A stretch of DNA of 64,000 nt from Streptomyces venezuelae. GTDB taxonomy: Bacteria > Actinomycetota > Actinomycetes > Streptomycetales > Streptomycetaceae. The position numbers were made by a program, and so were the translations under genes. The notes beneath the pieces are model-generated. The model was given only the letters and a program-made list of their open reading frames with translations. It was not told the DNA's origin and searched no databases. The stretch is from the NCBI RefSeq assembly GCF_008642295.1, contig NZ_CP029190.1:2390001-2454000 (forward strand). Direction: 5' to 3'. Shown piece after piece: positions 1-64,000 of the stretch; position 1 is the stretch's first letter, and every line of letters starts with the position of its first letter.

Positions 1-89
1 CTCGCGCGCAGCGGGCCGGTCGGGGCGGAGGCCCGGCCGAGGCGGGTGGGGCGCAACCGGGGGCGGGAGCCAATGGCATTATCGGCGGT

Positions 90-1049
90 ATGACAACTCC
101 GCAGTCGTACCTGCCCCCGCACGCCCGCATCTTCGTCGCGGGCCACCGTGGTCTCGTCGGGTCCGCGGTCGTCCGGCGGCTCACCGCCGACGGCCACGAG
201 GTGATCACCCGCAGCCGCGCGGAGCTCGATCTGCGGGACGCCGCCGCGACCGGCGCGTTCCTGAAGGAGGTCCGCCCGGACGCCGTCGTGCTGGCCGCCG
301 CCAAGGTCGGCGGGATCATGGCCAACAGCACCTACCCGGTCCAGTTCCTGGAGGAGAACCTGCAGATCCAGCTCAGCGTGATCGGCGGCGCCCACGCCGC
401 CGGCGTGGGCCGGCTGCTGTTCCTCGGTTCCTCCTGCATCTACCCCAAGCTGGCCCCGCAGCCCATCCGCGAGGACGCCCTGCTGACCGGCCCGCTGGAG
501 CCGACCAACGAGGCGTACGCGCTCGCGAAGATCGCCGGCATCGTGCAGGTCCAGTCGTACCGCAAGCAGTACGGCGCCTCCTACATCTCGGCCATGCCGA
601 CCAATCTCTACGGTCCGGGCGACAACTTCGACCTCGAGACCTCGCACGTGCTGCCCGCGCTGATCCGCCGTTTCCACGAGGCCGCAGCCGCGGACCGCGA
701 GGAGGTCATGCTGTGGGGCTCCGGCACCCCGCGTCGGGAGTTCCTGCACGTGGACGACCTGGCCGCGGCCTGTGCCGTGTTGCTGCGGGACTACGACGGT
801 GACGAGCCCGTCAACATCGGCTGTGGCGAGGACCTGACCATCCGGGAACTCGCCGAGACCGTCGCCGAGGTGACCGGCTTCCGCGGCCGGCTGGCCTGGG
901 ACACCTCCAAGCCGGACGGCACCCCGCGCAAGCTGCTGGACGTCAGCCGGCTGAGCTCCCTCGGCTGGAAGCCGGGCATCCCGCTGCGGGACGGCATCGC
1001 CTCCACCTACCGCTGGTGGCTCGACGCCGAGCGCACCGCCCAGAAGTGA
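90..1049 (+). CDS. fcl: GDP-L-fucose synthase
   Basis: Short-chain dehydrogenase/reductase (319 aa) predicted to convert GDP-4-keto-6-deoxy-mannose to GDP-L-fucose with NADPH, giving an activated sugar for surface glycans. The N-terminus has the Rossmann glycine motif GHRGLVG (residues 18-24). GSSCIYPK follows (Ser114, Cys116), then the catalytic pair Tyr143 and Lys147 in EAYALAK, and His186. These match the E. coli enzyme positions with a constant offset of seven. Length is normal. A CATTAT box lies seven bases before the ATG and no Shine-Dalgarno is clear, so a leaderless transcript is possible. The usual partner, GDP-mannose dehydratase, is not in the window. The gene converges on a glycosylphosphotransferase, which suggests a glycan locus continuing to the left. 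Confidence 0.93.
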
Positions 1050-1066
1050 TCTCTGCATGAATCGGC

Positions 1067-2542
1067 TCAGTACGCTCCGCGTCCGTCCACCACGGCGCGG
1101 AACGTACGGCCCATGACGTCGACATCGCTGGTGAACGACCAGTTGTCCACGTACTGCAAATCAAGCTGAATCGTTTCATCCCAGGACAGGTCGGACCGTC
1201 CGCTGATCTGCCACAGTCCGGTCATCCCGGGCCGCACCGCCAGCCGCCGCAGCTCGACCTCGTCGTACTGAGCCACTTCCTCGGGCAGCGGCGGCCTGGG
1301 GCCGACCAACGACATGTGCCCGGTCAGTACGTTCAGCAGCTGCGGCAGCTCGTCCAGCGAGGTGCGGCGCAGCAGCCGGCCCACCCGGGTCACCCGGGGG
1401 TCGCGGCGCATCTTGAACATCAGGCCGTCGTTCTCGTTGGCACCCGCCAGCTCCGCCTTGCGCCGGTCCGCATCGACCACCATCGTGCGGAACTTCCACA
1501 TCACGAACGGGACTCCGTCCCGCCCGATGCGCCGCTGCCGGTAGAACGCCGGACCCCTGCTGCCGAACCGGATCGCGGCCACGATGCCCAGGAAGACCGG
1601 GGCCAGGAGCAGCAGCCCCAGACCCGCGCCGGCCCGGTCGAAGACCGACTTGAGCACCGGCTGCACCCCGCCCCGGACCGGCGGCGCCACCCGCAGCACG
1701 GCGAGCCCGCCCGCCGAGAGGGTCTCCAGGCGCTTGACCGAGACCTCCACCAGCCCGGGGAACACCGCCAGTTCCAGCCCCGCATCGTGCAGCGCCCAGG
1801 CCACCCGGCGCAGCCGCTCCCCGGAGATCCGGCTGCCGGGTACGACCAGGACCAGGTCGGCGTGGTGGCTCTGGACCGCGGCCATGACCTCGTCGGCGTC
1901 GCCGGCCGGGGTCTCGGACATCTCCTCGCCGAGCCGGGCGGCGACCGGTATGCCCCCGGTGAGGGCACCGTCGCCGACCGGGACCACGCCCACCACCACG
2001 TACGGGTGGTCGGTCCGGGCGGCCAGGTGCGCCGTGACCTCGTCGGCCGCCCCGGGTTCGCCGACCACCAGCACCCGGCTGACCGCCTGGGCCTCGCGGC
2101 GGGCCGCGGACAGGTGCCGGTAGGTCAGCTTGCGGCAGGCGACCGTGATCAGCAGGGCGGGCAGCAGCGAACCGAGCGCGGCCAGCCGCGGGGTGCTCTC
2201 GTCGAGGGCGGCCCGGGCCACGGCCAGGACACCGATCAGAATCAGCCAGTCATGGACCACGGGCAGCACGCCCCGGGACTCCCCGAGCGCCCGGGTGGCA
2301 TACCGCCGGCGGAGCATCTGCACACCCACCCAGGCAACGGCCGCACCGACTGCGCAGAAGAGCGGACGGGCCTGCTGGGCGGCGTCGAAGACGAGGCCGA
2401 CGGGCACGGCGGCGCCGAGCACGTCGGCGGTCAGCGCGGCAGGCAGGTACCAGAGGGCCTTGTCGCCGAGGCGCCGTGACGGCACAGTCGACTCCAGAGC
2501 CCTTCCGGCCACTCTTTGCGCAGGAATACGGACATGCCTCAT
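1067..2542 (-). CDS. polyprenyl glycosylphosphotransferase (WbaP/exopolysaccharide type)
   Basis: Membrane enzyme (491 aa) of the bacterial sugar transferase family. It is predicted to move a sugar-1-phosphate from a nucleotide sugar to undecaprenyl phosphate, the first step of an exopolysaccharide or glycan repeat unit. About four hydrophobic segments occupy residues 35-145, a Rossmann-like region follows, and residues 300-491 form the catalytic domain. That domain starts with one more membrane hairpin and holds FRTM, DELPQLLNVL, SLVGPRP and RPGMTGLWQISGR. The ATG at 2542 (protein MRHVRIP) is preferred over an upstream in-frame ATG because the hydrophobic region follows at a normal distance and a GGGGG tract precedes it. 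It converges on fcl with an 18-bp gap. The sugar transferred cannot be told from sequence. Confidence 0.9.
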   Translation of the reverse strand: MRHVRIPAQRVAGRALESTVPSRRLGDKALWYLPAALTADVLGAAVPVGLVFDAAQQARPLFCAVGAAVAWVGVQMLRRRYATRALGESRGVLPVVHDWLILIGVLAVARAALDESTPRLAALGSLLPALLITVACRKLTYRHLSAARREAQAVSRVLVVGEPGAADEVTAHLAARTDHPYVVVGVVPVGDGALTGGIPVAARLGEEMSETPAGDADEVMAAVQSHHADLVLVVPGSRISGERLRRVAWALHDAGLELAVFPGLVEVSVKRLETLSAGGLAVLRVAPPVRGGVQPVLKSVFDRAGAGLGLLLLAPVFLGIVAAIRFGSRGPAFYRQRRIGRDGVPFVMWKFRTMVVDADRRKAELAGANENDGLMFKMRRDPRVTRVGRLLRRTSLDELPQLLNVLTGHMSLVGPRPPLPEEVAQYDEVELRRLAVRPGMTGLWQISGRSDLSWDETIQLDLQYVDNWSFTSDVDVMGRTFRAVVDGRGAY

Positions 2543-2937
2543 GGGCCCCCCTGGCACGTGGTCTATGGCGTAAGGCGAGTGTCCGCGGCTTCCCCAAACG
2601 ACGGACATCTGTCGCACCGGGAAACAGTACGACAAACACCCGTACGGTAAATGCCGTTTGCCGCAACGAGGTCTCTTGTTGTCCGTTCGTTAGCATCCGG
2701 TGGGCCCGGTTCCGGATGTTGGCCGGGATGCCACCCCCGGCCGGACGCACGCGAAGGTGAACGGTTCGCATATCGAACCCATCACTTCGGACAACGGACC
2801 CTTTCCGGCCATTCTTTTGACGCGGCCCTGACAGTTGGCTCCGCAGCTGGCACTCTTCGATCCGTTCTGCGCACAGCCCTGTTCTGCCCGGTGGCCCACC
2901 CAGCCGTCCGGAACCCCCCTTGCAGAAGGAGTCTGCG
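2543..2937. promoter_or_regulatory. divergent intergenic region with a 17-bp palindrome
   Basis: A 395-bp gap between two divergently transcribed genes, so it should hold both promoters. It is less GC-rich than its surroundings. The clearest element is the palindrome GGTTCGCATATCGAACC at 2763-2779 (six-base arms, five-base spacer). It lies 158 bases before the protease start and could be an operator. I found no convincing pair of -35 and -10 boxes. Confidence 0.4.
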
Positions 2938-5205
2938 TTGAGTCCCACCCCCCAGCGGCGCGCCACCGCGGCCGGCGCTCTCATTGCCGCGGCGGCACTG
3001 CTCGCCGTCGGCATGCAGACCACGTCCGCCACTGCCGACGCCACCGCGTCGCAGGCCCGCCAGGCCGCCCAGCCCAACCCGGGCGCGGTCGCCCTCAAGC
3101 TCAGCCCCTCCGAGCGTGCGACGCTCATAGCCGACGCGAACTCCACCACCGCCCAGGCGGCCCGGGCTCTCGGTCTCGGCAACCAGGAGAAGCTGATCGT
3201 CCGTGACGTGGTCAAGGACGCGGACGGCACCACGCACACCACGTACGAGCGGACCTACGGCGGACTGCCGGTCCTCGGCGGTGACCTGACGGTCCACGCC
3301 AAGGACGGCGTCACCAAGAGCGTCACCAAGGCGACCCAGCACGAGATCAAGGTCGCCGACACCAACGCCGCCGTCACCCCGGCCGCGGCCGAGAGCCAGG
3401 CCCTTTCCGCCGCCAAGGCCGAGGGTTCCAAGGACACCAAGGCCGCGAAGAACGCCCGCAAGGTGATCTGGGCGGCCGAGGGCGTGCCGGTCCTGGCGTA
3501 CGAGACCGTCGTCGGCGGCCTCCAGCACGACGGCACCCCGAACGAGCTGCACGTGGTCACCAACGCCAAGACCGGCGCGAAGATCACCGAGTGGCAGGCC
3601 GTCGAGACCGGCACCGGCAACACCATGTACAGCGGCCAGGTGACCCTGGGCACCAGCCAGTCGGGCAGCAACTGGACCCTGACCGACGCGGCCCGCGGCG
3701 CCCACAAGACGTACAACCTCAACCGGGGCAGCTCCGGCACCGGCACCCTCTTCTCCGGCCCGGACGACATCTGGGGCAACGGCCAGCCGTCCAACCTGGA
3801 GACCGCCGGCGCGGACGCCCACTACGGTGCGGCCGTCACCTGGGACTACTTCAAGAACGTGCACGGCCGCAACGGCCTGCGCAACGACGGCGTGGCCCCG
3901 TACTCCCGGGTCCACTACGGCAACGCGTACGTCAACGCCTTCTGGCAGGACTCCTGCTTCTGCATGACCTACGGCGACGGCGAGGGCAACAACAAGCCCC
4001 TCACCTCCACCGACGTGGCCGCGCACGAGATGACCCACGGCCTCACCTCGGTCACCGGCAACATGACCTACAGCGGTGAGCCCGGCGGTCTGAACGAGGC
4101 GACCTCGGACATCATGGCCGCGGCCGTGGAGTTCTACGCCAACAACCCGCAGGACGTCGGCGACTACCTGGTCGGCGAGAAGATCGACATCCGGGGCAAC
4201 GGCACGCCGCTGCGCTACATGGACAAGCCGAGCAAGGACGGCTCCTCCAAGGACGCCTGGTACTCCGGCATCGGCTCGATCGACGTCCACTACTCCTCGG
4301 GCCCGGCCAACCACTGGTACTACCTGGCCTCCGAGGGCTCCGGCCCCAAGGTCGTCAACGGCGTGAGCTACGACTCGCCGACCTCCGACGGCCTTCCGGT
4401 CACCGCGATCGGCCGGGACGCCGCCTCCAAGATCTGGTTCCGCGCGCTGACGGCGGGCTACTTCAAGTCCAACACCAACTACGCCGCCGCGCGTACGGCC
4501 ACCCTGCAGGCCGCCGCCGACCTGTACGGCCAGGGCTCGACCATCTACAACAACACCGCCAACGCCTGGGCCGGTGTCAATGTCGGCCCGCGCATCGTCA
4601 GCGGCGTGACGGTCCAGCCCATCGCCAACCAGAACACCCAGATCAACACCGCGGTGAGCCTCCAGGTCCAGGCCACCAGCACCAACCCGGGTGCGCTGAG
4701 CTACGCGGCCACAGGCCTGCCGGCCGGCCTGTCGATCAACTCCTCCACCGGCCTGATCTCGGGCACGGCCACCACCGCCGGCACCTCCAGCGTGACCGTC
4801 ACGGTGACCGACTCGCAGAGCAAGACCGGGACGGCGTCCTTCACCTGGACCGTCGGCACGGTGGAACAGAACGTGTTCGAGAACACGGCCGACTACCAGA
4901 TCGCGGACAACTCGACGGTCGAGTCCCCGATCACCGTGACCCGTTCGGGCAACGCCTCGAGCGCCCTCAAGGTGGACGTGAACATCGTCCACACCTACGT
5001 CGGTGACCTGCGGGTCGACCTGGTCGCCCCCGACGGCACCGTCTACAACCTGCGCAACCGCACCGGCGGCAGCGCGGACAACATCGTCCAGAGCTTCACC
5101 GTGAACGCCTCCTCCGAGGTCGCGAACGGTGTCTGGAAGCTCCGCGTGGCGGACCTCGCCAGCATCGACACCGGCTACATCAACAGCTGGAAGCTCACCT
5201 TCTGA
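2938..5205 (+). CDS. secreted M4-family neutral zinc metalloprotease with P-domain
   Basis: Extracellular thermolysin-type protease of 755 aa. The TTG at 2938 is chosen as start because AGAAGGAG sits six bases upstream; a TTG at 2920 in the same frame has no ribosome site. A signal peptide comes first, then an FTP-type propeptide (ERTYGGLPVLGGDL). The catalytic domain carries HEMTH (His363, Glu364, His367) and the third zinc ligand Glu387 in GGLNEATSD, the correct 20 residues after the second His. Toward the C-terminus are a putative Ig-like/He_PIG domain (GLPAGLSINSSTGLISGTA) and a proprotein-convertase P domain ending in WKLTF. Such proteases are typical Streptomyces exoenzymes, self-processed after secretion. 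The divergent neighbour is a glycan enzyme with no obvious link. Confidence 0.95.
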   Translation: MSPTPQRRATAAGALIAAAALLAVGMQTTSATADATASQARQAAQPNPGAVALKLSPSERATLIADANSTTAQAARALGLGNQEKLIVRDVVKDADGTTHTTYERTYGGLPVLGGDLTVHAKDGVTKSVTKATQHEIKVADTNAAVTPAAAESQALSAAKAEGSKDTKAAKNARKVIWAAEGVPVLAYETVVGGLQHDGTPNELHVVTNAKTGAKITEWQAVETGTGNTMYSGQVTLGTSQSGSNWTLTDAARGAHKTYNLNRGSSGTGTLFSGPDDIWGNGQPSNLETAGADAHYGAAVTWDYFKNVHGRNGLRNDGVAPYSRVHYGNAYVNAFWQDSCFCMTYGDGEGNNKPLTSTDVAAHEMTHGLTSVTGNMTYSGEPGGLNEATSDIMAAAVEFYANNPQDVGDYLVGEKIDIRGNGTPLRYMDKPSKDGSSKDAWYSGIGSIDVHYSSGPANHWYYLASEGSGPKVVNGVSYDSPTSDGLPVTAIGRDAASKIWFRALTAGYFKSNTNYAAARTATLQAAADLYGQGSTIYNNTANAWAGVNVGPRIVSGVTVQPIANQNTQINTAVSLQVQATSTNPGALSYAATGLPAGLSINSSTGLISGTATTAGTSSVTVTVTDSQSKTGTASFTWTVGTVEQNVFENTADYQIADNSTVESPITVTRSGNASSALKVDVNIVHTYVGDLRVDLVAPDGTVYNLRNRTGGSADNIVQSFTVNASSEVANGVWKLRVADLASIDTGYINSWKLTF

Positions 5206-5247
5206 CCTGAGGTGACCGACCGGTCGCACGACCCATAGAACGCGGAG

Positions 5248-5277
5248 CGGCCCGGGGACTCACACCTCCCCGGGCCG
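5248..5277 (+). terminator. hairpin terminator after the metalloprotease
   Basis: Perfect 11-bp inverted repeat, CGGCCCGGGGA and TCCCCGGGCCG, with an 8-base loop, 42 bases after the protease stop. There is no long U tract, which is common in Streptomyces. It probably serves both convergent genes. Confidence 0.7.
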
Positions 5278-5308
5278 TTCTGCTCATACGGACGGACTAC
5301 GGACGGAC

Positions 5309-5989
5309 TCAGGGGATGTCGCGGAAGATGACGTCGAACAGGTCGGGCTGAGCGTTCCCGGCGCCGCCCGGACGGTGGCCGGCCCGCTCCTCCTCGCCCG
5401 CTTCCTCCCCGGACTGGTGCTCCTCGGACTGCTCCTCCTCGGCCATCTCCTCCTCGGAGGCGTCCGGCCGGGACTCGTCGATCACCTCGGCGGGCTCCTC
5501 CATGACGGGGGGCTGCTCGTCGCCGCGGCTGTTGTCCGCCTCCTCCATGCCGTCGGTGTCTTCGTCGACGTTGTCGCCGTGGCCGTCCATGACATCGTCA
5601 CCGTTGCCGCCGGTGTTCTGGTCCTCCCGCGGCGGGCGCTCCTTGTCGCGCGGGCGCTCGAAGCGGACCGCGACCGCCTCGAAGTCCGCCACGCCCTCGT
5701 GCGGTCCGGCGACCGCGACCGGGTCCCCCGAGCACCCGTCGTTGTCGAACAGCAGGGCCGCCCGGTCCGTGCGGTTGAACGCCGAGACCGCCGGGTTCCG
5801 CCGGCTGGTGCCGTTCAGCAGGTAGCAGGTGCTGTCACCGGCCGGCCTGAGCTGTCCGCGGCGCTCTCTGCCGTCGTCGAAGAAGGTGTAGTTCAGGGTG
5901 CCGCCGCCGTCGGCCAGGGCCTGGCCCGAGACGGGGAGGACGAGCGCGAAGGCGCCGGCGAAGGCGACCGCGGTGGTGCGAAGACGCAT
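5309..5989 (-). CDS. secreted acidic protein of unknown function
   Basis: Unrecognised protein of about 226 aa. From the ATG at 5989 it begins with a clear signal peptide (MRLRTTAVAFAGAFALVLPV, cleavage likely after SGQALA). A short globular part with two Cys (DSTCYLLNG and DNDGCSGDP) could form a disulfide. The C-terminal half is very rich in Glu and Asp with few hydrophobic residues, so it is probably disordered and strongly negative. The last residues (DVIFRDIP) are hydrophobic again. The acidic tail might bind divalent cations or basic surfaces, but that is inference. The gene is separate from the MFS gene behind it by 114 bp and converges on the protease. Confidence 0.7.
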   Translation of the reverse strand: MRLRTTAVAFAGAFALVLPVSGQALADGGGTLNYTFFDDGRERRGQLRPAGDSTCYLLNGTSRRNPAVSAFNRTDRAALLFDNDGCSGDPVAVAGPHEGVADFEAVAVRFERPRDKERPPREDQNTGGNGDDVMDGHGDNVDEDTDGMEEADNSRGDEQPPVMEEPAEVIDESRPDASEEEMAEEEQSEEHQSGEEAGEEERAGHRPGGAGNAQPDLFDVIFRDIP

Positions 5990-6103
5990 GGGGGGATTTC
6001 CGTTCTTCCGCGAGGTGGGTGCCGGTCCGGTTGGCATCCAGGAGGGAGCGTAGGAGCGGAGTACAGAAGGGAAACGTTTCTCCCCGCAGGGGCGTTCGGA
6101 GGT

Positions 6104-7639
6104 TCACCCGGAGAGTCCCGGCCCGGCCGTCACACCCTCCCGCGACCGAACGGGCGTACGCCCCCGGTGGGTTGCCGCCGGAACCGTCCGTACGAGCACC
6201 AGCACGGCCAGCGCACCGAGCAGCCCCAGCACCCCCGACACCACGAAGGTGTCCCGCAGTCCGGCCGCGAAGGCCGGGTCCACCAGCGGTTCCAGACCGG
6301 CCGCCCCGGCGCCTTCGACCGGCCGGCCGGCGGCCAGCGCCTGGGCCGTGCCGTGCGCATCGGCCGCGCCCGCCCCGGTCAGCCCGCGCACCAGACCGGC
6401 CTGGAAGGCCGCGCCCAGCAGCGCGATGCCGAGGGCGTTGCCCAGCTGCCGCGCGGTGTTCAGGGCACCTCCGGCCATGCCCGCCCGGGCCGGCGGCACC
6501 ACTGCCATCGCGGTGGCCGCCAGGGCCGGCGCGGCCAGGCCCGCCCCCAGGCCCGCGACCACCAGCCCCGGCAGCAGCACCGGCCAGCCGTCCCCGGCAT
6601 CCAGCATCAGGGCCTGGAGCAGCGCTCCCGCCCCGGTCAGCAGCAGCCCGCAGCCCACGCTCAGCCGGGGCGGCAGCCCGTGCAGCCACCGCCCGCCGAA
6701 CGCCGAGACGGCGAAGGCCGCCAGGCTCAGCGGTACCAGCACCAGCCCGGCCGCGACCGGCCCCATGCCCTCGGCCGACTGGAGCCAGAGGGAGACCTGC
6801 ATCAGGGAGGAGAACGCCGCGCCCGAGAGCAGCAGGGCGCCCAGCAGGATCCCGGTGAAGGTGCGGTCGCGGAACAGCGAGAGGTCCAGCATCGGGTGGG
6901 CGCCGCGCAGTTCGGCCGCCACGAAGGCGGCGAGGGCCACGGCGGCCAGGCCCAGCAGGCCGAGGACCGCGGGTTGCGTCCAGCCGTGCTCGCCGGCCCG
7001 GATCAGCGCGTAGGTCAGGGCGGCGGCACCGACCGTGAAAGCGGCCGTGCCCGGCAGGTCCAGTCCCTTGGCGCGGCCGTGCGGGTCGCGGGACTCGGCC
7101 ACGGCCCGGCGGGTGACGTACACGGCGAGGGCGCAGACCGGCAGGTTGATGAAGAAGATCCAGCGCCAGCCCAGGTGTTCGGTGAGCACTCCCCCGATGA
7201 CCGGGCCGGCCGCCGCGGCGGCGCCGTTGACCGCTCCCCACACGCCGAACGCGACCCCGCGGTCCCGCCCCTGGTAGGAGGAGCTCAGCAGGGCCATGGT
7301 GGTGGCGAACATGGCCGCCCCGCCCGCGCCCTGCACCGCCCGGAAGGCGATCAGCTGCCCGGCGCCGGTGGCCAGTCCGCAGGCCAGCGAGGCCGCCGCG
7401 AACAGGCCCAGCCCGCCGAGGTAGACCCGGCGGCGGCCGGCCCGGTCGGCCAGCGCGCCCGCCCCCAGCAGCAGGGCGGCCAGCGCCAGGGCGTAGATGT
7501 CCATGACCCACTGGAGCCCGGCGAAGGAGCCGTCCAGACCGGCGGCCATCTCGGGCAGCGCGACGGTGACGATGGTGACGTCCACCAGCAGCATGAACGC
7601 CCCGAGGCAGACCGCGGTCAGCGGCAGCCATTTGCGCAT
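6104..7639 (-). CDS. MFS drug transporter, DHA2 (14-TM) family
   Basis: Integral membrane exporter of 511 aa with about 14 hydrophobic helices, the size and topology of EmrB/QacA-type proton antiporters. The first helix carries the family motif in LVDVTIVTVALPEMA, and the loop after helix 2 has the motif-A-like sequence GALADRAGRRRVYL. WRWIFFINLPV, typical of DHA2 members, is near residue 165. The start at 7639 is supported by GAAGGAG nine bases upstream. The substrate cannot be deduced. It stands alone between the acidic secreted protein and glgP, with no adjacent regulator, and is transcribed in the same direction as both. Confidence 0.9.
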   Translation of the reverse strand: MRKWLPLTAVCLGAFMLLVDVTIVTVALPEMAAGLDGSFAGLQWVMDIYALALAALLLGAGALADRAGRRRVYLGGLGLFAAASLACGLATGAGQLIAFRAVQGAGGAAMFATTMALLSSSYQGRDRGVAFGVWGAVNGAAAAAGPVIGGVLTEHLGWRWIFFINLPVCALAVYVTRRAVAESRDPHGRAKGLDLPGTAAFTVGAAALTYALIRAGEHGWTQPAVLGLLGLAAVALAAFVAAELRGAHPMLDLSLFRDRTFTGILLGALLLSGAAFSSLMQVSLWLQSAEGMGPVAAGLVLVPLSLAAFAVSAFGGRWLHGLPPRLSVGCGLLLTGAGALLQALMLDAGDGWPVLLPGLVVAGLGAGLAAPALAATAMAVVPPARAGMAGGALNTARQLGNALGIALLGAAFQAGLVRGLTGAGAADAHGTAQALAAGRPVEGAGAAGLEPLVDPAFAAGLRDTFVVSGVLGLLGALAVLVLVRTVPAATHRGRTPVRSREGVTAGPGLSG

Positions 7640-7807
7640 CGGCGGGCTCCTTCGCGGTCGCGGGGGTGCGTGCGCAGCCGCCCGGCCCGCCGCCCCCGCT
7701 CCCAGTACCCCACCCGGGCCTCGGCTCCCGGCGGAATCCCGCTATCGACGGCCTCGGGGGCGGGCGGTGCGGGCACCGCCGCCCCCGGGCCTTCGCTGCC
7801 GTCCGGT

Positions 7808-10468
7808 TCAGCGCAGCGGGAGCACGCCTCCCTCCGCCGCGCCGGCCGCCTCGGACGGGGCGGCGAGCAGCCCCAGTTCGGCCGGGGTCGCCAGCAGCGG
7901 GTGGGCGGGCAGGATGCGCACGGTGTAGCCGAAGGGCCCGGTGCGGTCCAGGGCGAGCGGCCCCTCGTACAGCCAGCGGCCCTCCAGGTCCGGGCCGGCG
8001 GCCGGCTTCAGCGGGAAGGTGCGGGCGTCCGCGATCACGTCGTGGGCGTCCACCCGTCCGGCGACGGCCTGGACCTCCACCTCCTCGGGGCTCAGGGTGG
8101 CGAGGTCCGCCTGTACCCGCAGGGTGAGCGTGGCGCCCAGTTCGGCGGTGCCGTTGACCGGAGTGGTGGCGAGCGCCTCCACATGGCCGACGGACACCCG
8201 CGGCCACACCTCGCGCACCCGGCTCTTCCAGGCGGCGAGGTCCCGGGCGGCCTCCGCGGTGAGGGCCCGGTGGGCCAGCGCGGCGGGTGCGTAGAGCCGT
8301 TCGACGTACTCCCGGACCATCCGCCCGGCGAGCACCTTGGGGCCGAGCGAGACCAGGGTCCGCCGGACCATCTCGATCCACCGCGAGGGCAGCTGGCCGG
8401 GGCCCGACCGGTCGTAGAAGCGGGGTGCCACCCGGCGCTCGATCAGCTCGTAGAGGGCCACCGCCTCCAGGTCGTCGCGCCGCTCCTCGTCGGTGCCGTC
8501 GTCGGCGGTGGGAATGGCCCAGCCGAAGTCCGGCTCGAACCATTCGTCCCACCAGCCGTCCAGTACGGACAGGTTGAGGCAGCCGTTGAGCGCGGCCTTC
8601 ATCCCGCTGGTGCCGCAGGCCTCCAGGGGCCGCAGCGGGTTGTTGAGCCAGACGTCGCAGCCCGGGTAGAGCTTCTGCGCCATGGCCATGCCGTAGTCGG
8701 GCAGGAACACGATCCGGTGCCGGACCTGCGGGTCGTCGGCGAACCGCACCAGTTCCTGGACGAGGCGCTTGCCGCCGTCGTCGGCGGGATGCGCCTTGCC
8801 GGCCACCACGATCTGCACCGGTCGTTCGGGGTCGAGCAACAGCCTGCGCAGCCGCTCGGGGTCGCGGAGCATCAGGGTGAGCCGCTTGTACGAGGGCACC
8901 CTGCGCGCGAAGCCGATGGTGAGCACGTCGGGGTCGAGCACCGAGTCCACCCAGCCGAGCTCGGCGGCTCCGGCGCCGCGCTGCCGCCAGGAGGCCCGCA
9001 GCCGGTCGCGCACCTCCTGGACGAGCTGTTCGCGCAGCGCCCGGCGGAGTTCCCAGATGTCCTGGTCGGGGATGTCGGCGACGGCGTCCCAGCGCTGGGA
9101 CCCGCCGACGGACAGGGCGTCCTCGGTCCGGCCGGCCCCGATCTGCCGGGCCCCGAGCCGCATCACCTCGGGCGCCACCCAGGTCGGGGCGTGCACGCCG
9201 TTGGTGACGGAGGTGATGGGCACGTCCGCGGGGTCGAATCCGGGCCACAGGCCCGCGAACATCTCGCGGGACACGGCCCCGTGCAGGGTGGAGACCCCGT
9301 TGGCGCGCTGGGCGAGCCGAAGTCCCATCACGGCCATGTTGAACACGCCGGGGTCGCCGCCGGGGTAGGTCTCGGCGCCCAGCCCGAGGATCCGGTCCAC
9401 GGGTACCCCGTCCAGTTCGCCGCCCTCGCCGAAGTGCCGTGCGACGAGCGAGCGTTCGAACCGGTCGATGCCGGCGGGCACCGGGGTGTGGGTGGTGAAC
9501 ACGGTTCCGGCGCGGACCGCCTCGACGGCGGCGTCGAACCCGAGGCCGTGTTCCCCGGCCAGTTCCCTTATGCGTTCGAGTCCGAGGAACCCGGCGTGCC
9601 CCTCGTTGGTGTGGAACACCTCGGGTGCGGGGTGGCCGGTGATCCGGCAGTAGGTCCGTACGGCCCGGACGCCGCCGATGCCGAGCAGCATTTCCTGGAG
9701 CAGCCGGTGGTCGCTGCCGCCGCCGTAGAGCCGGTCGGTCACCTCCCGGGCGCCGGCGTCGTTGTCCTCGACATCGGAGTCGAGGAGCAGCAGCGGGACC
9801 CGGCCGACCCGGGCCTGCCAGATGTGGGCGTGCAGCGACCGCCCGCCGGGGAGGGTGAGCGAGATCCGGGCGGGGGCGCCGTCGTGGTCGCGGAGGAGGG
9901 AGACGGGCAGCTCGTTCGGGTCGAGCACCGGGTAGTGCTCCTGCTGCCAGCCCTCCCGGGAGAGGGACTGGCGGAAGTAGCCGTGCCGGTAGAGCAGGCC
10001 GACTCCGATGAGGGGGACGCCGAGGTCGCTGGCGGCCTTGAGGTGGTCCCCGGCGAGGATGCCGAGGCCGCCGGAGTACTGCGGGAGGGCGGCGGTGATG
10101 CCGAATTCGGGTGAGAAGTAGGCGACGGCGGCGGGGAGCTCCCCGGCGGCCCGGGGCGCCTGCTGCGACTGGTACCACCTCTCGCCGCTCAGGTAGTCGT
10201 CGAGCTCGGCGGCGGCTGCGGCGAGCCGCCGCAGGAACCTCCGGTCCCGGGTCAGTTCTTGCAGACGGTGGTCGGAAACGGCCGCGAGAAGTCGGACGGG
10301 ATCCCCGCCGGCGTCCTGCCAGCCCTCGGGATCGACGCTGTGGAAGAGTTCTCGGGTCTCGGCATGCCACGACCAGCGCAGGTTGCGCGCGAGCGAGGCG
10401 AGCGGAAGCAGGGCTTCCGGAAGGACGGGGCGCACGGTGAATCGACGGATAGCCTTCACACGTTCCAC
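7808..10468 (-). CDS. glgP: alpha-glucan phosphorylase (GT35)
   Basis: PLP-dependent enzyme of 886 aa predicted to release glucose-1-phosphate from the non-reducing ends of glycogen or maltodextrin. It belongs to the long actinobacterial/archaeal-type group of alpha-glucan phosphorylases, with an N-terminal DUF3417-like region (RNLRWSWH near residue 30). FSPEFGI and YSGGLGILAGDHLKAASDLG come next. EVFHTNEGHAG, GWVDSVLDPD and the PLP-lysine segment GTSGMKAALNG follow. Its start faces the glgE operon across 509 bp, so synthesis and breakdown of the same polymer are divergently arranged. The first 30 bases after the start hold another possible start (GTG), which would change the protein by only a few residues. 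Confidence 0.94.
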   Translation of the reverse strand: MERVKAIRRFTVRPVLPEALLPLASLARNLRWSWHAETRELFHSVDPEGWQDAGGDPVRLLAAVSDHRLQELTRDRRFLRRLAAAAAELDDYLSGERWYQSQQAPRAAGELPAAVAYFSPEFGITAALPQYSGGLGILAGDHLKAASDLGVPLIGVGLLYRHGYFRQSLSREGWQQEHYPVLDPNELPVSLLRDHDGAPARISLTLPGGRSLHAHIWQARVGRVPLLLLDSDVEDNDAGAREVTDRLYGGGSDHRLLQEMLLGIGGVRAVRTYCRITGHPAPEVFHTNEGHAGFLGLERIRELAGEHGLGFDAAVEAVRAGTVFTTHTPVPAGIDRFERSLVARHFGEGGELDGVPVDRILGLGAETYPGGDPGVFNMAVMGLRLAQRANGVSTLHGAVSREMFAGLWPGFDPADVPITSVTNGVHAPTWVAPEVMRLGARQIGAGRTEDALSVGGSQRWDAVADIPDQDIWELRRALREQLVQEVRDRLRASWRQRGAGAAELGWVDSVLDPDVLTIGFARRVPSYKRLTLMLRDPERLRRLLLDPERPVQIVVAGKAHPADDGGKRLVQELVRFADDPQVRHRIVFLPDYGMAMAQKLYPGCDVWLNNPLRPLEACGTSGMKAALNGCLNLSVLDGWWDEWFEPDFGWAIPTADDGTDEERRDDLEAVALYELIERRVAPRFYDRSGPGQLPSRWIEMVRRTLVSLGPKVLAGRMVREYVERLYAPAALAHRALTAEAARDLAAWKSRVREVWPRVSVGHVEALATTPVNGTAELGATLTLRVQADLATLSPEEVEVQAVAGRVDAHDVIADARTFPLKPAAGPDLEGRWLYEGPLALDRTGPFGYTVRILPAHPLLATPAELGLLAAPSEAAGAAEGGVLPLR

Positions 10469-10977
10469 CTTCGCAGGCGTTTACGGATCGAAGCGGACGC
10501 ACCACGCTGTGCACCCGGTCATCACCCCGGGAAGGCTATCGCCGCCCCTCCCCCGCGGCCATGGTGCCTCGGCCGTCGACGGCACGTTGGCCGATAACCG
10601 TGTGGACGACATCGGCCGATTCACGGCCAACTCTTCCGAGTGCCGTGGTGATGACCCGACTTGACGAAGCCGCGGCGGACGCCGAGCCCGCCGATCACCT
10701 TGCGCGTGCGGCTACATACGAGTAGTTAACCAACCGCGACGGTTGTCCGGGCCGAGAGTGGGAAGGGCTCCCCGGGTACCGCGCACGGCAAACCCGCACT
10801 CCACCTCTCCCCGCCACCCGAGTGAACGCGGACAGGAGCGGCCATGCCCGCAGCCCAGCCGTCCACGGAGCGGCTAGAAACAGAGCGAACAGAGCGTGCA
10901 CAACCTGCTGAGCCGCCGGCCGGGCCGGCGGAGCTGTTGTCACCGAGCCCTGCGAACCTCCCCCAGGTGATCACATC
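10469..10977. promoter_or_regulatory. divergent region between glgP and glgE
   Basis: A 509-bp gap that should contain the promoters of glgP (minus) and the glgE operon (plus). The palindrome CAACCGCGACGGTTG at 10731-10745 (arms CAACCG/CGGTTG) is the clearest operator-like element, just after an A/T-richer stretch around 10712-10730. From 10844 a small leader reading frame, listed separately, runs to glgE. I see no other gene. Confidence 0.4.
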
Positions 10978-10981
10978 ATGA
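10844..10981 (+). CDS. possible 45-aa leader ORF coupled to glgE
   Basis: An ATG at 10844 preceded by GACAGGAG (AGGAG five bases before the start, the best ribosome site in this gap) opens a 45-codon frame. It begins MPAAQPSTERLE and is rich in Pro, Glu and Ala. Its TGA stop overlaps the glgE ATG as ATGA (10978-10981), the arrangement of translational coupling. From memory, GlgE of S. coelicolor starts with a short MPA... extension fused in frame to the same core. This frame may therefore be that extension separated by a +1/-1 shift, real or from a sequencing error. It is not confirmed as a gene. Confidence 0.4.
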   Translation: MPAAQPSTERLETERTERAQPAEPPAGPAELLSPSPANLPQVITS

Positions 10982-12962
10982 TCGGTCGCATTCCCGTGCT
11001 GGACGTCCGCCCTGCCGTCGACTGCGGTGCCAGAGCCGCCAAGGCGGTCGTGGACGAGGTATTCGAGATCTCCGCCACCGTCTTCCGCGAAGGGCACGAC
11101 GCGGTGGCCGCCCATCTGCTGCTGCGGGACCCCAAGGGGCGGCTGCGAACGCCCGTCCCGATGGCGGAACTGGCCCCCGGCACCGACCGGTGGGGGGCCC
11201 GGGTGTCCGCGGACACCGAGGGGAGGTGGACGTACGCCGTCGAGGCGTGGAGCGATCCGGTCGCGACCTGGCGGGCGCATGCGCAGATCAAGATTCCGGC
11301 CGGGATCGACACGGAGCTGATGCTCCTGGAGGGGGCCGAGCTGTACGAGCGGGCCGCCGCCCGGATTCCCAAGAAGGACGGCCGGGAGGCGGTGCTGGCC
11401 GCCGCCGACCTGATGCGGGCGGAGGGCGATCCCGGCCGGCGGCTCCGGGCGGCCCTGGACCCCCGGGTGGACGCGGCCTTCGCCCGCCGCCCCTACCGGG
11501 AGCTGGTGACCGCCTCCAAGCCGGTGCCCCTGCTGGTCGAGCGGAAGCGCGCGCTGTTCGGGTCCTGGTACGAGCTGTTCCCCCGTTCGGAGGGCGCGGT
11601 CGTCGAGGAGGGGAAGCCCCCGGTCAGCGGCACCTTCAAGACCGCCGCCGAGCGGCTGCCCGCGATCGCCGCGATGGGCTTCGACGTGGTCTACCTGCCG
11701 CCGATCCACCCGATCGGGACCACCTTCCGCAAGGGGGCCAACAACTCGCTGTCGGCGGACGGTTGGGACCCGGGGGTGCCGTGGGCCATCGGGTCGCCGG
11801 AGGGCGGGCACGATGCGGTGCACCCCGATCTGGGCACCCTCGAGGACTTCGACGACTTCGTCCGGCGGGCCCGCGAGCTGCGCATCGAGGTGGCCCTCGA
11901 CTTCGCCCTCCAGTGCTCCCCGGACCACCCGTGGGTGGAGAAGCACCCGGAGTGGTTCCGGCACCGGGCCGACGGGACCATCGCGTACGCCGAGAACCCG
12001 CCGAAGAAGTACCAGGACATCTACCCCGTGCACTTCGACACCGACATGGCCGGCATCGTGGCCGAAACCGTGCGGGTGCTGCGCCACTGGATGGACCACG
12101 GGGTCCGCATCTTCCGGGTCGACAATCCGCACACCAAGCCGGTGGTGTTCTGGGAGAAGGTGCTCGGGGAGATCGGGAAGACCGACCCCGACGTGATCTT
12201 CCTGGCCGAGGCCTTCACCCGGCCCGCCATGATGCGGGCGCTGGCCGCCGTCGGCTTCCAGCAGTCGTACACCTATTTCACCTGGCGGAACACCAAGGAC
12301 GAGCTCACCGAGTACCTCCAGGAGCTCTCGGGTGAGACCGCGTCCGTCATGCGGCCCAACTTCTTCGTGAACACGCCGGACATCCTGCACGAGTACCTGC
12401 AGACCGGCGGCCGGCCCGCCTTCGAGGTGCGCGCCGTGCTGGCCGCCACGCTGTCACCCACCTGGGGGGTGTACGCGGGCTACGAACTGTGCGAGAACAC
12501 CCCGCTCCGGGAGGGCAGCGAGGAGTACCTGGACTCCGAGAAGTACCAGTTCAAGCCACGGGACTGGGCAGCCGCCGACCGGGAGGGGCGGACCATCGCC
12601 CCGCTGATCACCGCACTGAACCGGCTGCGCCGCCGCAACCCGGCCCTCCAGCAGCTGCGCGACATCCATTTCCACTCGACCGACAACGACCGGGTGATCG
12701 CCTATTCCAAGCACTGCGGCGCCAATTCCGTACTGGTGGTCGTCAACCTTGATCCGCACCACACCCAGGAGGCGACGGTCTCGTTGGACATGCCGGTACT
12801 CGGCCTCGAATGGCACGGGTCCCTCGCGGTGCGCGACGAGCTCACCGGCGAGACCTACCACTGGGGCAGGGCGAACTACGTGCGTCTGGAGCCGGGCCGA
12901 ACGCCTGCGCATGTGCTGACCGTCCTGCGACCGTCCCCGCCCACCGGAGGGTCACCCACCAC

Positions 12963-12966
<4 letters not shown>
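10978..12966 (+). CDS. glgE: alpha-1,4-glucan:maltose-1-phosphate maltosyltransferase
   Basis: GH13_3 enzyme (662 aa) that extends linear alpha-1,4-glucan with maltosyl units from maltose-1-phosphate in the cytoplasm. Family landmarks are [20 protein letters not shown] (near residue 240), [25 protein letters not shown] with the nucleophile Asp, and FLAEAFTRP with the acid Glu. Near the end comes the typical [20 protein letters not shown]. The ATG at 10978 is the only in-frame start after a stop at 10909 and has CAGGTGA eight bases upstream. Its N-terminus begins directly at IGRIPVLDV, about 16 residues shorter than the S. coelicolor protein as I recall it. It overlaps treS by ATGA and is the first main gene of the glgE-treS-mak-glgB operon. 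Confidence 0.95.
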
Positions 12967-14657
<1,691 letters not shown>

Positions 14658-14858
14658 ACCCGGCCGGGCGGTACCGGCGCCCACCCGCGCCCGTGCCGCC
14701 CGACCTCATCAAGTGCACGGCCGTCGGCGGCGAATGGGTCAATCGCCGCGCCAGGACGGACCATCCTGACCCGACACTCACCCACCGCCGGACAGCAAAT
14801 GCCGCGATCCGGGAGACTCTGCGCATTCTGTGACGGCCCGGGGAAAGGACGCGATGCC

Positions 14859-16310
14859 ATGTCGGAGGCTGCATCCGCCCGGAGCCGACGCCAGGGCGGC
14901 CACGGCCGCCTCGCGGCCGACCGGCTCGGCCCGCTGGAGCCCATGCTCCGCGCCTGGCTGCCCCGGCAGCGCTGGTTCGCCGGCAAAGGGCGCGAGATCG
15001 GCCGGGTCCACCTCGTCTCGGCGGCGGACCTGCTGCCGCCCCGCGTGGTGCCCGGACTGCTGCACCTGCTCGTGGACGTGGAGGCCGACGGCGCCACCTC
15101 CTGCTACCAGCTGCTGCTCGGGGTCCGCCCCGCCCTGCCGCCGGCCCTCGCCCCCGCGCTGATCGGGCGGGCGGAGGAGGGACCGTACGCCGGCCAGTTC
15201 GTGTACGAGGGGCTGGGCGATCCCCGGCTCGCCTCGCTGCTGCTGGAACGGCTGCGCGCCCCCGGCACCCTCGGCCCGCTCCGCTTCGACCGGGACCGCA
15301 CGGCCCTGATCCCGGCCGCCCTGGCCCCCCGGCCGATCTCCGGGGAACAGACCAACTCCTCGCTGATCTACGGGGATTCGTACATCCTCAAGGTGTTCAG
15401 ACGAGTCGGTCCCGGGGTCAACCCGGACCTGGAGCTGCCCCGGGCCCTGGCCGCCGCGGGCTGCGCCCGGGTACCGGCCCCGGTCGCCTGGTACGAGGCG
15501 GAGCTGCCCGGTGCCGAATCGCTCACTCTGGGCGTGCTCCAGCCCTATCTGCGGGGCTCCGACGACGGCTGGCAGCTGGCCCTGCGCCGGCTGGCCGCCG
15601 GCGACGGCTTCACCGCCGAGGCCCACGCCCTGGGCCGGGCCACCGCCGAGGTGCACAGCGCCCTCGCCGAAGCCCTGCCGACGGTGGCCCTGGACCCGGA
15701 GCGGACGGCCCGGCTGGCCGCCGGGATGACCGCCCGGCTGGCCGCCACGGTCCGCGAGGTGCCGGCCCTGCGCCCCTTCGAGGCGGGGCTGCAGGCGGCC
15801 TTCGACGCCCTGGGCTCCTCCCGCGGGCTGGCCGTGCCGGCCCAGCGCATCCACGGGGACCTGCACCTGGGCCAGACCCTGCGCACCACGGACGGCAGCT
15901 GGTCGCTGATCGACTTCGAGGGCGAGCCCGCCCGGCCGCTGGCCGAGCGCCGCCGCCCCGAGCCGGCCGTCCGCGACATCGCCGGCATGCTGCGCAGCTT
16001 CGACTACGCCGCCCGCTCCCACCAGCCGTTCGCCCCGGACTGGTCCGACGGCTGCCGGGCCGCCTTCTGCGAGGGGTACGCCCGGACCACCGGCCGCGAC
16101 CCCCGCGAGGACCCGGTGCTGCTCCGCGCGTACGAGACCGACAAGGCCGTCTACGAGGCCCGGTACGAGTCCCGGCACCGCCCGGACTGGCTGCACGTCC
16201 CGATGGCGGCCATCCGCCGCCTCTCCGCCCGTGAGCGCCCCCTCGCCAAGCGGGCGCCCGCACCTTCCTCCCACCCCCGCCCGCAGCCGCCTAGGAGGCC
16301 GCACTCGTGA
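14859..16310 (+). CDS. mak: maltokinase
   Basis: ATP-dependent kinase (483 aa; also called pep2) predicted to phosphorylate maltose to maltose-1-phosphate, the substrate of GlgE. The N-terminal cap domain contains [12 protein letters not shown] (residues ~35-46) and [20 protein letters not shown]. The aminoglycoside-phosphotransferase-like fold carries [12 protein letters not shown] (catalytic loop) and [13 protein letters not shown] (metal-binding Asp). The ATG at 14859 is chosen because GGAAAGGA lies nine bases upstream and the protein then matches the usual length; another in-frame ATG at 14799 lacks a ribosome site. A 201-bp gap separates it from treS, long enough for an internal promoter. 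It overlaps glgB by GTGA. Confidence 0.93.
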
Positions 16311-18613
16311 GCGCCGCCCGTCAGCCGTCGCCGCCGTCCCCGCCCGCCCTCGAGGAGAGCCCGGTACGGGAGAGTCCCGTACGGAAGAAGCCCCGCACGC
16401 CCCGCGCCCGCCGGGCGCCCGCGCACGGGGTACGGCCCGCACCCGCACTCGCGGCGGCGGAGCGGGCCCGGCTCCTGGAGGGCCGGCACCACGACCCGCA
16501 CGGTGTGCTGGGTGCCCGCACCCTGCGCGGGGGGGTGGCGATCCGGGCACTGCGCCCGCACGCCAGGACGGTGACCATCGTCGCCAAGGGCCTGCGGGCC
16601 GAGCTGCACGACGACGGGGACGGGCTGTTCTCCGGGCTGCTGCCGCTCACCGAGGTGCCGGACTACCGGCTGCTGGTGGGCTACGAGGGCGATGAGATCG
16701 AGGTGCATGACCCGTACCGGTTTTTGCCCGCCCTCGGGGAGCTGGACCTGCACCTGATCGGCGAGGGCCGGCACGAGGAACTGTGGACCGCGCTGGGCGC
16801 CGTGCCGATGGAGCACCAGGGGGTGGCCGGCACCCGGTTCACGGTGTGGGCGCCGAACGCCCAGGGGGTGCGGGTCACCGGGGACTTCTCGTACTGGAAC
16901 GCGGTGGCCCATCCGATGCGTTCGCTGGGGGCGAGCGGGGTCTGGGAGCTGTTCCTGCCCGGGGTCGGAGCGGGTGCCTTGTACAAGTTCGACATCGCCG
17001 GGCCCGACGGCGGTCACACGCTGCGGGCGGACCCGATGGCCCGGCAGGCCGAGGTCCCGCCGGCCACCGCCTCGGTGGTGACGGAGAGCTCGTACGTCTG
17101 GCAGGACGCGGAATGGATGGCCAGACGCGGGGAACGGCCGCCGCACCAGGCGCCGTTCTCGGTGTACGAGGTGCACCTGGGCTCCTGGCGGCCGGGCCTG
17201 ACCTACCGGCAGCTGGCGGCCCAGCTGCCCGGGTACGTACGGGAGCTCGGCTTCACCCATGTGGAGCTGATGCCGGTGGCCGAGCACCCCTTCGGGGGCT
17301 CCTGGGGCTACCAGGTGACCGGGTTCTACGCGCCGACCTCCCGGATGGGCAGCCCGGACGACTTCCGCTTCCTGGTGGACGCGCTGCACGCGGCCGGCAT
17401 CGGCGTGATCGTCGACTGGGTGCCGGCCCACTTCCCGCGGGACTCCTGGGCGCTGGCCGAGTTCGACGGCCGGCCGCTGTACGAGCACCAGGACCCGAGG
17501 CGGTCCGCGCACCCGGACTGGGGCACGCTGGAGTTCGACTACGGCCGCAAGGAGGTCCGCAACTTCCTGGTGGCGAACGCCGTCTACTGGGGCCAGGAGT
17601 TCCATGTGGACGGGATCCGGGTGGACGCGGTGGCCTCGATGCTCTACCTGGACTACTCGCGCAACGAGGGCGAGTGGGTGCCGAACGAGCACGGCGGCCG
17701 GGAGAACTGGGACGCGGTGCGGTTCCTCCAGGAGATGAACGCCACCGTGTACCGGCGCTGCCCGGGGGTGGTGACCATCGCCGAGGAGTCCACCGCCTGG
17801 GACGGGGTGACCCGGCCGACGGACACCGGGGGCCTCGGCTTCGGGCTGAAGTGGAACATGGGCTGGATGCACGACACCCTCCGCTACATGTCGAAGGAGC
17901 CGGTGCACCGCAAGTACCACCACCACGACATGACCTTCGGGATGGTCTACGCGTACAGCGAGAACTACGTGCTGCCGATCTCGCACGACGAGGTGGTGCA
18001 CGGCAAGCAGGCGCTGGTGTCGAAGATGCCCGGGGACTGGTGGCAGCAGCGGGCCTGCCACCGGGCGTACCTGGGGTACATGTGGGCGCATCCGGGCAAG
18101 CAGCTGCTGTTCATGGGGCAGGAGTTCGCGCAGGGGGCCGAGTGGTCGGAGGCGCACGGGCCGGACTGGTGGCTGCTGGACTCCTCGTACTCCGCGGCGG
18201 GCGACCACCACGGGGTGCGGACCCTGGTCGGGGACCTGAACCGGGAGTACGCGGGGACTCCGGCGCTGTGGGAGCGGGACTCCATGCCGGACGGGTTCGC
18301 CTGGGTGGAGGCGGACGCGGCGGAGGACAACGTCTTCGCCTTCCTGCGGTACGCGGCGGACGGCACTCCGCTGCTGGCGGTGTGCAACTTCTCGCCGGTG
18401 ATCCGGCACGGCTACCGGGTGGGCGTGCCCGCGGACGTGCCGGCCTGGCGGGAGGTGCTGAACACCGACGACCGGCGGTACGGGGGCAGCGGGGTGCGCG
18501 TCGGCGGGCCGGGGGGTGCGCCGGTGCTGCCCGAGCGGGTGCCGGCACACGGGCGGGCGGCGAGTCTGCGGCTCACCGTGCCGCCGCTGGCGACGGTCTG
18601 GCTGCGTCCCTGA
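16307..18613 (+). CDS. glgB: 1,4-alpha-glucan branching enzyme
   Basis: GH13_9 enzyme (768 aa) that introduces alpha-1,6 branches into the glucan made by GlgE. After a Pro/Arg-rich N-terminal tail (~60 residues) come an N1-type domain and the CBM48 domain ([24 protein letters not shown]). The catalytic barrel follows, with [34 protein letters not shown] (nucleophile Asp), TIAEESTAW (acid Glu) and [12 protein letters not shown]. The GTG at 16307 overlaps the mak stop and follows CTAGGAGG. The extra N-terminal tail is typical for streptomycete GlgB but has no known role. It is the last gene of the operon; a strong hairpin cluster follows. Confidence 0.95.
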
Positions 18614-18620
18614 CGGGCGG

Positions 18621-18671
18621 GAGGGCCCCCTGCGGAAGGGGGGCCCTCGCCACCCCCGTTCGCGAGGGCCC
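18621..18671 (+). terminator. two overlapping hairpins after glgB
   Basis: GAGGGCCCCC (18621-18630) pairs with GGGGGCCCTC (18639-18648). GGGCCCTCGC (18641-18650) can instead pair with GCGAGGGCCC (18662-18671). The two stems share bases and exclude each other. Most likely a terminator region for the glgE operon. Confidence 0.65.
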
Positions 18672-18904
18672 CCGGAGGGATCACGCATCCGCCGGGGGTC
18701 CGGTTCAAGCCGTTGCGGGGGTGTGGTGCAGCTCACGTGATACGTATCGCGTAAGGTGGCCGGAACGTGAGCACTCCTCTATTACCGGACGGTCACGGGG
18801 AAAACGGATCAAAGCAACGGACACCGTAGGAGATTCCTACGAGTTGTGAGCTTGGTCGAACAGCCCGTAGTCGGCGAACCCCGGCCACTTCTAGCCTGTG
18901 CCGC

Positions 18905-19588
18905 GTGCACCAGAGCCCACCCTTCAACGCCCCCGCCGCCCGCCGCCTGCGCGTGGCCCTGGGGATGGCACCCGGCCACGTCGCCTATGGGCTGCGCGCC
19001 CAGTACGGCCTGCTCGTCGCGCCCGAAACCGTCATGGCCTGGGAGGCCGGCGACGTGCCGCCCTCCTCCGCCGAGCTGACCGCGCTCGCCGGCGTGCTGT
19101 GGTGTTCCCCCGGAGAGCTGCTCGCCGAGCCGGTGACCTTGCGGGAGCACCGCATGGCCCGCGGGCTCGCCCCCGAGGAACTGTCCCGGCGGATCGGGCT
19201 GGAGACGAACTCCTACCAGAAGATGGAGGACTCGGGCCGGTGGAAGGGCAATGAGCGGCAGTCCGCCGCCCTGGCCTCGGTGCTCGGGCTGACGCTGCCG
19301 CAGTACGTGGCCGCGACCGGCCGGCAGGAGGAGCTGGCCGAGGTGCTCCGCAATGCGGTGACCACCCGCTGGCAGGCCTATCTCAAGCCGCTGTCCAAGC
19401 TGCTGCCGGTACCGAAGGACCACCTGGAGGTGGTGCTCGAACGGCTGCACCAGGACTACCAGTCCAGGATGGTGGCCACCCTCAGCTGGGGCGGTGGCGT
19501 GGGCGAGGCCGGCAGCGGGGACGCCGGCCGGGAGTTCCTCGCGGAGATCGTGGACCGGTTCTGGTCGCTGGCCCGGAGTACGGAGTAG
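18905..19588 (+). CDS. helix-turn-helix (XRE-type) transcriptional regulator
   Basis: Cytoplasmic DNA-binding protein of 227 aa. It seems to hold two HTH segments: a degenerate one at residues ~12-45 (LRVALGMAPGHVAYGLRAQYG...VMAWEAG) and an XRE/Cro-like one at ~70-110 (LREHRMARGLAPEELSRRIGLETNSYQKMEDSG). A C-terminal domain of unknown role follows. The GTG at 18905 has no Shine-Dalgarno; a TAGCCT box ends eight bases upstream, so the message may be leaderless. GATACGTATC, a perfect 10-bp palindrome, lies at about 18739-18748. The gene sits alone between glgB and the convergent pfkA. Its targets are unknown; control of the neighbouring carbon genes is only a guess. Confidence 0.85.
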   Translation: MHQSPPFNAPAARRLRVALGMAPGHVAYGLRAQYGLLVAPETVMAWEAGDVPPSSAELTALAGVLWCSPGELLAEPVTLREHRMARGLAPEELSRRIGLETNSYQKMEDSGRWKGNERQSAALASVLGLTLPQYVAATGRQEELAEVLRNAVTTRWQAYLKPLSKLLPVPKDHLEVVLERLHQDYQSRMVATLSWGGGVGEAGSGDAGREFLAEIVDRFWSLARSTE

Positions 19589-19674
19589 CGGATTAGCGGG
19601 GGTGTAAGGCCGCCGCCCCCACATCCCGGGCCGTCCGGCCGGAACATGGGGGCGAAGGTCCCGGCCGGGCCGGG

Positions 19675-20700
19675 TCAGAAGACCGACTCGGCCTCGTACA
19701 TCCGGTTCTCCGGGACGGTCTTGAGCGAGGTGACCGCGGAGGCCAGCGGGGCCATCACGATGTCGGTGCCGCGCAGCGCCGTCATATTGCCGAAGTCGCC
19801 CCGGTGCACGGCCTCGACGGCGTGCCAGCCGAAGCGGGTGGCGAGCACCCGGTCGTAGGCGGTGGGCACCCCGCCGCGCTGGACGTGGCCGAGGATGACC
19901 GGGCGGGCCTCCTTGCCCAGGCGCCGCTCCAGCTCGACGGCGAGCCGGTTGCCGATACCGGCGAAGCGCTCGTGTCCGTACTGGTCGATGGCGCCCTTCT
20001 CGTACGGCATCGAGCCCTCGGCCGGGTGTGCGCCCTCGGCCACGCAGATGACCGCGAACTTCTTGCCGCGGGCGAAGCGCTCCTCGACCATCTTGACCAG
20101 ATCGTCCACCTCGAAGGGGCGCTCGGGCAGGCAGATGCCGTGCGCGCCGCCGGCCATGCCGGATTCGAGCGCGATCCAGCCGGCATGCCGTCCCATGACC
20201 TCGACGACCATCACGCGCTGGTGGGACTCGGCGGTGGTCTTGAGCCGGTCTATGGCCTCGGTCGCCACCATGACGGCGGTGTCGAAGCCGAAGGTGCGGT
20301 CAGTGGAGGAGATGTCGTTGTCGATGGTCTTGGGAACGCCGACCACGGGCATGCCGGCGTCGGACAGCATCCGGGCGGCGGTCAGGGTGCCCTCGCCGCC
20401 GATCGGGATCAGTGCGTCGAGGTTGTACCGGGTGGCCAGTTCCTGGGCGTTCTCGGCGGCTTCGCTGAGCCTGGCGCGCTCCATGCGGGCCGAGCCCAGA
20501 ATCGTTCCGCCGCGGGCCAGGATGCCGCTGACCGCGTTGATGTCGAGGGGGCGGTAGTGGCCGTCGAGCAGCCCCTTGAAGCCGTCCTCGAAGCCGATGA
20601 CTTCGTCACCGTGCCCGACCAGGGCACGGTGCACAACCGACCGGATGACGGCGTTCAGGCCCGGGCAGTCGCCGCCTGCGGTGAGAACTCCGATACGCAT
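19675..20700 (-). CDS. pfkA: 6-phosphofructokinase
   Basis: Glycolytic kinase (341 aa) forming fructose-1,6-bisphosphate. MRIGVLTAGGDCPGLNAVIR opens the protein and fixes the start at 20700. GGEGTLTAARML and VPKTIDNDI form the nucleotide/catalytic region, and EVMGRHAGWIAL and VILGHVQRGG bind the sugar phosphate. It resembles the actinobacterial group III enzymes, which are mainly ATP-dependent though related to PPi-dependent ones. An upstream in-frame extension exists but lacks a ribosome site, whereas GGAG lies about ten bases before this ATG. The gene is divergent from pta. Its leader is about 180 bases if the promoter at 20885-20913 is used. Confidence 0.95.
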   Translation of the reverse strand: MRIGVLTAGGDCPGLNAVIRSVVHRALVGHGDEVIGFEDGFKGLLDGHYRPLDINAVSGILARGGTILGSARMERARLSEAAENAQELATRYNLDALIPIGGEGTLTAARMLSDAGMPVVGVPKTIDNDISSTDRTFGFDTAVMVATEAIDRLKTTAESHQRVMVVEVMGRHAGWIALESGMAGGAHGICLPERPFEVDDLVKMVEERFARGKKFAVICVAEGAHPAEGSMPYEKGAIDQYGHERFAGIGNRLAVELERRLGKEARPVILGHVQRGGVPTAYDRVLATRFGWHAVEAVHRGDFGNMTALRGTDIVMAPLASAVTSLKTVPENRMYEAESVF

Positions 20701-20884
20701 CGTGCTGTGTCTCCTGCTCCTGGTCGTACCGCGCCGTACGCATGCGGGCGTACGGCCGTACTGGTGAAGGCCGTGTTCGAGAAGCCTGTCCGATTGTTCC
20801 ACGCACCGATGGGGAGGCGCGTGCCGTAATGCTCCTCCTGAAGGGCCTTTGGACCCTCGCTCGAAGGACTTTCTTCCGGCAAGC

Positions 20885-20913
20885 GCTTTACCCATCGCCG
20901 GAGGTATTGTCAA
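20885..20913 (-). promoter_or_regulatory. candidate promoter of pfkA
   Basis: Read on the minus strand, TTGACA (20913-20908) and TAAAGC (20890-20885) are separated by 17 bases. The -35 box is a perfect consensus; the -10 box lacks its final T. It is about 185 bases before the pfkA start. Confidence 0.45.
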
Positions 20914-20971
20914 TAGGTCAAGACCACCCTAACGGGGAATTTCGGTTCGCAAGAATGGACGGAGAGCACGC

Positions 20972-23059
20972 GTGACGCGCAGCGTGTACGTGACCGGCAT
21001 CGACCGGGGGGACGGCCGGCAGGTCGTCGAGCTCGGAATCATGGAGCTGCTGACCCGCCAGACCGGCCGGGTCGGCGTCTACCGGCCCCTGCTGCACGAC
21101 GGGCCCGACCGTCTGTTCGAACTACTGAAGGCCCGGTACCGGCTCGACCAGGACCCCTCCACCGCCTTCGGCATGGAGTACCAGGAGGCCTCCGCGATCC
21201 TGGCCGAGAAGGGGACCGACGAGCTGGTCTCGCAGCTGGTCGACCGCTACCACCGGGCCGCCCGGGCGTACGAGGTCATGCTGGTCCTGGGCACCGACTA
21301 CGCCGCCACCAGCCTCCCCGACGAGCTGGCCCTCAACGCGCGCCTCGCCAACGAGCTGGGCGCGGTCGTGATCCCCGTGGTCGGGGGGACCAGGCAGACC
21401 GCCGAGTCGGTGCGCGCCGAGACCCGCAATGCCTACCGCGCCTACGAGAGCCTGGGCTGCGAGGTCGTCGCCATGGTGGTGAACCGGGTGGCCGCCGAGG
21501 ACCGCGAGACGATAGCCGAGCGGCTGGCCGCCCGCCTCCCGGTGCCCTGTTACGTCCTGCCGGACGACAAGTCCCTCGCCGCGCCGACCGTCGCCCAGAT
21601 CACCCGGGAGCTCGGCGGCGAGGTCCTGCTCGGCGACGAGGCGGGCCTGGCCCGGGACGCCCTGGACTTCGTCTTCGGCGGCGCCCACCTGCCGAACTTC
21701 CTGAACGCCCTGACCCCCGGCTGCCTGGTGGTCACCCCCGGGGACCGGTCCGATCTGGTGGTCGGTGCGCTGGCCGCGCACACCTCGGGCACCCCGCCGA
21801 TCGCCGGTGTGCTGCTGACCCTGAACGAGCGGCCGGCCCCGCACATCCTGACCATGGCCGCCCGGCTGGCGCCGGGCACCCCGGTGGTCTCGGTGGCCGG
21901 GAACAGTTTCCCCACCGCCGCCGAACTGTTCTCGCTGCAGAGCCGGTTGAACTCGGCCACGCCGCGCAAGCTGGAGACCGCACTCGGCCTGTTCGAGCGC
22001 CATGTGGCCACCGGTGAACTGCGCGACCTGCTCTCCGTCGCCCGCTCCGAGCGGGTCACCCCGATGATGTTCGAGCACGAGCTGCTGGAGCAGGCCCGGT
22101 CCGAGCGCCGCCGGGTGGTGCTGCCGGAGGGCACCGAGGAGCGGGTGCTGCGCGCCGCGGACGTGGTCCTGCGGCGGGGGGTCTGTGATCTGACCCTGCT
22201 CGGCGACACCCAGGCGGTCCGGAAGAAGGCCGCCGACCTCGGTGTCGACATCAGCGGGGCGGAGATCGTGGACCCGGCGGTCTCCCCGCTGCGGGAACGA
22301 TTCGCCGAGTACTACGCCAAGGCCCGCGCCCACAAGGGCATGACCGTCGAGCTGGCCAACGACGTGGTCACCGACGTCAATTACTTCGGCACCCTGATGG
22401 TGCAGGAGGGCCTGGCCGACGGCATGGTCTCCGGCTCGGTGCACTCCACCGCCGCCACCATCCGCCCGGCCTTCGAGATCATCAAAACCAGGCCGGACGC
22501 GGCGATCGTGTCCTCCGTGTTCTTCATGTGCCTGGCCGACAAGGTGCTCGTCTACGGCGACTGCGCGGTCAACCCGGACCCCGATGCGGAACAACTCGCC
22601 GACATCGCCGTCCAGTCCGCCGCCACCGCGGCGGCGTTCGGGGTGGAGCCGCGGATCGCGATGCTCTCGTACTCCACCGGCACCTCCGGCTCCGGCGCGG
22701 ACGTGGACAAGGTCCGCAAGGCCACCGAGATCGTCCGGGCGCGGCACCCGGAACTGCTGATCGAGGGCCCGATCCAGTACGACGCGGCGGTGGACGCCGA
22801 TGTGGCCGCCACCAAGCTGCCCGACTCCGAGGTGGCCGGGCGGGCGACCGTACTGATCTTCCCGGACCTGAACACCGGCAACAACACCTACAAGGCCGTC
22901 CAGCGCTCGGCCGGCGCCGTGGCGGTCGGCCCGGTCCTGCAGGGTCTGCGCAAGCCGGTCAACGACCTCTCGCGCGGCGCGCTGGTCCAGGACATCGTCA
23001 CCACGGTGGCGATCACCGCGATCCAGGCCCAGGCCCAGTCCCGGCCGCAGGCCCGATGA
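20972..23059 (+). CDS. pta: phosphate acetyltransferase
   Basis: Cytoplasmic enzyme (695 aa) interconverting acetyl-CoA and acetyl phosphate. It is the long form: an N-terminal P-loop-like domain (MTRSVYVTGIDRGDGRQVVELG), a middle DRTGG domain (CLVVTPGDRSDLVVGALAAH) and the C-terminal PTA domain. The last starts near residue 365 (VVLPEGTEERVLRAADVVLRR) and carries EGLADGMVSGSVHSTAATIRP and GPVLQGLRKPVNDLSRG. The GTG start at 20972 is preceded by GGACGGAGAG. Its TGA overlaps an ATG in the ackA frame, and ackA follows directly, the usual Pta-AckA acetate pair. Confidence 0.95.
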   Translation: MTRSVYVTGIDRGDGRQVVELGIMELLTRQTGRVGVYRPLLHDGPDRLFELLKARYRLDQDPSTAFGMEYQEASAILAEKGTDELVSQLVDRYHRAARAYEVMLVLGTDYAATSLPDELALNARLANELGAVVIPVVGGTRQTAESVRAETRNAYRAYESLGCEVVAMVVNRVAAEDRETIAERLAARLPVPCYVLPDDKSLAAPTVAQITRELGGEVLLGDEAGLARDALDFVFGGAHLPNFLNALTPGCLVVTPGDRSDLVVGALAAHTSGTPPIAGVLLTLNERPAPHILTMAARLAPGTPVVSVAGNSFPTAAELFSLQSRLNSATPRKLETALGLFERHVATGELRDLLSVARSERVTPMMFEHELLEQARSERRRVVLPEGTEERVLRAADVVLRRGVCDLTLLGDTQAVRKKAADLGVDISGAEIVDPAVSPLRERFAEYYAKARAHKGMTVELANDVVTDVNYFGTLMVQEGLADGMVSGSVHSTAATIRPAFEIIKTRPDAAIVSSVFFMCLADKVLVYGDCAVNPDPDAEQLADIAVQSAATAAAFGVEPRIAMLSYSTGTSGSGADVDKVRKATEIVRARHPELLIEGPIQYDAAVDADVAATKLPDSEVAGRATVLIFPDLNTGNNTYKAVQRSAGAVAVGPVLQGLRKPVNDLSRGALVQDIVTTVAITAIQAQAQSRPQAR

Positions 23060-23127
23060 CCCCCGGCACCCCCGGCACCCCCCGTACCCACGAAGCCCAC
23101 GAAGCCCCCGAAGGAAACACCGCCACC

Positions 23128-24336
<1,209 letters not shown>

Positions 24337-24357
24337 TCACTTGGACTTTCCACCAGA

Positions 24358-24391
24358 CGGAATATTCCGCTACGAAACAAACGGATAGGAT
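24358..24391 (+). promoter_or_regulatory. candidate leaderless promoter and palindrome before pyk
   Basis: A perfect 12-bp palindrome CGGAATATTCCG (24358-24369) lies 16 bases before a TAGGAT -10 box (24386-24391). The box ends six bases before the pyk ATG, and no Shine-Dalgarno is present. Both facts suggest transcription starts at the A of the start codon, with the palindrome overlapping the -35 position as a possible operator. Confidence 0.5.
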
Positions 24392-24397
24392 CGCTCC

Positions 24398-25828
24398 ATG
24401 CGCCGTTCCAAAATCGTCTGCACGCTGGGCCCCGCCGTCGACTCGTATGAGCAGCTGAAAGCGCTCATCGAGGCAGGCATGAACGTGGCCCGATTCAACT
24501 TCAGCCACGGATCCCAGGCAGAACACCAGGAGCGGTACGACCGCGTCCGGAAGGCCTCCGAGGACACCGGGCGCGCGGTCGGCGTCCTCGCCGACCTCCA
24601 GGGACCCAAGATCCGTCTCGAGACCTTCGCCGAGGGCCCGGTCGAGCTGGTGCGCGGTGACGAGTTCACCATCACCATCGAGGACGTGCCGGGCGACAAG
24701 TCCATCTGCGGCACCACCTACAAGGGCCTGCCCGGGGACGTGTCCAAGGGCGACCAGGTCCTGATCAACGACGGCAACGTCGAGCTCCAGGTGACCGCGG
24801 TCGAGGGCCCCCGGGTCAAGACCATCGTCATCGAGGGCGGTGTCATCTCGGACCACAAGGGCATCAACCTGCCCGGTGCCGCCGTCAACGTGCCGGCCCT
24901 GTCGGAGAAGGACAAGGAAGACCTCCGCTTCGCCCTGCGGATGGGCTGCGACATGGTGGCCCTGTCCTTCGTCCGGGACGCCAACGACGTCAAGGACGTC
25001 CACAAGGTCATGGACGAGGAGGGCCGCCGGGTCCCCGTCATCGCCAAGGTGGAGAAGCCGCAGGCGGTCGAGAACATGGAGGCCGTGGTCGCCGCCTTCG
25101 ACGCGGTCATGGTGGCCCGTGGCGACCTGGCCGTCGAGTACCCGCTCGAGAAGGTTCCGATGGTCCAGAAGCGGCTCATCGAGATGTGCCGCCGCAACGC
25201 CAAGCCGGTGATCGTCGCGACCCAGATGATGGAGTCGATGATCACCAACTCCCGGCCGACCCGCGCCGAGGCCTCCGACGTGGCCAACGCCATCCTGGAC
25301 GGCGCGGACGCGGTCATGCTGTCCGCCGAGTCCTCGGTCGGCCAGTACCCGATCGAGACCGTCAAGACGATGTCGAAGATCGTCGCGGCGGCCGAGCAGG
25401 AGCTGCTCTCCAAGGGCCTGCAGCCGCTGGTCCCGGGCAAGAAGCCGCGCACCCAGGGCGGCTCGGTGGCCCGCGCCGCCTGCGAGATCGCGGACTTCCT
25501 GGACGGCAAGGCGCTGGTCGCCTTCACCCAGTCCGGCGACACCGCCCGCCGGCTGTCCCGCTACCGCGTGGTCCAGCCGATCCTGGCCTTCACCACGGAC
25601 GTGAACACCCGCAACCAGCTCACGCTGAGCTGGGGCGTCGAGTCGTACATCGTCCCGCACGTGGACAACACCGACGCCATGGTCGACCTGGTGGACGCCG
25701 AGCTGCTCAAGCTCAAGCGCCACAACCCGGGCGACATCATGGTCATCACGGCCGGTTCGCCCCCCGGCGTCCCCGGCACGACCAACATGGTCCGCGTCCA
25801 TCACCTGGGCGGCGCCGACCGCGACTGA
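24398..25828 (+). CDS. pyk: pyruvate kinase
   Basis: Glycolytic enzyme (476 aa) converting phosphoenolpyruvate and ADP to pyruvate and ATP. MRRSKIVCTLGPAVDS starts the barrel, AGMNVARFNFSHGSQ follows, then the catalytic Lys in VIAKVEKPQAVENM, the metal-binding stretch MVARGDLAVEYPLEKVP and TQMMESMITNSRPTRAE. The C-terminal allosteric-type domain runs from about residue 345 (ALVAFTQSGDTARRLSRYR). Length and motifs are normal. Streptomycetes often have two pyruvate kinases, so this may be one of a pair. It follows ackA by 61 bp and seems to have its own promoter. Confidence 0.96.
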   Translation: MRRSKIVCTLGPAVDSYEQLKALIEAGMNVARFNFSHGSQAEHQERYDRVRKASEDTGRAVGVLADLQGPKIRLETFAEGPVELVRGDEFTITIEDVPGDKSICGTTYKGLPGDVSKGDQVLINDGNVELQVTAVEGPRVKTIVIEGGVISDHKGINLPGAAVNVPALSEKDKEDLRFALRMGCDMVALSFVRDANDVKDVHKVMDEEGRRVPVIAKVEKPQAVENMEAVVAAFDAVMVARGDLAVEYPLEKVPMVQKRLIEMCRRNAKPVIVATQMMESMITNSRPTRAEASDVANAILDGADAVMLSAESSVGQYPIETVKTMSKIVAAAEQELLSKGLQPLVPGKKPRTQGGSVARAACEIADFLDGKALVAFTQSGDTARRLSRYRVVQPILAFTTDVNTRNQLTLSWGVESYIVPHVDNTDAMVDLVDAELLKLKRHNPGDIMVITAGSPPGVPGTTNMVRVHHLGGADRD

Positions 25829-25845
25829 CGCCGCCGGACAACGAC

Positions 25846-25884
25846 GAGGGCGGCACCCCCGACCGGATCGGGGGTGCCGCCCTC
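25846..25884. terminator. bidirectional terminator between pyk and the convergent gene
   Basis: Perfect 17-bp inverted repeat, GAGGGCGGCACCCCCGA and TCGGGGGTGCCGCCCTC, with a 5-base loop (CCGGA). It lies between two converging genes and should stop transcription from both sides. Confidence 0.85.
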
Positions 25885-25907
25885 CGGCGTCGGCGGCTCT
25901 TGTTCCG

Positions 25908-27269
25908 CTATTCCGCCGGGCCGATGTAGTTCTTCAGACCCGGGACCGTCAGGGTGCCGCCGAACTGGCCGGCCTGGACGACCTTCACCTTGGAGAAGAA
26001 GGCGAACGGGACATTCAGCGGGGGCGGGCTCTCCGGGCTGAACTCGATCGGGATGATCCCGAACAGGTTGCCCTTCAGCGACTCGGTGTACATGGTCACC
26101 GTGCCGCCCCGGATCTTCGAGGTGGAGCCGGGCCGGGACTTCAGGTGGGCGACGTTCCCGGACTTCCCGACCGTCTGGTACAGGTCCTTGATGTCGAGCG
26201 AGTCCGCGGTGAACTTCAGGACCTTCTTGGTCTTGCCGCTCGCCGTCTTCACCTCGACGATCCCGTGGTAGTCCAGGCCGTAGAGGGTCAGCAGGGAGCT
26301 GTCCAGGTACCAGGGCTCGTCCGGCAGGAGCGGGATTCCGGACTCCAGTTCGGCATTGGCCAAGGCTTCGGCGTCGCGGGTCGGACACGGGAACGGCTCC
26401 TTGCCGTCCGGGTCCTTCGTCGCCTCGGCCTTGTCTTTGTCCTTCTCCTTGTCGGCGTCCTTGTCGTCGGCGTCCTCGGCCTTGTCGTCAGCCGTCTTGC
26501 CGTCGGCCGACGGCTTCTTGCCCGTCTCGTCCTTCGGGGTGGTCGCGGTGTCCTTGACCTCCTGGGACAGTTCGGACACCGGCACGCCGGCCTTCTTGGC
26601 CGCGTCCCGGATCTCCTGCTCCCTCGGGTCCGGGGTGGACTTCGAGGAGGGCGCGGAGGGGGCAGGGGCGGCCGGCGTCTGGGGCGCGGGGGCGGCCGGC
26701 TTGCCGTCCAGGCCCTCGAAGAAGCCCTTGATCTTGTCGCCGACACCCAGCGGATCCAGCGGGTTCACGGTCTTGGTGGGGGTCGGGGTCGCAGCCGGGG
26801 CCGGGGCCCCGCCGGTCTGCTTCTCCGTCTGCTTCTCGGGCTCCTTCGCCGCCGGCTTGACCGCCGACGAGGACGCGGACGGCTTGACCGAGGGGCTCTT
26901 CGACGCGCCGGGCCGCGGGGTCGCGCCGGGCGACGTACCGGGCGAGGGCGTCTTGGAGGGGGACTTCGACGCGGACGGCGAGGGCGACTTCGAGGCGGAC
27001 TTGCTCTCCTCGTCCGTCGGCTCGTCGGAGCGGGTCACACAGGGCCCGGGCGCGAAGGGGATGTCCTTCTCGTCGGCCAGGGCCAGCTTCGGCGCCATGC
27101 CCATGCCCACGAACACCGCGGTGGGCATCGCGGCCAGCGCCATGGTCTTGCCGACGGGTATCTGGAGCTTCGTCAGCAGCGACTTCCTGGGCGCCGCGTG
27201 CCGCGGGCCCTTCCTCTCACGGGACTCTGCGTCTGGGGCCACGGCCCGCTGCGTCTCGTCACCCCGCAC
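25908..27269 (-). CDS. secreted Pro/Lys/Asp-rich protein with a DUF6230-like C-terminus
   Basis: Unnamed protein of about 453 aa. A basic N-terminus precedes a hydrophobic stretch (GKTMALAAMPTAVFVGMGMA) ending LALA-DE, a probable signal peptide. A long low-complexity region follows, first Ser/Pro/Lys-rich, then charged and full of Asp and Lys, interrupted by DKIKGFFEGLDG. The last ~100 residues fold-like segment contains LKFTADSLDIKDL, VPFAFFSK and TLTVPGL, which resemble FKVRADELVGEDL, SPFAFSQ and TFTLPDL of the DUF6230 gene two places upstream. GTG at 27269 is chosen because GGGAGG ends four bases before it; an ATG at 27284 is the alternative. It overlaps the DUF6114 gene by 11 bp, so the two are coupled. 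Function unknown. Confidence 0.75.
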   Translation of the reverse strand: MRGDETQRAVAPDAESRERKGPRHAAPRKSLLTKLQIPVGKTMALAAMPTAVFVGMGMAPKLALADEKDIPFAPGPCVTRSDEPTDEESKSASKSPSPSASKSPSKTPSPGTSPGATPRPGASKSPSVKPSASSSAVKPAAKEPEKQTEKQTGGAPAPAATPTPTKTVNPLDPLGVGDKIKGFFEGLDGKPAAPAPQTPAAPAPSAPSSKSTPDPREQEIRDAAKKAGVPVSELSQEVKDTATTPKDETGKKPSADGKTADDKAEDADDKDADKEKDKDKAEATKDPDGKEPFPCPTRDAEALANAELESGIPLLPDEPWYLDSSLLTLYGLDYHGIVEVKTASGKTKKVLKFTADSLDIKDLYQTVGKSGNVAHLKSRPGSTSKIRGGTVTMYTESLKGNLFGIIPIEFSPESPPPLNVPFAFFSKVKVVQAGQFGGTLTVPGLKNYIGPAE

Positions 27270-27783
27270 TGTTCCTCCCGCCATCGGCGTGGGCAGTCGT
27301 CTCGGTCGCGTAGTCCGTTTCCGTCTCGCGCGGTCCGGCTCCGGCGACGGCGGGCACCCGGTCCGCTTCCTCGGCGGGCACCCCGGGCGCCCAGGAGAGG
27401 GCGAGGCAGCCGCCCACCAGTGCGCAGAGGAAGCCCATGAAGAAGCCGCCGAGGTTGGACACCGGCAGCGACACCAGGCCCAGCAGGAGCGTGGCCACGC
27501 CGGCGAAGATCCGGATGCCCTGCTGGAACCAGAGGGCCAGGCCCAGCGTGATCAGCAGGACGCCGATGATGAGGGCACCGGCACCGCCGGTGGTCGCCAT
27601 CGCGATGGTGATATTGCCCAGCCGGACGTCTGCGTACGGGAAGTACGCGATCGGGACGCCGCCCAGCAGAGTGAACAGCCCGGCCCAGAACGGCCGCTTG
27701 CCGCTCCAGCCGTGGAAGCGGTAGTACACCACGGTGAGCCAGTGGTCCTTGGTGGCGGCGTTAACCGGGGCCTGGGGGTTCAT
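27259..27783 (-). CDS. DUF6114 domain membrane protein
   Basis: Integral membrane protein of about 174 aa that I recognise as a DUF6114 member; the family has no known function. From the ATG at 27783 (GGGAG ten bases upstream) a cytoplasmic start with WLTVVYYRFHGWSGKRPFW leads into four hydrophobic helices: FWAGLFTLLGGVPIAYF, IAMATTGGAGALIIGVLLI, FAGVATLLLGLVSLPVSN and FFMGFLCALVGGCLALSWA. An amphipathic linker (WFQQGIRIF) lies between the second and third. The tail is polar with Glu and Ala. It lies 110 bp after the DUF6230 gene and overlaps the next gene, forming a three-gene unit that may be a membrane anchor for secreted partners. Confidence 0.85.
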   Translation of the reverse strand: MNPQAPVNAATKDHWLTVVYYRFHGWSGKRPFWAGLFTLLGGVPIAYFPYADVRLGNITIAMATTGGAGALIIGVLLITLGLALWFQQGIRIFAGVATLLLGLVSLPVSNLGGFFMGFLCALVGGCLALSWAPGVPAEEADRVPAVAGAGPRETETDYATETTAHADGGRNSAG

Positions 27784-27893
27784 GGACAACAGCTCCCTGG
27801 AAACGGTGGTACGGAGAACTAGGTGGAGCCCGGACGGGCGGGCGGGCACGGCCGCAGCCGTCGCCCACCCGTCCGGTCAAGCACCGGGAACGA

Positions 27894-28535
27894 TTACTTC
27901 TCGTCCTGGTAGCACGGCTGGTCGCCGCTGAGCAGACGGAGCTTGAGGTCGGGCAGGGTGAAGGTACCCGCCGTCGTCGCCCACGCCTTCTGCCGCACGT
28001 TCGTCAGCGTCGCCGTCTTGGCGCGCTGCGAGAACGCGAACGGGCTGGACACGGTGCCCGGCTGCGGCTTGGTGGCGTGCGACTTGTCGCCCACCGCAAC
28101 GCCGATGTCGAGCTGCTCGAACTTCGCGTCCGCGTCGAGCTCGGCGACATCCAGGTAGATGTTGTCCGCGACCGCCGGACGGCCCTTGTGGCCCGTCTGG
28201 AGCTTCAGGGTGATGTTGCCGATACCGGGCACCGGAGTGACCAGCGACTGGCACATGTTGGTGATGGTGGCCTTCTTGAACCCGGAGATGGTGACCGGGT
28301 GCTTCTGAGGCTTGCCGTGGAGGTCGTGGCCCTCGGCGATACCGCCGTACTGGATCAGGTCCTCACCGACGAGCTCGTCGGCGCGCACCTTGAAGTCCTG
28401 GCCGGAGACGCTGAAGGACGCCGCGAGGGCGCCCTGCGCGAGACCCACACCCACCGCGGCGGTCGCCGCGATGCTCGGCACCATGACGAGCGCGAAGCGC
28501 TTCCATCTGGTCCCGCCACGAACCTGGGAATTCAT
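27894..28535 (-). CDS. DUF6230 family secreted protein
   Basis: Protein of 213 aa of the actinobacterial DUF6230 family; database records sometimes call it cholesterol esterase, for which I see no catalytic motif. The start at 28535 follows GGAGGA. A basic N-terminus (MNSQVRGGTRWKRF) precedes a hydrophobic segment (ALVMVPSIAATAAVGVGLAQ) with probable cleavage after GALA. The mature part is beta-rich, with FKVRADELVGEDL, a single Cys in ITNMCQSL, SPFAFSQ, TFTLPDLKL and a second Cys near the end (QPCYQDEK). No active-site pattern is evident, which suggests a structural or binding role at the cell surface. It heads the three-gene DUF6230/DUF6114 operon. Confidence 0.85.
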   Translation of the reverse strand: MNSQVRGGTRWKRFALVMVPSIAATAAVGVGLAQGALAASFSVSGQDFKVRADELVGEDLIQYGGIAEGHDLHGKPQKHPVTISGFKKATITNMCQSLVTPVPGIGNITLKLQTGHKGRPAVADNIYLDVAELDADAKFEQLDIGVAVGDKSHATKPQPGTVSSPFAFSQRAKTATLTNVRQKAWATTAGTFTLPDLKLRLLSGDQPCYQDEK

Positions 28536-29125
28536 GTTGTTCCTCCTTCTCGGACGTACATCTCCGGTCGGGGCCCTGCCCGTCCTGGGATGGGAGAAGT
28601 GCTACGTCCTCGGGAAGGAGCGCAGGAGTCCGTGGCGCGGATCCGCGTCAGGTACACCGGCGATCACCCCCGAGCGACAACCACTGGGCCACGCGTCCGC
28701 GCAACCTGGAGGACAGGCCCTGCCGGTGTGGCAGAGACCCCCCTGTCCTTGGGCCGATGTCACTGCCATCGACCCGCCCGGTGGGGACCCATCACCGCGC
28801 TCCGGGTAAGCGGCTCTGCGGGATGGACCGAGCGTGGCCGATCGTGGTCCATTCCGTGCCGCGGCACAAGGGGGTTCGTTACTGGCGGGTAACGGGTGGA
28901 TAACCGGGGTGCGACCCGGCGCCGTCGAGTGGCCACAGAGGGTGTCACCATGGGCCACGACAGAACCCCTGAATCCATCCGCAAGCGGACAGATCCAGGG
29001 GTTCGATTTACTGCGAGTAACAGCTGTGTCGATTGCCAAGTTTTGGCAAAGTACGGCTGCTGTTGGCCTTTGTGTCAACAAATCGCCGAAGCGCTCCGGC
29101 GATGTTCCAGCGCTCCGGATCCGGC
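28536..29125. promoter_or_regulatory. 590-bp intergenic region with three palindromes
   Basis: No convincing gene here. It lies upstream of the DUF6230 operon and downstream of the thioredoxin/TPR gene, both on the minus strand. Three operator-like inverted repeats stand out. They are CGTTACTGGCGGGTAACG at 28877-28894, TTACTGCGAGTAA at 29008-29020 and TTGCCAAGTTTTGGCAA at 29033-29049. The first two share a TTACTG...GTAA pattern and may bind one regulator. The long leader and less GC-rich stretches suggest a regulated promoter for the operon. Confidence 0.55.
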
Positions 29126-30106
29126 CTAGAAGAGGACTCGGGCCAGGGCGGTGCGGGCGGCGCCCACCCGCGGGTCGTCCCCGCCGATGACCTCGAACAG
29201 TTCCAGCAGGCGGAGCCGGGCCGCGTCGCGGTCCTCACCGGCGGTCACCCGCACGGTGTCCACCAGCCGCCCGAAGGCGTCCTCGACATGCCCGCCGACC
29301 AGGTCCAGGTCGGCCGCCGCGATCTGCGCCGCCGGGTCCTTGGGGTTCTCGGCCGCCGCCGCCCGCACCTCCTGCGGGTTCATACCCTGCACCCGCCGGA
29401 GGAGTTCGGCCTGCGCCAGGCCCAGCTTGGCCTCCGGGTGACCGGGGTCGTCGGCGAGTACGTTCTTGTACGCCTGCACGGCGCCGGCCAGGTCACCGGC
29501 GTCCAGCGCGGCCATGGCCGCCTCCAGCAGGGCGTCGTACGGCCCGGCCGGGGCGGCGGCGGCAACCCCTTCCGCCGGGGCGGCGCCCTCGGCGTCCGGG
29601 TCCACCGCGATCCCGGTCAGCCCGAAGCGCTCTTCGGCGACCTGGATCAGCTGCGCGAGGGTCTCGCGGATCTGCGCTTCCGGGGCCGCGCCCTGGAACA
29701 GCGGCAGCGCCTGGCCGGCGACCACGGCGAAGACGGCCGGGATGCCCTGGATGCCGAACTGCTGCATCAGCATCTGGTTGGCGTCGACGTCGACCTTGGC
29801 GAGCACGAACCGGCCGTTGGCCTCCACGGCCAGCCGCTCCAGCAGCGGGCCGAGCTGCTTGCAAGGCTCGCACCACTCGGCCCAGAAGTCGATGACGACC
29901 GGAACCTCGGCGGAGCGCTGGATCACATCGCGTTCAAAACCGGCCTCGTCGACATCGATGACGAGCGCCGACGGCGGCACCGCCGCGGAGCCACCCTGCC
30001 GGGCGGCTTCCGCCCGGGCCTGCTCCGCCTTCGCCTTGGCCTCACCGGCCGCCTTCACCGCGGCGAGGTCGACGACGCCGCTCATGGACATGTTTCTGGG
30101 CTGCAT
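29126..30106 (-). CDS. thioredoxin-domain/TPR protein (CnoX/YbbN-like)
   Basis: Cytoplasmic protein of 326 aa. A basic/Ala-rich N-terminal helix (residues ~15-37) is followed by a thioredoxin domain (residues ~45-150) with WAEWCEPCKQLGP; Cys79 and Cys82 form a redox CxxC, unlike E. coli CnoX, which has lost one Cys. The C-terminal half contains TPR-like helices (DALLEAAMAALDAGDLAGAVQAYKNVLADDPGHPEAKLGLAQAEL, in parts) that may hold unfolding client proteins. By family knowledge it should protect proteins against oxidation and hand them to chaperones. The ATG at 30106 is chosen because GGGGAGGA lies seven bases before it. It is divergent from a TetR gene. Confidence 0.85.
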   Translation of the reverse strand: MQPRNMSMSGVVDLAAVKAAGEAKAKAEQARAEAARQGGSAAVPPSALVIDVDEAGFERDVIQRSAEVPVVIDFWAEWCEPCKQLGPLLERLAVEANGRFVLAKVDVDANQMLMQQFGIQGIPAVFAVVAGQALPLFQGAAPEAQIRETLAQLIQVAEERFGLTGIAVDPDAEGAAPAEGVAAAAPAGPYDALLEAAMAALDAGDLAGAVQAYKNVLADDPGHPEAKLGLAQAELLRRVQGMNPQEVRAAAAENPKDPAAQIAAADLDLVGGHVEDAFGRLVDTVRVTAGEDRDAARLRLLELFEVIGGDDPRVGAARTALARVLF

Positions 30107-30258
30107 GCGTACATCCTCCCCCGTATGCGCGCGCTGAAGAAAAAGATCCGCCGAACCGGCGGAAAAGGCCGGTCCGGAACGTTCCGTGGCGCCGGGTCCC
30201 CACCTGGCGCCGTGTGGTTGTCGCGCGGTGCCGCCGGGATCGGTCATATCCGGGACTC

Positions 30259-30281
30259 TTACGCTACGAGCCGTAGCGTAA
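30259..30281. promoter_or_regulatory. TetR-type operator palindrome
   Basis: TTACGCTACG (30259-30268) and CGTAGCGTAA (30272-30281) form a perfect 10-bp inverted repeat with a 3-base spacer. It lies between the divergent thioredoxin/TPR gene and the TetR gene, 97 bases before the latter. This is the usual position of an autoregulatory TetR operator. Confidence 0.65.
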
Positions 30282-30378
30282 CTCCAACGGCGGCCCCGCG
30301 CCCCGTGATCTGAACCACATGGCTGCCACAGTGACGCGGCTCACGGCGGTTTGGCTACCGGCCGGTATGGTCCTCGCC

Positions 30379-31005
30379 ATGCACTCGCCTGATGTCCCCT
30401 CCGGAGCCGCCGGCCGGACCGGCCGCCCCCGCAGCGCCTCGGCGGACGCCGCGATCCTCGCCGCGACCCGGGACGCGCTGTGCGAGCTGGGCTGGTCGAA
30501 GGTGTCGATGGGCGATGTGGCGGCGCGGGCGGGGGTCGCCAAGACCACTCTGTACCGGCGGTGGTCGGGGAAGAACGAGCTGGTCGTGGACGCGGTCGCG
30601 GAGCTCTTCGACGAACTGGAACTCCCGGACCGGGGCTCCCTGGAGGCGGACGTCGAGTACGTGGTGCTGCGGTTCGCGGAACTGCTGCGGCGGCCGGAGG
30701 CGCGGACGGCGCTGATGGCGGTGGTCGCGGAATCCACCCGCGACGAGGCGCTCCGGGACCGGATCCGGTCGGCGATCGTGGACCGGCAGAAACGTCTCGT
30801 CGTACTGGGCCGGGAACGGGCCCAGGCCCGTGGCGAACTCCCGTACGAGGAGGACGAGGACCTGGCCGGCCGGACCACGGACCTGATCTTCGACGTGATC
30901 GCGGGCACGGTGGTCCATCGCGCGCTGGTCAGCTCGGAGCCGGTGGACGAGTTGTGGGTGGCCACGTTCACCACCCTCCTGATGCACGGCCTACGCGGCA
31001 CGTGA
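30379..31005 (+). CDS. TetR/AcrR family transcriptional regulator
   Basis: DNA-binding repressor of about 208 aa. The N-terminal TetR helix-turn-helix covers residues ~20-65 (DAAILAATRDALCELGWSKV, then MGDVAARAGVAKTTLYRRW). A helical ligand-binding domain follows (ELLRRPEARTALMAVVAEST, ...VHRALVSSEPVDE), resembling the TetR_C_11/16-type regulators. The ATG at 30379 is preferred: TATGGT ends eight bases upstream, fitting a leaderless message, and the protein then has a normal short N-terminus. In-frame ATGs at 30367 and 30319 are alternatives. The palindrome at 30259-30281 is its probable operator. Ligand and further targets are unknown. Confidence 0.88.
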   Translation: MHSPDVPSGAAGRTGRPRSASADAAILAATRDALCELGWSKVSMGDVAARAGVAKTTLYRRWSGKNELVVDAVAELFDELELPDRGSLEADVEYVVLRFAELLRRPEARTALMAVVAESTRDEALRDRIRSAIVDRQKRLVVLGRERAQARGELPYEEDEDLAGRTTDLIFDVIAGTVVHRALVSSEPVDELWVATFTTLLMHGLRGT

Positions 31006-31431
31006 CCCCCGGCCCCCGCCCCGGGGCCCCGGGCCGGACCGACGTCGCGGGACCGAGGCGGCGCCCCGCGCGGCTGCCGGCCCAGGCCCGGCGACGCCGG
31101 ATGCGCCAGGGCGAAGCCCTGGGCGGCCGGACCGAGGCCGGACCGAGGCGCGGGGGCGCGGGGCGGAGGCCCCTTGGCGGCGCCGCAACCGGCTACCGGG
31201 CCGGAGCGCAGGAGGCGCCAGGGCGCCATACCCCAGCCATCCAACGCGCAAAGCGCGACAGCGCCGGGTCCGGACCGAGGCGCAGGGCGCGGAAGCGCGG
31301 GGCGGAGGCTCCGTGGTGGCGCCGCACCCGGGTACCGGGCCGGGCCCGCGCAAGGGCGCCGCACCCGGGTACCGGGCCGGGCCCGCGAGGGCCGGGCCCG
31401 GGCTGGGGCGCCGGGCCCGGCTGGGGCCGGG
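31006..31431. repeat. GC-rich intergenic repeat region
   Basis: A 426-bp gene-free gap. A 32-bp sequence starting GCGCCGCACCCGGGTACC occurs twice without a mismatch, at 31319-31350 and 31356-31387, so the period is 37 bp. A longer imperfect duplication, about 75 bp starting with GACCGAGGCGC, is found near 31133-31205 and again near 31272-31345. The apparent reading frames here are products of the GC bias. No promoter is evident. Confidence 0.75.
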
Positions 31432-33132
31432 TTAGAAGCCCGGGGGTTCTGTGTAGGTGCCCCATTCGTCCCGGAGGGCGTTGCAGATTTCGCCCAGGGT
31501 CGCCTCCGCCCGCACCGCGTCCAGCATCGCCGGGATCATGTTCGAGCCGTCCCGGGCCGCGTCCAGCATCGCCTCCAGCGCGCCCCGCACCTTCTCCTCG
31601 TCCCGCCGCCCCTTGCGCTCGCCGAGGACCCGGACCTGCTCCCACTCCACCTCGTGGCTGACCCGGAGGATCTCCAGGTCCCCGGTGACCGAGCCGTGGT
31701 GGACGTTGACGCCGACGACCCGCTTGTCGCCCTTCTCCAGCGACCTCTGGTACTGGAAGGCCGATTCGGCGATCTCGCCGGTGAACCAGCCGTCCTCGAT
31801 ACCGCGCAGGATGCCCGAGGTGATCGGGCCGATCGGGTGCCGGCCGTCCGGGTGGGCGCGCAGCCCGCGCTCCCGGATCTGCTCGAAGATCTTCTCCGCG
31901 TCGGCCTCGATCCGGTCGGTGAGCTGCTCGACGTACCAGGAGCCGCCCAGCGGGTCGGCCACATTGGCCACCCCGGTCTCCTCCATCAGCACCTGCTGGG
32001 TGCGCAACGCGATCTCCGCGGCCTGCTCGCTCGGCAGCGCGAGGGTCTCGTCCAGGGCGTTGGTGTGCAGGGAGTTGGTGCCGCCGAGGATGGCCGACAG
32101 GGCCTCCACCGCCGTGCGCACCACGTTGTTGTACGGCTGCTGGGCCGTCAGCGAGACCCCGGCGGTCTGGGTGTGGAAGCGCAGCCACATGGCCTTGTCG
32201 GACTTCGCGCCGTACACCTCCTTCATCCAGCGGGCCCAGATCCTCCGGGCGGCGCGGAACTTCGCGATCTCCTCGAAGAAGTCGAGGTGCGCGTCGAAGA
32301 AGAAGGACAGGCCGGGGGCGAAGACATCGACGTCGAGCCCGCGGGAGAGGCCGAGCTCCACATAGCCGAAGCCGTCGGCGAGGGTGTACGCGAGCTCCTG
32401 CGCGGCCGTGGCCCCGGCCTCGCGGATGTGGTAGCCGGAGACGGAGAGCGGCTTGTAGGCGGGGATGCCGGTGGCGCAGTACTCCATGAGGTCGCCGATG
32501 AGCCGCAGGTGCGGCTCGGGCTCGAAGAGCCACTCCTTCTGGGCGATGTACTCCTTGAAGATGTCCGTCTGCAGGGTGCCGTTGAGGACGGCGGGGTCCA
32601 CGCCCTGCCGCTCGGCCGCCACCAGGTACATGCAGAAGACCGGCACGGCCGGGCCCGAGATCGTCATCGAGGTGGTGACGTCCCCGAGCGGGATGTCCTT
32701 GAACAGGACCTCCATGTCGGCGGCGGAGTCGATGGCGACCCCGCAGTGCCCGACCTCGCCGAGGGAACGGGGGTCGTCGGAGTCGCGGCCCATCAGGGTG
32801 GGCATGTCGAAGGCCACGGAGAGCCCGCCGCCGCCGGCGGCCAGGATCATCTTGTAGCGCTCGTTGGTCTGCTCGGCGTTGCCGAAGCCGGCGAACTGCC
32901 GGATGGTCCAGGTGCGGCCCCGGTAGCCGGTGGCGTGCAGGCCGCGGGTGTACGGGTACTCCCCCGGCCACCCGATCCGCTCGAAGCCCTCGTACGTGTC
33001 TCCGGGGCGGGGGCCGTAGACGGGCTCGACGGCATCACCGGAGAGCGTGGTGAAGTCCGCGTCCCGCTTGCGGGCCTTGTCGTAACGGGCCTGCCAGCGG
33101 CGGCGGCCCTCCTCGATGGCGTCAGCGTCCAT
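31432..33132 (-). CDS. icmA: isobutyryl-CoA mutase large subunit
   Basis: Adenosylcobalamin-dependent acyl-CoA mutase large subunit (566 aa), predicted to interconvert isobutyryl-CoA and n-butyryl-CoA, linking valine breakdown with butyrate-type precursors for polyketides. The barrel domain contains [20 protein letters not shown]. The substrate-selecting residues are Phe80 and Gln198 (KEYIAQKEW), the isobutyryl type; methylmalonyl-CoA mutases have Tyr and Arg there. There is no C-terminal B12-binding DxHxxG domain, so a separate small subunit (IcmB) must be encoded elsewhere. The ATG is seven bases from a TAAATT box with an operator palindrome in the promoter spacer, so the message is probably leaderless and repressible. 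Confidence 0.92.
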
Positions 33133-33139
33133 ACCTTCG

Positions 33140-33169
33140 AATTTACTAGGACGTCCTAGTAAATGTCGA
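33140..33169 (-). promoter_or_regulatory. icmA promoter with embedded 24-bp palindrome
   Basis: On the minus strand TCGACA (33169-33164) and TAAATT (33145-33140) are 18 bases apart, and the -10 box ends seven bases before the icmA ATG. A perfect 24-bp palindrome (33141-33164, half-site ATTTACTAGGAC) fills the spacer and overlaps both boxes. A dimeric repressor bound there would block polymerase. Confidence 0.7.
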
Positions 33170-33176
33170 TGGCAAA

Positions 33177-33199
33177 CCCCCGGAGAGTCGCTCCGGGGG
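33177..33199 (-). terminator. hairpin terminator of the DUF3817 gene
   Basis: Inverted repeat CCCCCGGAG/CTCCGGGGG with a 5-base loop, followed on the minus strand by GTTTGCC. It lies 27 bases after the DUF3817 stop and just ahead of the icmA promoter, which it would insulate. Confidence 0.7.
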
Positions 33200-33225
33200 T
33201 GCCTCGCTCCAGTGGGACGCGAGCC

Positions 33226-33561
33226 TCAGGCCTTGGCGGGGGCGGCGGCCGGGCCGCCGAGGACCAGCGGCTCGACCTCGGCGCGGACCTTGCGCTCGAC
33301 GAAGAAGGCGGCGAGCGGGATGGTGCCGCTGACCAGGATCCAGAGCAGCTTGCCGAAGGACCACTTGGCCTTGGAGCCGAGGTCGAAGGCGAAGACCAGG
33401 TAGACCATGAAGAGCACACCGTGCGCCTGGGAGACCGCGAAGGTGAGGTCGGCGCCGGTGTCGAAGCCGTACTTGGCCACCATGCAGGCGCAGAGGATCA
33501 GGAGCATGACCGCGGTCACGTAGGCCATGACGCGGTAGCGGGTCAGCACGCTTCGTTTCAT
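33226..33561 (-). CDS. DUF3817 small membrane protein
   Basis: Protein of 111 aa with three hydrophobic helices (YVTAVMLLILCACMVAKYGF, AHGVLFMVYLVFAFDLG, LLWILVSGTIPLAAFFVERK), the layout of the DUF3817 family of unknown function. The conserved AHGVLFMVYLVFA and the FxVERKV near the third helix support the family. A polar Ala/Pro-rich tail ends the protein. It is transcribed alone between a MarR gene and icmA, with its own terminator. A second family member is encoded at 40630-40989; the two differ clearly and are not recent duplicates. Confidence 0.88.
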   Translation of the reverse strand: MKRSVLTRYRVMAYVTAVMLLILCACMVAKYGFDTGADLTFAVSQAHGVLFMVYLVFAFDLGSKAKWSFGKLLWILVSGTIPLAAFFVERKVRAEVEPLVLGGPAAAPAKA

Positions 33562-33698
33562 GCGGACGAGCCTAACCGGCCGGAAAACGGCGGCGGACCC
33601 GGGAGCGCCCCGCCCGCCGGGCCCGCTCGGGGCCGGGCCGGGCCGCGGGCGGCGGGGCCGTGACGAAGCTCACCGGCCGGCGCTTCCGGCTGCGGCGA

Positions 33699-34208
33699 CT
33701 ACTTCTCGTCGAAGTCCGCGGCGGCCACCCGCAGCGGCCGGAGCATGGCGAAGATCTCCGCGCACTCCTCGGCGTCGTACGCGCCGAGCCCGAAGTCCAT
33801 GGCCATCAGGTCCCGGGTGGCCGCCTCCACCACCTCGCGGCCCTTGTCGGTGATCGACGCCAGGGTCCCGCGCCCGTCGTTCGGGTTCGGCCGCTTGGCC
33901 ACCAGACCGGACTTCATCAGCCGGTCGACGGTGTTGGTCACCGAGGTGGGGTGGACCATCAGCCGCTCGCCGATCTTCGACATCGGCAGTTCGCCGGCCT
34001 TGGAGAAGGTGAGCAGGACCAGGGCCTCGTAGCGGGCGAAGGTCAGCCCGTAGGGCTTCACCACGGCGTCGACCTCGCCGAGCAGGATCTGGTGCGCCCG
34101 CATGATCGAGGTGATCGCGGCCATGGAGGGGACCGGGCCCCAGCGCTGCTGCCAGAGCTCGTCGGCGCGGGCGATGGGATCGAAGGGAAGGCTGAGCGGC
34201 TTGGACAC
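33699..34208 (-). CDS. MarR family transcriptional regulator
   Basis: Winged-helix regulator of 169 aa. Helical dimerisation segments flank the DNA-binding domain at residues ~60-125: LTFARYEALVLLTFSKAGELPMSK, then GERLMVHPTSVTNTVDRLMKSGLV with the recognition helix, and the wing KRPNPNDGRGTLASITDKG. The start is a GTG at 34208 with no Shine-Dalgarno; TAAGGT ends eight bases upstream, again compatible with a leaderless transcript. It lies upstream of the DUF3817 gene in the same direction, 138 bp away. Typical ligands are small aromatics, but none can be inferred here. Confidence 0.9.
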   Translation of the reverse strand: MSKPLSLPFDPIARADELWQQRWGPVPSMAAITSIMRAHQILLGEVDAVVKPYGLTFARYEALVLLTFSKAGELPMSKIGERLMVHPTSVTNTVDRLMKSGLVAKRPNPNDGRGTLASITDKGREVVEAATRDLMAMDFGLGAYDAEECAEIFAMLRPLRVAAADFDEK

Positions 34209-34272
34209 GCACCCGACCTTACCGGCCGGTCAGTTGGGGGACAGGCCCGTCTCATTCCCCGGGCCGGGGGCC

Positions 34273-34332
34273 GGGCCTTCCCCCGGGCCTTCCCCAGGGC
34301 CGTTCACCGGGCCGTTCACCGGGCCGTTCACC
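34273..34332. repeat. 12-bp tandem repeat
   Basis: Five tandem 12-bp units between the MarR and phosphatase genes. The last three (34297-34332) are identical GGGCCGTTCACC; the first two (34273-34296) are GGGCCTTCCCC plus C or A. Probably a non-coding minisatellite; copy number may vary between strains. Confidence 0.75.
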
Positions 34333-34377
34333 GGGACGGGCCCCGGCCCCTGACCCGGCGGGGCCCGGGCCGCCGGG

Positions 34378-35118
34378 TCAGGGGGTCAGCAGGCGGTCCC
34401 GGAGGCGGGTGACGAGGGCCTCGTCGATCCCCAGGCGCCCGGTCGCGTACGCGTGCACCGAGCCGTAGCGCTCCGTCAGGTCGGCCAGGAAGAGCCGGAT
34501 GATCTGCTCCGGGGCCCGGCCGTAGGCCGGCCAGCGCAGGGTCCGGCCCGGGTTGGCCGCGTGCCAGTCCGCGACCAGGCGTTCGGTGGCCAGCTCGGTG
34601 AGCGCGAAGTCCGCGGCGATGACGTCCTCCGGGACGTCCAGCAGGGCGAGCACGAGTGCGGCCAGCAGACCGGTGCGGTCCTTGCCGGAGGCGCAGTGGA
34701 ACACCTGCGGCCCGTCGTCGGCCGCCAGCGCCTCCAGCGCCTCGCGGAGCTCCTCCGCCCCGTCCTCGGCGACCTCGGCGAACCGGTCGGCGAGGTAGCG
34801 CCAGGGGTCCAGCTCCGGATCGATCTCGGCCTGGTCGTACGGCCGGTGCTCGATGCTCAGGTTCCGGTACGTCAGGCCGTCCTGCTCCGGGACCCGGCCC
34901 TTCGCCTCGATCTCCCAGGGGTAGCGCAGGTCGATCACGGTCCGTATGCCCAGCTCCCGGAACCGTTCGAGGTCCGCCTGCGCGGCGGCCCCGGCGAGCT
35001 TCCCCAGCGAGTCGGACCGGTACAGCCGCCCCCAGCGGAGCTCCCGCCCGTCCCGGGTCCGATAGCCGCCCATGTCACGGAAGTTGTGCAGGTGCGCGAA
35101 CTCGATGTGTCGTCTCAT
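34378..35118 (-). CDS. tyrosine-protein phosphatase (IphP/PtpB-like)
   Basis: Cytoplasmic phosphatase of about 246 aa with the CX5R loop HCASGKDRTG (Cys142, Arg148), characteristic of dual-specificity tyrosine/phosphoinositide phosphatases of the IphP/MptpB group. The N-terminal NFRDMGGYRTRDG and RLYRSDSLGKL, and IRTVIDLRYPWEI, are hallmarks of that group. The late segment DFALTELATERLVADWHAA forms the helical lid. The ATG at 35118 is taken as start; a GTG at 35127 adds three residues, and neither has a Shine-Dalgarno. The next gene on the minus strand ends 25 bp upstream, so cotranscription with the antiporter is likely. Substrate not known. Confidence 0.9.
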   Translation of the reverse strand: MRRHIEFAHLHNFRDMGGYRTRDGRELRWGRLYRSDSLGKLAGAAAQADLERFRELGIRTVIDLRYPWEIEAKGRVPEQDGLTYRNLSIEHRPYDQAEIDPELDPWRYLADRFAEVAEDGAEELREALEALAADDGPQVFHCASGKDRTGLLAALVLALLDVPEDVIAADFALTELATERLVADWHAANPGRTLRWPAYGRAPEQIIRLFLADLTERYGSVHAYATGRLGIDEALVTRLRDRLLTP

Positions 35119-35143
35119 GGGCCGCACTTTAAGGGTGTCCCCA

Positions 35144-36256
35144 TCAGCTGATGATCAAGACGAGTCCGACGGCGAAGACCGCGTAGAACAGTCCGGCGCC
35201 CGCGAGACGGGCGGGCGTGAGTCTGCCGGTGCGCATGCCCAGGAGGAGGTGGGCGATCGCGGCGAGGGTGACGACCCCGGACCACAGCAGGGCGCCGTCG
35301 AAGTGCCAGCCGGTGAAGAGCAGGCCGATGCCGCTGGGGACGGTGGCCTGGATCATCATGGAGCCGGAGATATTGGCCAGGGCCAGCTCCGTCTTGCCCT
35401 GCCGGACCCAGATGACCGCGTTCATGATCTCTGGGAGTTCGGTGGCGATCGGGGCCAGCAGGAGCGCGGTGACCGTCGCGGACAGGCCGAGCATCGGGCC
35501 GATGACATCGAGCTGCTTCACGAAGAACTGCGCGGCGAAGAAGATCACCACGAGGGCCGCCAGGGTCTGGACGACCACGGCCCAGGTCGCCGGGGAGGCG
35601 GCCGAGGGCTGGAGCTTCAGCGGCTCCAACGGCTCGTCCTCGTCGTCCGTGCCCGCGTCGTCGGCGCGGCTGCTGCGGATCTCCCGCCAGAAGTAGACCG
35701 CGTAGGCCGCGAAGAACAGCAGACCGAGCGCGGGCTTGAAGGCGAAGGCGACCAGGCCGAGCGCGATCTTCAGGAAGAACACCGGCAGGAACCACGCCTG
35801 GTCCTTGGCCAGGCGCTGTATGTCCTTCGCATCGCCGAGGACCGCACCGCCGGGCCCCGCGAGGTCCGCACCCGGGCCGGTGTCCTCGCCGGAACCGGAA
35901 CCGGAACCGGCGCCTGCACCGGCGCCTGCGCCGGCGAGGACGGCGGCCCGGTCCCTGCGGCGCTTGAGGAGCAGCATGGCGCCGGTCACGCCATAGGCAA
36001 CGGTGGCCAGGGCGAGCGGGCCGCCCATGGCGGCGCCGACGCCGAGGTTCCTGGCCTCGTCGGTGGCACCGGTGGTCACGGCGACCAGGGTCACCACGGA
36101 CTCGGGCAGGGCGGTACCGAAGGCGGCCAGGATCGTGGCGACCGCCGTCTTCCCGACTCTGAGGCGCTCCCCCAGCCACTCCACCGCGTTGACGAACCAC
36201 TCGCAGGAGAGGTAGATCGCCACCGCGCACACGATGAGCAGTACGAAATGGATCAC
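35144..36256 (-). CDS. cation/proton or sodium-calcium antiporter (CaCA family)
   Basis: Integral membrane protein of 370 aa with about ten helices in two homologous halves. Each half holds the alpha-repeat signature: GTALPESVVTLVAVTTGA in the first, and APIATELPEIMNAVIWVRQG with ISGSMMIQATVPSGIGL in the second. These acidic/Pro motifs bind Ca2+ or Na+ in the CaCA superfamily. The central cytoplasmic loop has a Gly/Ala/Ser tandem stretch (AGAGAGAGSGSGSGEDTG) that is low complexity. The start is GTG at 36256 (IHFVLLIVCAVAIY), with GGAAGG about twelve bases upstream. The ion specificity cannot be read from sequence. Divergent from a GH6-like lipoprotein. Confidence 0.88.
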   Translation of the reverse strand: MIHFVLLIVCAVAIYLSCEWFVNAVEWLGERLRVGKTAVATILAAFGTALPESVVTLVAVTTGATDEARNLGVGAAMGGPLALATVAYGVTGAMLLLKRRRDRAAVLAGAGAGAGAGSGSGSGEDTGPGADLAGPGGAVLGDAKDIQRLAKDQAWFLPVFFLKIALGLVAFAFKPALGLLFFAAYAVYFWREIRSSRADDAGTDDEDEPLEPLKLQPSAASPATWAVVVQTLAALVVIFFAAQFFVKQLDVIGPMLGLSATVTALLLAPIATELPEIMNAVIWVRQGKTELALANISGSMMIQATVPSGIGLLFTGWHFDGALLWSGVVTLAAIAHLLLGMRTGRLTPARLAGAGLFYAVFAVGLVLIIS

Positions 36257-36670
36257 GGGATCGTCCGGCCTTCCCGCACCGGCGGGGGCCTCGAAGAACG
36301 ATCGGCGCGGGAGCGGCGGACGGCTTCGGCCCCGCCGGCGCGCTGATATGCGTCGTCGACAAATGGGCCGAAGGTCTCGCCCACCCGCATCCGAACCGGA
36401 GGCGGGCCCGGCCACCGGGAACCCGGAGGCTCCAGTGTGTCGATGACCGGTATCTCGGGGCTACTCCCCTTCGCGCCGCCCACTATAACCGTCGGCATCG
36501 CCACGATATACAGCGGTATGAGGCGGAGTACGGCGGCATGCAAATTCACCACCGGTTCAGCCCAGGTGTGGCGACCTGCTGTGATTCGTCCGACATGTCA
36601 CGATGTCCCAGCCCGCTGCCATCTGCCCTCGGGCCCGCCCAGCCCGCCTCGCCCGCCCGGAGGAAGCCGG
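36257..36670. promoter_or_regulatory. divergent intergenic region, antiporter / GH6 lipoprotein
   Basis: A 414-bp gap between divergent genes. The stretch 36470-36600 is distinctly A/T-richer than its flanks and probably carries the promoter of the lipoprotein. I found no match to the CebR cellulose-utilisation operator (TGGGAGCGCTCCCA). No small gene is evident. Confidence 0.35.
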
Positions 36671-37741
36671 ATGCCAGGCCCCAGACGCCGACCCCTCGCC
36701 CCACTCGTCGTGACGCTCACCCTGGCGTCGGCCCTGGCCCTGGCCGCCGGCTGCACCTCGGACCGGACCGCTCCGGCCGCTCCGCCCGCCCCGGCCGCGG
36801 GCGCCGCCGGCCTCCCGGAGGACGGAGAGGAGTCCCCGTTCTGGGTGGACCCGCAGAGCGAGGCGGCCCGGCAGGTCGAGGCCTGGGAGGCACACGGACG
36901 CACCGCCGATGCGCAGGTCCTGCGGCGGATCGCGGACCGGCCGACGGCGCTGTGGGGGCCGGCGGGCGATCCGGGACCGGAGCTCCGGCGGGCGGCGCGC
37001 AGCGCCAAGGCGGCGAAGCGGACGCTGGTGCTCACCGCGTACCAGCTCCCGCACCGGCGGGACTGCGGCCGGCCCTCGGCGGACGGGGCGTCAGCCGGCG
37101 GGGCATCGGCCCGCGGGGCCAAGGACGGGCCCGCCTACCGCCGCTGGATCGACGCCTTCGCCGCGGCCGTCGGCGACGCCAGGGCGCTGGTGGTCCTGGA
37201 GCCGGGCGCCCTGCCCCAGCTCCTCGAGGGCTGTACCCCGGCCGCCCGCCGCGAGGAACGGCTGCAGCTGCTCTCCGAGGCCGTGGACCGGCTCAAGCGC
37301 AACCGCAACACCAAGGTCTATCTGGACGCCGGGAGTCCGGCGTGGGTCCGGGACCCGGCCCGGCTGGTGGAGCCGCTGCGGGCCGCCGGGCTGGACCGGG
37401 CCGACGGCTTCGCCGTCAATGTCTCCGACTTCCAGTCCGATGCGGTCGGCCGTGCGTACGGCGCCGAGCTCGCCGAGCGGACCGGCGTGAGGCACTTCGT
37501 CCTGGACACCGGCCGCAACGGGGACGGCCCGCTGCCCGGCGACCCGGACCAGGCCCGGTGCAATCCGCCCGGCCGGTCGCTCGGCACCCCGCCCACCGAC
37601 CGGACGGGCGACCCGCTGGTCGACGCGTACCTGTGGATCAAGCCGCCGGGCGCCTCGGACGGCACCTGCCGAGGCGGCCCGACGGCCGGCACCTGGTGGC
37701 CGGACTACGCCCTGGGCCTGGCCCGCCGGGCCCGTCAGTAG
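36671..37741 (+). CDS. GH6-like lipoprotein, probable pseudoenzyme
   Basis: Lipoprotein of 356 aa related to glycoside hydrolase family 6 (cellulases and cellobiohydrolases). The signal peptide ends in the lipobox LAAGC (Cys ~27), then a Pro/Ala linker. The GH6 core shows TAYQLPHRRDCG, YRRWIDAFAAAVG, VYLDAGSPAWV, NVSDFQ, DTGRNGDGP and DAYLWIKPPGASDGTC. The family segment normally reading EPDALP, whose Asp is the general acid, is EPGALP here: Gly179 replaces Asp. It is therefore probably not an active cellulase, and may be a carbohydrate-binding surface protein. GGAGG ends ten bases before the ATG at 36671. A gene-free repeat region follows. Confidence 0.85.
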   Translation: MPGPRRRPLAPLVVTLTLASALALAAGCTSDRTAPAAPPAPAAGAAGLPEDGEESPFWVDPQSEAARQVEAWEAHGRTADAQVLRRIADRPTALWGPAGDPGPELRRAARSAKAAKRTLVLTAYQLPHRRDCGRPSADGASAGGASARGAKDGPAYRRWIDAFAAAVGDARALVVLEPGALPQLLEGCTPAARREERLQLLSEAVDRLKRNRNTKVYLDAGSPAWVRDPARLVEPLRAAGLDRADGFAVNVSDFQSDAVGRAYGAELAERTGVRHFVLDTGRNGDGPLPGDPDQARCNPPGRSLGTPPTDRTGDPLVDAYLWIKPPGASDGTCRGGPTAGTWWPDYALGLARRARQ

Positions 37742-38120
37742 CGCCAGGCGGTACGGCCCCGCCGGCCCGGCCGGCGGTACGGGCGACCAGCCCGGCCTTT
37801 CAGACGACCGGTACGGGCGGCCGGCCCGGCCTTGCGGGCGCCGGCCAAGCCCGGCGGTACGGCCCCGCCGGTACGGACAGCAGGCCCGGCAGTAGAGCCA
37901 GGCGGTACCGGCGACAGCCAGGCGCGGCGGTACGGCCCCGCCGGTACAGGCGGCAGTGGCGCCCGGCGGTATGGGCGCCGGTACGGCCGGCCCGGCCCGG
38001 CAGTACGGCCCCGCGGGTACGGGCGACCGGCCCGGCCCGGCCTTGCGGGCGCCGGCCAGGCCCGGCGGTACGGCCCCGGCGGTGCGGGCGCCCGTGGCAG
38101 TTCGGCGGCCGGCCGGTGGC
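37742..38120. repeat. imperfect GC-rich repeat cluster
   Basis: A 379-bp gene-free stretch built from variations of GGCGGTACGGCCCCGCCGG. A 43-44 bp block starting GGCCCGGCCTTGCGGGCG occurs near 37822-37866 and again near 38035-38078, about 213 bp apart, with one or two differences. Short palindromes such as CGGTACGG...CCGTACCG recur. The open frames running through it are products of GC bias. It lies between two genes converging on it. Confidence 0.7.
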
Positions 38121-38753
38121 TCAGCGGCGGGTGCCGCGGCGGAGGCCGTGGCGGACCGCCCGCTGGCCGAGGGGGCCCAGCCCCTCCAGCACCTGGGCCA
38201 GGTCCGCCAGCTGCTCCAGCGCAGCCAGCGCGCGGTCCGCCCCCTCCGGATCCACCCCTTCGTACAGCTCGATGCCGACGAACGAGGCCGCCATCGCCCG
38301 GGCCAGCCCGGCCGGGTCGGCGAACTCGCCCAGCGGGGTCGCGGCCAGCAGCCGGGTCAGTACGCCCTCCAGCTCCGCCACCCACAGCGCCAGACCGCCG
38401 GCCGTCGCCGCGGCCAGGGCCGGCTGGGTCTGGCCCGCGGCCAGCAGCTGGCCCAGCATGGCGACATGGCCGGCCGCCCGCTCCTCCTCGTGCATCTCAC
38501 GGGCGAAGTCCAGGAGTTCGGCGAGCGAGCCCACCCCGGCCAGCCGCTCACGGTGGCGGGACACCCGCTGCTCCGCACCGAACCGGCAGGCCGCGGAGAG
38601 CAGTTCGTCCACCGAACCGAAGTGGTAGAAGATCAGGCCCTGGTTGACCCCGGCGGTGGCCGCGATGCTGCGCGCCGAGGTCTTGGCGATGCCCTGTTCC
38701 ACCAGCGTGCGCAGCGCGCCGGCCAGCAGCTTCTCCTTGGTCGTCGCGCTCAC
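38121..38753 (-). CDS. TetR/AcrR family transcriptional regulator
   Basis: Repressor of 210 aa and the last gene of a three-gene minus-strand operon. The TetR DNA-binding domain is at residues 5-55 (EKLLAGALRTLVEQGIAK, SARSIAATAGVNQGLIFYHF, a classical recognition helix). The ligand domain that follows is helical, with a pair of Ala/Leu-rich segments (AGLARAMAASFVGIELYEG). The ATG at 38753 overlaps the stop of the upstream DUF4166 gene by four bases. Three near-identical palindromes before the operon (40157-40240) are its likely operators, making this an autoregulated unit. The inducer is unknown. Confidence 0.9.
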   Translation of the reverse strand: MSATTKEKLLAGALRTLVEQGIAKTSARSIAATAGVNQGLIFYHFGSVDELLSAACRFGAEQRVSRHRERLAGVGSLAELLDFAREMHEEERAAGHVAMLGQLLAAGQTQPALAAATAGGLALWVAELEGVLTRLLAATPLGEFADPAGLARAMAASFVGIELYEGVDPEGADRALAALEQLADLAQVLEGLGPLGQRAVRHGLRRGTRR

Positions 38754-39436
38754 GCGCGCACCTCCTCCCGGACCGGGCGCAGGTCCTTGCGGACGGCGTG
38801 CCCGGCGATGTCGACGTATTCGGCGGTGAAGGAGCCCTCGTACCCGAAGAGCGGGCCGAAGCGGCGGTTCACCACCCGGACGCGGATCCGGAAGCGACCG
38901 CTGCGCTCGTCGTAGGACTCCCGCACCTCGGCGTCGCCGCCGATCCAGTCGGGCACCCGGACGTCGACCGGCCCTTCCCGGAACCGGTGTTCGCCGGAGC
39001 GGATGAGCAGCGAGCCGTCCGGCTCGGCGGTCATGTGGAGGTCGCTGGCCAGGTGCTGGTGGGTTCCGAGGTAGTCGAGAATGCAGTTCCGTTCCGCGCT
39101 GTGGACCATGGTCGCATCGAACCGGCGCGACCCGTCCGGCAGACGGAAGGTGCGGACGAAGGTGACGGTCTCGCGGCCGAACGAGTCGGTGTACGGCATG
39201 TTCTCGATGACGAAGGGGACGTTCCGTCCCTCCCTCGGAACCAGGATGTTGCGGAGCCCGCCGAGGTGGAGGAAGGGCTTCACAAAGCCGGGGCCGTGCC
39301 AGATCCGGTCCATGCTGCCCCGCCCGATGCAGCCTTCCCCGCTGTCCAGGCCGACCGAGAAGCGGCGCTGGAGCTGCGGGTGGAGGCGGTCGAAGTCGGC
39401 GCCCATCTGGGTCCGGAAAATAGAGGAATGGGTCAT
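38750..39436 (-). CDS. DUF4166 domain protein
   Basis: Cytoplasmic protein of 228 aa of the DUF4166 family, function unknown. The start at 39436 gives THSSIFRTQMGADFDRLHPQLQRR, typical of the family; a GRGSMDRIW segment and PYTDSFGRETVTFVRTF follow, then LDYLGTHQHLASDL. A beta-rich C-terminal half ends with RFGPLFGYEGSF. The ATG overlaps the stop of the preceding gene by four bases, and its own stop overlaps the TetR start the same way, so all three products are translationally coupled. Family relatives are often found beside DoxX-like or SDR genes; here the partner is a different protein. Confidence 0.85.
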   Translation of the reverse strand: MTHSSIFRTQMGADFDRLHPQLQRRFSVGLDSGEGCIGRGSMDRIWHGPGFVKPFLHLGGLRNILVPREGRNVPFVIENMPYTDSFGRETVTFVRTFRLPDGSRRFDATMVHSAERNCILDYLGTHQHLASDLHMTAEPDGSLLIRSGEHRFREGPVDVRVPDWIGGDAEVRESYDERSGRFRIRVRVVNRRFGPLFGYEGSFTAEYVDIAGHAVRKDLRPVREEVRA

Positions 39437-40131
39437 GGCCGGTCCAGGGTGGCGAGCAGGCGGGGGGCGGGGGCGGCGGCCCGGCCGGGCGGGGTGCGCA
39501 GGCAGCGTCGGGCGGCGGGGGTACCGGGCAGCGGCGGCAGCAGCAGGGCGGCGGCCACGGGCAGCACGGCGAACACGGCCGGCAGCAGTACGGCGGCCAG
39601 GACGCAGACCAGCAGCCGTACGGCCGTCTCGGCCAGGGCCCGGGCGAGCCCGGCGGCCGGGCTGGTCCCGCGTTCGCACCACAGCCGCAGCCGGTCGAAG
39701 GACCAGGCGGTGGCCCAGCCCATCAGCGGCCGGAAGACCAGCCGGTCGGCGAGGGCGCCGAAGCGGCCCCAGCGCGGCCGGTAGTCGTAGCCGGTGAGGA
39801 AGCGGATGCCGTCGGGGCCGGGGACGTAGCGCCAGTACCCGCTGCCGGAGGCGATCAGCGAGAGCGGGTGCGCGGAGGCGAACCGGAGGGCGGAGACCCG
39901 GGTGCCGTCGGCCCGGTGGGCCTCGCCGGAGCTGACTCCGGTGCCGTCCACGGCGAGGAAGGGCAGCACCCGGGTGGCGTACCGGAAGCGCTGCGGTTCG
40001 CCTTCGGCGCGCGGCAGGTAGTCGATGGAGGTGAACCGCAGATCCCAGCGCTGGTGCTGCGTGGGGTTCTGGCTGCGCTCCCACAGCTCCGGCAGCCCGG
40101 TCCGCACGACCGTCTCGACGTAGAGCCCCAT
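39433..40131 (-). CDS. SRPBCC-like protein with C-terminal membrane segment
   Basis: Protein of about 232 aa with no family I can name confidently. The first ~140 residues look like a START/SRPBCC (polyketide cyclase-like) barrel: MGLYVETVVRTGLPELWERS, QNPTQHQRWDLRFTSIDYLP, then the turn-rich GSGYWRYVPGPDGIRFLTGYDYRP. A hydrophobic C-terminal part (LLVCVLAAVLLPAVFAVLPVAA) is one or two membrane helices, and a Pro/Arg-rich tail ends it. It is the first gene of the SRPBCC-DUF4166-TetR operon. ATG at 40131 is chosen; AAGGGG lies a few bases upstream. A further ATG at 40149 is possible. Probably binds a hydrophobic ligand. Confidence 0.75.
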   Translation of the reverse strand: MGLYVETVVRTGLPELWERSQNPTQHQRWDLRFTSIDYLPRAEGEPQRFRYATRVLPFLAVDGTGVSSGEAHRADGTRVSALRFASAHPLSLIASGSGYWRYVPGPDGIRFLTGYDYRPRWGRFGALADRLVFRPLMGWATAWSFDRLRLWCERGTSPAAGLARALAETAVRLLVCVLAAVLLPAVFAVLPVAAALLLPPLPGTPAARRCLRTPPGRAAAPAPRLLATLDRP

Positions 40132-40156
40132 GGCCTCCCCTTGCCCCATCCAATTT

Positions 40157-40173
40157 TTGAGCGATCGCTCTAA
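40157..40173 (-). promoter_or_regulatory. operator palindrome 1 (TetR)
   Basis: TTGAGCGATCGCTCTAA, arms GAGCG/CGCTC, 26 bases before the first gene of the DUF4166/TetR operon. One mismatch to the consensus TTGAGCGNNCGCTCAA, probably overlapping the transcription start. Confidence 0.65.
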
Positions 40174-40190
40174 CCGGACCCTAGACGGAG

Positions 40191-40206
40191 TTGAGCGACC
40201 GCTCAA
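40191..40206 (-). promoter_or_regulatory. operator palindrome 2 (TetR)
   Basis: TTGAGCGACCGCTCAA, a near-perfect 16-bp palindrome of the same consensus, 34 bases from the first copy (start to start). Confidence 0.65.
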
Positions 40207-40224
40207 CCCTTTGCCCGAACATTT

Positions 40225-40240
40225 TTGAGCACTCGCTCAA
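40225..40240 (-). promoter_or_regulatory. operator palindrome 3 (TetR)
   Basis: TTGAGCACTCGCTCAA, third copy of the motif with one arm base changed, again 34 bases from the previous one. Regular 34-bp spacing (about three helical turns) suggests cooperative dimers on one DNA face. Confidence 0.65.
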
Positions 40241-40264
40241 ACAGTCCCCGACGTGCGGGAACGC

Positions 40265-40292
40265 AAAAAACCCCCGGCCCGGGAGGGACAGG
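40265..40292 (-). terminator. Rho-independent terminator after the thiamine-binding gene
   Basis: On the minus strand a GC-rich hairpin (CCCTCCCGGGCCGGGGG) is followed by TTTTTT (40270-40265). A U tract like this is uncommon in Streptomyces. It closes the DUF3817/thiamine-binding operon 45 bases after its stop. Confidence 0.7.
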
Positions 40293-40336
40293 GGCTGTGC
40301 TGCTCGTGAACAGTGCCCGGGGCGGGCGCTCGGCGC

Positions 40337-40633
40337 TCAGCCGTCGGCGAGGTGGCGTTCCACCGTCTCGACCTTCGAGGTGATGCCGTCCGTGACGCCG
40401 GGCCGGATGTCCGCCTTCAGGATGAAGGAGACCCGCGGTGCCCGCTCCTCCACCGCCGCCACGGCCCGCCGGACGACGTCCATGACCTCGTCCCACTCGC
40501 CTTCGACGGTGGTGAACATGGCGTCGGTGCGGTGGGGGAGGCCGGACTCGCGGACCACCCGGACCGCGTCCGCCACGTACTCGCCGACCTCTTCCCCGAC
40601 CCCGAGCGGGGTCACGGAGAACGCGACGATCAC
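40337..40633 (-). CDS. MTH1187-family thiamine-binding protein
   Basis: Small cytoplasmic protein of 98 aa of the UPF0045/MTH1187 family, whose members bind thiamine or related pyrimidines. It opens with [11 protein letters not shown] and carries the family pattern [17 protein letters not shown], the acidic [17 protein letters not shown] and the beta strand [13 protein letters not shown]. The start is a GTG at 40633 overlapping the stop of the upstream DUF3817 gene (GTGA). GGAAGG lies about ten bases before it. The pair is cotranscribed and closed by a U-rich terminator. Whether it acts in thiamine salvage or sensing is not known, and no THI-box riboswitch is visible. Confidence 0.87.
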
Positions 40634-40989
40634 GCCGTCGCGCCTTCCTGGCCGGCCACCTCGCGCGCCCGCGCCGCCATCACGCTGTCGGCCTCGTCGC
40701 GCTTGAGCAGCTTGTCCCCGTACAGCCCGCCGAAGGGCACCAGGGCCAGCACGAAGAACAGGGCGACCTTCTTCACCGGCCACTTCGCCCGGTTCCACAC
40801 GTCCAGCAGGAAGATCGCGTAGATGACGAAGAGGATGCCGTGCAGGATGCCCAGCGGCATCATCAGGTAGTCGATGTCCGAGACCCGGCTCAGCAGCGAG
40901 CCGAAGATCAGCAGGGCCGGGAACGACAGCGCCTCCGGAACGGAGACGAGGCGCAGCCGGTGCAGGGCGGAAGCGGTCTTGATGTCCAC
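40630..40989 (-). CDS. DUF3817 small membrane protein
   Basis: Second DUF3817 member in the window (119 aa). Three hydrophobic segments: [40 protein letters not shown] and [20 protein letters not shown]. The conserved [14 protein letters not shown] is in the same place as AHGVLFMVYLVF of its paralogue at 33226. The ATG at 40989 begins [16 protein letters not shown], usual for the family. It overlaps the start of the thiamine-binding gene by GTGA, so the two proteins are made together. Role unknown; a transporter subunit or membrane stabiliser are both possible. Confidence 0.88.
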
Positions 40990-41129
40990 AGTGAGCCTTC
41001 GGAAGGTGGCCGGGGGTCCGTCCCAGTGTCTCAGCCGGTTTACGTGATCTTGACCCGGGGCGCCGGTTCGCGGCCGATATCGGCCTGTGGCTCTGTTCGG
41101 GTTCGCCCACTGCCGATACCTTCATCCCC

Positions 41130-41768
41130 GTGGCTCAGTTCCGACTCCAAGGCAGCAAGGTGCTCGCCGTCGACCTGACCGGCGACGCCGTGAAAGCGAA
41201 AAACGGCTCGATGGTCGCGTACGACGGCCAGATGGCCTTCAAAAAGATGTCCGGCGGCGGTGAAGGTCTGCGGGGCATGGTCACCCGCCGGCTCACCGGC
41301 GAACAGATGACCGTGATGGAAGTGCAGGGGCACGGCACCTGCTTCTTCGCCGACCGGGCGAGCGAGATCAATCTCGTCAACCTGCACGGCGAGAAGCTGT
41401 ACGTCGAGTCCAGCAACCTGCTCTGCACCGACGCCGGGCTGCGCACCGGCACCAGCTTCACCGGCCTGCGCGGCGGGGCGACCGGCAACGGTCTCTTCAC
41501 CACCACCGTGGAGGGCACCGGGCAGGCGGCGATCATGTCCGACGGCCCGGCGGTGGTGCTGCGCGTCAGCGCCCAGTACCCGCTGTCGGTGGACCCGGGG
41601 GCGTACATCGCGCACACCGGCAACCTCCAGCAGCACTTCCAGTCCGGGGTGACCTTCCGCACCCTGATCGGCGAGGGATCGGGCGAAGCCTTCCAGATCC
41701 GCTTCGAGGGCGAGGGCCTGGTGTACGTCCAGCCGAGCGAGCGCAACACCATCGGCGGTGACGTCTGA
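41130..41768 (+). CDS. AIM24 family protein (first of three)
   Basis: Protein of 212 aa of the AIM24 (TRAP-like beta-helix) family, first of a coupled trio. It starts GTG at 41130 ([18 protein letters not shown]). Conserved landmarks are [46 protein letters not shown], and the C-terminal ESSNLLCT, plus [21 protein letters not shown] at the end. The fold is all-beta with many Gly turns. In other bacteria members are linked to membrane or stress functions, but the exact role is unknown. The stop shares one base with the next start (TGATG). Confidence 0.85.
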
Positions 41769-42418
41769 TGCCGTTCCGCGAGATCAACTCGAAGATGATC
41801 GAGGCCCAGGTGATCCCGGGGCAGCGGCTCTACAGCCAGCGCGGCGCGATGCTCGCGTACCGCGGCGATGTCTCCTTCACCCCGAACCTCACCGGTGGCC
41901 AGGGCGGCGTCATGGGCATGATCGGGCGCCGGGTGGCCAACGAGCAGACCCCGCTGATGACGGTCGAGGGCAGCGGCACCGTGATGTTCGGCCACGGCGG
42001 CCACCACATCCAGGTGATCAACCTGACCGGCGAAACCCTCTATGTGGAGGCGGACCGGCTGCTGGCCTTCGACGGGACCCTCCAGCAGGGCACCATGTTC
42101 ATGGGCTCCCAGGGCGGGGTCATGGGCATGGTCCGCGGCCAGGTGACCGGCCAGGGCCTGTTCACCACCACCCTCAAGGGCCACGGCGCGGTCGCCGTGA
42201 TGGCCCACGGCGGAGTGATCGAACTCCCCATCGTCCCCAACCGCCCGGTCCATGTGGACCCGCAGGCGTACGTGGCCCACCACGGGGACGTCCGCAACAA
42301 GCTGTCCACGGCGCTGGGCTGGCGGGACATGGTCGGCCGCGGGTCCGGCGAGGCCTTCCAGCTCGAACTGTCCGGCCAGGGCGCGGTGTACGTTCAGGCC
42401 TCGGAGGAAAAACTGTGA
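41768..42418 (+). CDS. AIM24 family protein (second of three)
   Basis: Protein of 216 aa, the middle member, aligned with the first over its whole length: GQRLYSQRGAMLAYRGDVSF, GGQGGVMGMIGRRVANEQTPLM, VEADRLLAFDGTLQQGTMFM and GSGEAFQLELSGQGAVYVQAS near the end. It has extra Gly-Met patches (GGQGGVMGMIGRR, SQGGVMGMVRGQ). Its ATG at 41768 and the next gene's GTG at 42415 both overlap a stop codon, which predicts equimolar synthesis. Together the three could form a hetero-oligomer, as single AIM24 proteins form trimers. That is inference. Confidence 0.85.
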   Translation: MPFREINSKMIEAQVIPGQRLYSQRGAMLAYRGDVSFTPNLTGGQGGVMGMIGRRVANEQTPLMTVEGSGTVMFGHGGHHIQVINLTGETLYVEADRLLAFDGTLQQGTMFMGSQGGVMGMVRGQVTGQGLFTTTLKGHGAVAVMAHGGVIELPIVPNRPVHVDPQAYVAHHGDVRNKLSTALGWRDMVGRGSGEAFQLELSGQGAVYVQASEEKL

Positions 42419-43245
42419 CCTTTGGACCTCCCATGGGCGGCCCCGTGATGGGCGGCCCGGCCGGCCCGACCGTCTTCGACCCCTACACCCTGCCGTCCGA
42501 CGACAACGTCAACGCCTACACCTTCTGCGTGGAGCTCAAGGGGAGCCAGTGGTTCCTGCAGAAGGGCAAGATGATCTCGTACTACGGGCGCATCGAGTTC
42601 AACGGCATCGGCCACGGCCGCTTCGAGCGGCTGCTGCGCACCAGCTTCCACTCGCCGCTGCACGCCGCCGACTGGGTGGTGGCGGAGGGCCAGGGCAAGA
42701 TGCTGCTGGCCGACCGGGCCTTCGACGTGAACTCGTACGACCTGGACAACGGCAACCTGACGATCCGCTCCGGCAACCTGCTCGCCTACCAGCCCTCGCT
42801 GGCGCTCAAGCAGTCGATCGTGCCCGGCTTCCTGACCCTCATCGGCACCGGGAAGTTCGTGGCGGCCTCCAACGGCCCGGTGGTGTTCATGGAGCCGCCG
42901 CTGCGGGTGGACCCGCAGGCGCTGGTGGGCTGGGCGGACTGCCCGTCGCCCTGCCACCACTACGACCACGGCTATATGACGGGCGTGATGGGCGGTCTGC
43001 GGCAACTCGCGGGAATCGGGGGAACTTCCGGCGAAGAGCACCAGTTCGAGTTCGTGGGGGCCGGCACGGTCCTGCTGCAGTCCACGGAGCTGCTGATGGC
43101 CGCGCAGCCGGTGGGGGCGGTCGGCGCGGAGCCGGGCGTGCCCGGCCAGCACGGCGGACACGGCGGACACGGCCAGCAGGGCGCCATGGGCGTCCCGCGG
43201 ATGCCGGGCCAGCTGGGAGACCTCCAGCGCCGCTTCGGCCTCTGA
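42415..43245 (+). CDS. AIM24 family protein (third of three)
   Basis: The longest member (276 aa) of the trio. GTG at 42415 overlaps the previous stop, and GGAGG is eight bases upstream. After a Gly/Pro/Met-rich start (PPMGGPVMGGPAGP) comes the AIM24 core: VELKGSQWFLQKGKMISYYGR, EGQGKMLLADRAFDVNSYDL, GNLLAYQPSLALKQSIVPGF and HQFEFVGAGTVLLQSTE. A segment with CPSPCHHYDHGYMTG contains two Cys and three His close together, which could bind a metal. The C-terminal tail is low complexity (HGGHGGHGQQGAMG). It is the last gene of the operon; a MarR gene follows with its own promoter. Confidence 0.83.
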   Translation: MTFGPPMGGPVMGGPAGPTVFDPYTLPSDDNVNAYTFCVELKGSQWFLQKGKMISYYGRIEFNGIGHGRFERLLRTSFHSPLHAADWVVAEGQGKMLLADRAFDVNSYDLDNGNLTIRSGNLLAYQPSLALKQSIVPGFLTLIGTGKFVAASNGPVVFMEPPLRVDPQALVGWADCPSPCHHYDHGYMTGVMGGLRQLAGIGGTSGEEHQFEFVGAGTVLLQSTELLMAAQPVGAVGAEPGVPGQHGGHGGHGQQGAMGVPRMPGQLGDLQRRFGL

Positions 43246-43283
43246 GTCTCCGGCGTCCGATTCCGGCTCCGATCGTCCTATTT

Positions 43284-43313
43284 TTGTACGTAATTCAACT
43301 TCTTAGGTAGAGT
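43284..43313 (+). promoter_or_regulatory. leaderless promoter of the MarR gene
   Basis: TTGTAC (43284-43289) and TAGAGT (43308-43313) with an 18-base spacer; the -10 box ends six bases before the ATG at 43320. The region is unusually A/T-rich. AACT...AGTT arms inside the spacer and -10 box may be a MarR site. Confidence 0.6.
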
Positions 43314-43319
43314 TCATTC

Positions 43320-43805
43320 ATGGAGACCATGGAGACCGAGACGGCCACCCGCTGGCTGACCGATGCCGAGCAGTGCGCCTGGCGCACCCACCTGGACGTC
43401 AGCAGGCTGCTGATGCACCAGCTGGAAAAGGATCTCCAACCCTTCGGACTCACCAACAACGACTACGAGATCCTGGTGAACCTCTCGGAGTCGGAGGACC
43501 ACCGGATGCGGATGAGCGATCTCGCCACCGCGACCCTCCAGTCCAAGAGCCGGCTCTCCCACCAGATCACCCGTATGGAGACGGCCGGCCTGGTCCGGCG
43601 GGTGAACTGCGAGTCGGACCGGCGGGGCCTGTACGCAGTCCTGACGGACGAGGGCATGGAGACCATGCGGAAGGTCGCCCCGCACCACGTGGCATCCGTC
43701 CGCGCGCACTTCATCGACCTGCTGAGCCCGGAGGCGCTGGCGGCCCTGCACGCGTCCCTCACCCCGGTGGCGGACCACCTGCGGGACCGGCGCGGCAAGG
43801 TCTGA
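43320..43805 (+). CDS. MarR family transcriptional regulator
   Basis: Winged-helix regulator of 161 aa. Helix 1 is LTDAEQCAWRTHLDVSRLLMHQLEKDL; the DNA-binding domain spans residues ~45-110 with LTNNDYEILVNLSESEDHRM, the recognition-helix segment SDLATATLQSKSRLSHQITRMETAGLV and the wing RRVNCESDRRGLYAVLTDEG. The promoter right before the start is described separately. It stands after the AIM24 operon and converges on an SSI-type inhibitor gene; whether it controls the AIM24 genes is open. Two in-frame ATGs (43320 and 43329) are possible starts; the first matches the leaderless promoter. Confidence 0.9.
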   Translation: METMETETATRWLTDAEQCAWRTHLDVSRLLMHQLEKDLQPFGLTNNDYEILVNLSESEDHRMRMSDLATATLQSKSRLSHQITRMETAGLVRRVNCESDRRGLYAVLTDEGMETMRKVAPHHVASVRAHFIDLLSPEALAALHASLTPVADHLRDRRGKV

Positions 43806-43835
43806 GCGGGCACGGATAAAGCCGCGGGCACGGAA

Positions 43836-43879
43836 AAAGCCGGCGGGCCCGCCCGTGAGGGTGCGGTCCCGCCGGCTTT
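43836..43879. terminator. bidirectional terminator, MarR / SSI-like gene
   Basis: Perfect 12-bp inverted repeat AAAGCCGGCGGG/CCCGCCGGCTTT (43836-43847 and 43868-43879) with a 20-base loop, lying between two converging genes. Confidence 0.8.
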
Positions 43880-43906
43880 CGCCGCGCCGGCACGCCGGCG
43901 CGGCGG

Positions 43907-44386
43907 CTACTTCATGGTCTTGGTGCCGCCGCCGTTACCGCCGCCGCCGTTCCCGTTCGGGATCGGCACGACCGGGTTGGTGATCACCCGCAGGCAGTCG
44001 AGGTTCGGGTAGGTCTCGATGAACTTCACGGGCTTGTCCCGCCAGTGGCCGATGATCGCGACCTTGTACGGGTCGAATTCCTTGGCACAGGCGGCGGGGC
44101 GGAACTTCAGGGCGTCGAAGTCCCCGTGCAGGGCGCGCAGGCGGTTGCAGGCGCCGACCGGATCGGGATGCACGCCGGGGCTGCCCGCCTCGGCGGTCCC
44201 GTCGGGATCGCAGGTCAGGTAGTAGTTCGAAACCCTGCCTCCCAGGACTTCGGTGACCGTGATCGAGAGCTGGGTGAGGGCTCCGTCGGCCTGTGCCGCG
44301 GGTGCGGCGAGGCCGATGCCGGCAGTGGCCAGAACGGTCGCGGCGACCGCGGCCAGACGGCGGGGGAGAACGCGCGAAGCAGTCAT
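43907..44386 (-). CDS. subtilisin inhibitor-like (SSI family) secreted protein
   Basis: Extracellular protein of 159 aa resembling the Streptomyces subtilisin inhibitor family. The signal peptide (RRLAAVAATVLATAGIGLAA) ends near AQADG. SSI-like segments are LTQLSITVTEVLGGRV, YYLTCDPDGTAEAGSPGVHPDPVGACNRLRALHGDF and PAACAKEFDPYKVAIIGHWRDKPV. Four Cys could form the two usual disulfides. The normal reactive-site loop (Met-Val/Lys type before a CP) is altered and the C-terminus is replaced by a Gly/Asn-rich tail, so activity as an inhibitor is uncertain. It could target one of the strain's own proteases, such as the M4 or subtilisin types. It converges on a MarR gene. Confidence 0.75.
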   Translation of the reverse strand: MTASRVLPRRLAAVAATVLATAGIGLAAPAAQADGALTQLSITVTEVLGGRVSNYYLTCDPDGTAEAGSPGVHPDPVGACNRLRALHGDFDALKFRPAACAKEFDPYKVAIIGHWRDKPVKFIETYPNLDCLRVITNPVVPIPNGNGGGGNGGGTKTMK

Positions 44387-44590
44387 GATTCCCTCCTCGG
44401 GGATTGGATGACGCGAACGGGCGTCACGGAACGTATCCGTATCCCCGGGGCCTTCACATTGTGTGACATGCCGAAGAGCATCCGAATCCCCTGGGTGGGT
44501 CAGTGGGGCTCACCCTGATGCGGGCTCCGTGGCCTCTTCGTAGACTGGCGACGCCCTGGAATGCCCCGAAATGGTAGGGAGTGACGCGTC

Positions 44591-44665
44591 ATGTCGAAGC
44601 GAGGCAACAAGCGACGGGCCCGCAAGAAGAAGGGCGCCAACCACGGGAAGCGCCCCAACGCCTGA
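44591..44665 (+). CDS. 50S ribosomal protein bL37
   Basis: A 24-aa protein starting MSKRGNKRRARKKKG and ending NHGKRPNA, almost wholly Lys/Arg. This matches the tiny actinobacterial large-subunit protein bL37, known from mycobacterial ribosome structures and annotated in Streptomyces. It is too short for most gene finders. A TAGACT box lies at 44541-44546 and GGGAGTGA about seven bases before the ATG. It stands alone between the divergent SSI-like gene and meaB, in front of a 106-bp gap, so it has its own promoter and is not part of a ribosomal operon. Confidence 0.85.
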   Translation: MSKRGNKRRARKKKGANHGKRPNA

Positions 44666-44771
44666 CCCACCCCGGGCCATCACGCAGGGCCACCACGCAG
44701 GGCCGCGCCTCCGAGCTCCGGGGCGCGGCCCAGCCACGGGCCCAGCCACCACGCGCAGCGGCCCGGTAGGG

Positions 44772-45731
44772 CTACGACCGCGTCAGGGTGGCGAGGAGCG
44801 CGTCCGAAGCCGCGTACGGGTCCAGCTCGCCCGCCGCGACCCGCCCCGCCAGCTCCTGCAGGTGGGTGTCCCCGTGCACATCGGCCAGCCGCTCCCGCAG
44901 CGCGGTGATCGCGATCGTCTCGACCTCCCGCGCGGCCCGCGCCGCCCGCCGCTCCGCCAGCACCCCGCGCTCGTCCATCCACGCCCGGTGCTTCTCCAGG
45001 GCCTCCACGACCTCGTCGATGCCCTCGCCCCGCGCGGCCACCGTCTTGATGATCGGAGGCCGCCAGTCCCCCGGGCCCCGCGCCTCGCCGAGCCCCAGCA
45101 TGTGGTTCAGCTCCCGCGCCGTCGCGTCCGCGCCGTCCCGGTCCGCCTTGTTGACCACGTACAGGTCGCCGATCTCCAGGATGCCCGCCTTCGCGGCCTG
45201 GATCCCGTCGCCCATCCCCGGTGCCAGCAGCACCACGCAGGTGTCCGCCTGGGCGGCGATCTCCACCTCCGACTGCCCGACCCCGACCGTCTCCACGAGG
45301 ATCACGTCACAGCCCGCCGCGTCCAGCACCCGGATCGCCTGCGGTGCGGCCCAGGACAGCCCGCCCAGGTGCCCGCGGGTGGCCATGGAGCGGATGTACA
45401 CCCCGGGGTCCGACGCGTGGTCGGACATCCGGACCCGGTCGCCGAGCAGCGCGCCGCCCGAGAACGGCGACGAGGGGTCCACGGCCAGCACCCCGACCCG
45501 CTTCCCGGCCCGCCGGTACGCCGACACCAGCGCCGAGGTCGAGGTCGACTTGCCGACCCCCGGCGAGCCGGTCAGGCCCACCACGTAGGCCCCGCCGGTC
45601 AGCGGGGCCAGCGCCGCCATCACCTCGCGGAGCTGCGGGGACGCCCCCTCGACCAGTGAGATGAGCCGGGCGACCGCCCGGGGCCTGCCCTCGCGGGCCT
45701 GCGCCACCAGCTGGGGGACGTCCACGGTCAT
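44772..45731 (-). CDS. meaB: methylmalonyl-CoA mutase chaperone GTPase MeaB
   Basis: G3E-family GTPase (319 aa; ArgK/LAO ATPase annotation) that helps load and protect the B12 cofactor of methylmalonyl-CoA mutase. The Walker A loop is GSPGVGKST (residues 55-63). The switch regions follow: VDPSSPFSGGALLGDRVRM, GLSWAAPQAIRVLDAAGCDVILVETVGVGQSE, and NKADRDGA for guanine recognition. The C-terminal helices lead to a dimerisation tail ending LLATLTRS. The ATG at 45731 is used, with GAGGAG eleven bases upstream. It lies 95 bp after the thiolase in the same direction; together with the epimerase it forms an acyl-CoA set, though the mutase subunits are not beside it. Confidence 0.93.
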   Translation of the reverse strand: MTVDVPQLVAQAREGRPRAVARLISLVEGASPQLREVMAALAPLTGGAYVVGLTGSPGVGKSTSTSALVSAYRRAGKRVGVLAVDPSSPFSGGALLGDRVRMSDHASDPGVYIRSMATRGHLGGLSWAAPQAIRVLDAAGCDVILVETVGVGQSEVEIAAQADTCVVLLAPGMGDGIQAAKAGILEIGDLYVVNKADRDGADATARELNHMLGLGEARGPGDWRPPIIKTVAARGEGIDEVVEALEKHRAWMDERGVLAERRAARAAREVETIAITALRERLADVHGDTHLQELAGRVAAGELDPYAASDALLATLTRS

Positions 45732-45771
45732 GCGTGCTGCGCTCCTCGGTTCGCTACGGCTGGCTGTACGG

Positions 45772-45806
45772 GGTCCGGGCCCGCGCGATCGGCGCGGGCC
45801 CGGACC
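45772..45806 (-). terminator. strong hairpin between thiolase and meaB
   Basis: Perfect 15-bp inverted repeat GGTCCGGGCCCGCGC/GCGCGGGCCCGGACC with a 5-base loop. No U tract. It may attenuate or terminate thiolase transcription before meaB, or stabilise the upstream message. Confidence 0.7.
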
Positions 45807-45826
45807 CGGAAGACCGGTCAGGCCGG

Positions 45827-47029
45827 TCAGGCCCTCGGCACGCGCACGATCAGCGCATCGCCCTGGCCGCCGCCACCGCACAGGGCAGCCGCACCGACCC
45901 CGCCGCCGCGCCGCTTCAGCTCCAGCGCCAGGTGCAGGACCACCCGCGCGCCGGACATGCCGATGGGGTGGCCCAGGGCGATCGCGCCGCCGTTGACGTT
46001 CACCTTTTCCGGGGTCACGCCCAGGTCCTTCATTGACTGCACGGCCACCGCCGCGAAGGCCTCGTTGATCTCGATCAGATCGAGGTCGGCGACCTCCAGG
46101 CCCTCCTTCTTCAGCGCGTGCGCGATCGCGTTGGAGGGCTGCGACTGAAGGGAGTTGTCCGGGCCGGCCACATTGCCGTGGGCGCCGATCTCGGCGATCC
46201 ACTCCAGGCCCAGCTCCTCCGCCTTCGCCTTGCTCATGACCACGACGGCGGCAGCGCCGTCCGAGATCTGCGAGGAGGTGCCGGCGGTGATGGTGCCGTC
46301 CTTGGCGAAGGCCGGGCGCAGCTTGCCGAGGGACTCGGCGGTGGTCTCCGCGCGGATGCCCTCGTCCGCCGAGAACAGCACCGGGTCGCCCTTGCGCTGC
46401 GGGATCTCGACCGGGGTGATCTCCGCCTCGAAGACGCCGTTCTTCTGCGCGGCTGCCGCCCGCTGGTGCGAGAGCGCCGCGAACTCGTCCTGGGGCGCGC
46501 GCTCGATGCCGAGGCGGCCGTTGTGCTTCTCCGTGGACTCGCCCATCGCGATGTTCTCGAAGGCGTCGGTCAGGCCGTCGTACGCCATCGCGTCGAGCAT
46601 CTCGATCGCGCCGTACTTGTAGCCCTCGCGGGACTTCGGCAGCAGGTGCGGGGCGTTGGTCATGGACTCCTGGCCGCCGGCCACGACCACGTCGAACTCG
46701 CCGGCGCGGATCAGCTGGTCGGCCAGCGCGATGGCGTCCAGGCCCGAGAGGCAGACCTTGTTGATGGTCAGGGCCGGCACGTTCATCGGGATGCCGGCCC
46801 TGACGGCGGCCTGGCGGGCCGGGATCTGGCCCGCGCCGGCCTGCAGCACCTGACCCATGATCACGTACTGCACCTGGTCGCCGGCGATTCCGGCCCGGTC
46901 CAGGGCGGCCTTGATGGCGAATCCGCCGAGTTCGGCACCGGAGAAGGTCTTCAGCGAGCCCAGCAGCCGTCCCATGGGCGTGCGGGCCCCTGCGACGATC
47001 ACCGAAGTGGTGTGGTTCGTTCCGGACAT
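45827..47029 (-). CDS. acetyl-CoA C-acetyltransferase (thiolase)
   Basis: Cytoplasmic biosynthetic/degradative thiolase (400 aa) that joins two acetyl-CoA to acetoacetyl-CoA or does the reverse. The nucleophile is Cys93 in [10 protein letters not shown]; the catalytic His is in [14 protein letters not shown], and the second Cys is in [12 protein letters not shown] near the C-terminus. [13 protein letters not shown] is the other family motif. The start at 47029 gives [19 protein letters not shown], normal for the family. It is divergent from the methylmalonyl-CoA epimerase across 146 bp and upstream of meaB, which fits a role in acyl-CoA supply for branched-chain degradation and polyketide precursors. 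Confidence 0.94.
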
Positions 47030-47175
47030 GAGGCGGATCCCCTTTCAACAAGGGAAGCTGAGGAGTGAACGAGGGTTCACACGAATGTACTGAGCGGTAC
47101 CGGCGGCGTCACCGGCCTGTCGGTGTGATCGCGCGCACGTTGCGTAACCACCCTCCGTAGCAGTGCACTGGTCCC

Positions 47176-47604
47176 ATGCTGACAAGAATCGACCACATCG
47201 GGATCGCCTGCTTCGACCTCGACAAGACTGTCGAGTTCTACCGTGCCACGTACGGGTTCGAGGTGTTCCACACCGAGATCAACGAGGAGCAGGGCGTCCG
47301 CGAGGCCATGCTCAAGATCAACGAGACCTCGGACGGCGGGGCCTCCTACCTCCAGCTGCTCGAACCCACCCGGGAGGACTCCGCGGTCGGCAAGTGGCTG
47401 GCCAAGAACGGCGAGGGCGTCCACCACATCGCCTTCGGCACCGAGGACGTCCGCGGGGACTCCGAGGCCATCCGCGGCAAGGGGGTCCGCGTGCTCTACG
47501 ACGAGCCCCGTACCGGCTCCATGGGATCGAAGATCACCTTCCTCCACCCCAAGGACTGCCACGGCGTCCTCACCGAACTGGTCACTTCCAACCCCGAGCA
47601 CTGA
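47176..47604 (+). CDS. mce: methylmalonyl-CoA epimerase
   Basis: Glyoxalase/VOC-superfamily enzyme (142 aa) that interconverts (R)- and (S)-methylmalonyl-CoA, connecting succinyl-CoA, propionyl-CoA and polyketide extender pools. It has the two-repeat fold: RIDHIGIACFDLDKTVEFYRATYGFE, then VHHIAFGTEDVRGDSEAIRGKG, with metal ligands expected at His7, His ~78 and a late Glu (VLTELV). The ATG at 47176 lacks an obvious Shine-Dalgarno and lies twelve bases after a TAGCAG box. Divergent from the thiolase, so the two promoters share the gap. scy follows downstream behind a hairpin. Confidence 0.94.
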   Translation: MLTRIDHIGIACFDLDKTVEFYRATYGFEVFHTEINEEQGVREAMLKINETSDGGASYLQLLEPTREDSAVGKWLAKNGEGVHHIAFGTEDVRGDSEAIRGKGVRVLYDEPRTGSMGSKITFLHPKDCHGVLTELVTSNPEH

Positions 47605-47616
47605 CCTCACCTATAT

Positions 47617-47652
47617 CCCCGGCCGGTAGAGTGGCGGATGGCTCGGCCGGGG
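47617..47652 (+). terminator. hairpin after mce
   Basis: CCCCGGCCG (47617-47625) and CGGCCGGGG (47644-47652) with an 18-base loop, 12 bases after the mce stop. Likely terminator; a TAGAGT box in the loop could be part of the scy promoter. Confidence 0.55.
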
Positions 47653-47788
47653 TTCGGTGCGGAAGGGGTCGGGGCCCTGTGACCCTTGCCCCGGTATCTG
47701 ACACCATTTCCCCGGGGGCGCCGTTCAGCGGGCGGACGGTGCTCATTTGGGAGTGAGCTTGCGACCAGGGGACGGATGGGACCGCGCT

Positions 47789-50700
47789 GTGCGGGGCTAC
47801 GAACGCCAGGAGAGCCATCAGGCTGAGGCCGACCATCTCTCGCGCTTCGAGGCCGAGATGGAGCGGCTGAAGAAGGAGCGCGAGAAGGCCGTCCAGCACG
47901 CCGAGGACCTGGGATACCAGGTCGAGGTGTTGCGGGCCAAGCTCCACGAGGTGCGTCGCGCTCTCGCGTCCCGCCCCGCGTACGAGAACCAGGACCTCGG
48001 CTACCAGGCCGAGCAGCTGCTGCGCAATGCGCAGGTCCAGGCCGACCAGATGCGCGCCGACGCCGAGCGCGAGCTCCGCGAGGCCCGGGCCCAGACCCAG
48101 CGCATCCTCCAGGAGCACGCCGAGCACCAGGCGCGGCTCCAGGCCGAACTGCACGCCGAGGCCGTCAACCGGCGCCAGCGGCTGGACCAGGAGCTCAACG
48201 AGCGCCGGCAGACCGTCGAGGCGCACGTCAACGAGAACGTGGCCTGGGCCGAGCAGCTGCGGGCCCGTACGGAGTCCCAGGCCCGGCGGCTGATGGACGA
48301 GTCCCGCGCCGAGGCCGAGCAGTCGCTGAACGCCGCCCGCGCCGAGGCCGCCCGGGTCGCCGAGGAGACCCGCCGCCGGCTCGCCGAGGCCTCCGAAGCG
48401 GGCCGCGCCGAGGCCGAGGCCACCCTGCTGCGCGCCCGGAAGGAGGCCGAGCGGCTGCTGTCCGCCGCCTCCTCGCAGGCCCAGGAGGCCACCGAGCACG
48501 CCGAACGGCTGCGCTCCACCGCCTCCGCCGAGTCCGAGCAGACCCGGCAGCAGACCCTGGACCTCGGCCGGGTGGCCGACCAGCGGGTCCAGGAGGCCGA
48601 GAGCACCCTGCGCGAGGCCCGCGCCGAGGCCGAGAAGGTGCTCGCCGAGGCCAAGGAGGCCGCCACCAAGCAGCTGGCCTCCGCCGAGTCCGTCAACGAG
48701 CAGCGCACCCGCACCGCCAAGGAGCAGGTCGCCCGGCTGGTCGGCGAGGCCACCAAGGAGACCGAGGCGCTGAAGGCGGAGGCCGAGCAGGCACTCGCCG
48801 ACGCCCGCGCCGAGGCCGAGCGGCTGCGCACCGAGGCCGGTGAGCAGGCCCGTACCGCCGCCGCCGAGGACACCGCCGCCCAGCTCGCCAAGGCCGCCCG
48901 GACCGCGGAGGACATCCTCAACAAGGCGTCCGAGGACGCCCGCGCCACCACCCGGGCCGCCAGCGAGGAAGCGGAGCGGATCCGCCGCGAGGCGGAGGCC
49001 GAGGCCGAGCGGCTGCACGCGCTGGCCGCCGAAGGTGCCGAGCAGCTCAAGGGCGCGGCCAAGGACGACACGGCCGAGTACCGGGCCAAGACCGTCGAGC
49101 TCCAGGAGGAGGCGCGGCGGCTGCGCGGCGAGGCCGAGCAGCTGCGCGCGGAGGCCGTCGCCGAGGGCGAGCGGATCCGCGGCGAGGCCCGCCGCGAGGC
49201 GGTCCAGCAGATCGAGGAGGCGGCGAAGACCGCCGAGGAGCTGCTGACCAAGGCCAAGGCGGACGCCGACGAGCTGCGCCGCGGGGCGGGCGCCGAGAGC
49301 GAGCGGGTCCGCGCCGAGGCCATCGAGCGGGCCACCGCGCTGCGCACCCAGGCCGAGGAGACCCTGGAGCGCACCCGCGCCGAGGCCGAACGGCTGCGCA
49401 CCGAGGCCGAGGAGGCCGCCGAGGCGCTGCGCGCCGAGACCGAGGAGGCGGTGCGCGAGCGCCGCGAGGAGACCGAACGGGCGCTGGCCGCGAAGCGGGC
49501 CGAGGCCGACACCGAGCTGGTGCGGCTGCACCAGGAGGCGGAGTCCCGGCTGTCCACGGCCGAGCAGACGCTGCGCGACGCCCGGACCGCGGCGGACGGC
49601 ATCCGCCGCGAGACCACCGAGGAGACGGACCGGCTGCGGGCCGAGTCGGCGGAGCGGATCCGCACCCTCCAGGCACAGGCCGAGGCCGAGGCCGAGCGCC
49701 TGCGCACCGAGGCGGCCGAGGACGCCGGCCGGGCCCGCGCGGAGGCCGAGCAGGCCGCCGTACGGCTGACCGGCGAGGCGGAGGCCGAGGCCGAGCGGGT
49801 CCGGGCGGAGGCCCAGGAGACCGCGGACCGGCTGCGCGCCGAGGCGAAGGCGGCGGCCGAGCGGGTGGCCGAGGAGGCCGCCGAGGCCCTTGCCGCCGCC
49901 CAGGAGGAGGCCGCGCGGCGCCGCCGGGAGGCCGAGGAGACCCTGTCGGCCGCCCGCGAGGAGGCCGGCAGCGAGCGGGCCCAGGCCCGCGAGCAGAGCG
50001 AGGAGCTGCTGGCCGCGGCCCGCAAGCGGACCGAGGAGGCGCAGGCCGAGGCCGCGCGCCTGGTCGAGGAGGCGGACCGGCGGGCGGCGGAGCTGGTCTC
50101 CGCTGCCGAGACCACGGCCCGCGAGGTCCGGGAGTCGGTGGCCGGGCTGCGCGAGGAGGCCGAGGAGGAGATCACCGGCCTGCGCAGCGCCGCCGAGCAC
50201 GCGGCGGAGCGTACGAAGACGGAGGCGGAGGCCGAGGCCGAGCGGGTCCGCGGCGACGCATACGCGGAGCGGGAGCGGGCCACCGAGGACGCCAACCGGA
50301 TCCGCACCGAGGCGCGGGCCGAGACGGACGCGGCCAAGGCCCTCGCGGAACGCACGGTCGGCGAGGCCATCGCCGAGGCCGAGCAGCTGCGCAGCGACAC
50401 CGCCGAGTACGCCCAGCGGGTGCGTACGGAGGCCACGGACGCGCTGGCCGCGGCCGAGCGGGACGCGGCCCGGACCCGGGCGGACGCCCGCGAGGACGCC
50501 AACCGGATCCGGTCCGAGGCGGCGGTCTCCCTGGAGGAGTCGCGCGCCGAGGGCGCCCGGATCGCGGCCGAGGCCGAGGCCGCGGCGGCCGGCACCCTGG
50601 ACGAGGCGCGGGCCGAGGCCAACCGGGTGCGCACCGAGGCCGCCGAGCAGGCGGACCGGCTCATCAACGAGGCCACCACCGAGGCCGACCGGCACACGGA

Positions 50701-52291
50701 GGAGACCCGGGCGGCCAACGAGGCCACCCTGGGCGAGGCCGCGGCCGAGGCCGAGCGGATCACCGCCGAGGCGGCGGCCACCCTCGACGGGGCCCGCGCC
50801 GAGGCCGAGGCGCTCACCGCCAAGGCGGCCGAGACCCTGGCCGGCGCCGAGCGGGACGCGGCGAAGACGGTGGACGACGCGCGCGCCGAGGGCGCCCGGC
50901 TCATCGGCGAGGCCACCGCCGAGACCGAACGGATGACCATCGAGACGCAGGCGGCCAACGACCGTACGGTCGGCGAGGCGGCCGAGCGGGCCGAGGCCCT
51001 CAAGGCCGTGGCCGAGCGGATCCTGGACGACGCGCGCAACGACGGCGGCCGGATCATCGGCGAGGCCACCGCCGAGGCGGAGCGGGTCACCGCCGCCGCC
51101 GCGGAGACCCTGGCGGGTGCGGAGCGGGAGTCCGAGCAGACTCTGGACGAGGCGCGGGCCGAGGCCAACCGGCTGCGCACCGAGGCCGCCGAGCAGGCGG
51201 ACCGGCTGATCGCCGAGGCCGCTTCGGAGGCGGAGAAGCTCACCGAGCAGACCCGCCGGGACAACGAGCGGACGGTCGGCGAAGCGGCCGGCGAGGCGGA
51301 GCGGCTGCGGGCCGAGGCCTCCGAGGCGCTGAGCTCCGCCCAGGAGCACGCCACCCGGACCCGGTCGGAGGCCGAGCGGGTCAAGGCGGAGGCGGCGGCC
51401 GAGGCCGAGCGCGCCCGTACGGAGGCCCGCGAGGAGTCCGAGCGGCTGCTGGACGAGGCCCGGGAGGCGGCCAACAAGCGGCGCAGCGAGGCCGCCGAGC
51501 AGGTCGACCGGCTCATCACCGAGGCCAGTGCGGAGGCGGAGAAGCTCACCGCCGAGGCCCGGAAGCAGGCTTTGGCCGCGACCACCGGGGCCGAGGAGCA
51601 GGCCGATGCGATGGTCGACGCGGCTCGCAAGGAGGCGGCCCGGATCACCTCCGAGGCGACCGTCGAGGGCAACTCGCTGGTCGAGAAGGCCCGGACGGAT
51701 GCGGACGAACTGCTCGTCGGTGCCCGCACGGACGCAGCTGCCATAAGGGAGCGGGCGGAAGAGCTGCGCAGCCGGGTCGAGTCCGAGGTGGAGGAGCTGC
51801 ACGAGCGGGCCCGCCGGGAGTCGGCCGAGCAGATGAAGTCGGCGGGCGAGCGGGTGGACAAGCTGGTGAAGGCGGCCACCGAGCAGAGCGCGGAGGCCGA
51901 GGCGAAGGCGAAGGAGCTGGTTTCGGACGCGAGCAGCGAGGCCTCGAAGGTCCGCATCGCGGCGGTCCGCAAGGCCGAACAGCTGCTGAAGGAGGCCGAG
52001 CAGAAGAAGGCGGAGCTGAGCCGGGAGGCCGAGGAAATCCTCGGCGAGGCCAGGTCCGAGGCGGAGCGGCTGGTCGAGGAGGGGCGCCGGGAGCTCGAGG
52101 TGCTGGTGCGCCGGCGCGAGGACATCCAGGCGGAGATCTCCCGTGTCCAGGACGTGCTTGAGGCGTTGGAATCATTCGAGGCACCCACGGGTGGCGGAAA
52201 GCCATCGGTGGGCGGTCAGGGTTCCGGTGGAGTGAAGGCGGGAGCGACAGCGGGTTCCACTCGTTCGAGTGGAAAGCAGTCCGAGGGCTAG
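47789..52291 (+). CDS. scy: Scy, polarity-determining coiled-coil cytoskeletal protein
   Basis: Very long coiled-coil protein (about 1500 aa) of the Streptomyces cytoskeletal element type, organising the tip-organising centre with DivIVA and FilP and directing polar growth and branching. It starts VRGYERQESHQAEADHLSRF, the conserved N-terminus; a short heptad segment (ERLKKEREKAVQHAEDLGYQ) precedes the long repeat region. Repeats like AEAERLRTEAEEAAEALR follow the known 51-residue hendecad/heptad pattern; two TVGEAA units are exactly 102 residues apart. The C-terminus (EDIQAEISRVQDVLEALESF plus a Gly/Ser tail) is non-repeated. GTG at 47789 is chosen by homology, though a TTG at 47759 has a better Shine-Dalgarno (GGGAG). 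filP follows after 195 bp. Confidence 0.93.
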   Translation: MRGYERQESHQAEADHLSRFEAEMERLKKEREKAVQHAEDLGYQVEVLRAKLHEVRRALASRPAYENQDLGYQAEQLLRNAQVQADQMRADAERELREARAQTQRILQEHAEHQARLQAELHAEAVNRRQRLDQELNERRQTVEAHVNENVAWAEQLRARTESQARRLMDESRAEAEQSLNAARAEAARVAEETRRRLAEASEAGRAEAEATLLRARKEAERLLSAASSQAQEATEHAERLRSTASAESEQTRQQTLDLGRVADQRVQEAESTLREARAEAEKVLAEAKEAATKQLASAESVNEQRTRTAKEQVARLVGEATKETEALKAEAEQALADARAEAERLRTEAGEQARTAAAEDTAAQLAKAARTAEDILNKASEDARATTRAASEEAERIRREAEAEAERLHALAAEGAEQLKGAAKDDTAEYRAKTVELQEEARRLRGEAEQLRAEAVAEGERIRGEARREAVQQIEEAAKTAEELLTKAKADADELRRGAGAESERVRAEAIERATALRTQAEETLERTRAEAERLRTEAEEAAEALRAETEEAVRERREETERALAAKRAEADTELVRLHQEAESRLSTAEQTLRDARTAADGIRRETTEETDRLRAESAERIRTLQAQAEAEAERLRTEAAEDAGRARAEAEQAAVRLTGEAEAEAERVRAEAQETADRLRAEAKAAAERVAEEAAEALAAAQEEAARRRREAEETLSAAREEAGSERAQAREQSEELLAAARKRTEEAQAEAARLVEEADRRAAELVSAAETTAREVRESVAGLREEAEEEITGLRSAAEHAAERTKTEAEAEAERVRGDAYAERERATEDANRIRTEARAETDAAKALAERTVGEAIAEAEQLRSDTAEYAQRVRTEATDALAAAERDAARTRADAREDANRIRSEAAVSLEESRAEGARIAAEAEAAAAGTLDEARAEANRVRTEAAEQADRLINEATTEADRHTEETRAANEATLGEAAAEAERITAEAAATLDGARAEAEALTAKAAETLAGAERDAAKTVDDARAEGARLIGEATAETERMTIETQAANDRTVGEAAERAEALKAVAERILDDARNDGGRIIGEATAEAERVTAAAAETLAGAERESEQTLDEARAEANRLRTEAAEQADRLIAEAASEAEKLTEQTRRDNERTVGEAAGEAERLRAEASEALSSAQEHATRTRSEAERVKAEAAAEAERARTEAREESERLLDEAREAANKRRSEAAEQVDRLITEASAEAEKLTAEARKQALAATTGAEEQADAMVDAARKEAARITSEATVEGNSLVEKARTDADELLVGARTDAAAIRERAEELRSRVESEVEELHERARRESAEQMKSAGERVDKLVKAATEQSAEAEAKAKELVSDASSEASKVRIAAVRKAEQLLKEAEQKKAELSREAEEILGEARSEAERLVEEGRRELEVLVRRREDIQAEISRVQDVLEALESFEAPTGGGKPSVGGQGSGGVKAGATAGSTRSSGKQSEG

Positions 52292-52486
52292 CCAAAGCGC
52301 CTGGAAGTGTGCTCCTGATGGGACTTCAGGCAAACGAGCGGCAAGCATTCCGTCGCCTTGCCACTCAAAAGGGGTGTCATTGTCCAAGGCAAACACGGAT
52401 TGACTCGATGACACGCCGCTCCGGCGCCTAGGATTCCCCTTAACACCTCACGTAGCACCTCATCGGTCTCATTCGACAGGAACCCC

Positions 52487-53425
52487 ATGAGCGACACATC
52501 CTCCCCCTTCGGCTTCGAGCTCGTGCGGCGTGGTTACGACCGCGGTCAGGTGGACGACCGCATTACCAAGCTGGTCGCCGACCGTGACAGCGCACTGTCC
52601 CGCATCAACTCCCTGGAGAAGCGCATCGAGGAGCTCCACCTCGAAACGCAGAATGCCCAGGCCCAGGTCAACGACGCCGAGCCGTCGTACGCCGGTCTCG
52701 GCGCCCGGGTCGAGAAGATCCTGCGGCTCGCCGAGGAGGAGGCGAAGGACCTGCGCGAGGAGGCCCGTCGCGCGGCCGAGCAGCACCGCGAGCTGGCCGA
52801 GTCGGCGGCCCAGCAGGTGCGCAACGACGCCGAGTCGTTCGCCGCCGAGCGCAAGACGAAGGCGGAGGACGAAGGCGTCCGCATCGTCGAGAAGGCCAAG
52901 GGCGACGCCTCCACCCTGCGCGCCGAGGCCCAGAAGGACGCCGCCTCCAAGCGCGAGGAGGCCGACGCGCTCTTCGAGGAGACCCGCGCCAAGGCCGCCC
53001 AGGCCGCCGCGGACTTCGAGACCAACCTGGCCAAGCGCCGCGAGCAGTCCGAGCGCGACCTGGCCTCCCGCCAGGCCAAGGCGGAGAAGCGGCTCGCCGA
53101 GATCGAGCACCGGGCCGAGCAGCTCCGCCTGGAGGCCGAGAAGCTGCGTACGGACGCCGAGCGCCGGGCCCGCCAGACGGTGGAGACCGCGCAGCGCCAG
53201 GCCGAGGACATCGTGGCCGACGCCAACGCCAAGGCCGACCGCATCCGCAGCGAATCCGAGCGCGAGCTGGCGGCGCTCACCAACCGCCGCGACTCCATCA
53301 ACGCCCAGCTGACCAACGTCCGCGAGATGCTCGCGACGCTGACCGGTGCGGCGGTGGCGGCGGCCAACCCGATCGTCGACGACGAGCCGGTCTCCCGCGG
53401 CGTGCCGGCCCAGCAGAGCCGCTAG
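52487..53425 (+). CDS. filP: FilP, intermediate-filament-like coiled-coil protein
   Basis: Protein of 312 aa, the rod-forming cytoskeletal FilP that polymerises beneath the apical membrane and gives hyphae mechanical strength, interacting with Scy and DivIVA. The N-terminus MSDTSSPFGFELVRRGYDRGQVDDRITKL is shared with DivIVA-like proteins; a continuous Ala/Glu/Arg-rich coiled coil runs from about residue 20 to 285 (ILRLAEEEAKDLREEARRAAE, VEKAKGDASTLRAEAQKDA). The tail NPIVDDEPVSRGVPAQQSR is short and unstructured. Its length is normal (310 aa in S. coelicolor from memory). It is preceded by a 195-bp gap that should hold its own promoter, and a divergent-type ABC operon follows 148 bp later in the same direction. 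Confidence 0.94.
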   Translation: MSDTSSPFGFELVRRGYDRGQVDDRITKLVADRDSALSRINSLEKRIEELHLETQNAQAQVNDAEPSYAGLGARVEKILRLAEEEAKDLREEARRAAEQHRELAESAAQQVRNDAESFAAERKTKAEDEGVRIVEKAKGDASTLRAEAQKDAASKREEADALFEETRAKAAQAAADFETNLAKRREQSERDLASRQAKAEKRLAEIEHRAEQLRLEAEKLRTDAERRARQTVETAQRQAEDIVADANAKADRIRSESERELAALTNRRDSINAQLTNVREMLATLTGAAVAAANPIVDDEPVSRGVPAQQSR

Positions 53426-53461
53426 TACCCCCGCTCGGTACGTCCCGCTACGCCACAACCC

Positions 53462-53494
53462 GTACACCGGCAGTACACCCCCGGTACTGTTCGG
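53462..53494 (+). promoter_or_regulatory. 11-bp direct repeats before the first ABC operon
   Basis: GTACACC or GTACTG starts recur at 53462, 53473 and 53484, exactly 11 bp apart, about 80-110 bases before the ABC ATPase start. Direct repeats with 11-bp spacing are typical of OmpR/PhoB-type response regulator sites. Only partly conserved. Confidence 0.35.
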
Positions 53495-53573
53495 CAGCAG
53501 GAAGCCCCCGTGCCCGAAGGCCCGCGCCCTTTTCAACTGGCGTCGGGCCTTCGGCCGTTCTAGTGTCAGGCGC

Positions 53574-54596
53574 ATGATCGAGCTTGAGGGACTTACGAAA
53601 CGTTTCGGCGCGAAGACCGCCGTCAACAACCTCAGCTTCCAGGTCAGACCGGGAGTGGTGACCGGCTTCCTCGGCCCCAATGGGGCCGGCAAGTCGACCA
53701 CCATGCGCATGATGCTCGACCTCGACAACCCGACCAGTGGCACGGTCCGGATCGACGGCAAGCACTACCGGGATCTGCCGGAGCCGCTGAAATACATCGG
53801 AGCGCTGCTGGACGCCAAGGCCATGCACGGCGGGCGCAGCGCCTACAACAACCTGCTCTGCCTCGCCCAGTCCAACCGGATCCCGGAAAGCCGGGTGGCC
53901 GAGGTGCTTGACCTGGTCGGACTGACCGCCGTGGCCAAGAAGAAGTCGAAGGGCTTCTCCCTGGGCATGGGGCAGCGGCTGGGCATCGCCGCCGCACTGC
54001 TCGGCGACCCCGAGATCCTGATGTTCGACGAACCCGTCAACGGCCTGGACCCGGAGGGAATTCTCTGGATCAGGAATCTCATGAAGGGTCTTGCGGCGGA
54101 GGGAAGGACGATCTTCGTTTCTTCTCACCTGATGAGCGAAATGGCTTTGACCGCCGAGCATTTGATCGTGATCGGCCAGGGAAGGCTGCTGGCCGACACC
54201 TCGATGTCGGATTTCATCCAGCAGAACTCGCGCAGTTACGTACAGCTGCGCACCCCTCAGCAGGAACGCCTCAAGGACGTCCTGCACGAGGCGGGAATCG
54301 CGGCCATTGCGGTCCCGGGCACCGGCACGCTGGAGATCGACGGCGCGACCACCGAGGAGCTCGGCGAACTGGCCGCCCAGCACCAGATCGTGCTGCACGA
54401 ACTGAGCCCGCAGCGGGCTTCACTGGAGGAAGCGTTCATGCGTATGACGGCGGACGCGGTCGAGTACCACGCCCATGCCCCCGGCACCCCGGGAGTCCCG
54501 CCGCAGGCCGGTGTGGCCGCCGACAACCCGGCCCGCCCGGCCGACGTCCCCGCCTGGGGCGCCGGCTTCGAGGCGACCCGCAAGGACGGCGAGTGA
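53574..54596 (+). CDS. ABC transporter ATP-binding protein (first pair)
   Basis: ATPase subunit (340 aa) of an ABC-2 type exporter. Walker A is GPNGAGKST (34-42); a Q-loop region follows (KYIGALLDAKAMHGGRSAYN), the signature is SLGMGQRLGIAAAL, a degenerate LSGGQ, and Walker B is EILMFDEPVNGLDPEG. The switch His is in FVSSHLMSEMALTAEH. After about residue 225 a C-terminal domain ends in a Pro/Ala-rich linker unusual for the class (HAPGTPGVPPQAGVAADNPARP). ATG at 53574. Its stop overlaps the permease start. These ATPases work with a small membrane partner to extrude antibiotics, lipids or peptides; the substrate is unknown. The second ATPase at 55503 is similar, a tandem duplication. Confidence 0.92.
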   Translation: MIELEGLTKRFGAKTAVNNLSFQVRPGVVTGFLGPNGAGKSTTMRMMLDLDNPTSGTVRIDGKHYRDLPEPLKYIGALLDAKAMHGGRSAYNNLLCLAQSNRIPESRVAEVLDLVGLTAVAKKKSKGFSLGMGQRLGIAAALLGDPEILMFDEPVNGLDPEGILWIRNLMKGLAAEGRTIFVSSHLMSEMALTAEHLIVIGQGRLLADTSMSDFIQQNSRSYVQLRTPQQERLKDVLHEAGIAAIAVPGTGTLEIDGATTEELGELAAQHQIVLHELSPQRASLEEAFMRMTADAVEYHAHAPGTPGVPPQAGVAADNPARPADVPAWGAGFEATRKDGE

Positions 54597-55354
54597 CCAT
54601 GGCCCTCTCCGCCGTTCTCAAGTCCGAGTGGACCAAGATCCGCACGGTCGCCTCCACCAGCTGGACGCTCGCCCTCGCCTTCCTCGTCACCGTCGGCTTT
54701 GCCGCGCTGTTCAGCGCCACGGCCGATCCGGCGAAGATCGAGAGCTTCGATCCGACCGCGACGAGCTTCAGCTCGATGCAGTTCGGGCAGCTGGCGATGA
54801 TCGTCTTCGGTGTGATGGTCGTGAGCACCGAGTACAGCACCGGCATGATCCGCACCTCGCTGGCCGCAGTACCGAACCGCTCCCGCTTCCTGCTCGGCAA
54901 GATGGCCGTGGCGACCGGGCTCGCCCTGGCCGTCGGCATGCTGACCAGCTTCGTGTCGTTCTTCCTCACGCAGGCGCTGCTGGGAGACGACGGCATCGGC
55001 ATCGGCGAGGAGAACGTGCTGCGCGCCGTCGTCGGCGCCGGCCTGTACATGGCGCTCCTCGCCCTGTTCTGCATGGGCGTGGCCGCCATGCTGCGCAGCT
55101 CGATCGCCGCCATCAGCATCCTGATCCCGTTCTTCCTGATCCTCTCGAACGTCCTCGCGGGCTTCGAGGCCACCCGTCCCGTCGGTCAGTACCTGCCCAG
55201 CAACGCCGGGTCGAGGATCATGCTGGTCGTCCCGGACGCCTTCGGGAGCCCCGAGACCCCCTACGGTCCCTGGGGCGGCATCGGGATCATGGGGCTGTGG
55301 GTCGCCGCCGCCGTGATCGGCGGGCTGCTGGTGCTGAAGAAGCGCGACGCCTGA
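54593..55354 (+). CDS. ABC-2 type membrane permease (first pair)
   Basis: Integral membrane subunit of 253 aa with about six helices: WTLALAFLVTVGFAALFSAT, QLAMIVFGVMVVSTEYST, MAVATGLALAVGMLTSFVSFFL, VVGAGLYMALLALFCMGVAAML, IAAISILIPFFLILSNVLAGF and IMGLWVAAAVIGGLLVLKK. EYSTGMIRTSLAAVPNRSRFLLGK after helix 2 is the ABC-2 family hallmark. The GTG at 54593 overlaps the ATPase stop (GTGA); an ATG at 54599 is a second possibility. It pairs with the ATPase before it. A gap with 11-bp direct repeats leads to the second pair. Confidence 0.9.
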   Translation: MTMALSAVLKSEWTKIRTVASTSWTLALAFLVTVGFAALFSATADPAKIESFDPTATSFSSMQFGQLAMIVFGVMVVSTEYSTGMIRTSLAAVPNRSRFLLGKMAVATGLALAVGMLTSFVSFFLTQALLGDDGIGIGEENVLRAVVGAGLYMALLALFCMGVAAMLRSSIAAISILIPFFLILSNVLAGFEATRPVGQYLPSNAGSRIMLVVPDAFGSPETPYGPWGGIGIMGLWVAAAVIGGLLVLKKRDA

Positions 55355-55387
55355 CGCGACGCCTGACCGCTGCCGGTCCGGGCCGGT

Positions 55388-55420
55388 CTCAGGGGTACCT
55401 CAGGGGTAGCTCAGGGATCG
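55388..55420 (+). promoter_or_regulatory. triple 11-bp direct repeat before the second ABC pair
   Basis: Three head-to-tail units: CTCAGGGGTAC (55388-55398), CTCAGGGGTAG (55399-55409) and CTCAGGGATCG (55410-55420), ending 82 bases before the second ABC start. Equal 11-bp spacing suits an OmpR/PhoB-like response regulator binding on one face of the helix. A TATCCT box at 55448-55453 could be the -10. Confidence 0.6.
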
Positions 55421-55502
55421 GCCCGGGACGGAACCGTACGCCGCTCGATATCCTCTTAAGCCTTACTCGGGCGAGACGCGCCCGGCCGGCAAGGGGCAGA
55501 GC

Positions 55503-56636
55503 ATGATCGAGGCAGTCGGACTGACCAAGCGCTTCGGCGCGAAGACAGCCGTCGACCAGCTGTCCTTCCAGGTCAGGCCAGGTCACGTCACCGGCTTCCT
55601 GGGACCGAACGGGTCCGGGAAGTCCACCACCATGCGCCTGATCCTGGGCCTGGACCGGCCCACCTCCGGGCGGGTCACGATCAACGGCCACCCCTTCCGG
55701 GAGCTGCCCCACGCACAGCGCATCGTCGGCGCCCTGCTCGACGCCAAGGCCGTGCACGGCGGCCGTCGGGCCCGCACCCACCTGCTCGCCCTCGCCCAGC
55801 TCTCCGGCATCCCGGAGAAGCGGGTGGACGAGGTGCTGGGGGTGGTCGGCCTCCAGGACGTGGCCCGGCAGCGGACCAAGGGCTTCTCCCTCGGCATGGG
55901 CCAGCGGCTCGGCATCGCCGCCGCCCTGCTCGGCGACCCCCAGGTGCTGCTGTTCGACGAGCCGGTCAACGGCCTCGACCCGGAGGGCATCCTCTGGGTC
56001 CGCAATCTGATGAAGCAGCTGGCCGCCGAGGGCCGGACCGTGTTCGTCTCCTCACATCTGATGAGCGAGATGGCACTGACCGCCGACCACCTGATCGTGA
56101 TCGGGCGGGGGCGGCTGCTGGCCGACATGGGCGTCCAGGAGTTCATCGCCCACAACTCGGCCGGATTCGCTCGGGTCCGGGTCGCCGACACCCAGCCGGA
56201 TGGCTGGAGCGCCCTGGGCGAGGTGCTCGCCAAGGAGGGCGCCCGGGTGCTCCAGGAGCCGGACGGCGCCCTGCGGGTGACCGGCCTGGAGCTGCCCCGT
56301 ATCTCCGATCTCGCCCACGAAGCCGGTATACGCCTGTGGGAGCTGTCCCCGCACAAGGCCTCGCTGGAGGAGGCGTACATGCGGATGACCCAGAGCTCGG
56401 TCGAGTACACCTCCACCGACGACCCCCGGGCCGAGCTGTTCGCGCCCGAGCCGATGTCCCTGCCCGCCTGGGAGGACGAGGTGGCCCCGGAGCTGCCGGC
56501 CTCGACGGCCGCGGGCTTCTTCGCTCCCCCGCCGCCCGGGGCGGGCGCCGCCCCCTTCCTGATGCCCGGCAGCCCCGGGGACCTGGCGGGCACCCCGTCC
56601 GCGAGCAAGCCCAGCGTCGAAGGGGAATCCCGATGA
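55503..56636 (+). CDS. ABC transporter ATP-binding protein (second pair)
   Basis: ATPase subunit of 377 aa, strongly similar to the one at 53574 (same VGLTKRFGAKTAVDQLSFQVRPG start). Walker A GPNGSGKST, signature SLGMGQRLGIAAALLGDP, Walker B VLLFDEPVNGLDPEG, switch SSHLMSEMALTADH. The C-terminal part is a long, low-complexity Pro/Ala/Gly tail (ASTAAGFFAPPPPGAGAAPF) absent from classical members. The start at 55503 has a loose ribosome site (AAGGGGCAGAGC). Likely an ancient tandem duplication with the first pair, with its own control by the direct repeats upstream. The stop overlaps the next start (ATGA). Confidence 0.92.
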   Translation: MIEAVGLTKRFGAKTAVDQLSFQVRPGHVTGFLGPNGSGKSTTMRLILGLDRPTSGRVTINGHPFRELPHAQRIVGALLDAKAVHGGRRARTHLLALAQLSGIPEKRVDEVLGVVGLQDVARQRTKGFSLGMGQRLGIAAALLGDPQVLLFDEPVNGLDPEGILWVRNLMKQLAAEGRTVFVSSHLMSEMALTADHLIVIGRGRLLADMGVQEFIAHNSAGFARVRVADTQPDGWSALGEVLAKEGARVLQEPDGALRVTGLELPRISDLAHEAGIRLWELSPHKASLEEAYMRMTQSSVEYTSTDDPRAELFAPEPMSLPAWEDEVAPELPASTAAGFFAPPPPGAGAAPFLMPGSPGDLAGTPSASKPSVEGESR

Positions 56637-57484
56637 GCGCCCCGGTGAACACCGCCCGGCAGGAGCAGCAGGACCGGCAGCGGTACGACTCTCCGCTGCC
56701 CGCCGCCCGGCCCACCCTCGTGCATGCGCTGGCCTCGGAGTGGACCAAGCTCGTCTCGGTCCGCTCCACCCTGTGGACCCTCGCCTCGCTGGTGGTCCTG
56801 GTGGTCGGCATCGGCAGCATCGCCGTGATCCAGACCACGGCCTACGACTACGAGCAGATGCCGTTCACCGGGCCCGCCATGTTCGGCCTGCTGGTCGGGC
56901 AGGTGTCGGTGATCGTGCTCGGCGTGCTCAGCATCTGCTCCGAGTACGGCACCGGGCTGATCCGCACCACCCTGACCGCGGCCCCCGACCGGTACCGGGT
57001 GCTGACCGCGAAGTACGTGGTCTTCGGCACGGTGGCCCTGGGCGCGGTGCTGTCCTCGGTCGCGCTGGTCGGCTTCTTCGCCGCCATGATGCACTCCGGT
57101 GCCGGCTCCGGTGTGCACACCGCCCGCGAATGGCTCTGGGCGGTGAGCGGCAGTGTGTACGTGACCGTACTCGGGGTGCTGGCGCTGGCGGTCGGGGCGC
57201 TGGTGCGGCACTCGGCCGGCGGGATCGCCGTGATGCTGGGCGTGGTCACCGTCCCGCCGGTGCTGGGCGCGATGCTCGGGGCCTGGGAGGCCACCCGCGA
57301 TGTCGGGCAGACGCTGGTGACCTACAGCCCGCCGGTCGCGCTGATCCAGCTCTTCGGGGCGGACAGCAGTACCGGCTCCAGCGAGGCCATCCCCAGTGAT
57401 CTCGCCCAGCTCGGACTGGTGGGCCTGGTCACGGCGGCGGCGGTGGCCGGCTCGTACCTGGTGGTCGGCCGCCGCGACGTGTAG
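56633..57484 (+). CDS. ABC-2 type membrane permease (second pair)
   Basis: Membrane subunit of 283 aa with about six helices; the first (STLWTLASLVVLVVGIGSIA) follows a polar N-terminus rich in Gln/Arg (NTARQEQQDRQRYDSP). The family hallmark EYGTGLIRTTLTAAPDRYRVLTAKY follows helix 2, VALGAVLSSVALVGFFAAMM and VLGVLALAVGALVRHSAGGIAVML are later helices, and LVGLVTAAAVAGSYLVVG ends it. ATG at 56633 overlaps the ATPase stop. It forms the exporter with the preceding gene. The product is distinct from the first permease (about 30% visible identity by eye), so the two exporters may have different substrates. Confidence 0.88.
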   Translation: MSAPVNTARQEQQDRQRYDSPLPAARPTLVHALASEWTKLVSVRSTLWTLASLVVLVVGIGSIAVIQTTAYDYEQMPFTGPAMFGLLVGQVSVIVLGVLSICSEYGTGLIRTTLTAAPDRYRVLTAKYVVFGTVALGAVLSSVALVGFFAAMMHSGAGSGVHTAREWLWAVSGSVYVTVLGVLALAVGALVRHSAGGIAVMLGVVTVPPVLGAMLGAWEATRDVGQTLVTYSPPVALIQLFGADSSTGSSEAIPSDLAQLGLVGLVTAAAVAGSYLVVGRRDV

Positions 57485-57491
57485 CCGGTAG

Positions 57492-57818
57492 CTAGTACCG
57501 CGGGGCGTTCCGGGACCGCTGCACCTTCGAGGCGCGGCGGTCCTTCGCGTTCCAGCAGGCCTTGTGCCAGTGCCGCCGGTCGTCCACGCCGCCGTACTCC
57601 GGCCAGGCCACCAGGTGCGGGGTGCCGGAGGGGATCTCCTGGTCGCAGCCGGGGCAGCGGTAGCGCTTGCCCACCGAGCTCGCGCCCGCCACGTGCCGGA
57701 TCTTCCAGTCCTCGCCCTGCCACTCCTCGGTGCTCTCCAGGCCGAAGCGGTCCAGACCGCCACGGGGGCCTTCCTCCGGGTTCTCGCCGCCCCTGGGGCG
57801 GTTGTGGCGCGGTGACAC
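57492..57818 (-). CDS. small conserved protein with a Cys/His zinc-finger-like centre
   Basis: Protein of about 108 aa, conserved in Streptomyces and sometimes labelled ATP/GTP-binding; I see no P-loop. GTG at 57818 is chosen because TGAGG lies six bases upstream and the product then begins SPRHNRPRGG. The centre IRHVAGASSVGKRYRCPGCDQEIPSG shows CPGC, and HWHKACWNAK a further His/Cys pair, so a zinc site with two Cys, a His and a Cys is possible. The terminal stretch KDRRASKVQRSRNAPRY is basic. It converges on the second ABC permease and is divergent from the luciferase-like gene. Function unknown; nucleic acid binding is plausible. Confidence 0.78.
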   Translation of the reverse strand: MSPRHNRPRGGENPEEGPRGGLDRFGLESTEEWQGEDWKIRHVAGASSVGKRYRCPGCDQEIPSGTPHLVAWPEYGGVDDRRHWHKACWNAKDRRASKVQRSRNAPRY

Positions 57819-58029
57819 GTATACCTCACGAAGCTGCGGGCGGACGGGACTTTCTCCCAGACTACGCGGAGCGAGCCCGGGTACCCGCAGGGTGTTCACG
57901 GCGGCCCCCGCCGGACGGCGACTGAGCCGACAATCTCAATAACTTTCCTGTCAGGCCGTGCCTTTGGCACGTGTCAGACGTTGTTGCCATCGGGGGAAAG
58001 CCGCGTCAGCCGCAAGGAGGCAGAGGGCG

Positions 58030-59061
58030 ATGCGCGTAGGAGCGTTTGTACTGGCAGCCCAGTTCCCGGGGCAGGGACAGGGGGAGGCGCTGCACCGTGC
58101 GGTGCGGACCGCCGAGGTGGCGGAGGAGGCCGGGCTGGATTCGGTCTGGCTGGCCGAGCACCACTTCGTTCCGTACGGGGTGTGCCCCTCGGCGGTGACC
58201 CTGGCCGCGCTGCTGCTCGGCCGCACCCGGCGGCTGCGGGTGGGCACGGCGGTGAGCGTACTGCCGAACACCCACCCGGTGGCCCTCGGCGAGCAGACCG
58301 CCCTGCTGCACCTGACCTCGGGCGGCCGGTTCACCCTCGGGGTGGGCCGGGGCGGGCCCTGGGTGGACCTGGAGGTGTTCGGCGGCGGCCTGCCGGCGTA
58401 CGAGGAGGAGTTCCCGGACTCCCTGGACCTGCTGCGGCGCTGGCTGGCCGAACCGCGGGTCGGCTCGGCCGGCGGCCGGTACGGCTTCCGCGAGGTGGCC
58501 GTCGTACCGCGTCCGTCGGAGGCCCTGGACGCGGATGCGGCGGGACCGGAGGTGATCGTCGCCTGTACCTCTCCGGCCTCGGTACGGATGGCCGCCGAGC
58601 GGGGGCTGCCGATGCTGCTGGGCATGCACTGCGGGGACGAGGACAAGGCGGCCATGGTCGCGCTGTGGCAGGAGACGGCCCGCGCGGCCGGTCACCCCGC
58701 GGACACCGTGCGGAACGCCGGCCACGTCTCGGCAGGGGTCTGCCAGCTCGCGGACCGCACGGTAGATGCCCGGGAAACCCTGCTGAAGGCGATGCCCGGC
58801 TGGTTCAGGCTGGGTCTGGACGCGCATGTCACGGTCGACGGACGGCACCGCGCCATGCGGGACCCGGTGGCCTATACGGAACTGCTCTGCGAGCTGCACC
58901 CGGTGGGTACCCCGGACCTGGCCGTGGACCGGCTGGCGGCCACCGCCGAGCGCACCGGCATCACCCGGTTCGCGCTGCTGACGGAGGGCTCGGGCGATCT
59001 CGCCTCGACCGAGGAGAACGTCCGGCGGCTGGGCGGCGAGGTCGTGCCCCGGCTCGTGTGA
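58030..59061 (+). CDS. LLM class flavin-dependent oxidoreductase
   Basis: Luciferase-like monooxygenase-fold protein (343 aa), probably binding FMN or F420. The start is fixed by AAGGAGG nine bases before the ATG. Conserved features are RVGAFVLAAQFPGQGQG, AEEAGLDSVWLAEHHF, VGTAVSVLPNTHPVALGEQTALLHLTSGGRF, LGVGRGGPW and, later, ITRFALLTEGSGDLASTEENVRRL. These are typical of the bacterial luciferase alpha/beta group; the substrate cannot be named. Upstream lies a 15-bp palindrome CGTGCCTTTGGCACG at 57957-57971. It has no close functional partner in this window. Confidence 0.88.
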   Translation: MRVGAFVLAAQFPGQGQGEALHRAVRTAEVAEEAGLDSVWLAEHHFVPYGVCPSAVTLAALLLGRTRRLRVGTAVSVLPNTHPVALGEQTALLHLTSGGRFTLGVGRGGPWVDLEVFGGGLPAYEEEFPDSLDLLRRWLAEPRVGSAGGRYGFREVAVVPRPSEALDADAAGPEVIVACTSPASVRMAAERGLPMLLGMHCGDEDKAAMVALWQETARAAGHPADTVRNAGHVSAGVCQLADRTVDARETLLKAMPGWFRLGLDAHVTVDGRHRAMRDPVAYTELLCELHPVGTPDLAVDRLAATAERTGITRFALLTEGSGDLASTEENVRRLGGEVVPRLV

Positions 59062-59129
59062 TGCGCTTCTCCCGGCCGTGGCTGCCGCCCCGGTATCGGT
59101 AACACCCCCCTGCGATGCGGAGCGGCAGC

Positions 59130-59158
59130 AAAAAGAGTCGGGACACCCCCGGCGGTCC
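59130..59158 (-). terminator. terminator of the SCO5389-family gene
   Basis: On the minus strand a GGGAC...GTCCC hairpin (59158-59140) is followed by TTTTT (59134-59130). Short stem but a true U tract, two bases after the stop codon. Confidence 0.6.
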
Positions 59159-59160
59159 CG

Positions 59161-59553
59161 CTAGCAGTCCCGAAGCTCCGGAGACTGGTTGAGCAGCTGA
59201 CCCCGGATCGATGTGAACTTGGCCAGTCGGTCGTCGGCCGAGGCGTCCAGGGGGAACACCGCGACCCGGTGGCAGTTCTGGAACGCGAGCCGCACCCCGA
59301 AGTGCCGCTGCAGCGCACCGCGTATCGCGTCACTCGCGAGCGCGCGCAGCAGCTGGCCGCGCGCCTGCTCGTCCGGCGGGGGCGTCTGGTTGTCGGCGAA
59401 CTCTCCGCCGTCGACCTTGAGCTGGGCCACCAGCGAGCTGATCATCTCCCAGGCGAAGGGCAGGGAGGTCCGGACGCAGTCGACGAAAGCGGCTTCGTCG
59501 ACCTCGCCTCGCTCGGCCTGTTCGAGTAGGGCCGGTGAGACGTCGAGCGACAT
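59161..59553 (-). CDS. SCO5389 family protein
   Basis: Conserved actinomycete protein of 130 aa with no known role, called after its S. coelicolor relative. ATG at 59553 follows GAGGAGAACC. The sequence is helical and soluble: SPALLEQAERGEVDEAAFVDCVRTSLPFAWEMIS, then LVAQLKVDGGEFADNQTPPPDEQARGQLLRALASDAIRGALQRHFGVRLAFQNCHRVAVF. A conserved Cys lies in FVDCVRTSLP, a second in FQNCHRVAV. In the S. coelicolor order it sits next to nucS as here; the two starts face each other across 232 bp, so they might share regulation. No enzyme motif. Confidence 0.82.
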   Translation of the reverse strand: MSLDVSPALLEQAERGEVDEAAFVDCVRTSLPFAWEMISSLVAQLKVDGGEFADNQTPPPDEQARGQLLRALASDAIRGALQRHFGVRLAFQNCHRVAVFPLDASADDRLAKFTSIRGQLLNQSPELRDC

Positions 59554-59785
59554 GGGTTCTCCTCTCGCGACCCCGGTCGTTTCGGTGACCGGAGTCTTAC
59601 GGGCAGGGAAGGCGGAGCCGCAACACGCAGCAACGCAGTGTGCGCGTATCGCAACCTCCTGGTCACCACGGTAGGCGCCCGGTGGGGACCGCACCAGGAG
59701 AATGCGCATACAACGCGCCATCCGCGAACGGGGCTTTCGGGGGCGAATCGCGTGGGGGCGGCTCCTTCGAGTAGCGTTGCCGACC

Positions 59786-60457
59786 ATGCGTCTCGTCATC
59801 GCCCGTTGCTCCGTCGACTATGCGGGCCGGCTCACCGCCCATCTGCCCTCCGCACCCCGTCTGATCCTCGTGAAGGCGGACGGAAGCGTCTCCATCCACG
59901 CGGACGACCGGGCGTACAAACCGCTCAACTGGATGTCGCCGCCGTGCACCCTCAAGGAGGGGACGGGGGACGATGCCGGCGTCTGGACGGTCGTCAACAA
60001 AGCAGGCGAGAAGCTCATCATCACGATGGAAGAAGTCCTGCACGACTCCTCGCATGAGCTGGGCGTGGACCCGGGCCTGATCAAGGACGGGGTGGAGGCG
60101 CACCTCCAGGAGCTCCTCGCCGACCGCATCGAGACGCTGGGCGAGGGCTACACGCTGATCCGGCGCGAGTACATGACGGCGATCGGCCCGGTGGACATCC
60201 TGTGCCGGGACTCCTCGGGCGCCACCGTCGCGGTCGAGATCAAGCGCCGTGGCGAGATCGACGGCGTGGAACAGCTCACCCGTTACCTGGAACTGCTGAA
60301 CCGGGACCCGCACCTGGCGCCGGTCCGCGGTGTGTTCGCCGCGCAGGAGATCAAGCCGCAGGCGCGGGTGCTGGCCGGGGACCGGGGCATGGAGTGCGTG
60401 GTCCTGGACTACGACGCGCTGCGCGGTATCGAGGACGACAAGCTCCGCCTGTTCTAG
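59786..60457 (+). CDS. nucS: mismatch endonuclease NucS/EndoMS
   Basis: DNA repair nuclease (223 aa) that replaces MutS/MutL in actinobacteria: it cuts both strands at mismatches. [20 protein letters not shown] starts the DNA-binding N-terminal domain, with [12 protein letters not shown]. The C-terminal RecB-like nuclease domain has Asp137 (GPVDILC) and the ExK pair Glu151/Lys153 ([13 protein letters not shown]). The protein ends DDKLRLF, the motif that binds the DNA clamp. The ATG at 59786 has no Shine-Dalgarno; a TAGCGT box ends nine bases upstream, so the message may be leaderless. Family knowledge predicts a role in keeping mutation and recombination rates low. Convergent with the MFS gene. 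Confidence 0.95.
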
Positions 60458-60471
60458 AGCGTTCCCCGAGG

Positions 60472-60503
60472 CCCCGCACCCGCGGATTTCCCCGGGTGCG
60501 GGG
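60472..60503. terminator. bidirectional terminator, nucS / MFS gene
   Basis: CCCCGCACCCG (60472-60482) and CGGGTGCGGGG (60493-60503) form an 11-bp stem with a 10-base loop between the convergent genes. Confidence 0.75.
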
Positions 60504-60519
60504 CGGACGGTTCGGCGGA

Positions 60520-61818
60520 TCAGGCCCGGGCCGGCTCGGCCCGGCCGGCCGCCGCCCCGGCCGGCGGGGCTGCGAGGCGCCCCGTGCGGCCGAGGGCGTA
60601 CAGGGCGGCTGCGCAGCCGAACCCGAGCAGGGCCAGGGCCGCCCACGGCAGCGCGGGGACACCCGCGGCGCGGGCGGCGTCCAGGGCCGCGCCGGTGCCC
60701 AGGTTGCCGAGGGTGATGCCCACCCCGCAGACGGTGTTGTACAGGCCGTAGTGGGTGGCCACGAGCCGGTCCCCGGACAGCCGGACGATGGTGTCCATCT
60801 CGAACGGGTACGCGATCATCGTGCCCAGGGCCAGCAGCAGCGCGGCGAGCACCGGCGGCACCGCCGCCACCGCCCACCGGCCCGCCCCGCCGCCCGGCAC
60901 CGGCAGCGCCGTCGCGAGCAGCAGCGGCAGGAAGGCCGAGCCCATCACCACCAGGCCCCCGGCCAGCGCCTGCCCGGGCTCCAGCCGGGCCTTGCACCAG
61001 GCGGTGACCCGGGTCTGGCCGAGTACGGTACTCAGCCCGGAGACGGCGAACAGCAGGGCCACCGCCACGGTCCCGGACCGCCCGTCGCCGCCCAGCCGGC
61101 GCACCTCCAGCGGCAGCGCCAGATAGACCTGGAAGGTCAGCACGTACGAGACGGTCATGGCGGCGGAGAACAGCAGGAACGGCCGGTTCGCCAGGATGCC
61201 CCGCCATTGCGCCGCCACGCCCTCCCGCCGGTCGTCGGCCGCCGCCCGGCGCGCGGGCAGCGCCCGCACCTGCACCAGGCTCAGCACGGCGAACACCCCG
61301 GCCGCGGTCAGACAGGTCACCTTGAACGAGACCCCGGTCAGCACCATGCCGACCAGCGGCCCGAGCAGGATGCCCGCCTGGTAGAAGACGTTGAACAGGG
61401 CGAAGGCCTCGACCCGGCGCTCCCCCGCGTCCAGCGCCAGGTACGCGCGGGAGGCCGGGTTGAACAGCGCCCCGGCCAGCCCGGTGGCCGCCGAGGCCGC
61501 GAGCAGCGCCGGAACCGAGTCGACCAGCCCGAGGGTGGCGAAGCCGATGATCCGCAGCACCAGGCCGCAGATGATCATCGGCTTGTAGCCGAGCCGGTCG
61601 GCCAGGGTGCCGCCGAGCAGGAACATGCCCTGCTGGCTGAAATTGCGTACGCCCAGGATCAGCCCCACCAGCCAGCCCGCGAGGCCGAGCGGCCCGGCGA
61701 GATGGGCCGCAAGGTAGGGCATGAGCATGTAGAAGCCGAGGTTGATGGTGAACTGGTTGACCATCAGGAGCTGCACGCTCCGGTCGTACGTCCGTACCTG
61801 CGCAAAGGTGCCTTTCAC
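60520..61818 (-). CDS. MFS transporter coupled to the PLP enzyme
   Basis: Integral membrane protein of 432 aa with about twelve helices. [22 protein letters not shown] is helix 1, and [18 protein letters not shown] holds the MFS motif between helices 2 and 3. Later segments include [36 protein letters not shown] and [22 protein letters not shown] at 61818 overlaps the stop of the PLP enzyme (GTGA), with GGAG nine bases upstream. The coupling suggests export (or import) of the enzyme's product, perhaps an unusual amino acid; that is inference. Distinct from the 14-helix exporter at 6104-7639. Confidence 0.88.
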
Positions 61819-62906
61819 CGCAGGTTCTCCGCCGCTGCGCCGTCGCCCGCCAGGGTCAGCGGGTCCACCACGGCCGGGCACCGGGTCCAGCGGGTGACCT
61901 CCTTCTCGTCGACCCGGCCGATCACGTCCGGCTCGGGCGCGGGCGGTCCGTCCAGCAGGCCGTGCGCGGCGCAGTAGTCGTCGTCGTAGACCGTGCCGAG
62001 GTAGCGCTGCGGGCCGTCCGGGAACACGGCCGCGATCCGGGTGTCGGCGGGCAGGGTGCGGGCCAGCCAGCCCGCGACCAGGGCGACCGCGCCGACGCTC
62101 CAGCCGCCGGTGGCGTAGTGGGAGGAGGCGAGCCGGCGGCAGGCCCAGACCGATTCGGCGGGGGCCACCCAGTGCACCTCGGAGAAGTGCCCGTACGCCA
62201 CGTTGCGCGGGTAGATGCTGGAGCCCAGCCCGCGCATCAGGCGCGGCCGGGCCGGCTGGCCGAAGATGGTGGACCCGATGGTGTCCACGCCGACCAGCCG
62301 GAGCTCCGGGTAGAGCTGCCGCAGGACGCGGGAGACCCCGGCGGAGTGCCCGCCCGTACCGACGCTGCACACCAGGACGTCGATGTGCCCCAGCTCGGAG
62401 GCGAGTTCCAGGGCGAGCGGGGTGTAGGCGCTGGTGTTGTCGGGGTTGTTGTACTGGTCCGGGCACCAGGAGCCGGGGTGCTGCGCCATCAGCCGGCCGA
62501 CCCGGTCCCGGCGGGCCTGTTGCCAGCCGCCGGTGGGGTGGGGTTCGGAGACCACGTTGACCTGGGCCCCGTACGCGGTCAGCAGCCGGGTCATGGAGGA
62601 CTCCAGCCCGGGGTCGGTGACCAGGGTGACGGGGTGGCCGTGGACCATGCCGGCCAGGGCCAGGCCGAGGCCGAGGGTGCCGCTGGTGGACTCGATGATC
62701 CGGGCGCCCGGGGCGAGCTCGCCCCGGGCGCGGGCCCGCTCGACCATGTGCAGGCCGGGGCGGTCCTTGATGCCGCCGGGGTTGAAGCCCTCCAGCTTTG
62801 CCCAGAAGCCGCGTCCGGCGGGCGCGAAGGGCTCGCCCACGCGCAGCAGCGGGGTGTTGCCGACCAGGCCGGCCAGCGGAGTGGTGGGGGTGGTGGATGC
62901 GTTCAT
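61815..62906 (-). CDS. cysteine-synthase-family PLP enzyme, substrate unknown
   Basis: Fold-type II PLP enzyme of 363 aa. The lysine that binds PLP is Lys47 in [12 protein letters not shown]; the family usually has NPGGSVKDR, so one residue is missing here. The substrate-loop motif is [14 protein letters not shown] instead of TSGNTG, and [19 protein letters not shown] is the phosphate-binding Gly loop. A C-terminal extension with [26 protein letters not shown] follows. The ATG at 62906 has only GAGCAG upstream. This pattern fits tailored cysteine/serine-type synthases (SbnA-like) rather than CysK. It is coupled to the MFS gene; a MITE lies 88 bp before its start, where it could affect expression. 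Confidence 0.82.
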
Positions 62907-62994
62907 CGTCTGCTCGTCTGCTCTCGTTCGTCGCTCGTCGCTCGTCGTGCGTCCGGGGACGCCGGGGATACGGAGGGGCCGGGGCCGGGCCGGC

Positions 62995-63214
62995 CTAGGG
63001 GGTGTCCGGTGGATCAGGGCCGGATAGCCCGGGTCGTCTGGTGCCGTGGATTGCAAGGCGGAGGAGGGAGCCCACGCGGTGGGGGCACCTCCCAGCGGTA
63101 GCTGGGGGACGTCGGCGACCGACGACAACGCGGCAAGCCGCGGTGCTGGGGGTCCCCCCGGACGGAGTCTGGGGGAGGGCCGGGCCCGGCCCTGATCCGC
63201 CGGACACCCCCTAG
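62995..63214. mobile_element. 212-bp MITE with CTAG target duplication
   Basis: The element spans 62999-63210 and is flanked by CTAG on both sides (62995-62998 and 63211-63214). Its 25-bp terminal inverted repeats begin GGGGTGTCCGG and differ at one position; the inner part shows GGATCAGGGCCGG. There is no transposase gene, so mobilisation would need a full-length relative; CTAG targets are known for some IS5-group elements. An internal palindromic part (CACCTCCCAGCGG, AGCTGGGGGA) is common in Streptomyces genomes. The right CTAG supplies the stop codon (TAG) of the neighbouring minus-strand gene. Confidence 0.85.
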
Positions 63215-63606
63215 GTCCGGGAGCGGCAGAGGATGCACAGGGTCACGCGCCCGGAGACGGCTCTCGGGGCCGGGTCCGGTGCCGGGGGCGCGGCTTCGAC
63301 GGGCCGCGGGACGGCGGGCGGACGCCCGGGCGGCTCGCAGCCGGGCATCGGAAGGGCTCCGCCGGCCCGCAGCTGCACGGCGGGCTCGGTGTGCGGCCCC
63401 GGCAGGTCGCAGAACTCCGCGGTGTGCACATGCGCGTGGAGCTGCGCGTGCGGATGTGCGTCGGCGGACGGATGGGGGCCGCAGTCCGGGGCGATGAGCA
63501 GGAGCGCGCCCAGCAGCAGGGCGAGCAGCAGCGCAGCCGCGCGGCAAGGGGAAGGGGCAGGGGAAGGGGAAGGGGAAGGGGAAGGGGAAGGGGAAGGGGA
63601 GGGCAC
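63211..63606 (-). CDS. small His/Pro-rich membrane-associated protein
   Basis: Protein of 131 aa, unnamed. The GTG at 63606 follows GGAGG by four bases. The N-terminus is a Pro-Ser repeat coded by a hexanucleotide tract (63546-63603); a hydrophobic helix then follows ([18 protein letters not shown]). The outside part has a His cluster ([26 protein letters not shown]) that could bind copper or zinc, then a Pro-rich linker and a Cys pair near the end (LCILCRSRT). The stop codon is part of the CTAG left by the MITE insertion, so the C-terminus may have been changed. It is followed upstream by a DUF6153-like gene, a combination seen elsewhere in Streptomyces. Confidence 0.7.
63546..63603. repeat. 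hexanucleotide repeat (AAGGGG)n
   Basis: Nine consecutive 6-bp units, eight AAGGGG and one CAGGGG, at the start of the His-rich gene on the opposite strand. They code for (Pro-Ser)n. Unit number changes keep the frame but alter the N-terminus, and the G-tracts could form a quadruplex. Confidence 0.85.
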
Positions 63607-63673
63607 GTTTCCTCCGCGGGGGTGGATTCAGGGCATGCCGGAGGCTGCCGCAGGGTGCGGCAGTCGGCAGCTC

Positions 63674-64000
63674 CTAGATCCGCAGAACCGTGGCTCTGCC
63701 GGGAGGTGCGGCGGCGGCCCGGCCGTCGGCCGCGGCCGGGCGGGCACCCGGCCCGCAGCCGGACGGAGTGTGCGCCGGTACGAGGAGACCGGCGGCGGGG
63801 GCGTCCAGGGCGGGCCCTTGCTGGGGCTGGCCGGGGATGCATTCCTGGGCGGGGTGGGAGGCGGCACCGGGTTCGCCGGGGGTTCCGGTCATGCCGTCGT
63901 GCGGGGCGCTGTGCGGGGCGCTCGGGTGGCCGTGGAAGACGGCCGTCACCGGCGCGGTGGCGGTGCTGTCGTGGTGCCCCACGGCACCCTCGATGCTCAC
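63674..64000 (-). CDS. DUF6153-like protein, cut at the window edge
   Basis: The 108 codons seen continue to the last base of the window, and the true start lies beyond it, because DUF6153 proteins normally have an N-terminal membrane helix that is missing here. The visible part is rich in His, Pro and Ala: VGHHDSTATAPVTAVFHGHPSAPHSAPHDGM, then two Cys (AQECIPGQP and PSGCGPGAR), ending with the family-type RATVLRI. His-rich segments suggest metal binding, perhaps copper. It lies 67 bp upstream of the other His-rich gene and is transcribed in the same direction, a probable operon. Confidence 0.7.
   Translation of the reverse strand: MSIEGAVGHHDSTATAPVTAVFHGHPSAPHSAPHDGMTGTPGEPGAASHPAQECIPGQPQQGPALDAPAAGLLVPAHTPSGCGPGARPAAADGRAAAAPPGRATVLRI

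Follow-up and report, generated by a model that had tools for sequence, protein, structure and literature searches.

The C-terminal domain (CTD) of the stalk protein encoded in a three-gene operon of Streptomyces venezuelae is a remote homologue of the secreted DUF6230 protein encoded in the same operon, their likeness lying above chance. In the window (the whole stretch of 64,000 nucleotides that was analysed), the operon is flanked by a pyruvate kinase gene on one side and a thioredoxin-like gene on the other, and is composed as follows.

27894..28535, minus strand: DUF6230 gene, secreted beta-protein, older annotation 'cholesterol esterase' (PF19741, E 5.3e-50)
27259..27783, minus strand: DUF6114 gene, small membrane protein (PF19609, E 3.7e-31; the start is our choice, the ORF extends to 27849)
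25908..27269, minus strand: stalk protein gene, 453 aa from GTG (ORF; homologues share this start)
25908..26330, minus strand: CTD of the stalk protein, remote DUF6230 relative (hhalign; AlphaFold2)

The reading we favor, with a probability of about 0.48, is that of a system in the cell envelope by which long-chain hydrophobic substrates, such as fatty acyl chains or alkanes, are bound outside the membrane and handed to it. Its observed basis consists of the CTD homology, the gene order, the gene fusions, a dyad that also precedes fatty-acid genes and, in some lineages, neighbouring beta-oxidation genes, while the ligand binding, docking and transfer are what we infer. DUF6230 would be a secreted beta-protein carrier for fatty acyl chains or alkanes, with DUF6114 as its membrane partner. 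The CTD would represent a tethered copy of the carrier fold, on which DUF6230 docks, and would be fused to DUF6114 in some paralogous loci. This carrier and dock would be co-regulated with beta-oxidation, and the direction of substrate handling could be uptake, tolerance or export.

All three genes recognized in the sequence-only reading are present and the operon is real, but the starts of the stalk and DUF6114 genes needed correction. The stalk ORF from the ATG at 27284 spans 25908-27284 and encodes 458 aa. The GTG at 27269 matches the start of those stalk homologues that were inspected as sequences, and the database record of the same protein has 453 aa. The DUF6114 gene probably starts at 27783 rather than 27849, which results in an overlap of 11 nt with the stalk gene and a gap of 110 nt to DUF6230. 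The overlap makes the coupled translation proposed earlier plausible at the DUF6114-stalk junction, whereas the DUF6114 start is distant from DUF6230.

The gene at 27894-28535 scored 169.9 bits with PF19741 (DUF6230), against a gathering score of 27.5 and over the entire profile (1-145 of 145), and the gene at 27259-27849 scored 108.4 bits with PF19609 (DUF6114), against 27.9 (1-106 of 106). Nothing in Pfam matched the stalk protein at E<=1, so that its CTD does not reach the DUF6230 gathering score; NCBIfam gave one insignificant match, and sequence searches of the PDB gave none at E<=0.1. By the Kyte-Doolittle scale (window 19, mean at least 1.5), DUF6114 contains three hydrophobic segments and the stalk protein none. 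The four helices previously ascribed to the membrane protein are therefore tentative. The signal peptide of the stalk protein was judged by eye, and its residues 83-299 consist of 16% Pro, 14% Lys, 14% Ala, 12% Ser and 10% Asp. Among the 120 stalk homologues listed of 3896, most are named 'hypothetical protein' and three 'Hydrogenase expression protein HypF'. In the open-licence PMC papers searched, DUF6114 has no mention, DUF6230 appears in a single paper, in one row of a promoter table, and SCO5420, SCO5421 or SCO5422 likewise in a single paper.

The CTD comprises the last ~140 residues of the stalk protein. An initial hhalign comparison with close stalk homologues alone found nothing (probability 1.2), and distant CTDs were required. 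With 36 of 38 rows for the CTD and 129 rows for DUF6230, 133 columns were aligned with a probability of 91.6 and a score of 44.4; the best of 100 column shuffles scored 18.4, and the reversed profile 11.3. The CTD profile also weakly matched one DUF6230 ORF (E 0.0018). The AlphaFold2 models of the CTD (stalk residues 296-458) and DUF6230, computed from alignments that kept the two families apart (68 and 77 rows), both have a pLDDT of 90.8. Along the profile alignment, the two models agree in strand or non-strand state in 104 of 129 pairs (81%), a value that none of 174 circular shifts reached (mean 56%, maximum 78%). The shared fold, for which the sequence-only reading had asked for profile and structure comparisons, is therefore supported by both the profile homology and the matching strand layout.

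The six motifs on which that reading had relied are all present, at stalk residues 356-368, 425-432 and 444-450 and DUF6230 residues 48-60, 164-170 and 191-197. However, among the three proposed pairs, TLTVPGL and TFTLPDL are in register, whereas the other two are out of register: the profile alignment pairs WYLDSSLLTLYGL, not LKFTADSLDIKDL, with FKVRADELVGEDL, and VPFAFFSK with AKTATLTN, not with SPFAFSQ.

The genes surrounding the DUF6230-DUF6114 pair point to fatty-acid catabolism in some lineages. In one actinobacterial order, the pair is present in six of 39 genomes, all six from one family, and in five of these FadB and thiolase lie on the same stretch of 12.5-14.4 kb, with FadB 2.5-3.6 kb away. 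The sixth genome has an acyl-CoA-synthetase-like match alone, and its 72.9 bits are no better than a control match of 62.3 bits. Among 36 control stretches, drawn from three of the six pair-bearing genomes, none carried FadB or thiolase, and one each carried an acyl-CoA-synthetase-like and an acyl-CoA-dehydrogenase match. Since the six genomes are relatives and one of them supplied the queries, these results amount to a single conserved neighbourhood rather than five independent events. In the haloarchaeon Natronococcus, one side of DUF6230 carries, at a distance of 2-6 kb, genes for a short-chain dehydrogenase, an acyl-CoA synthetase, an SCP2 protein and an acyl-CoA dehydrogenase, the last three being 3-6 kb from the pair; biotin carboxylase and LamB/YcsF genes are found on the opposite side. 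No beta-oxidation neighbour was found at loci L159, L160 and L162 or at the second locus of the own genome, among 6, 4, 5 and 4 scanned proteins, respectively; the scan covered one protein at L161, and L163 lay outside it.

The ~360 nt 5' of DUF6230 show blocks of conservation shared with 77 other Streptomyces loci, and contain the following elements.

28543..28558, minus strand: 3' arm of a possible hairpin, which holds the Shine-Dalgarno sequence (MFE pairing with 28603-28620)
28603..28620, minus strand: 5' arm (anti-Shine-Dalgarno) of the possible hairpin (MFE fold)
28658..28749, minus strand: che1 RNA (RF02935), DUF6230 leader (94.7 bits)
28825..28850, no strand assigned: conserved block GGACCACGATCGGCCACGCTCGGTCC, conserved across 78 leaders, the window included
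28878..28893, no strand assigned: operator-like dyad GTTAC-N6-GTAAC (74 of 78 leaders)

The dyad, found in 74 of 78 real leaders, occurred in none of 1560 shuffled ones. With at most one mismatch to its consensus, it is found at nine places in the own genome, including the operon, and the reversed pattern at none. Three dyads are directly upstream of a thiolase gene, an AMP-binding acyl-CoA-synthetase-type gene and an acyl-CoA dehydrogenase gene beside a TetR gene. Of the eight places outside the operon, the remaining five have no core beta-oxidation gene next to them, which we count against the acyl-substrate reading: three are near genes for a succinic semialdehyde dehydrogenase, a CocE-type hydrolase and an acyl-CoA thioesterase, one is inside a TPP-enzyme gene, and one is in an ORF, in front of the part that encodes MreB. 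A looser pattern gave ten places as compared to three in the control, and some of the dyad sites are therefore chance occurrences. Both the link to fatty-acid and alkane catabolism and the conserved leader lay outside the view of the sequence-only reading.

The che1 match covers the entire model (1-91 of 91), above the gathering score of 54.1. It has no second match in the own genome, and che1 was found in none of 14 other fetched regions, including the own second locus. Passages in three papers describe che1 as a known RNA motif of unknown function (PMC8079986, PMC8388888, PMC11678152), and one of them lists an S. lividans copy that precedes a gene placed in cholesterol metabolism (PMC8079986). 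Closer to the start codon, MFE folds pair the Shine-Dalgarno sequence with the upstream arm in 71 of 73 leaders, and 97.8% of cells are paired. However, the arms hardly vary, no covariation or compensatory change was found across the leaders, and the leader fold energy is not unusual (z -1.15). Sequestration of the Shine-Dalgarno sequence by the upstream arm of this putative hairpin is therefore only a suggestion.

Published data on relatives are consistent with hydrophobic substrates. SCO5420, named 'cholesterol esterase', is reported to be almost 37-fold up on Tween (PMC7494193). From its name and gene order, with SCO5423 given as pyk2 in the same source, we infer that SCO5420 is this DUF6230 gene; by gene order, SCO5420-SCO5422 would be the S. 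coelicolor counterparts of the three genes. Long alkanes are reported to induce the Geobacillus proteins P21 and P16, which were found in the insoluble fraction, whereas palmitic acid, tributyrin and trimyristin did not induce them (PMC2676291), an outcome that speaks against the acyl reading. Their orthologues are given as GK2770 (P21) and GK3040 (P16), with GK2770 clustered with alkane monooxygenase and beta-oxidation genes (PMC10867098). P21 and P16 are putative relatives; for P21, this is based on two published peptides, which match both ends of the DUF6230 profile with a weak score of -1.0 bits (maximum -2.5 in 2000 shuffles; 373 of 2001 scored). On the other hand, two reported 'cholesterol esterase' genes that are not assigned to a paralogue count against the acyl reading: Sven_0933, up under a nitrogen-related condition, and SACTE_4612, up on xylose or xylobiose.

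The same induction by Tween and alkanes, as well as the neighbour-gene data, would fit a tolerance system that protects or mends the membrane and wall in the face of alkanes, detergents and free fatty acids, or that exports or rearranges envelope lipids. Tolerance is also among the options that the authors of the P21/P16 study name for these proteins, together with uptake and degradation (PMC2676291). However, the co-occurrence with catabolic genes fits nutrition better, and we regard tolerance as unlikely.

In 77 of 80 Streptomyces loci from named genomes, which are the best 80 of 559 confirmed stretches, DUF6230, DUF6114 and the CTD are encoded in this order on one strand, with the domains spanning 2.3-2.7 kb. 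In the three exceptions, a contig end is no more than 1.6 kb away from the CTD. The expected conservation of the three-gene order is upheld. The order is likewise kept in 20 of 20 canonical loci taken from the 81 Streptomyces genomes searched, which include the own genome and all of which (81 of 81) contain DUF6230, DUF6114 and CTD matches. The cell-surface complex proposed earlier stays plausible. The secretion apparatus named as its alternative was dropped, since nothing pointed to it.

In the wider phylum, DUF6230 was found in 22 of 296 genomes and 8 of 192 genera, and the DUF6230-DUF6114 pair extends to distant actinobacteria. The own genome carries a second pair at contig positions 806431-807227, and its sole CTD match is the operon itself. 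A tblastn search of plasmids with a distant DUF6230 returned one record, a plasmid of Natronococcus (E 2e-8), which encodes DUF6230 (E 1.5e-9) and DUF6114 (E 1e-25), followed by a secreted protein that contains a long stretch of acidic repeats; this third gene showed no homology to the CTD at E<=1e-3. A protein search with a distant DUF6230 as the query returned two proteins. Profile matches with one internal TGA look like overruns past the real stop.

Among the ORFs of 156 loci, 15 contain DUF6114 and the CTD in one frame. These correspond to 13 second loci from the 81 genomes, chosen because the DUF6114 and CTD frames coincided (L035-L047), together with L053 and L018, the latter from another family. 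In all 15 fusions, a hydrophobic segment lies between DUF6114 and the CTD, which places the CTD on the membrane side together with DUF6114. In 11 of the 13 second loci, no more than 21 residues separate the CTD from this segment; the other two have 40 and 84 residues in between, and L018 and L053 more than 140. Given the short gap in most of the fused paralogues, the long stalk is dispensable.

These architectures also bear on a surface layer or fibre, in which DUF6230 would polymerise outside the cell and the tethered CTD of the same fold would nucleate or anchor the polymer, as TapA serves TasA. Free and tethered homologous domains within one operon, and the long stalk of the Streptomyces form, would suit such an arrangement. 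TasA and TapA are absent from the structure-search lists, although absence there does not exclude the same fold. As for a lipocalin-like carrier, the CTD search listed lipocalin rows that are not significant (E 0.14, probability 0.05-0.06). However, the fused forms hold the CTD near the membrane without a long stalk, and expression is linked to carbon source, as with SCO5420 on Tween (PMC7494193), making a layer or fibre quite unlikely.

The older name of DUF6230 is not backed by its conservation. Among 130 sequences, S44 and D129 are conserved in 93%, C95 in 96% and C208 in 82%, and His peaks at 60% in its best column. Among 11 distant members, five columns are retained in 75% or more, namely P103, A135, F168, A172 and L197, and neither Ser nor His is among them. 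The conserved nucleophile Ser and catalytic His of a serine hydrolase are thus not found together in DUF6230, and the name 'cholesterol esterase' is probably misleading; C95 and C208 may form a disulfide. A secreted lipase or cholesterol esterase, with the other two genes aiding its secretion or retention, could draw on the Streptomyces cholesterol esterase gene cloned in 1994 (Nishimura and Sugiyama, as cited in PMC2676291), the name of five of the 120 DUF6230 homologues listed of 2581, and the Tween induction of SCO5420 (PMC7494193), but is very unlikely given this conservation pattern and the conclusion of the P21/P16 authors that their proteins are not cholesterol esterases (PMC2676291).

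The carrier-and-dock reading can be taken one step further. In cells that lack an outer membrane, the operon might belong to a so far unrecognised route by which long-chain fatty acids and alkanes are taken up. This route would be composed of a carrier, a membrane protein and, in Streptomyces, a tethered dock, would share its regulator with beta-oxidation and have its own leader RNA, and would be common to Gram-positives and haloarchaea. We consider this wider proposal doubtful. Little is understood of the way in which long-chain fatty acids and alkanes pass through the thick cell wall of bacteria that lack an outer membrane. The three families are present in every Streptomyces genome searched and the core pair reaches a haloarchaeon; if the carrier-and-dock reading is right, the operon would supply specific genes, together with a candidate operator and a leader RNA, for testing the question of passage in S. 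coelicolor.

Among the systems already described, P21 and P16 are secreted proteins of about 200 aa, whose N-terminal peptides resemble, in their authors' words, the S. lavendulae cholesterol esterase (PMC2676291). That 1994 enzyme shares its name with DUF6230 homologues, whereas DUF6230 lacks a conserved catalytic His. The first two genes of the operon are members of the PF19741 and PF19609 families, whose descriptions are silent on a DUF6230-like CTD, on DUF6114-CTD fusions and on a link to fatty-acid genes. The leader contains a full-length che1 (RF02935), while the dyad and the possible Shine-Dalgarno hairpin fall outside that model. Finally, fatty-acid uptake in Gram-negatives employs FadL, and the likeness of the operon to FadL-type uptake is one of proposed role alone, FadL itself being an outer-membrane barrel.

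The leader of the DUF6230 gene is conserved in 77 further loci, and the block GGACCACGATCGGCCACGCTCGGTCC is one of its conserved elements.

28536-28895, minus strand: DUF6230 leader, comprising the che1 RNA, the dyad, the conserved block GGACCACGATCGGCCACGCTCGGTCC and a hairpin that may involve the Shine-Dalgarno sequence

The TetR_C_32 protein encoded at the acyl-CoA dehydrogenase locus of the same genome (L173) is a candidate regulator of the DUF6230 operon. Its gene adjoins the acyl-CoA dehydrogenase gene near G000:C1 6478643, and a dyad is placed between these two genes or at their starts. A TetR-family gene (TetR_C_11) is also found inside the window, at 30319-31005 on the plus strand, fairly near the operon.

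In a published strain comparison (PMC4239341, Table 3), Sfla_1909-1911, annotated as hypothetical, hypothetical and cholesterol esterase, belong to a set of 59 core genes with >5% divergence between S. pratensis strains. The three genes are perhaps the S. pratensis counterpart of the DUF6230 operon.

The window's genome carries a second DUF6230-DUF6114 pair (G000:C1:806431-807227; L006 5267-6318), whose genes share a 10-nt overlap and near which lie a cytochrome P450 gene and a beta-lactamase-family gene. Three loci (L050, L051 and L021) contain multiple DUF6230 and DUF6114 genes in tandem. In L023 a second DUF6230-like ORF (2-544, minus strand), a weak match with an E value of 0.002, lies close to the distant pair. 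On a Natronococcus plasmid (L155, 2899-5389), the gene that comes after DUF6230 and DUF6114 encodes a secreted protein containing a long stretch of acidic repeats, a layout that recalls the three-gene plan of Streptomyces.
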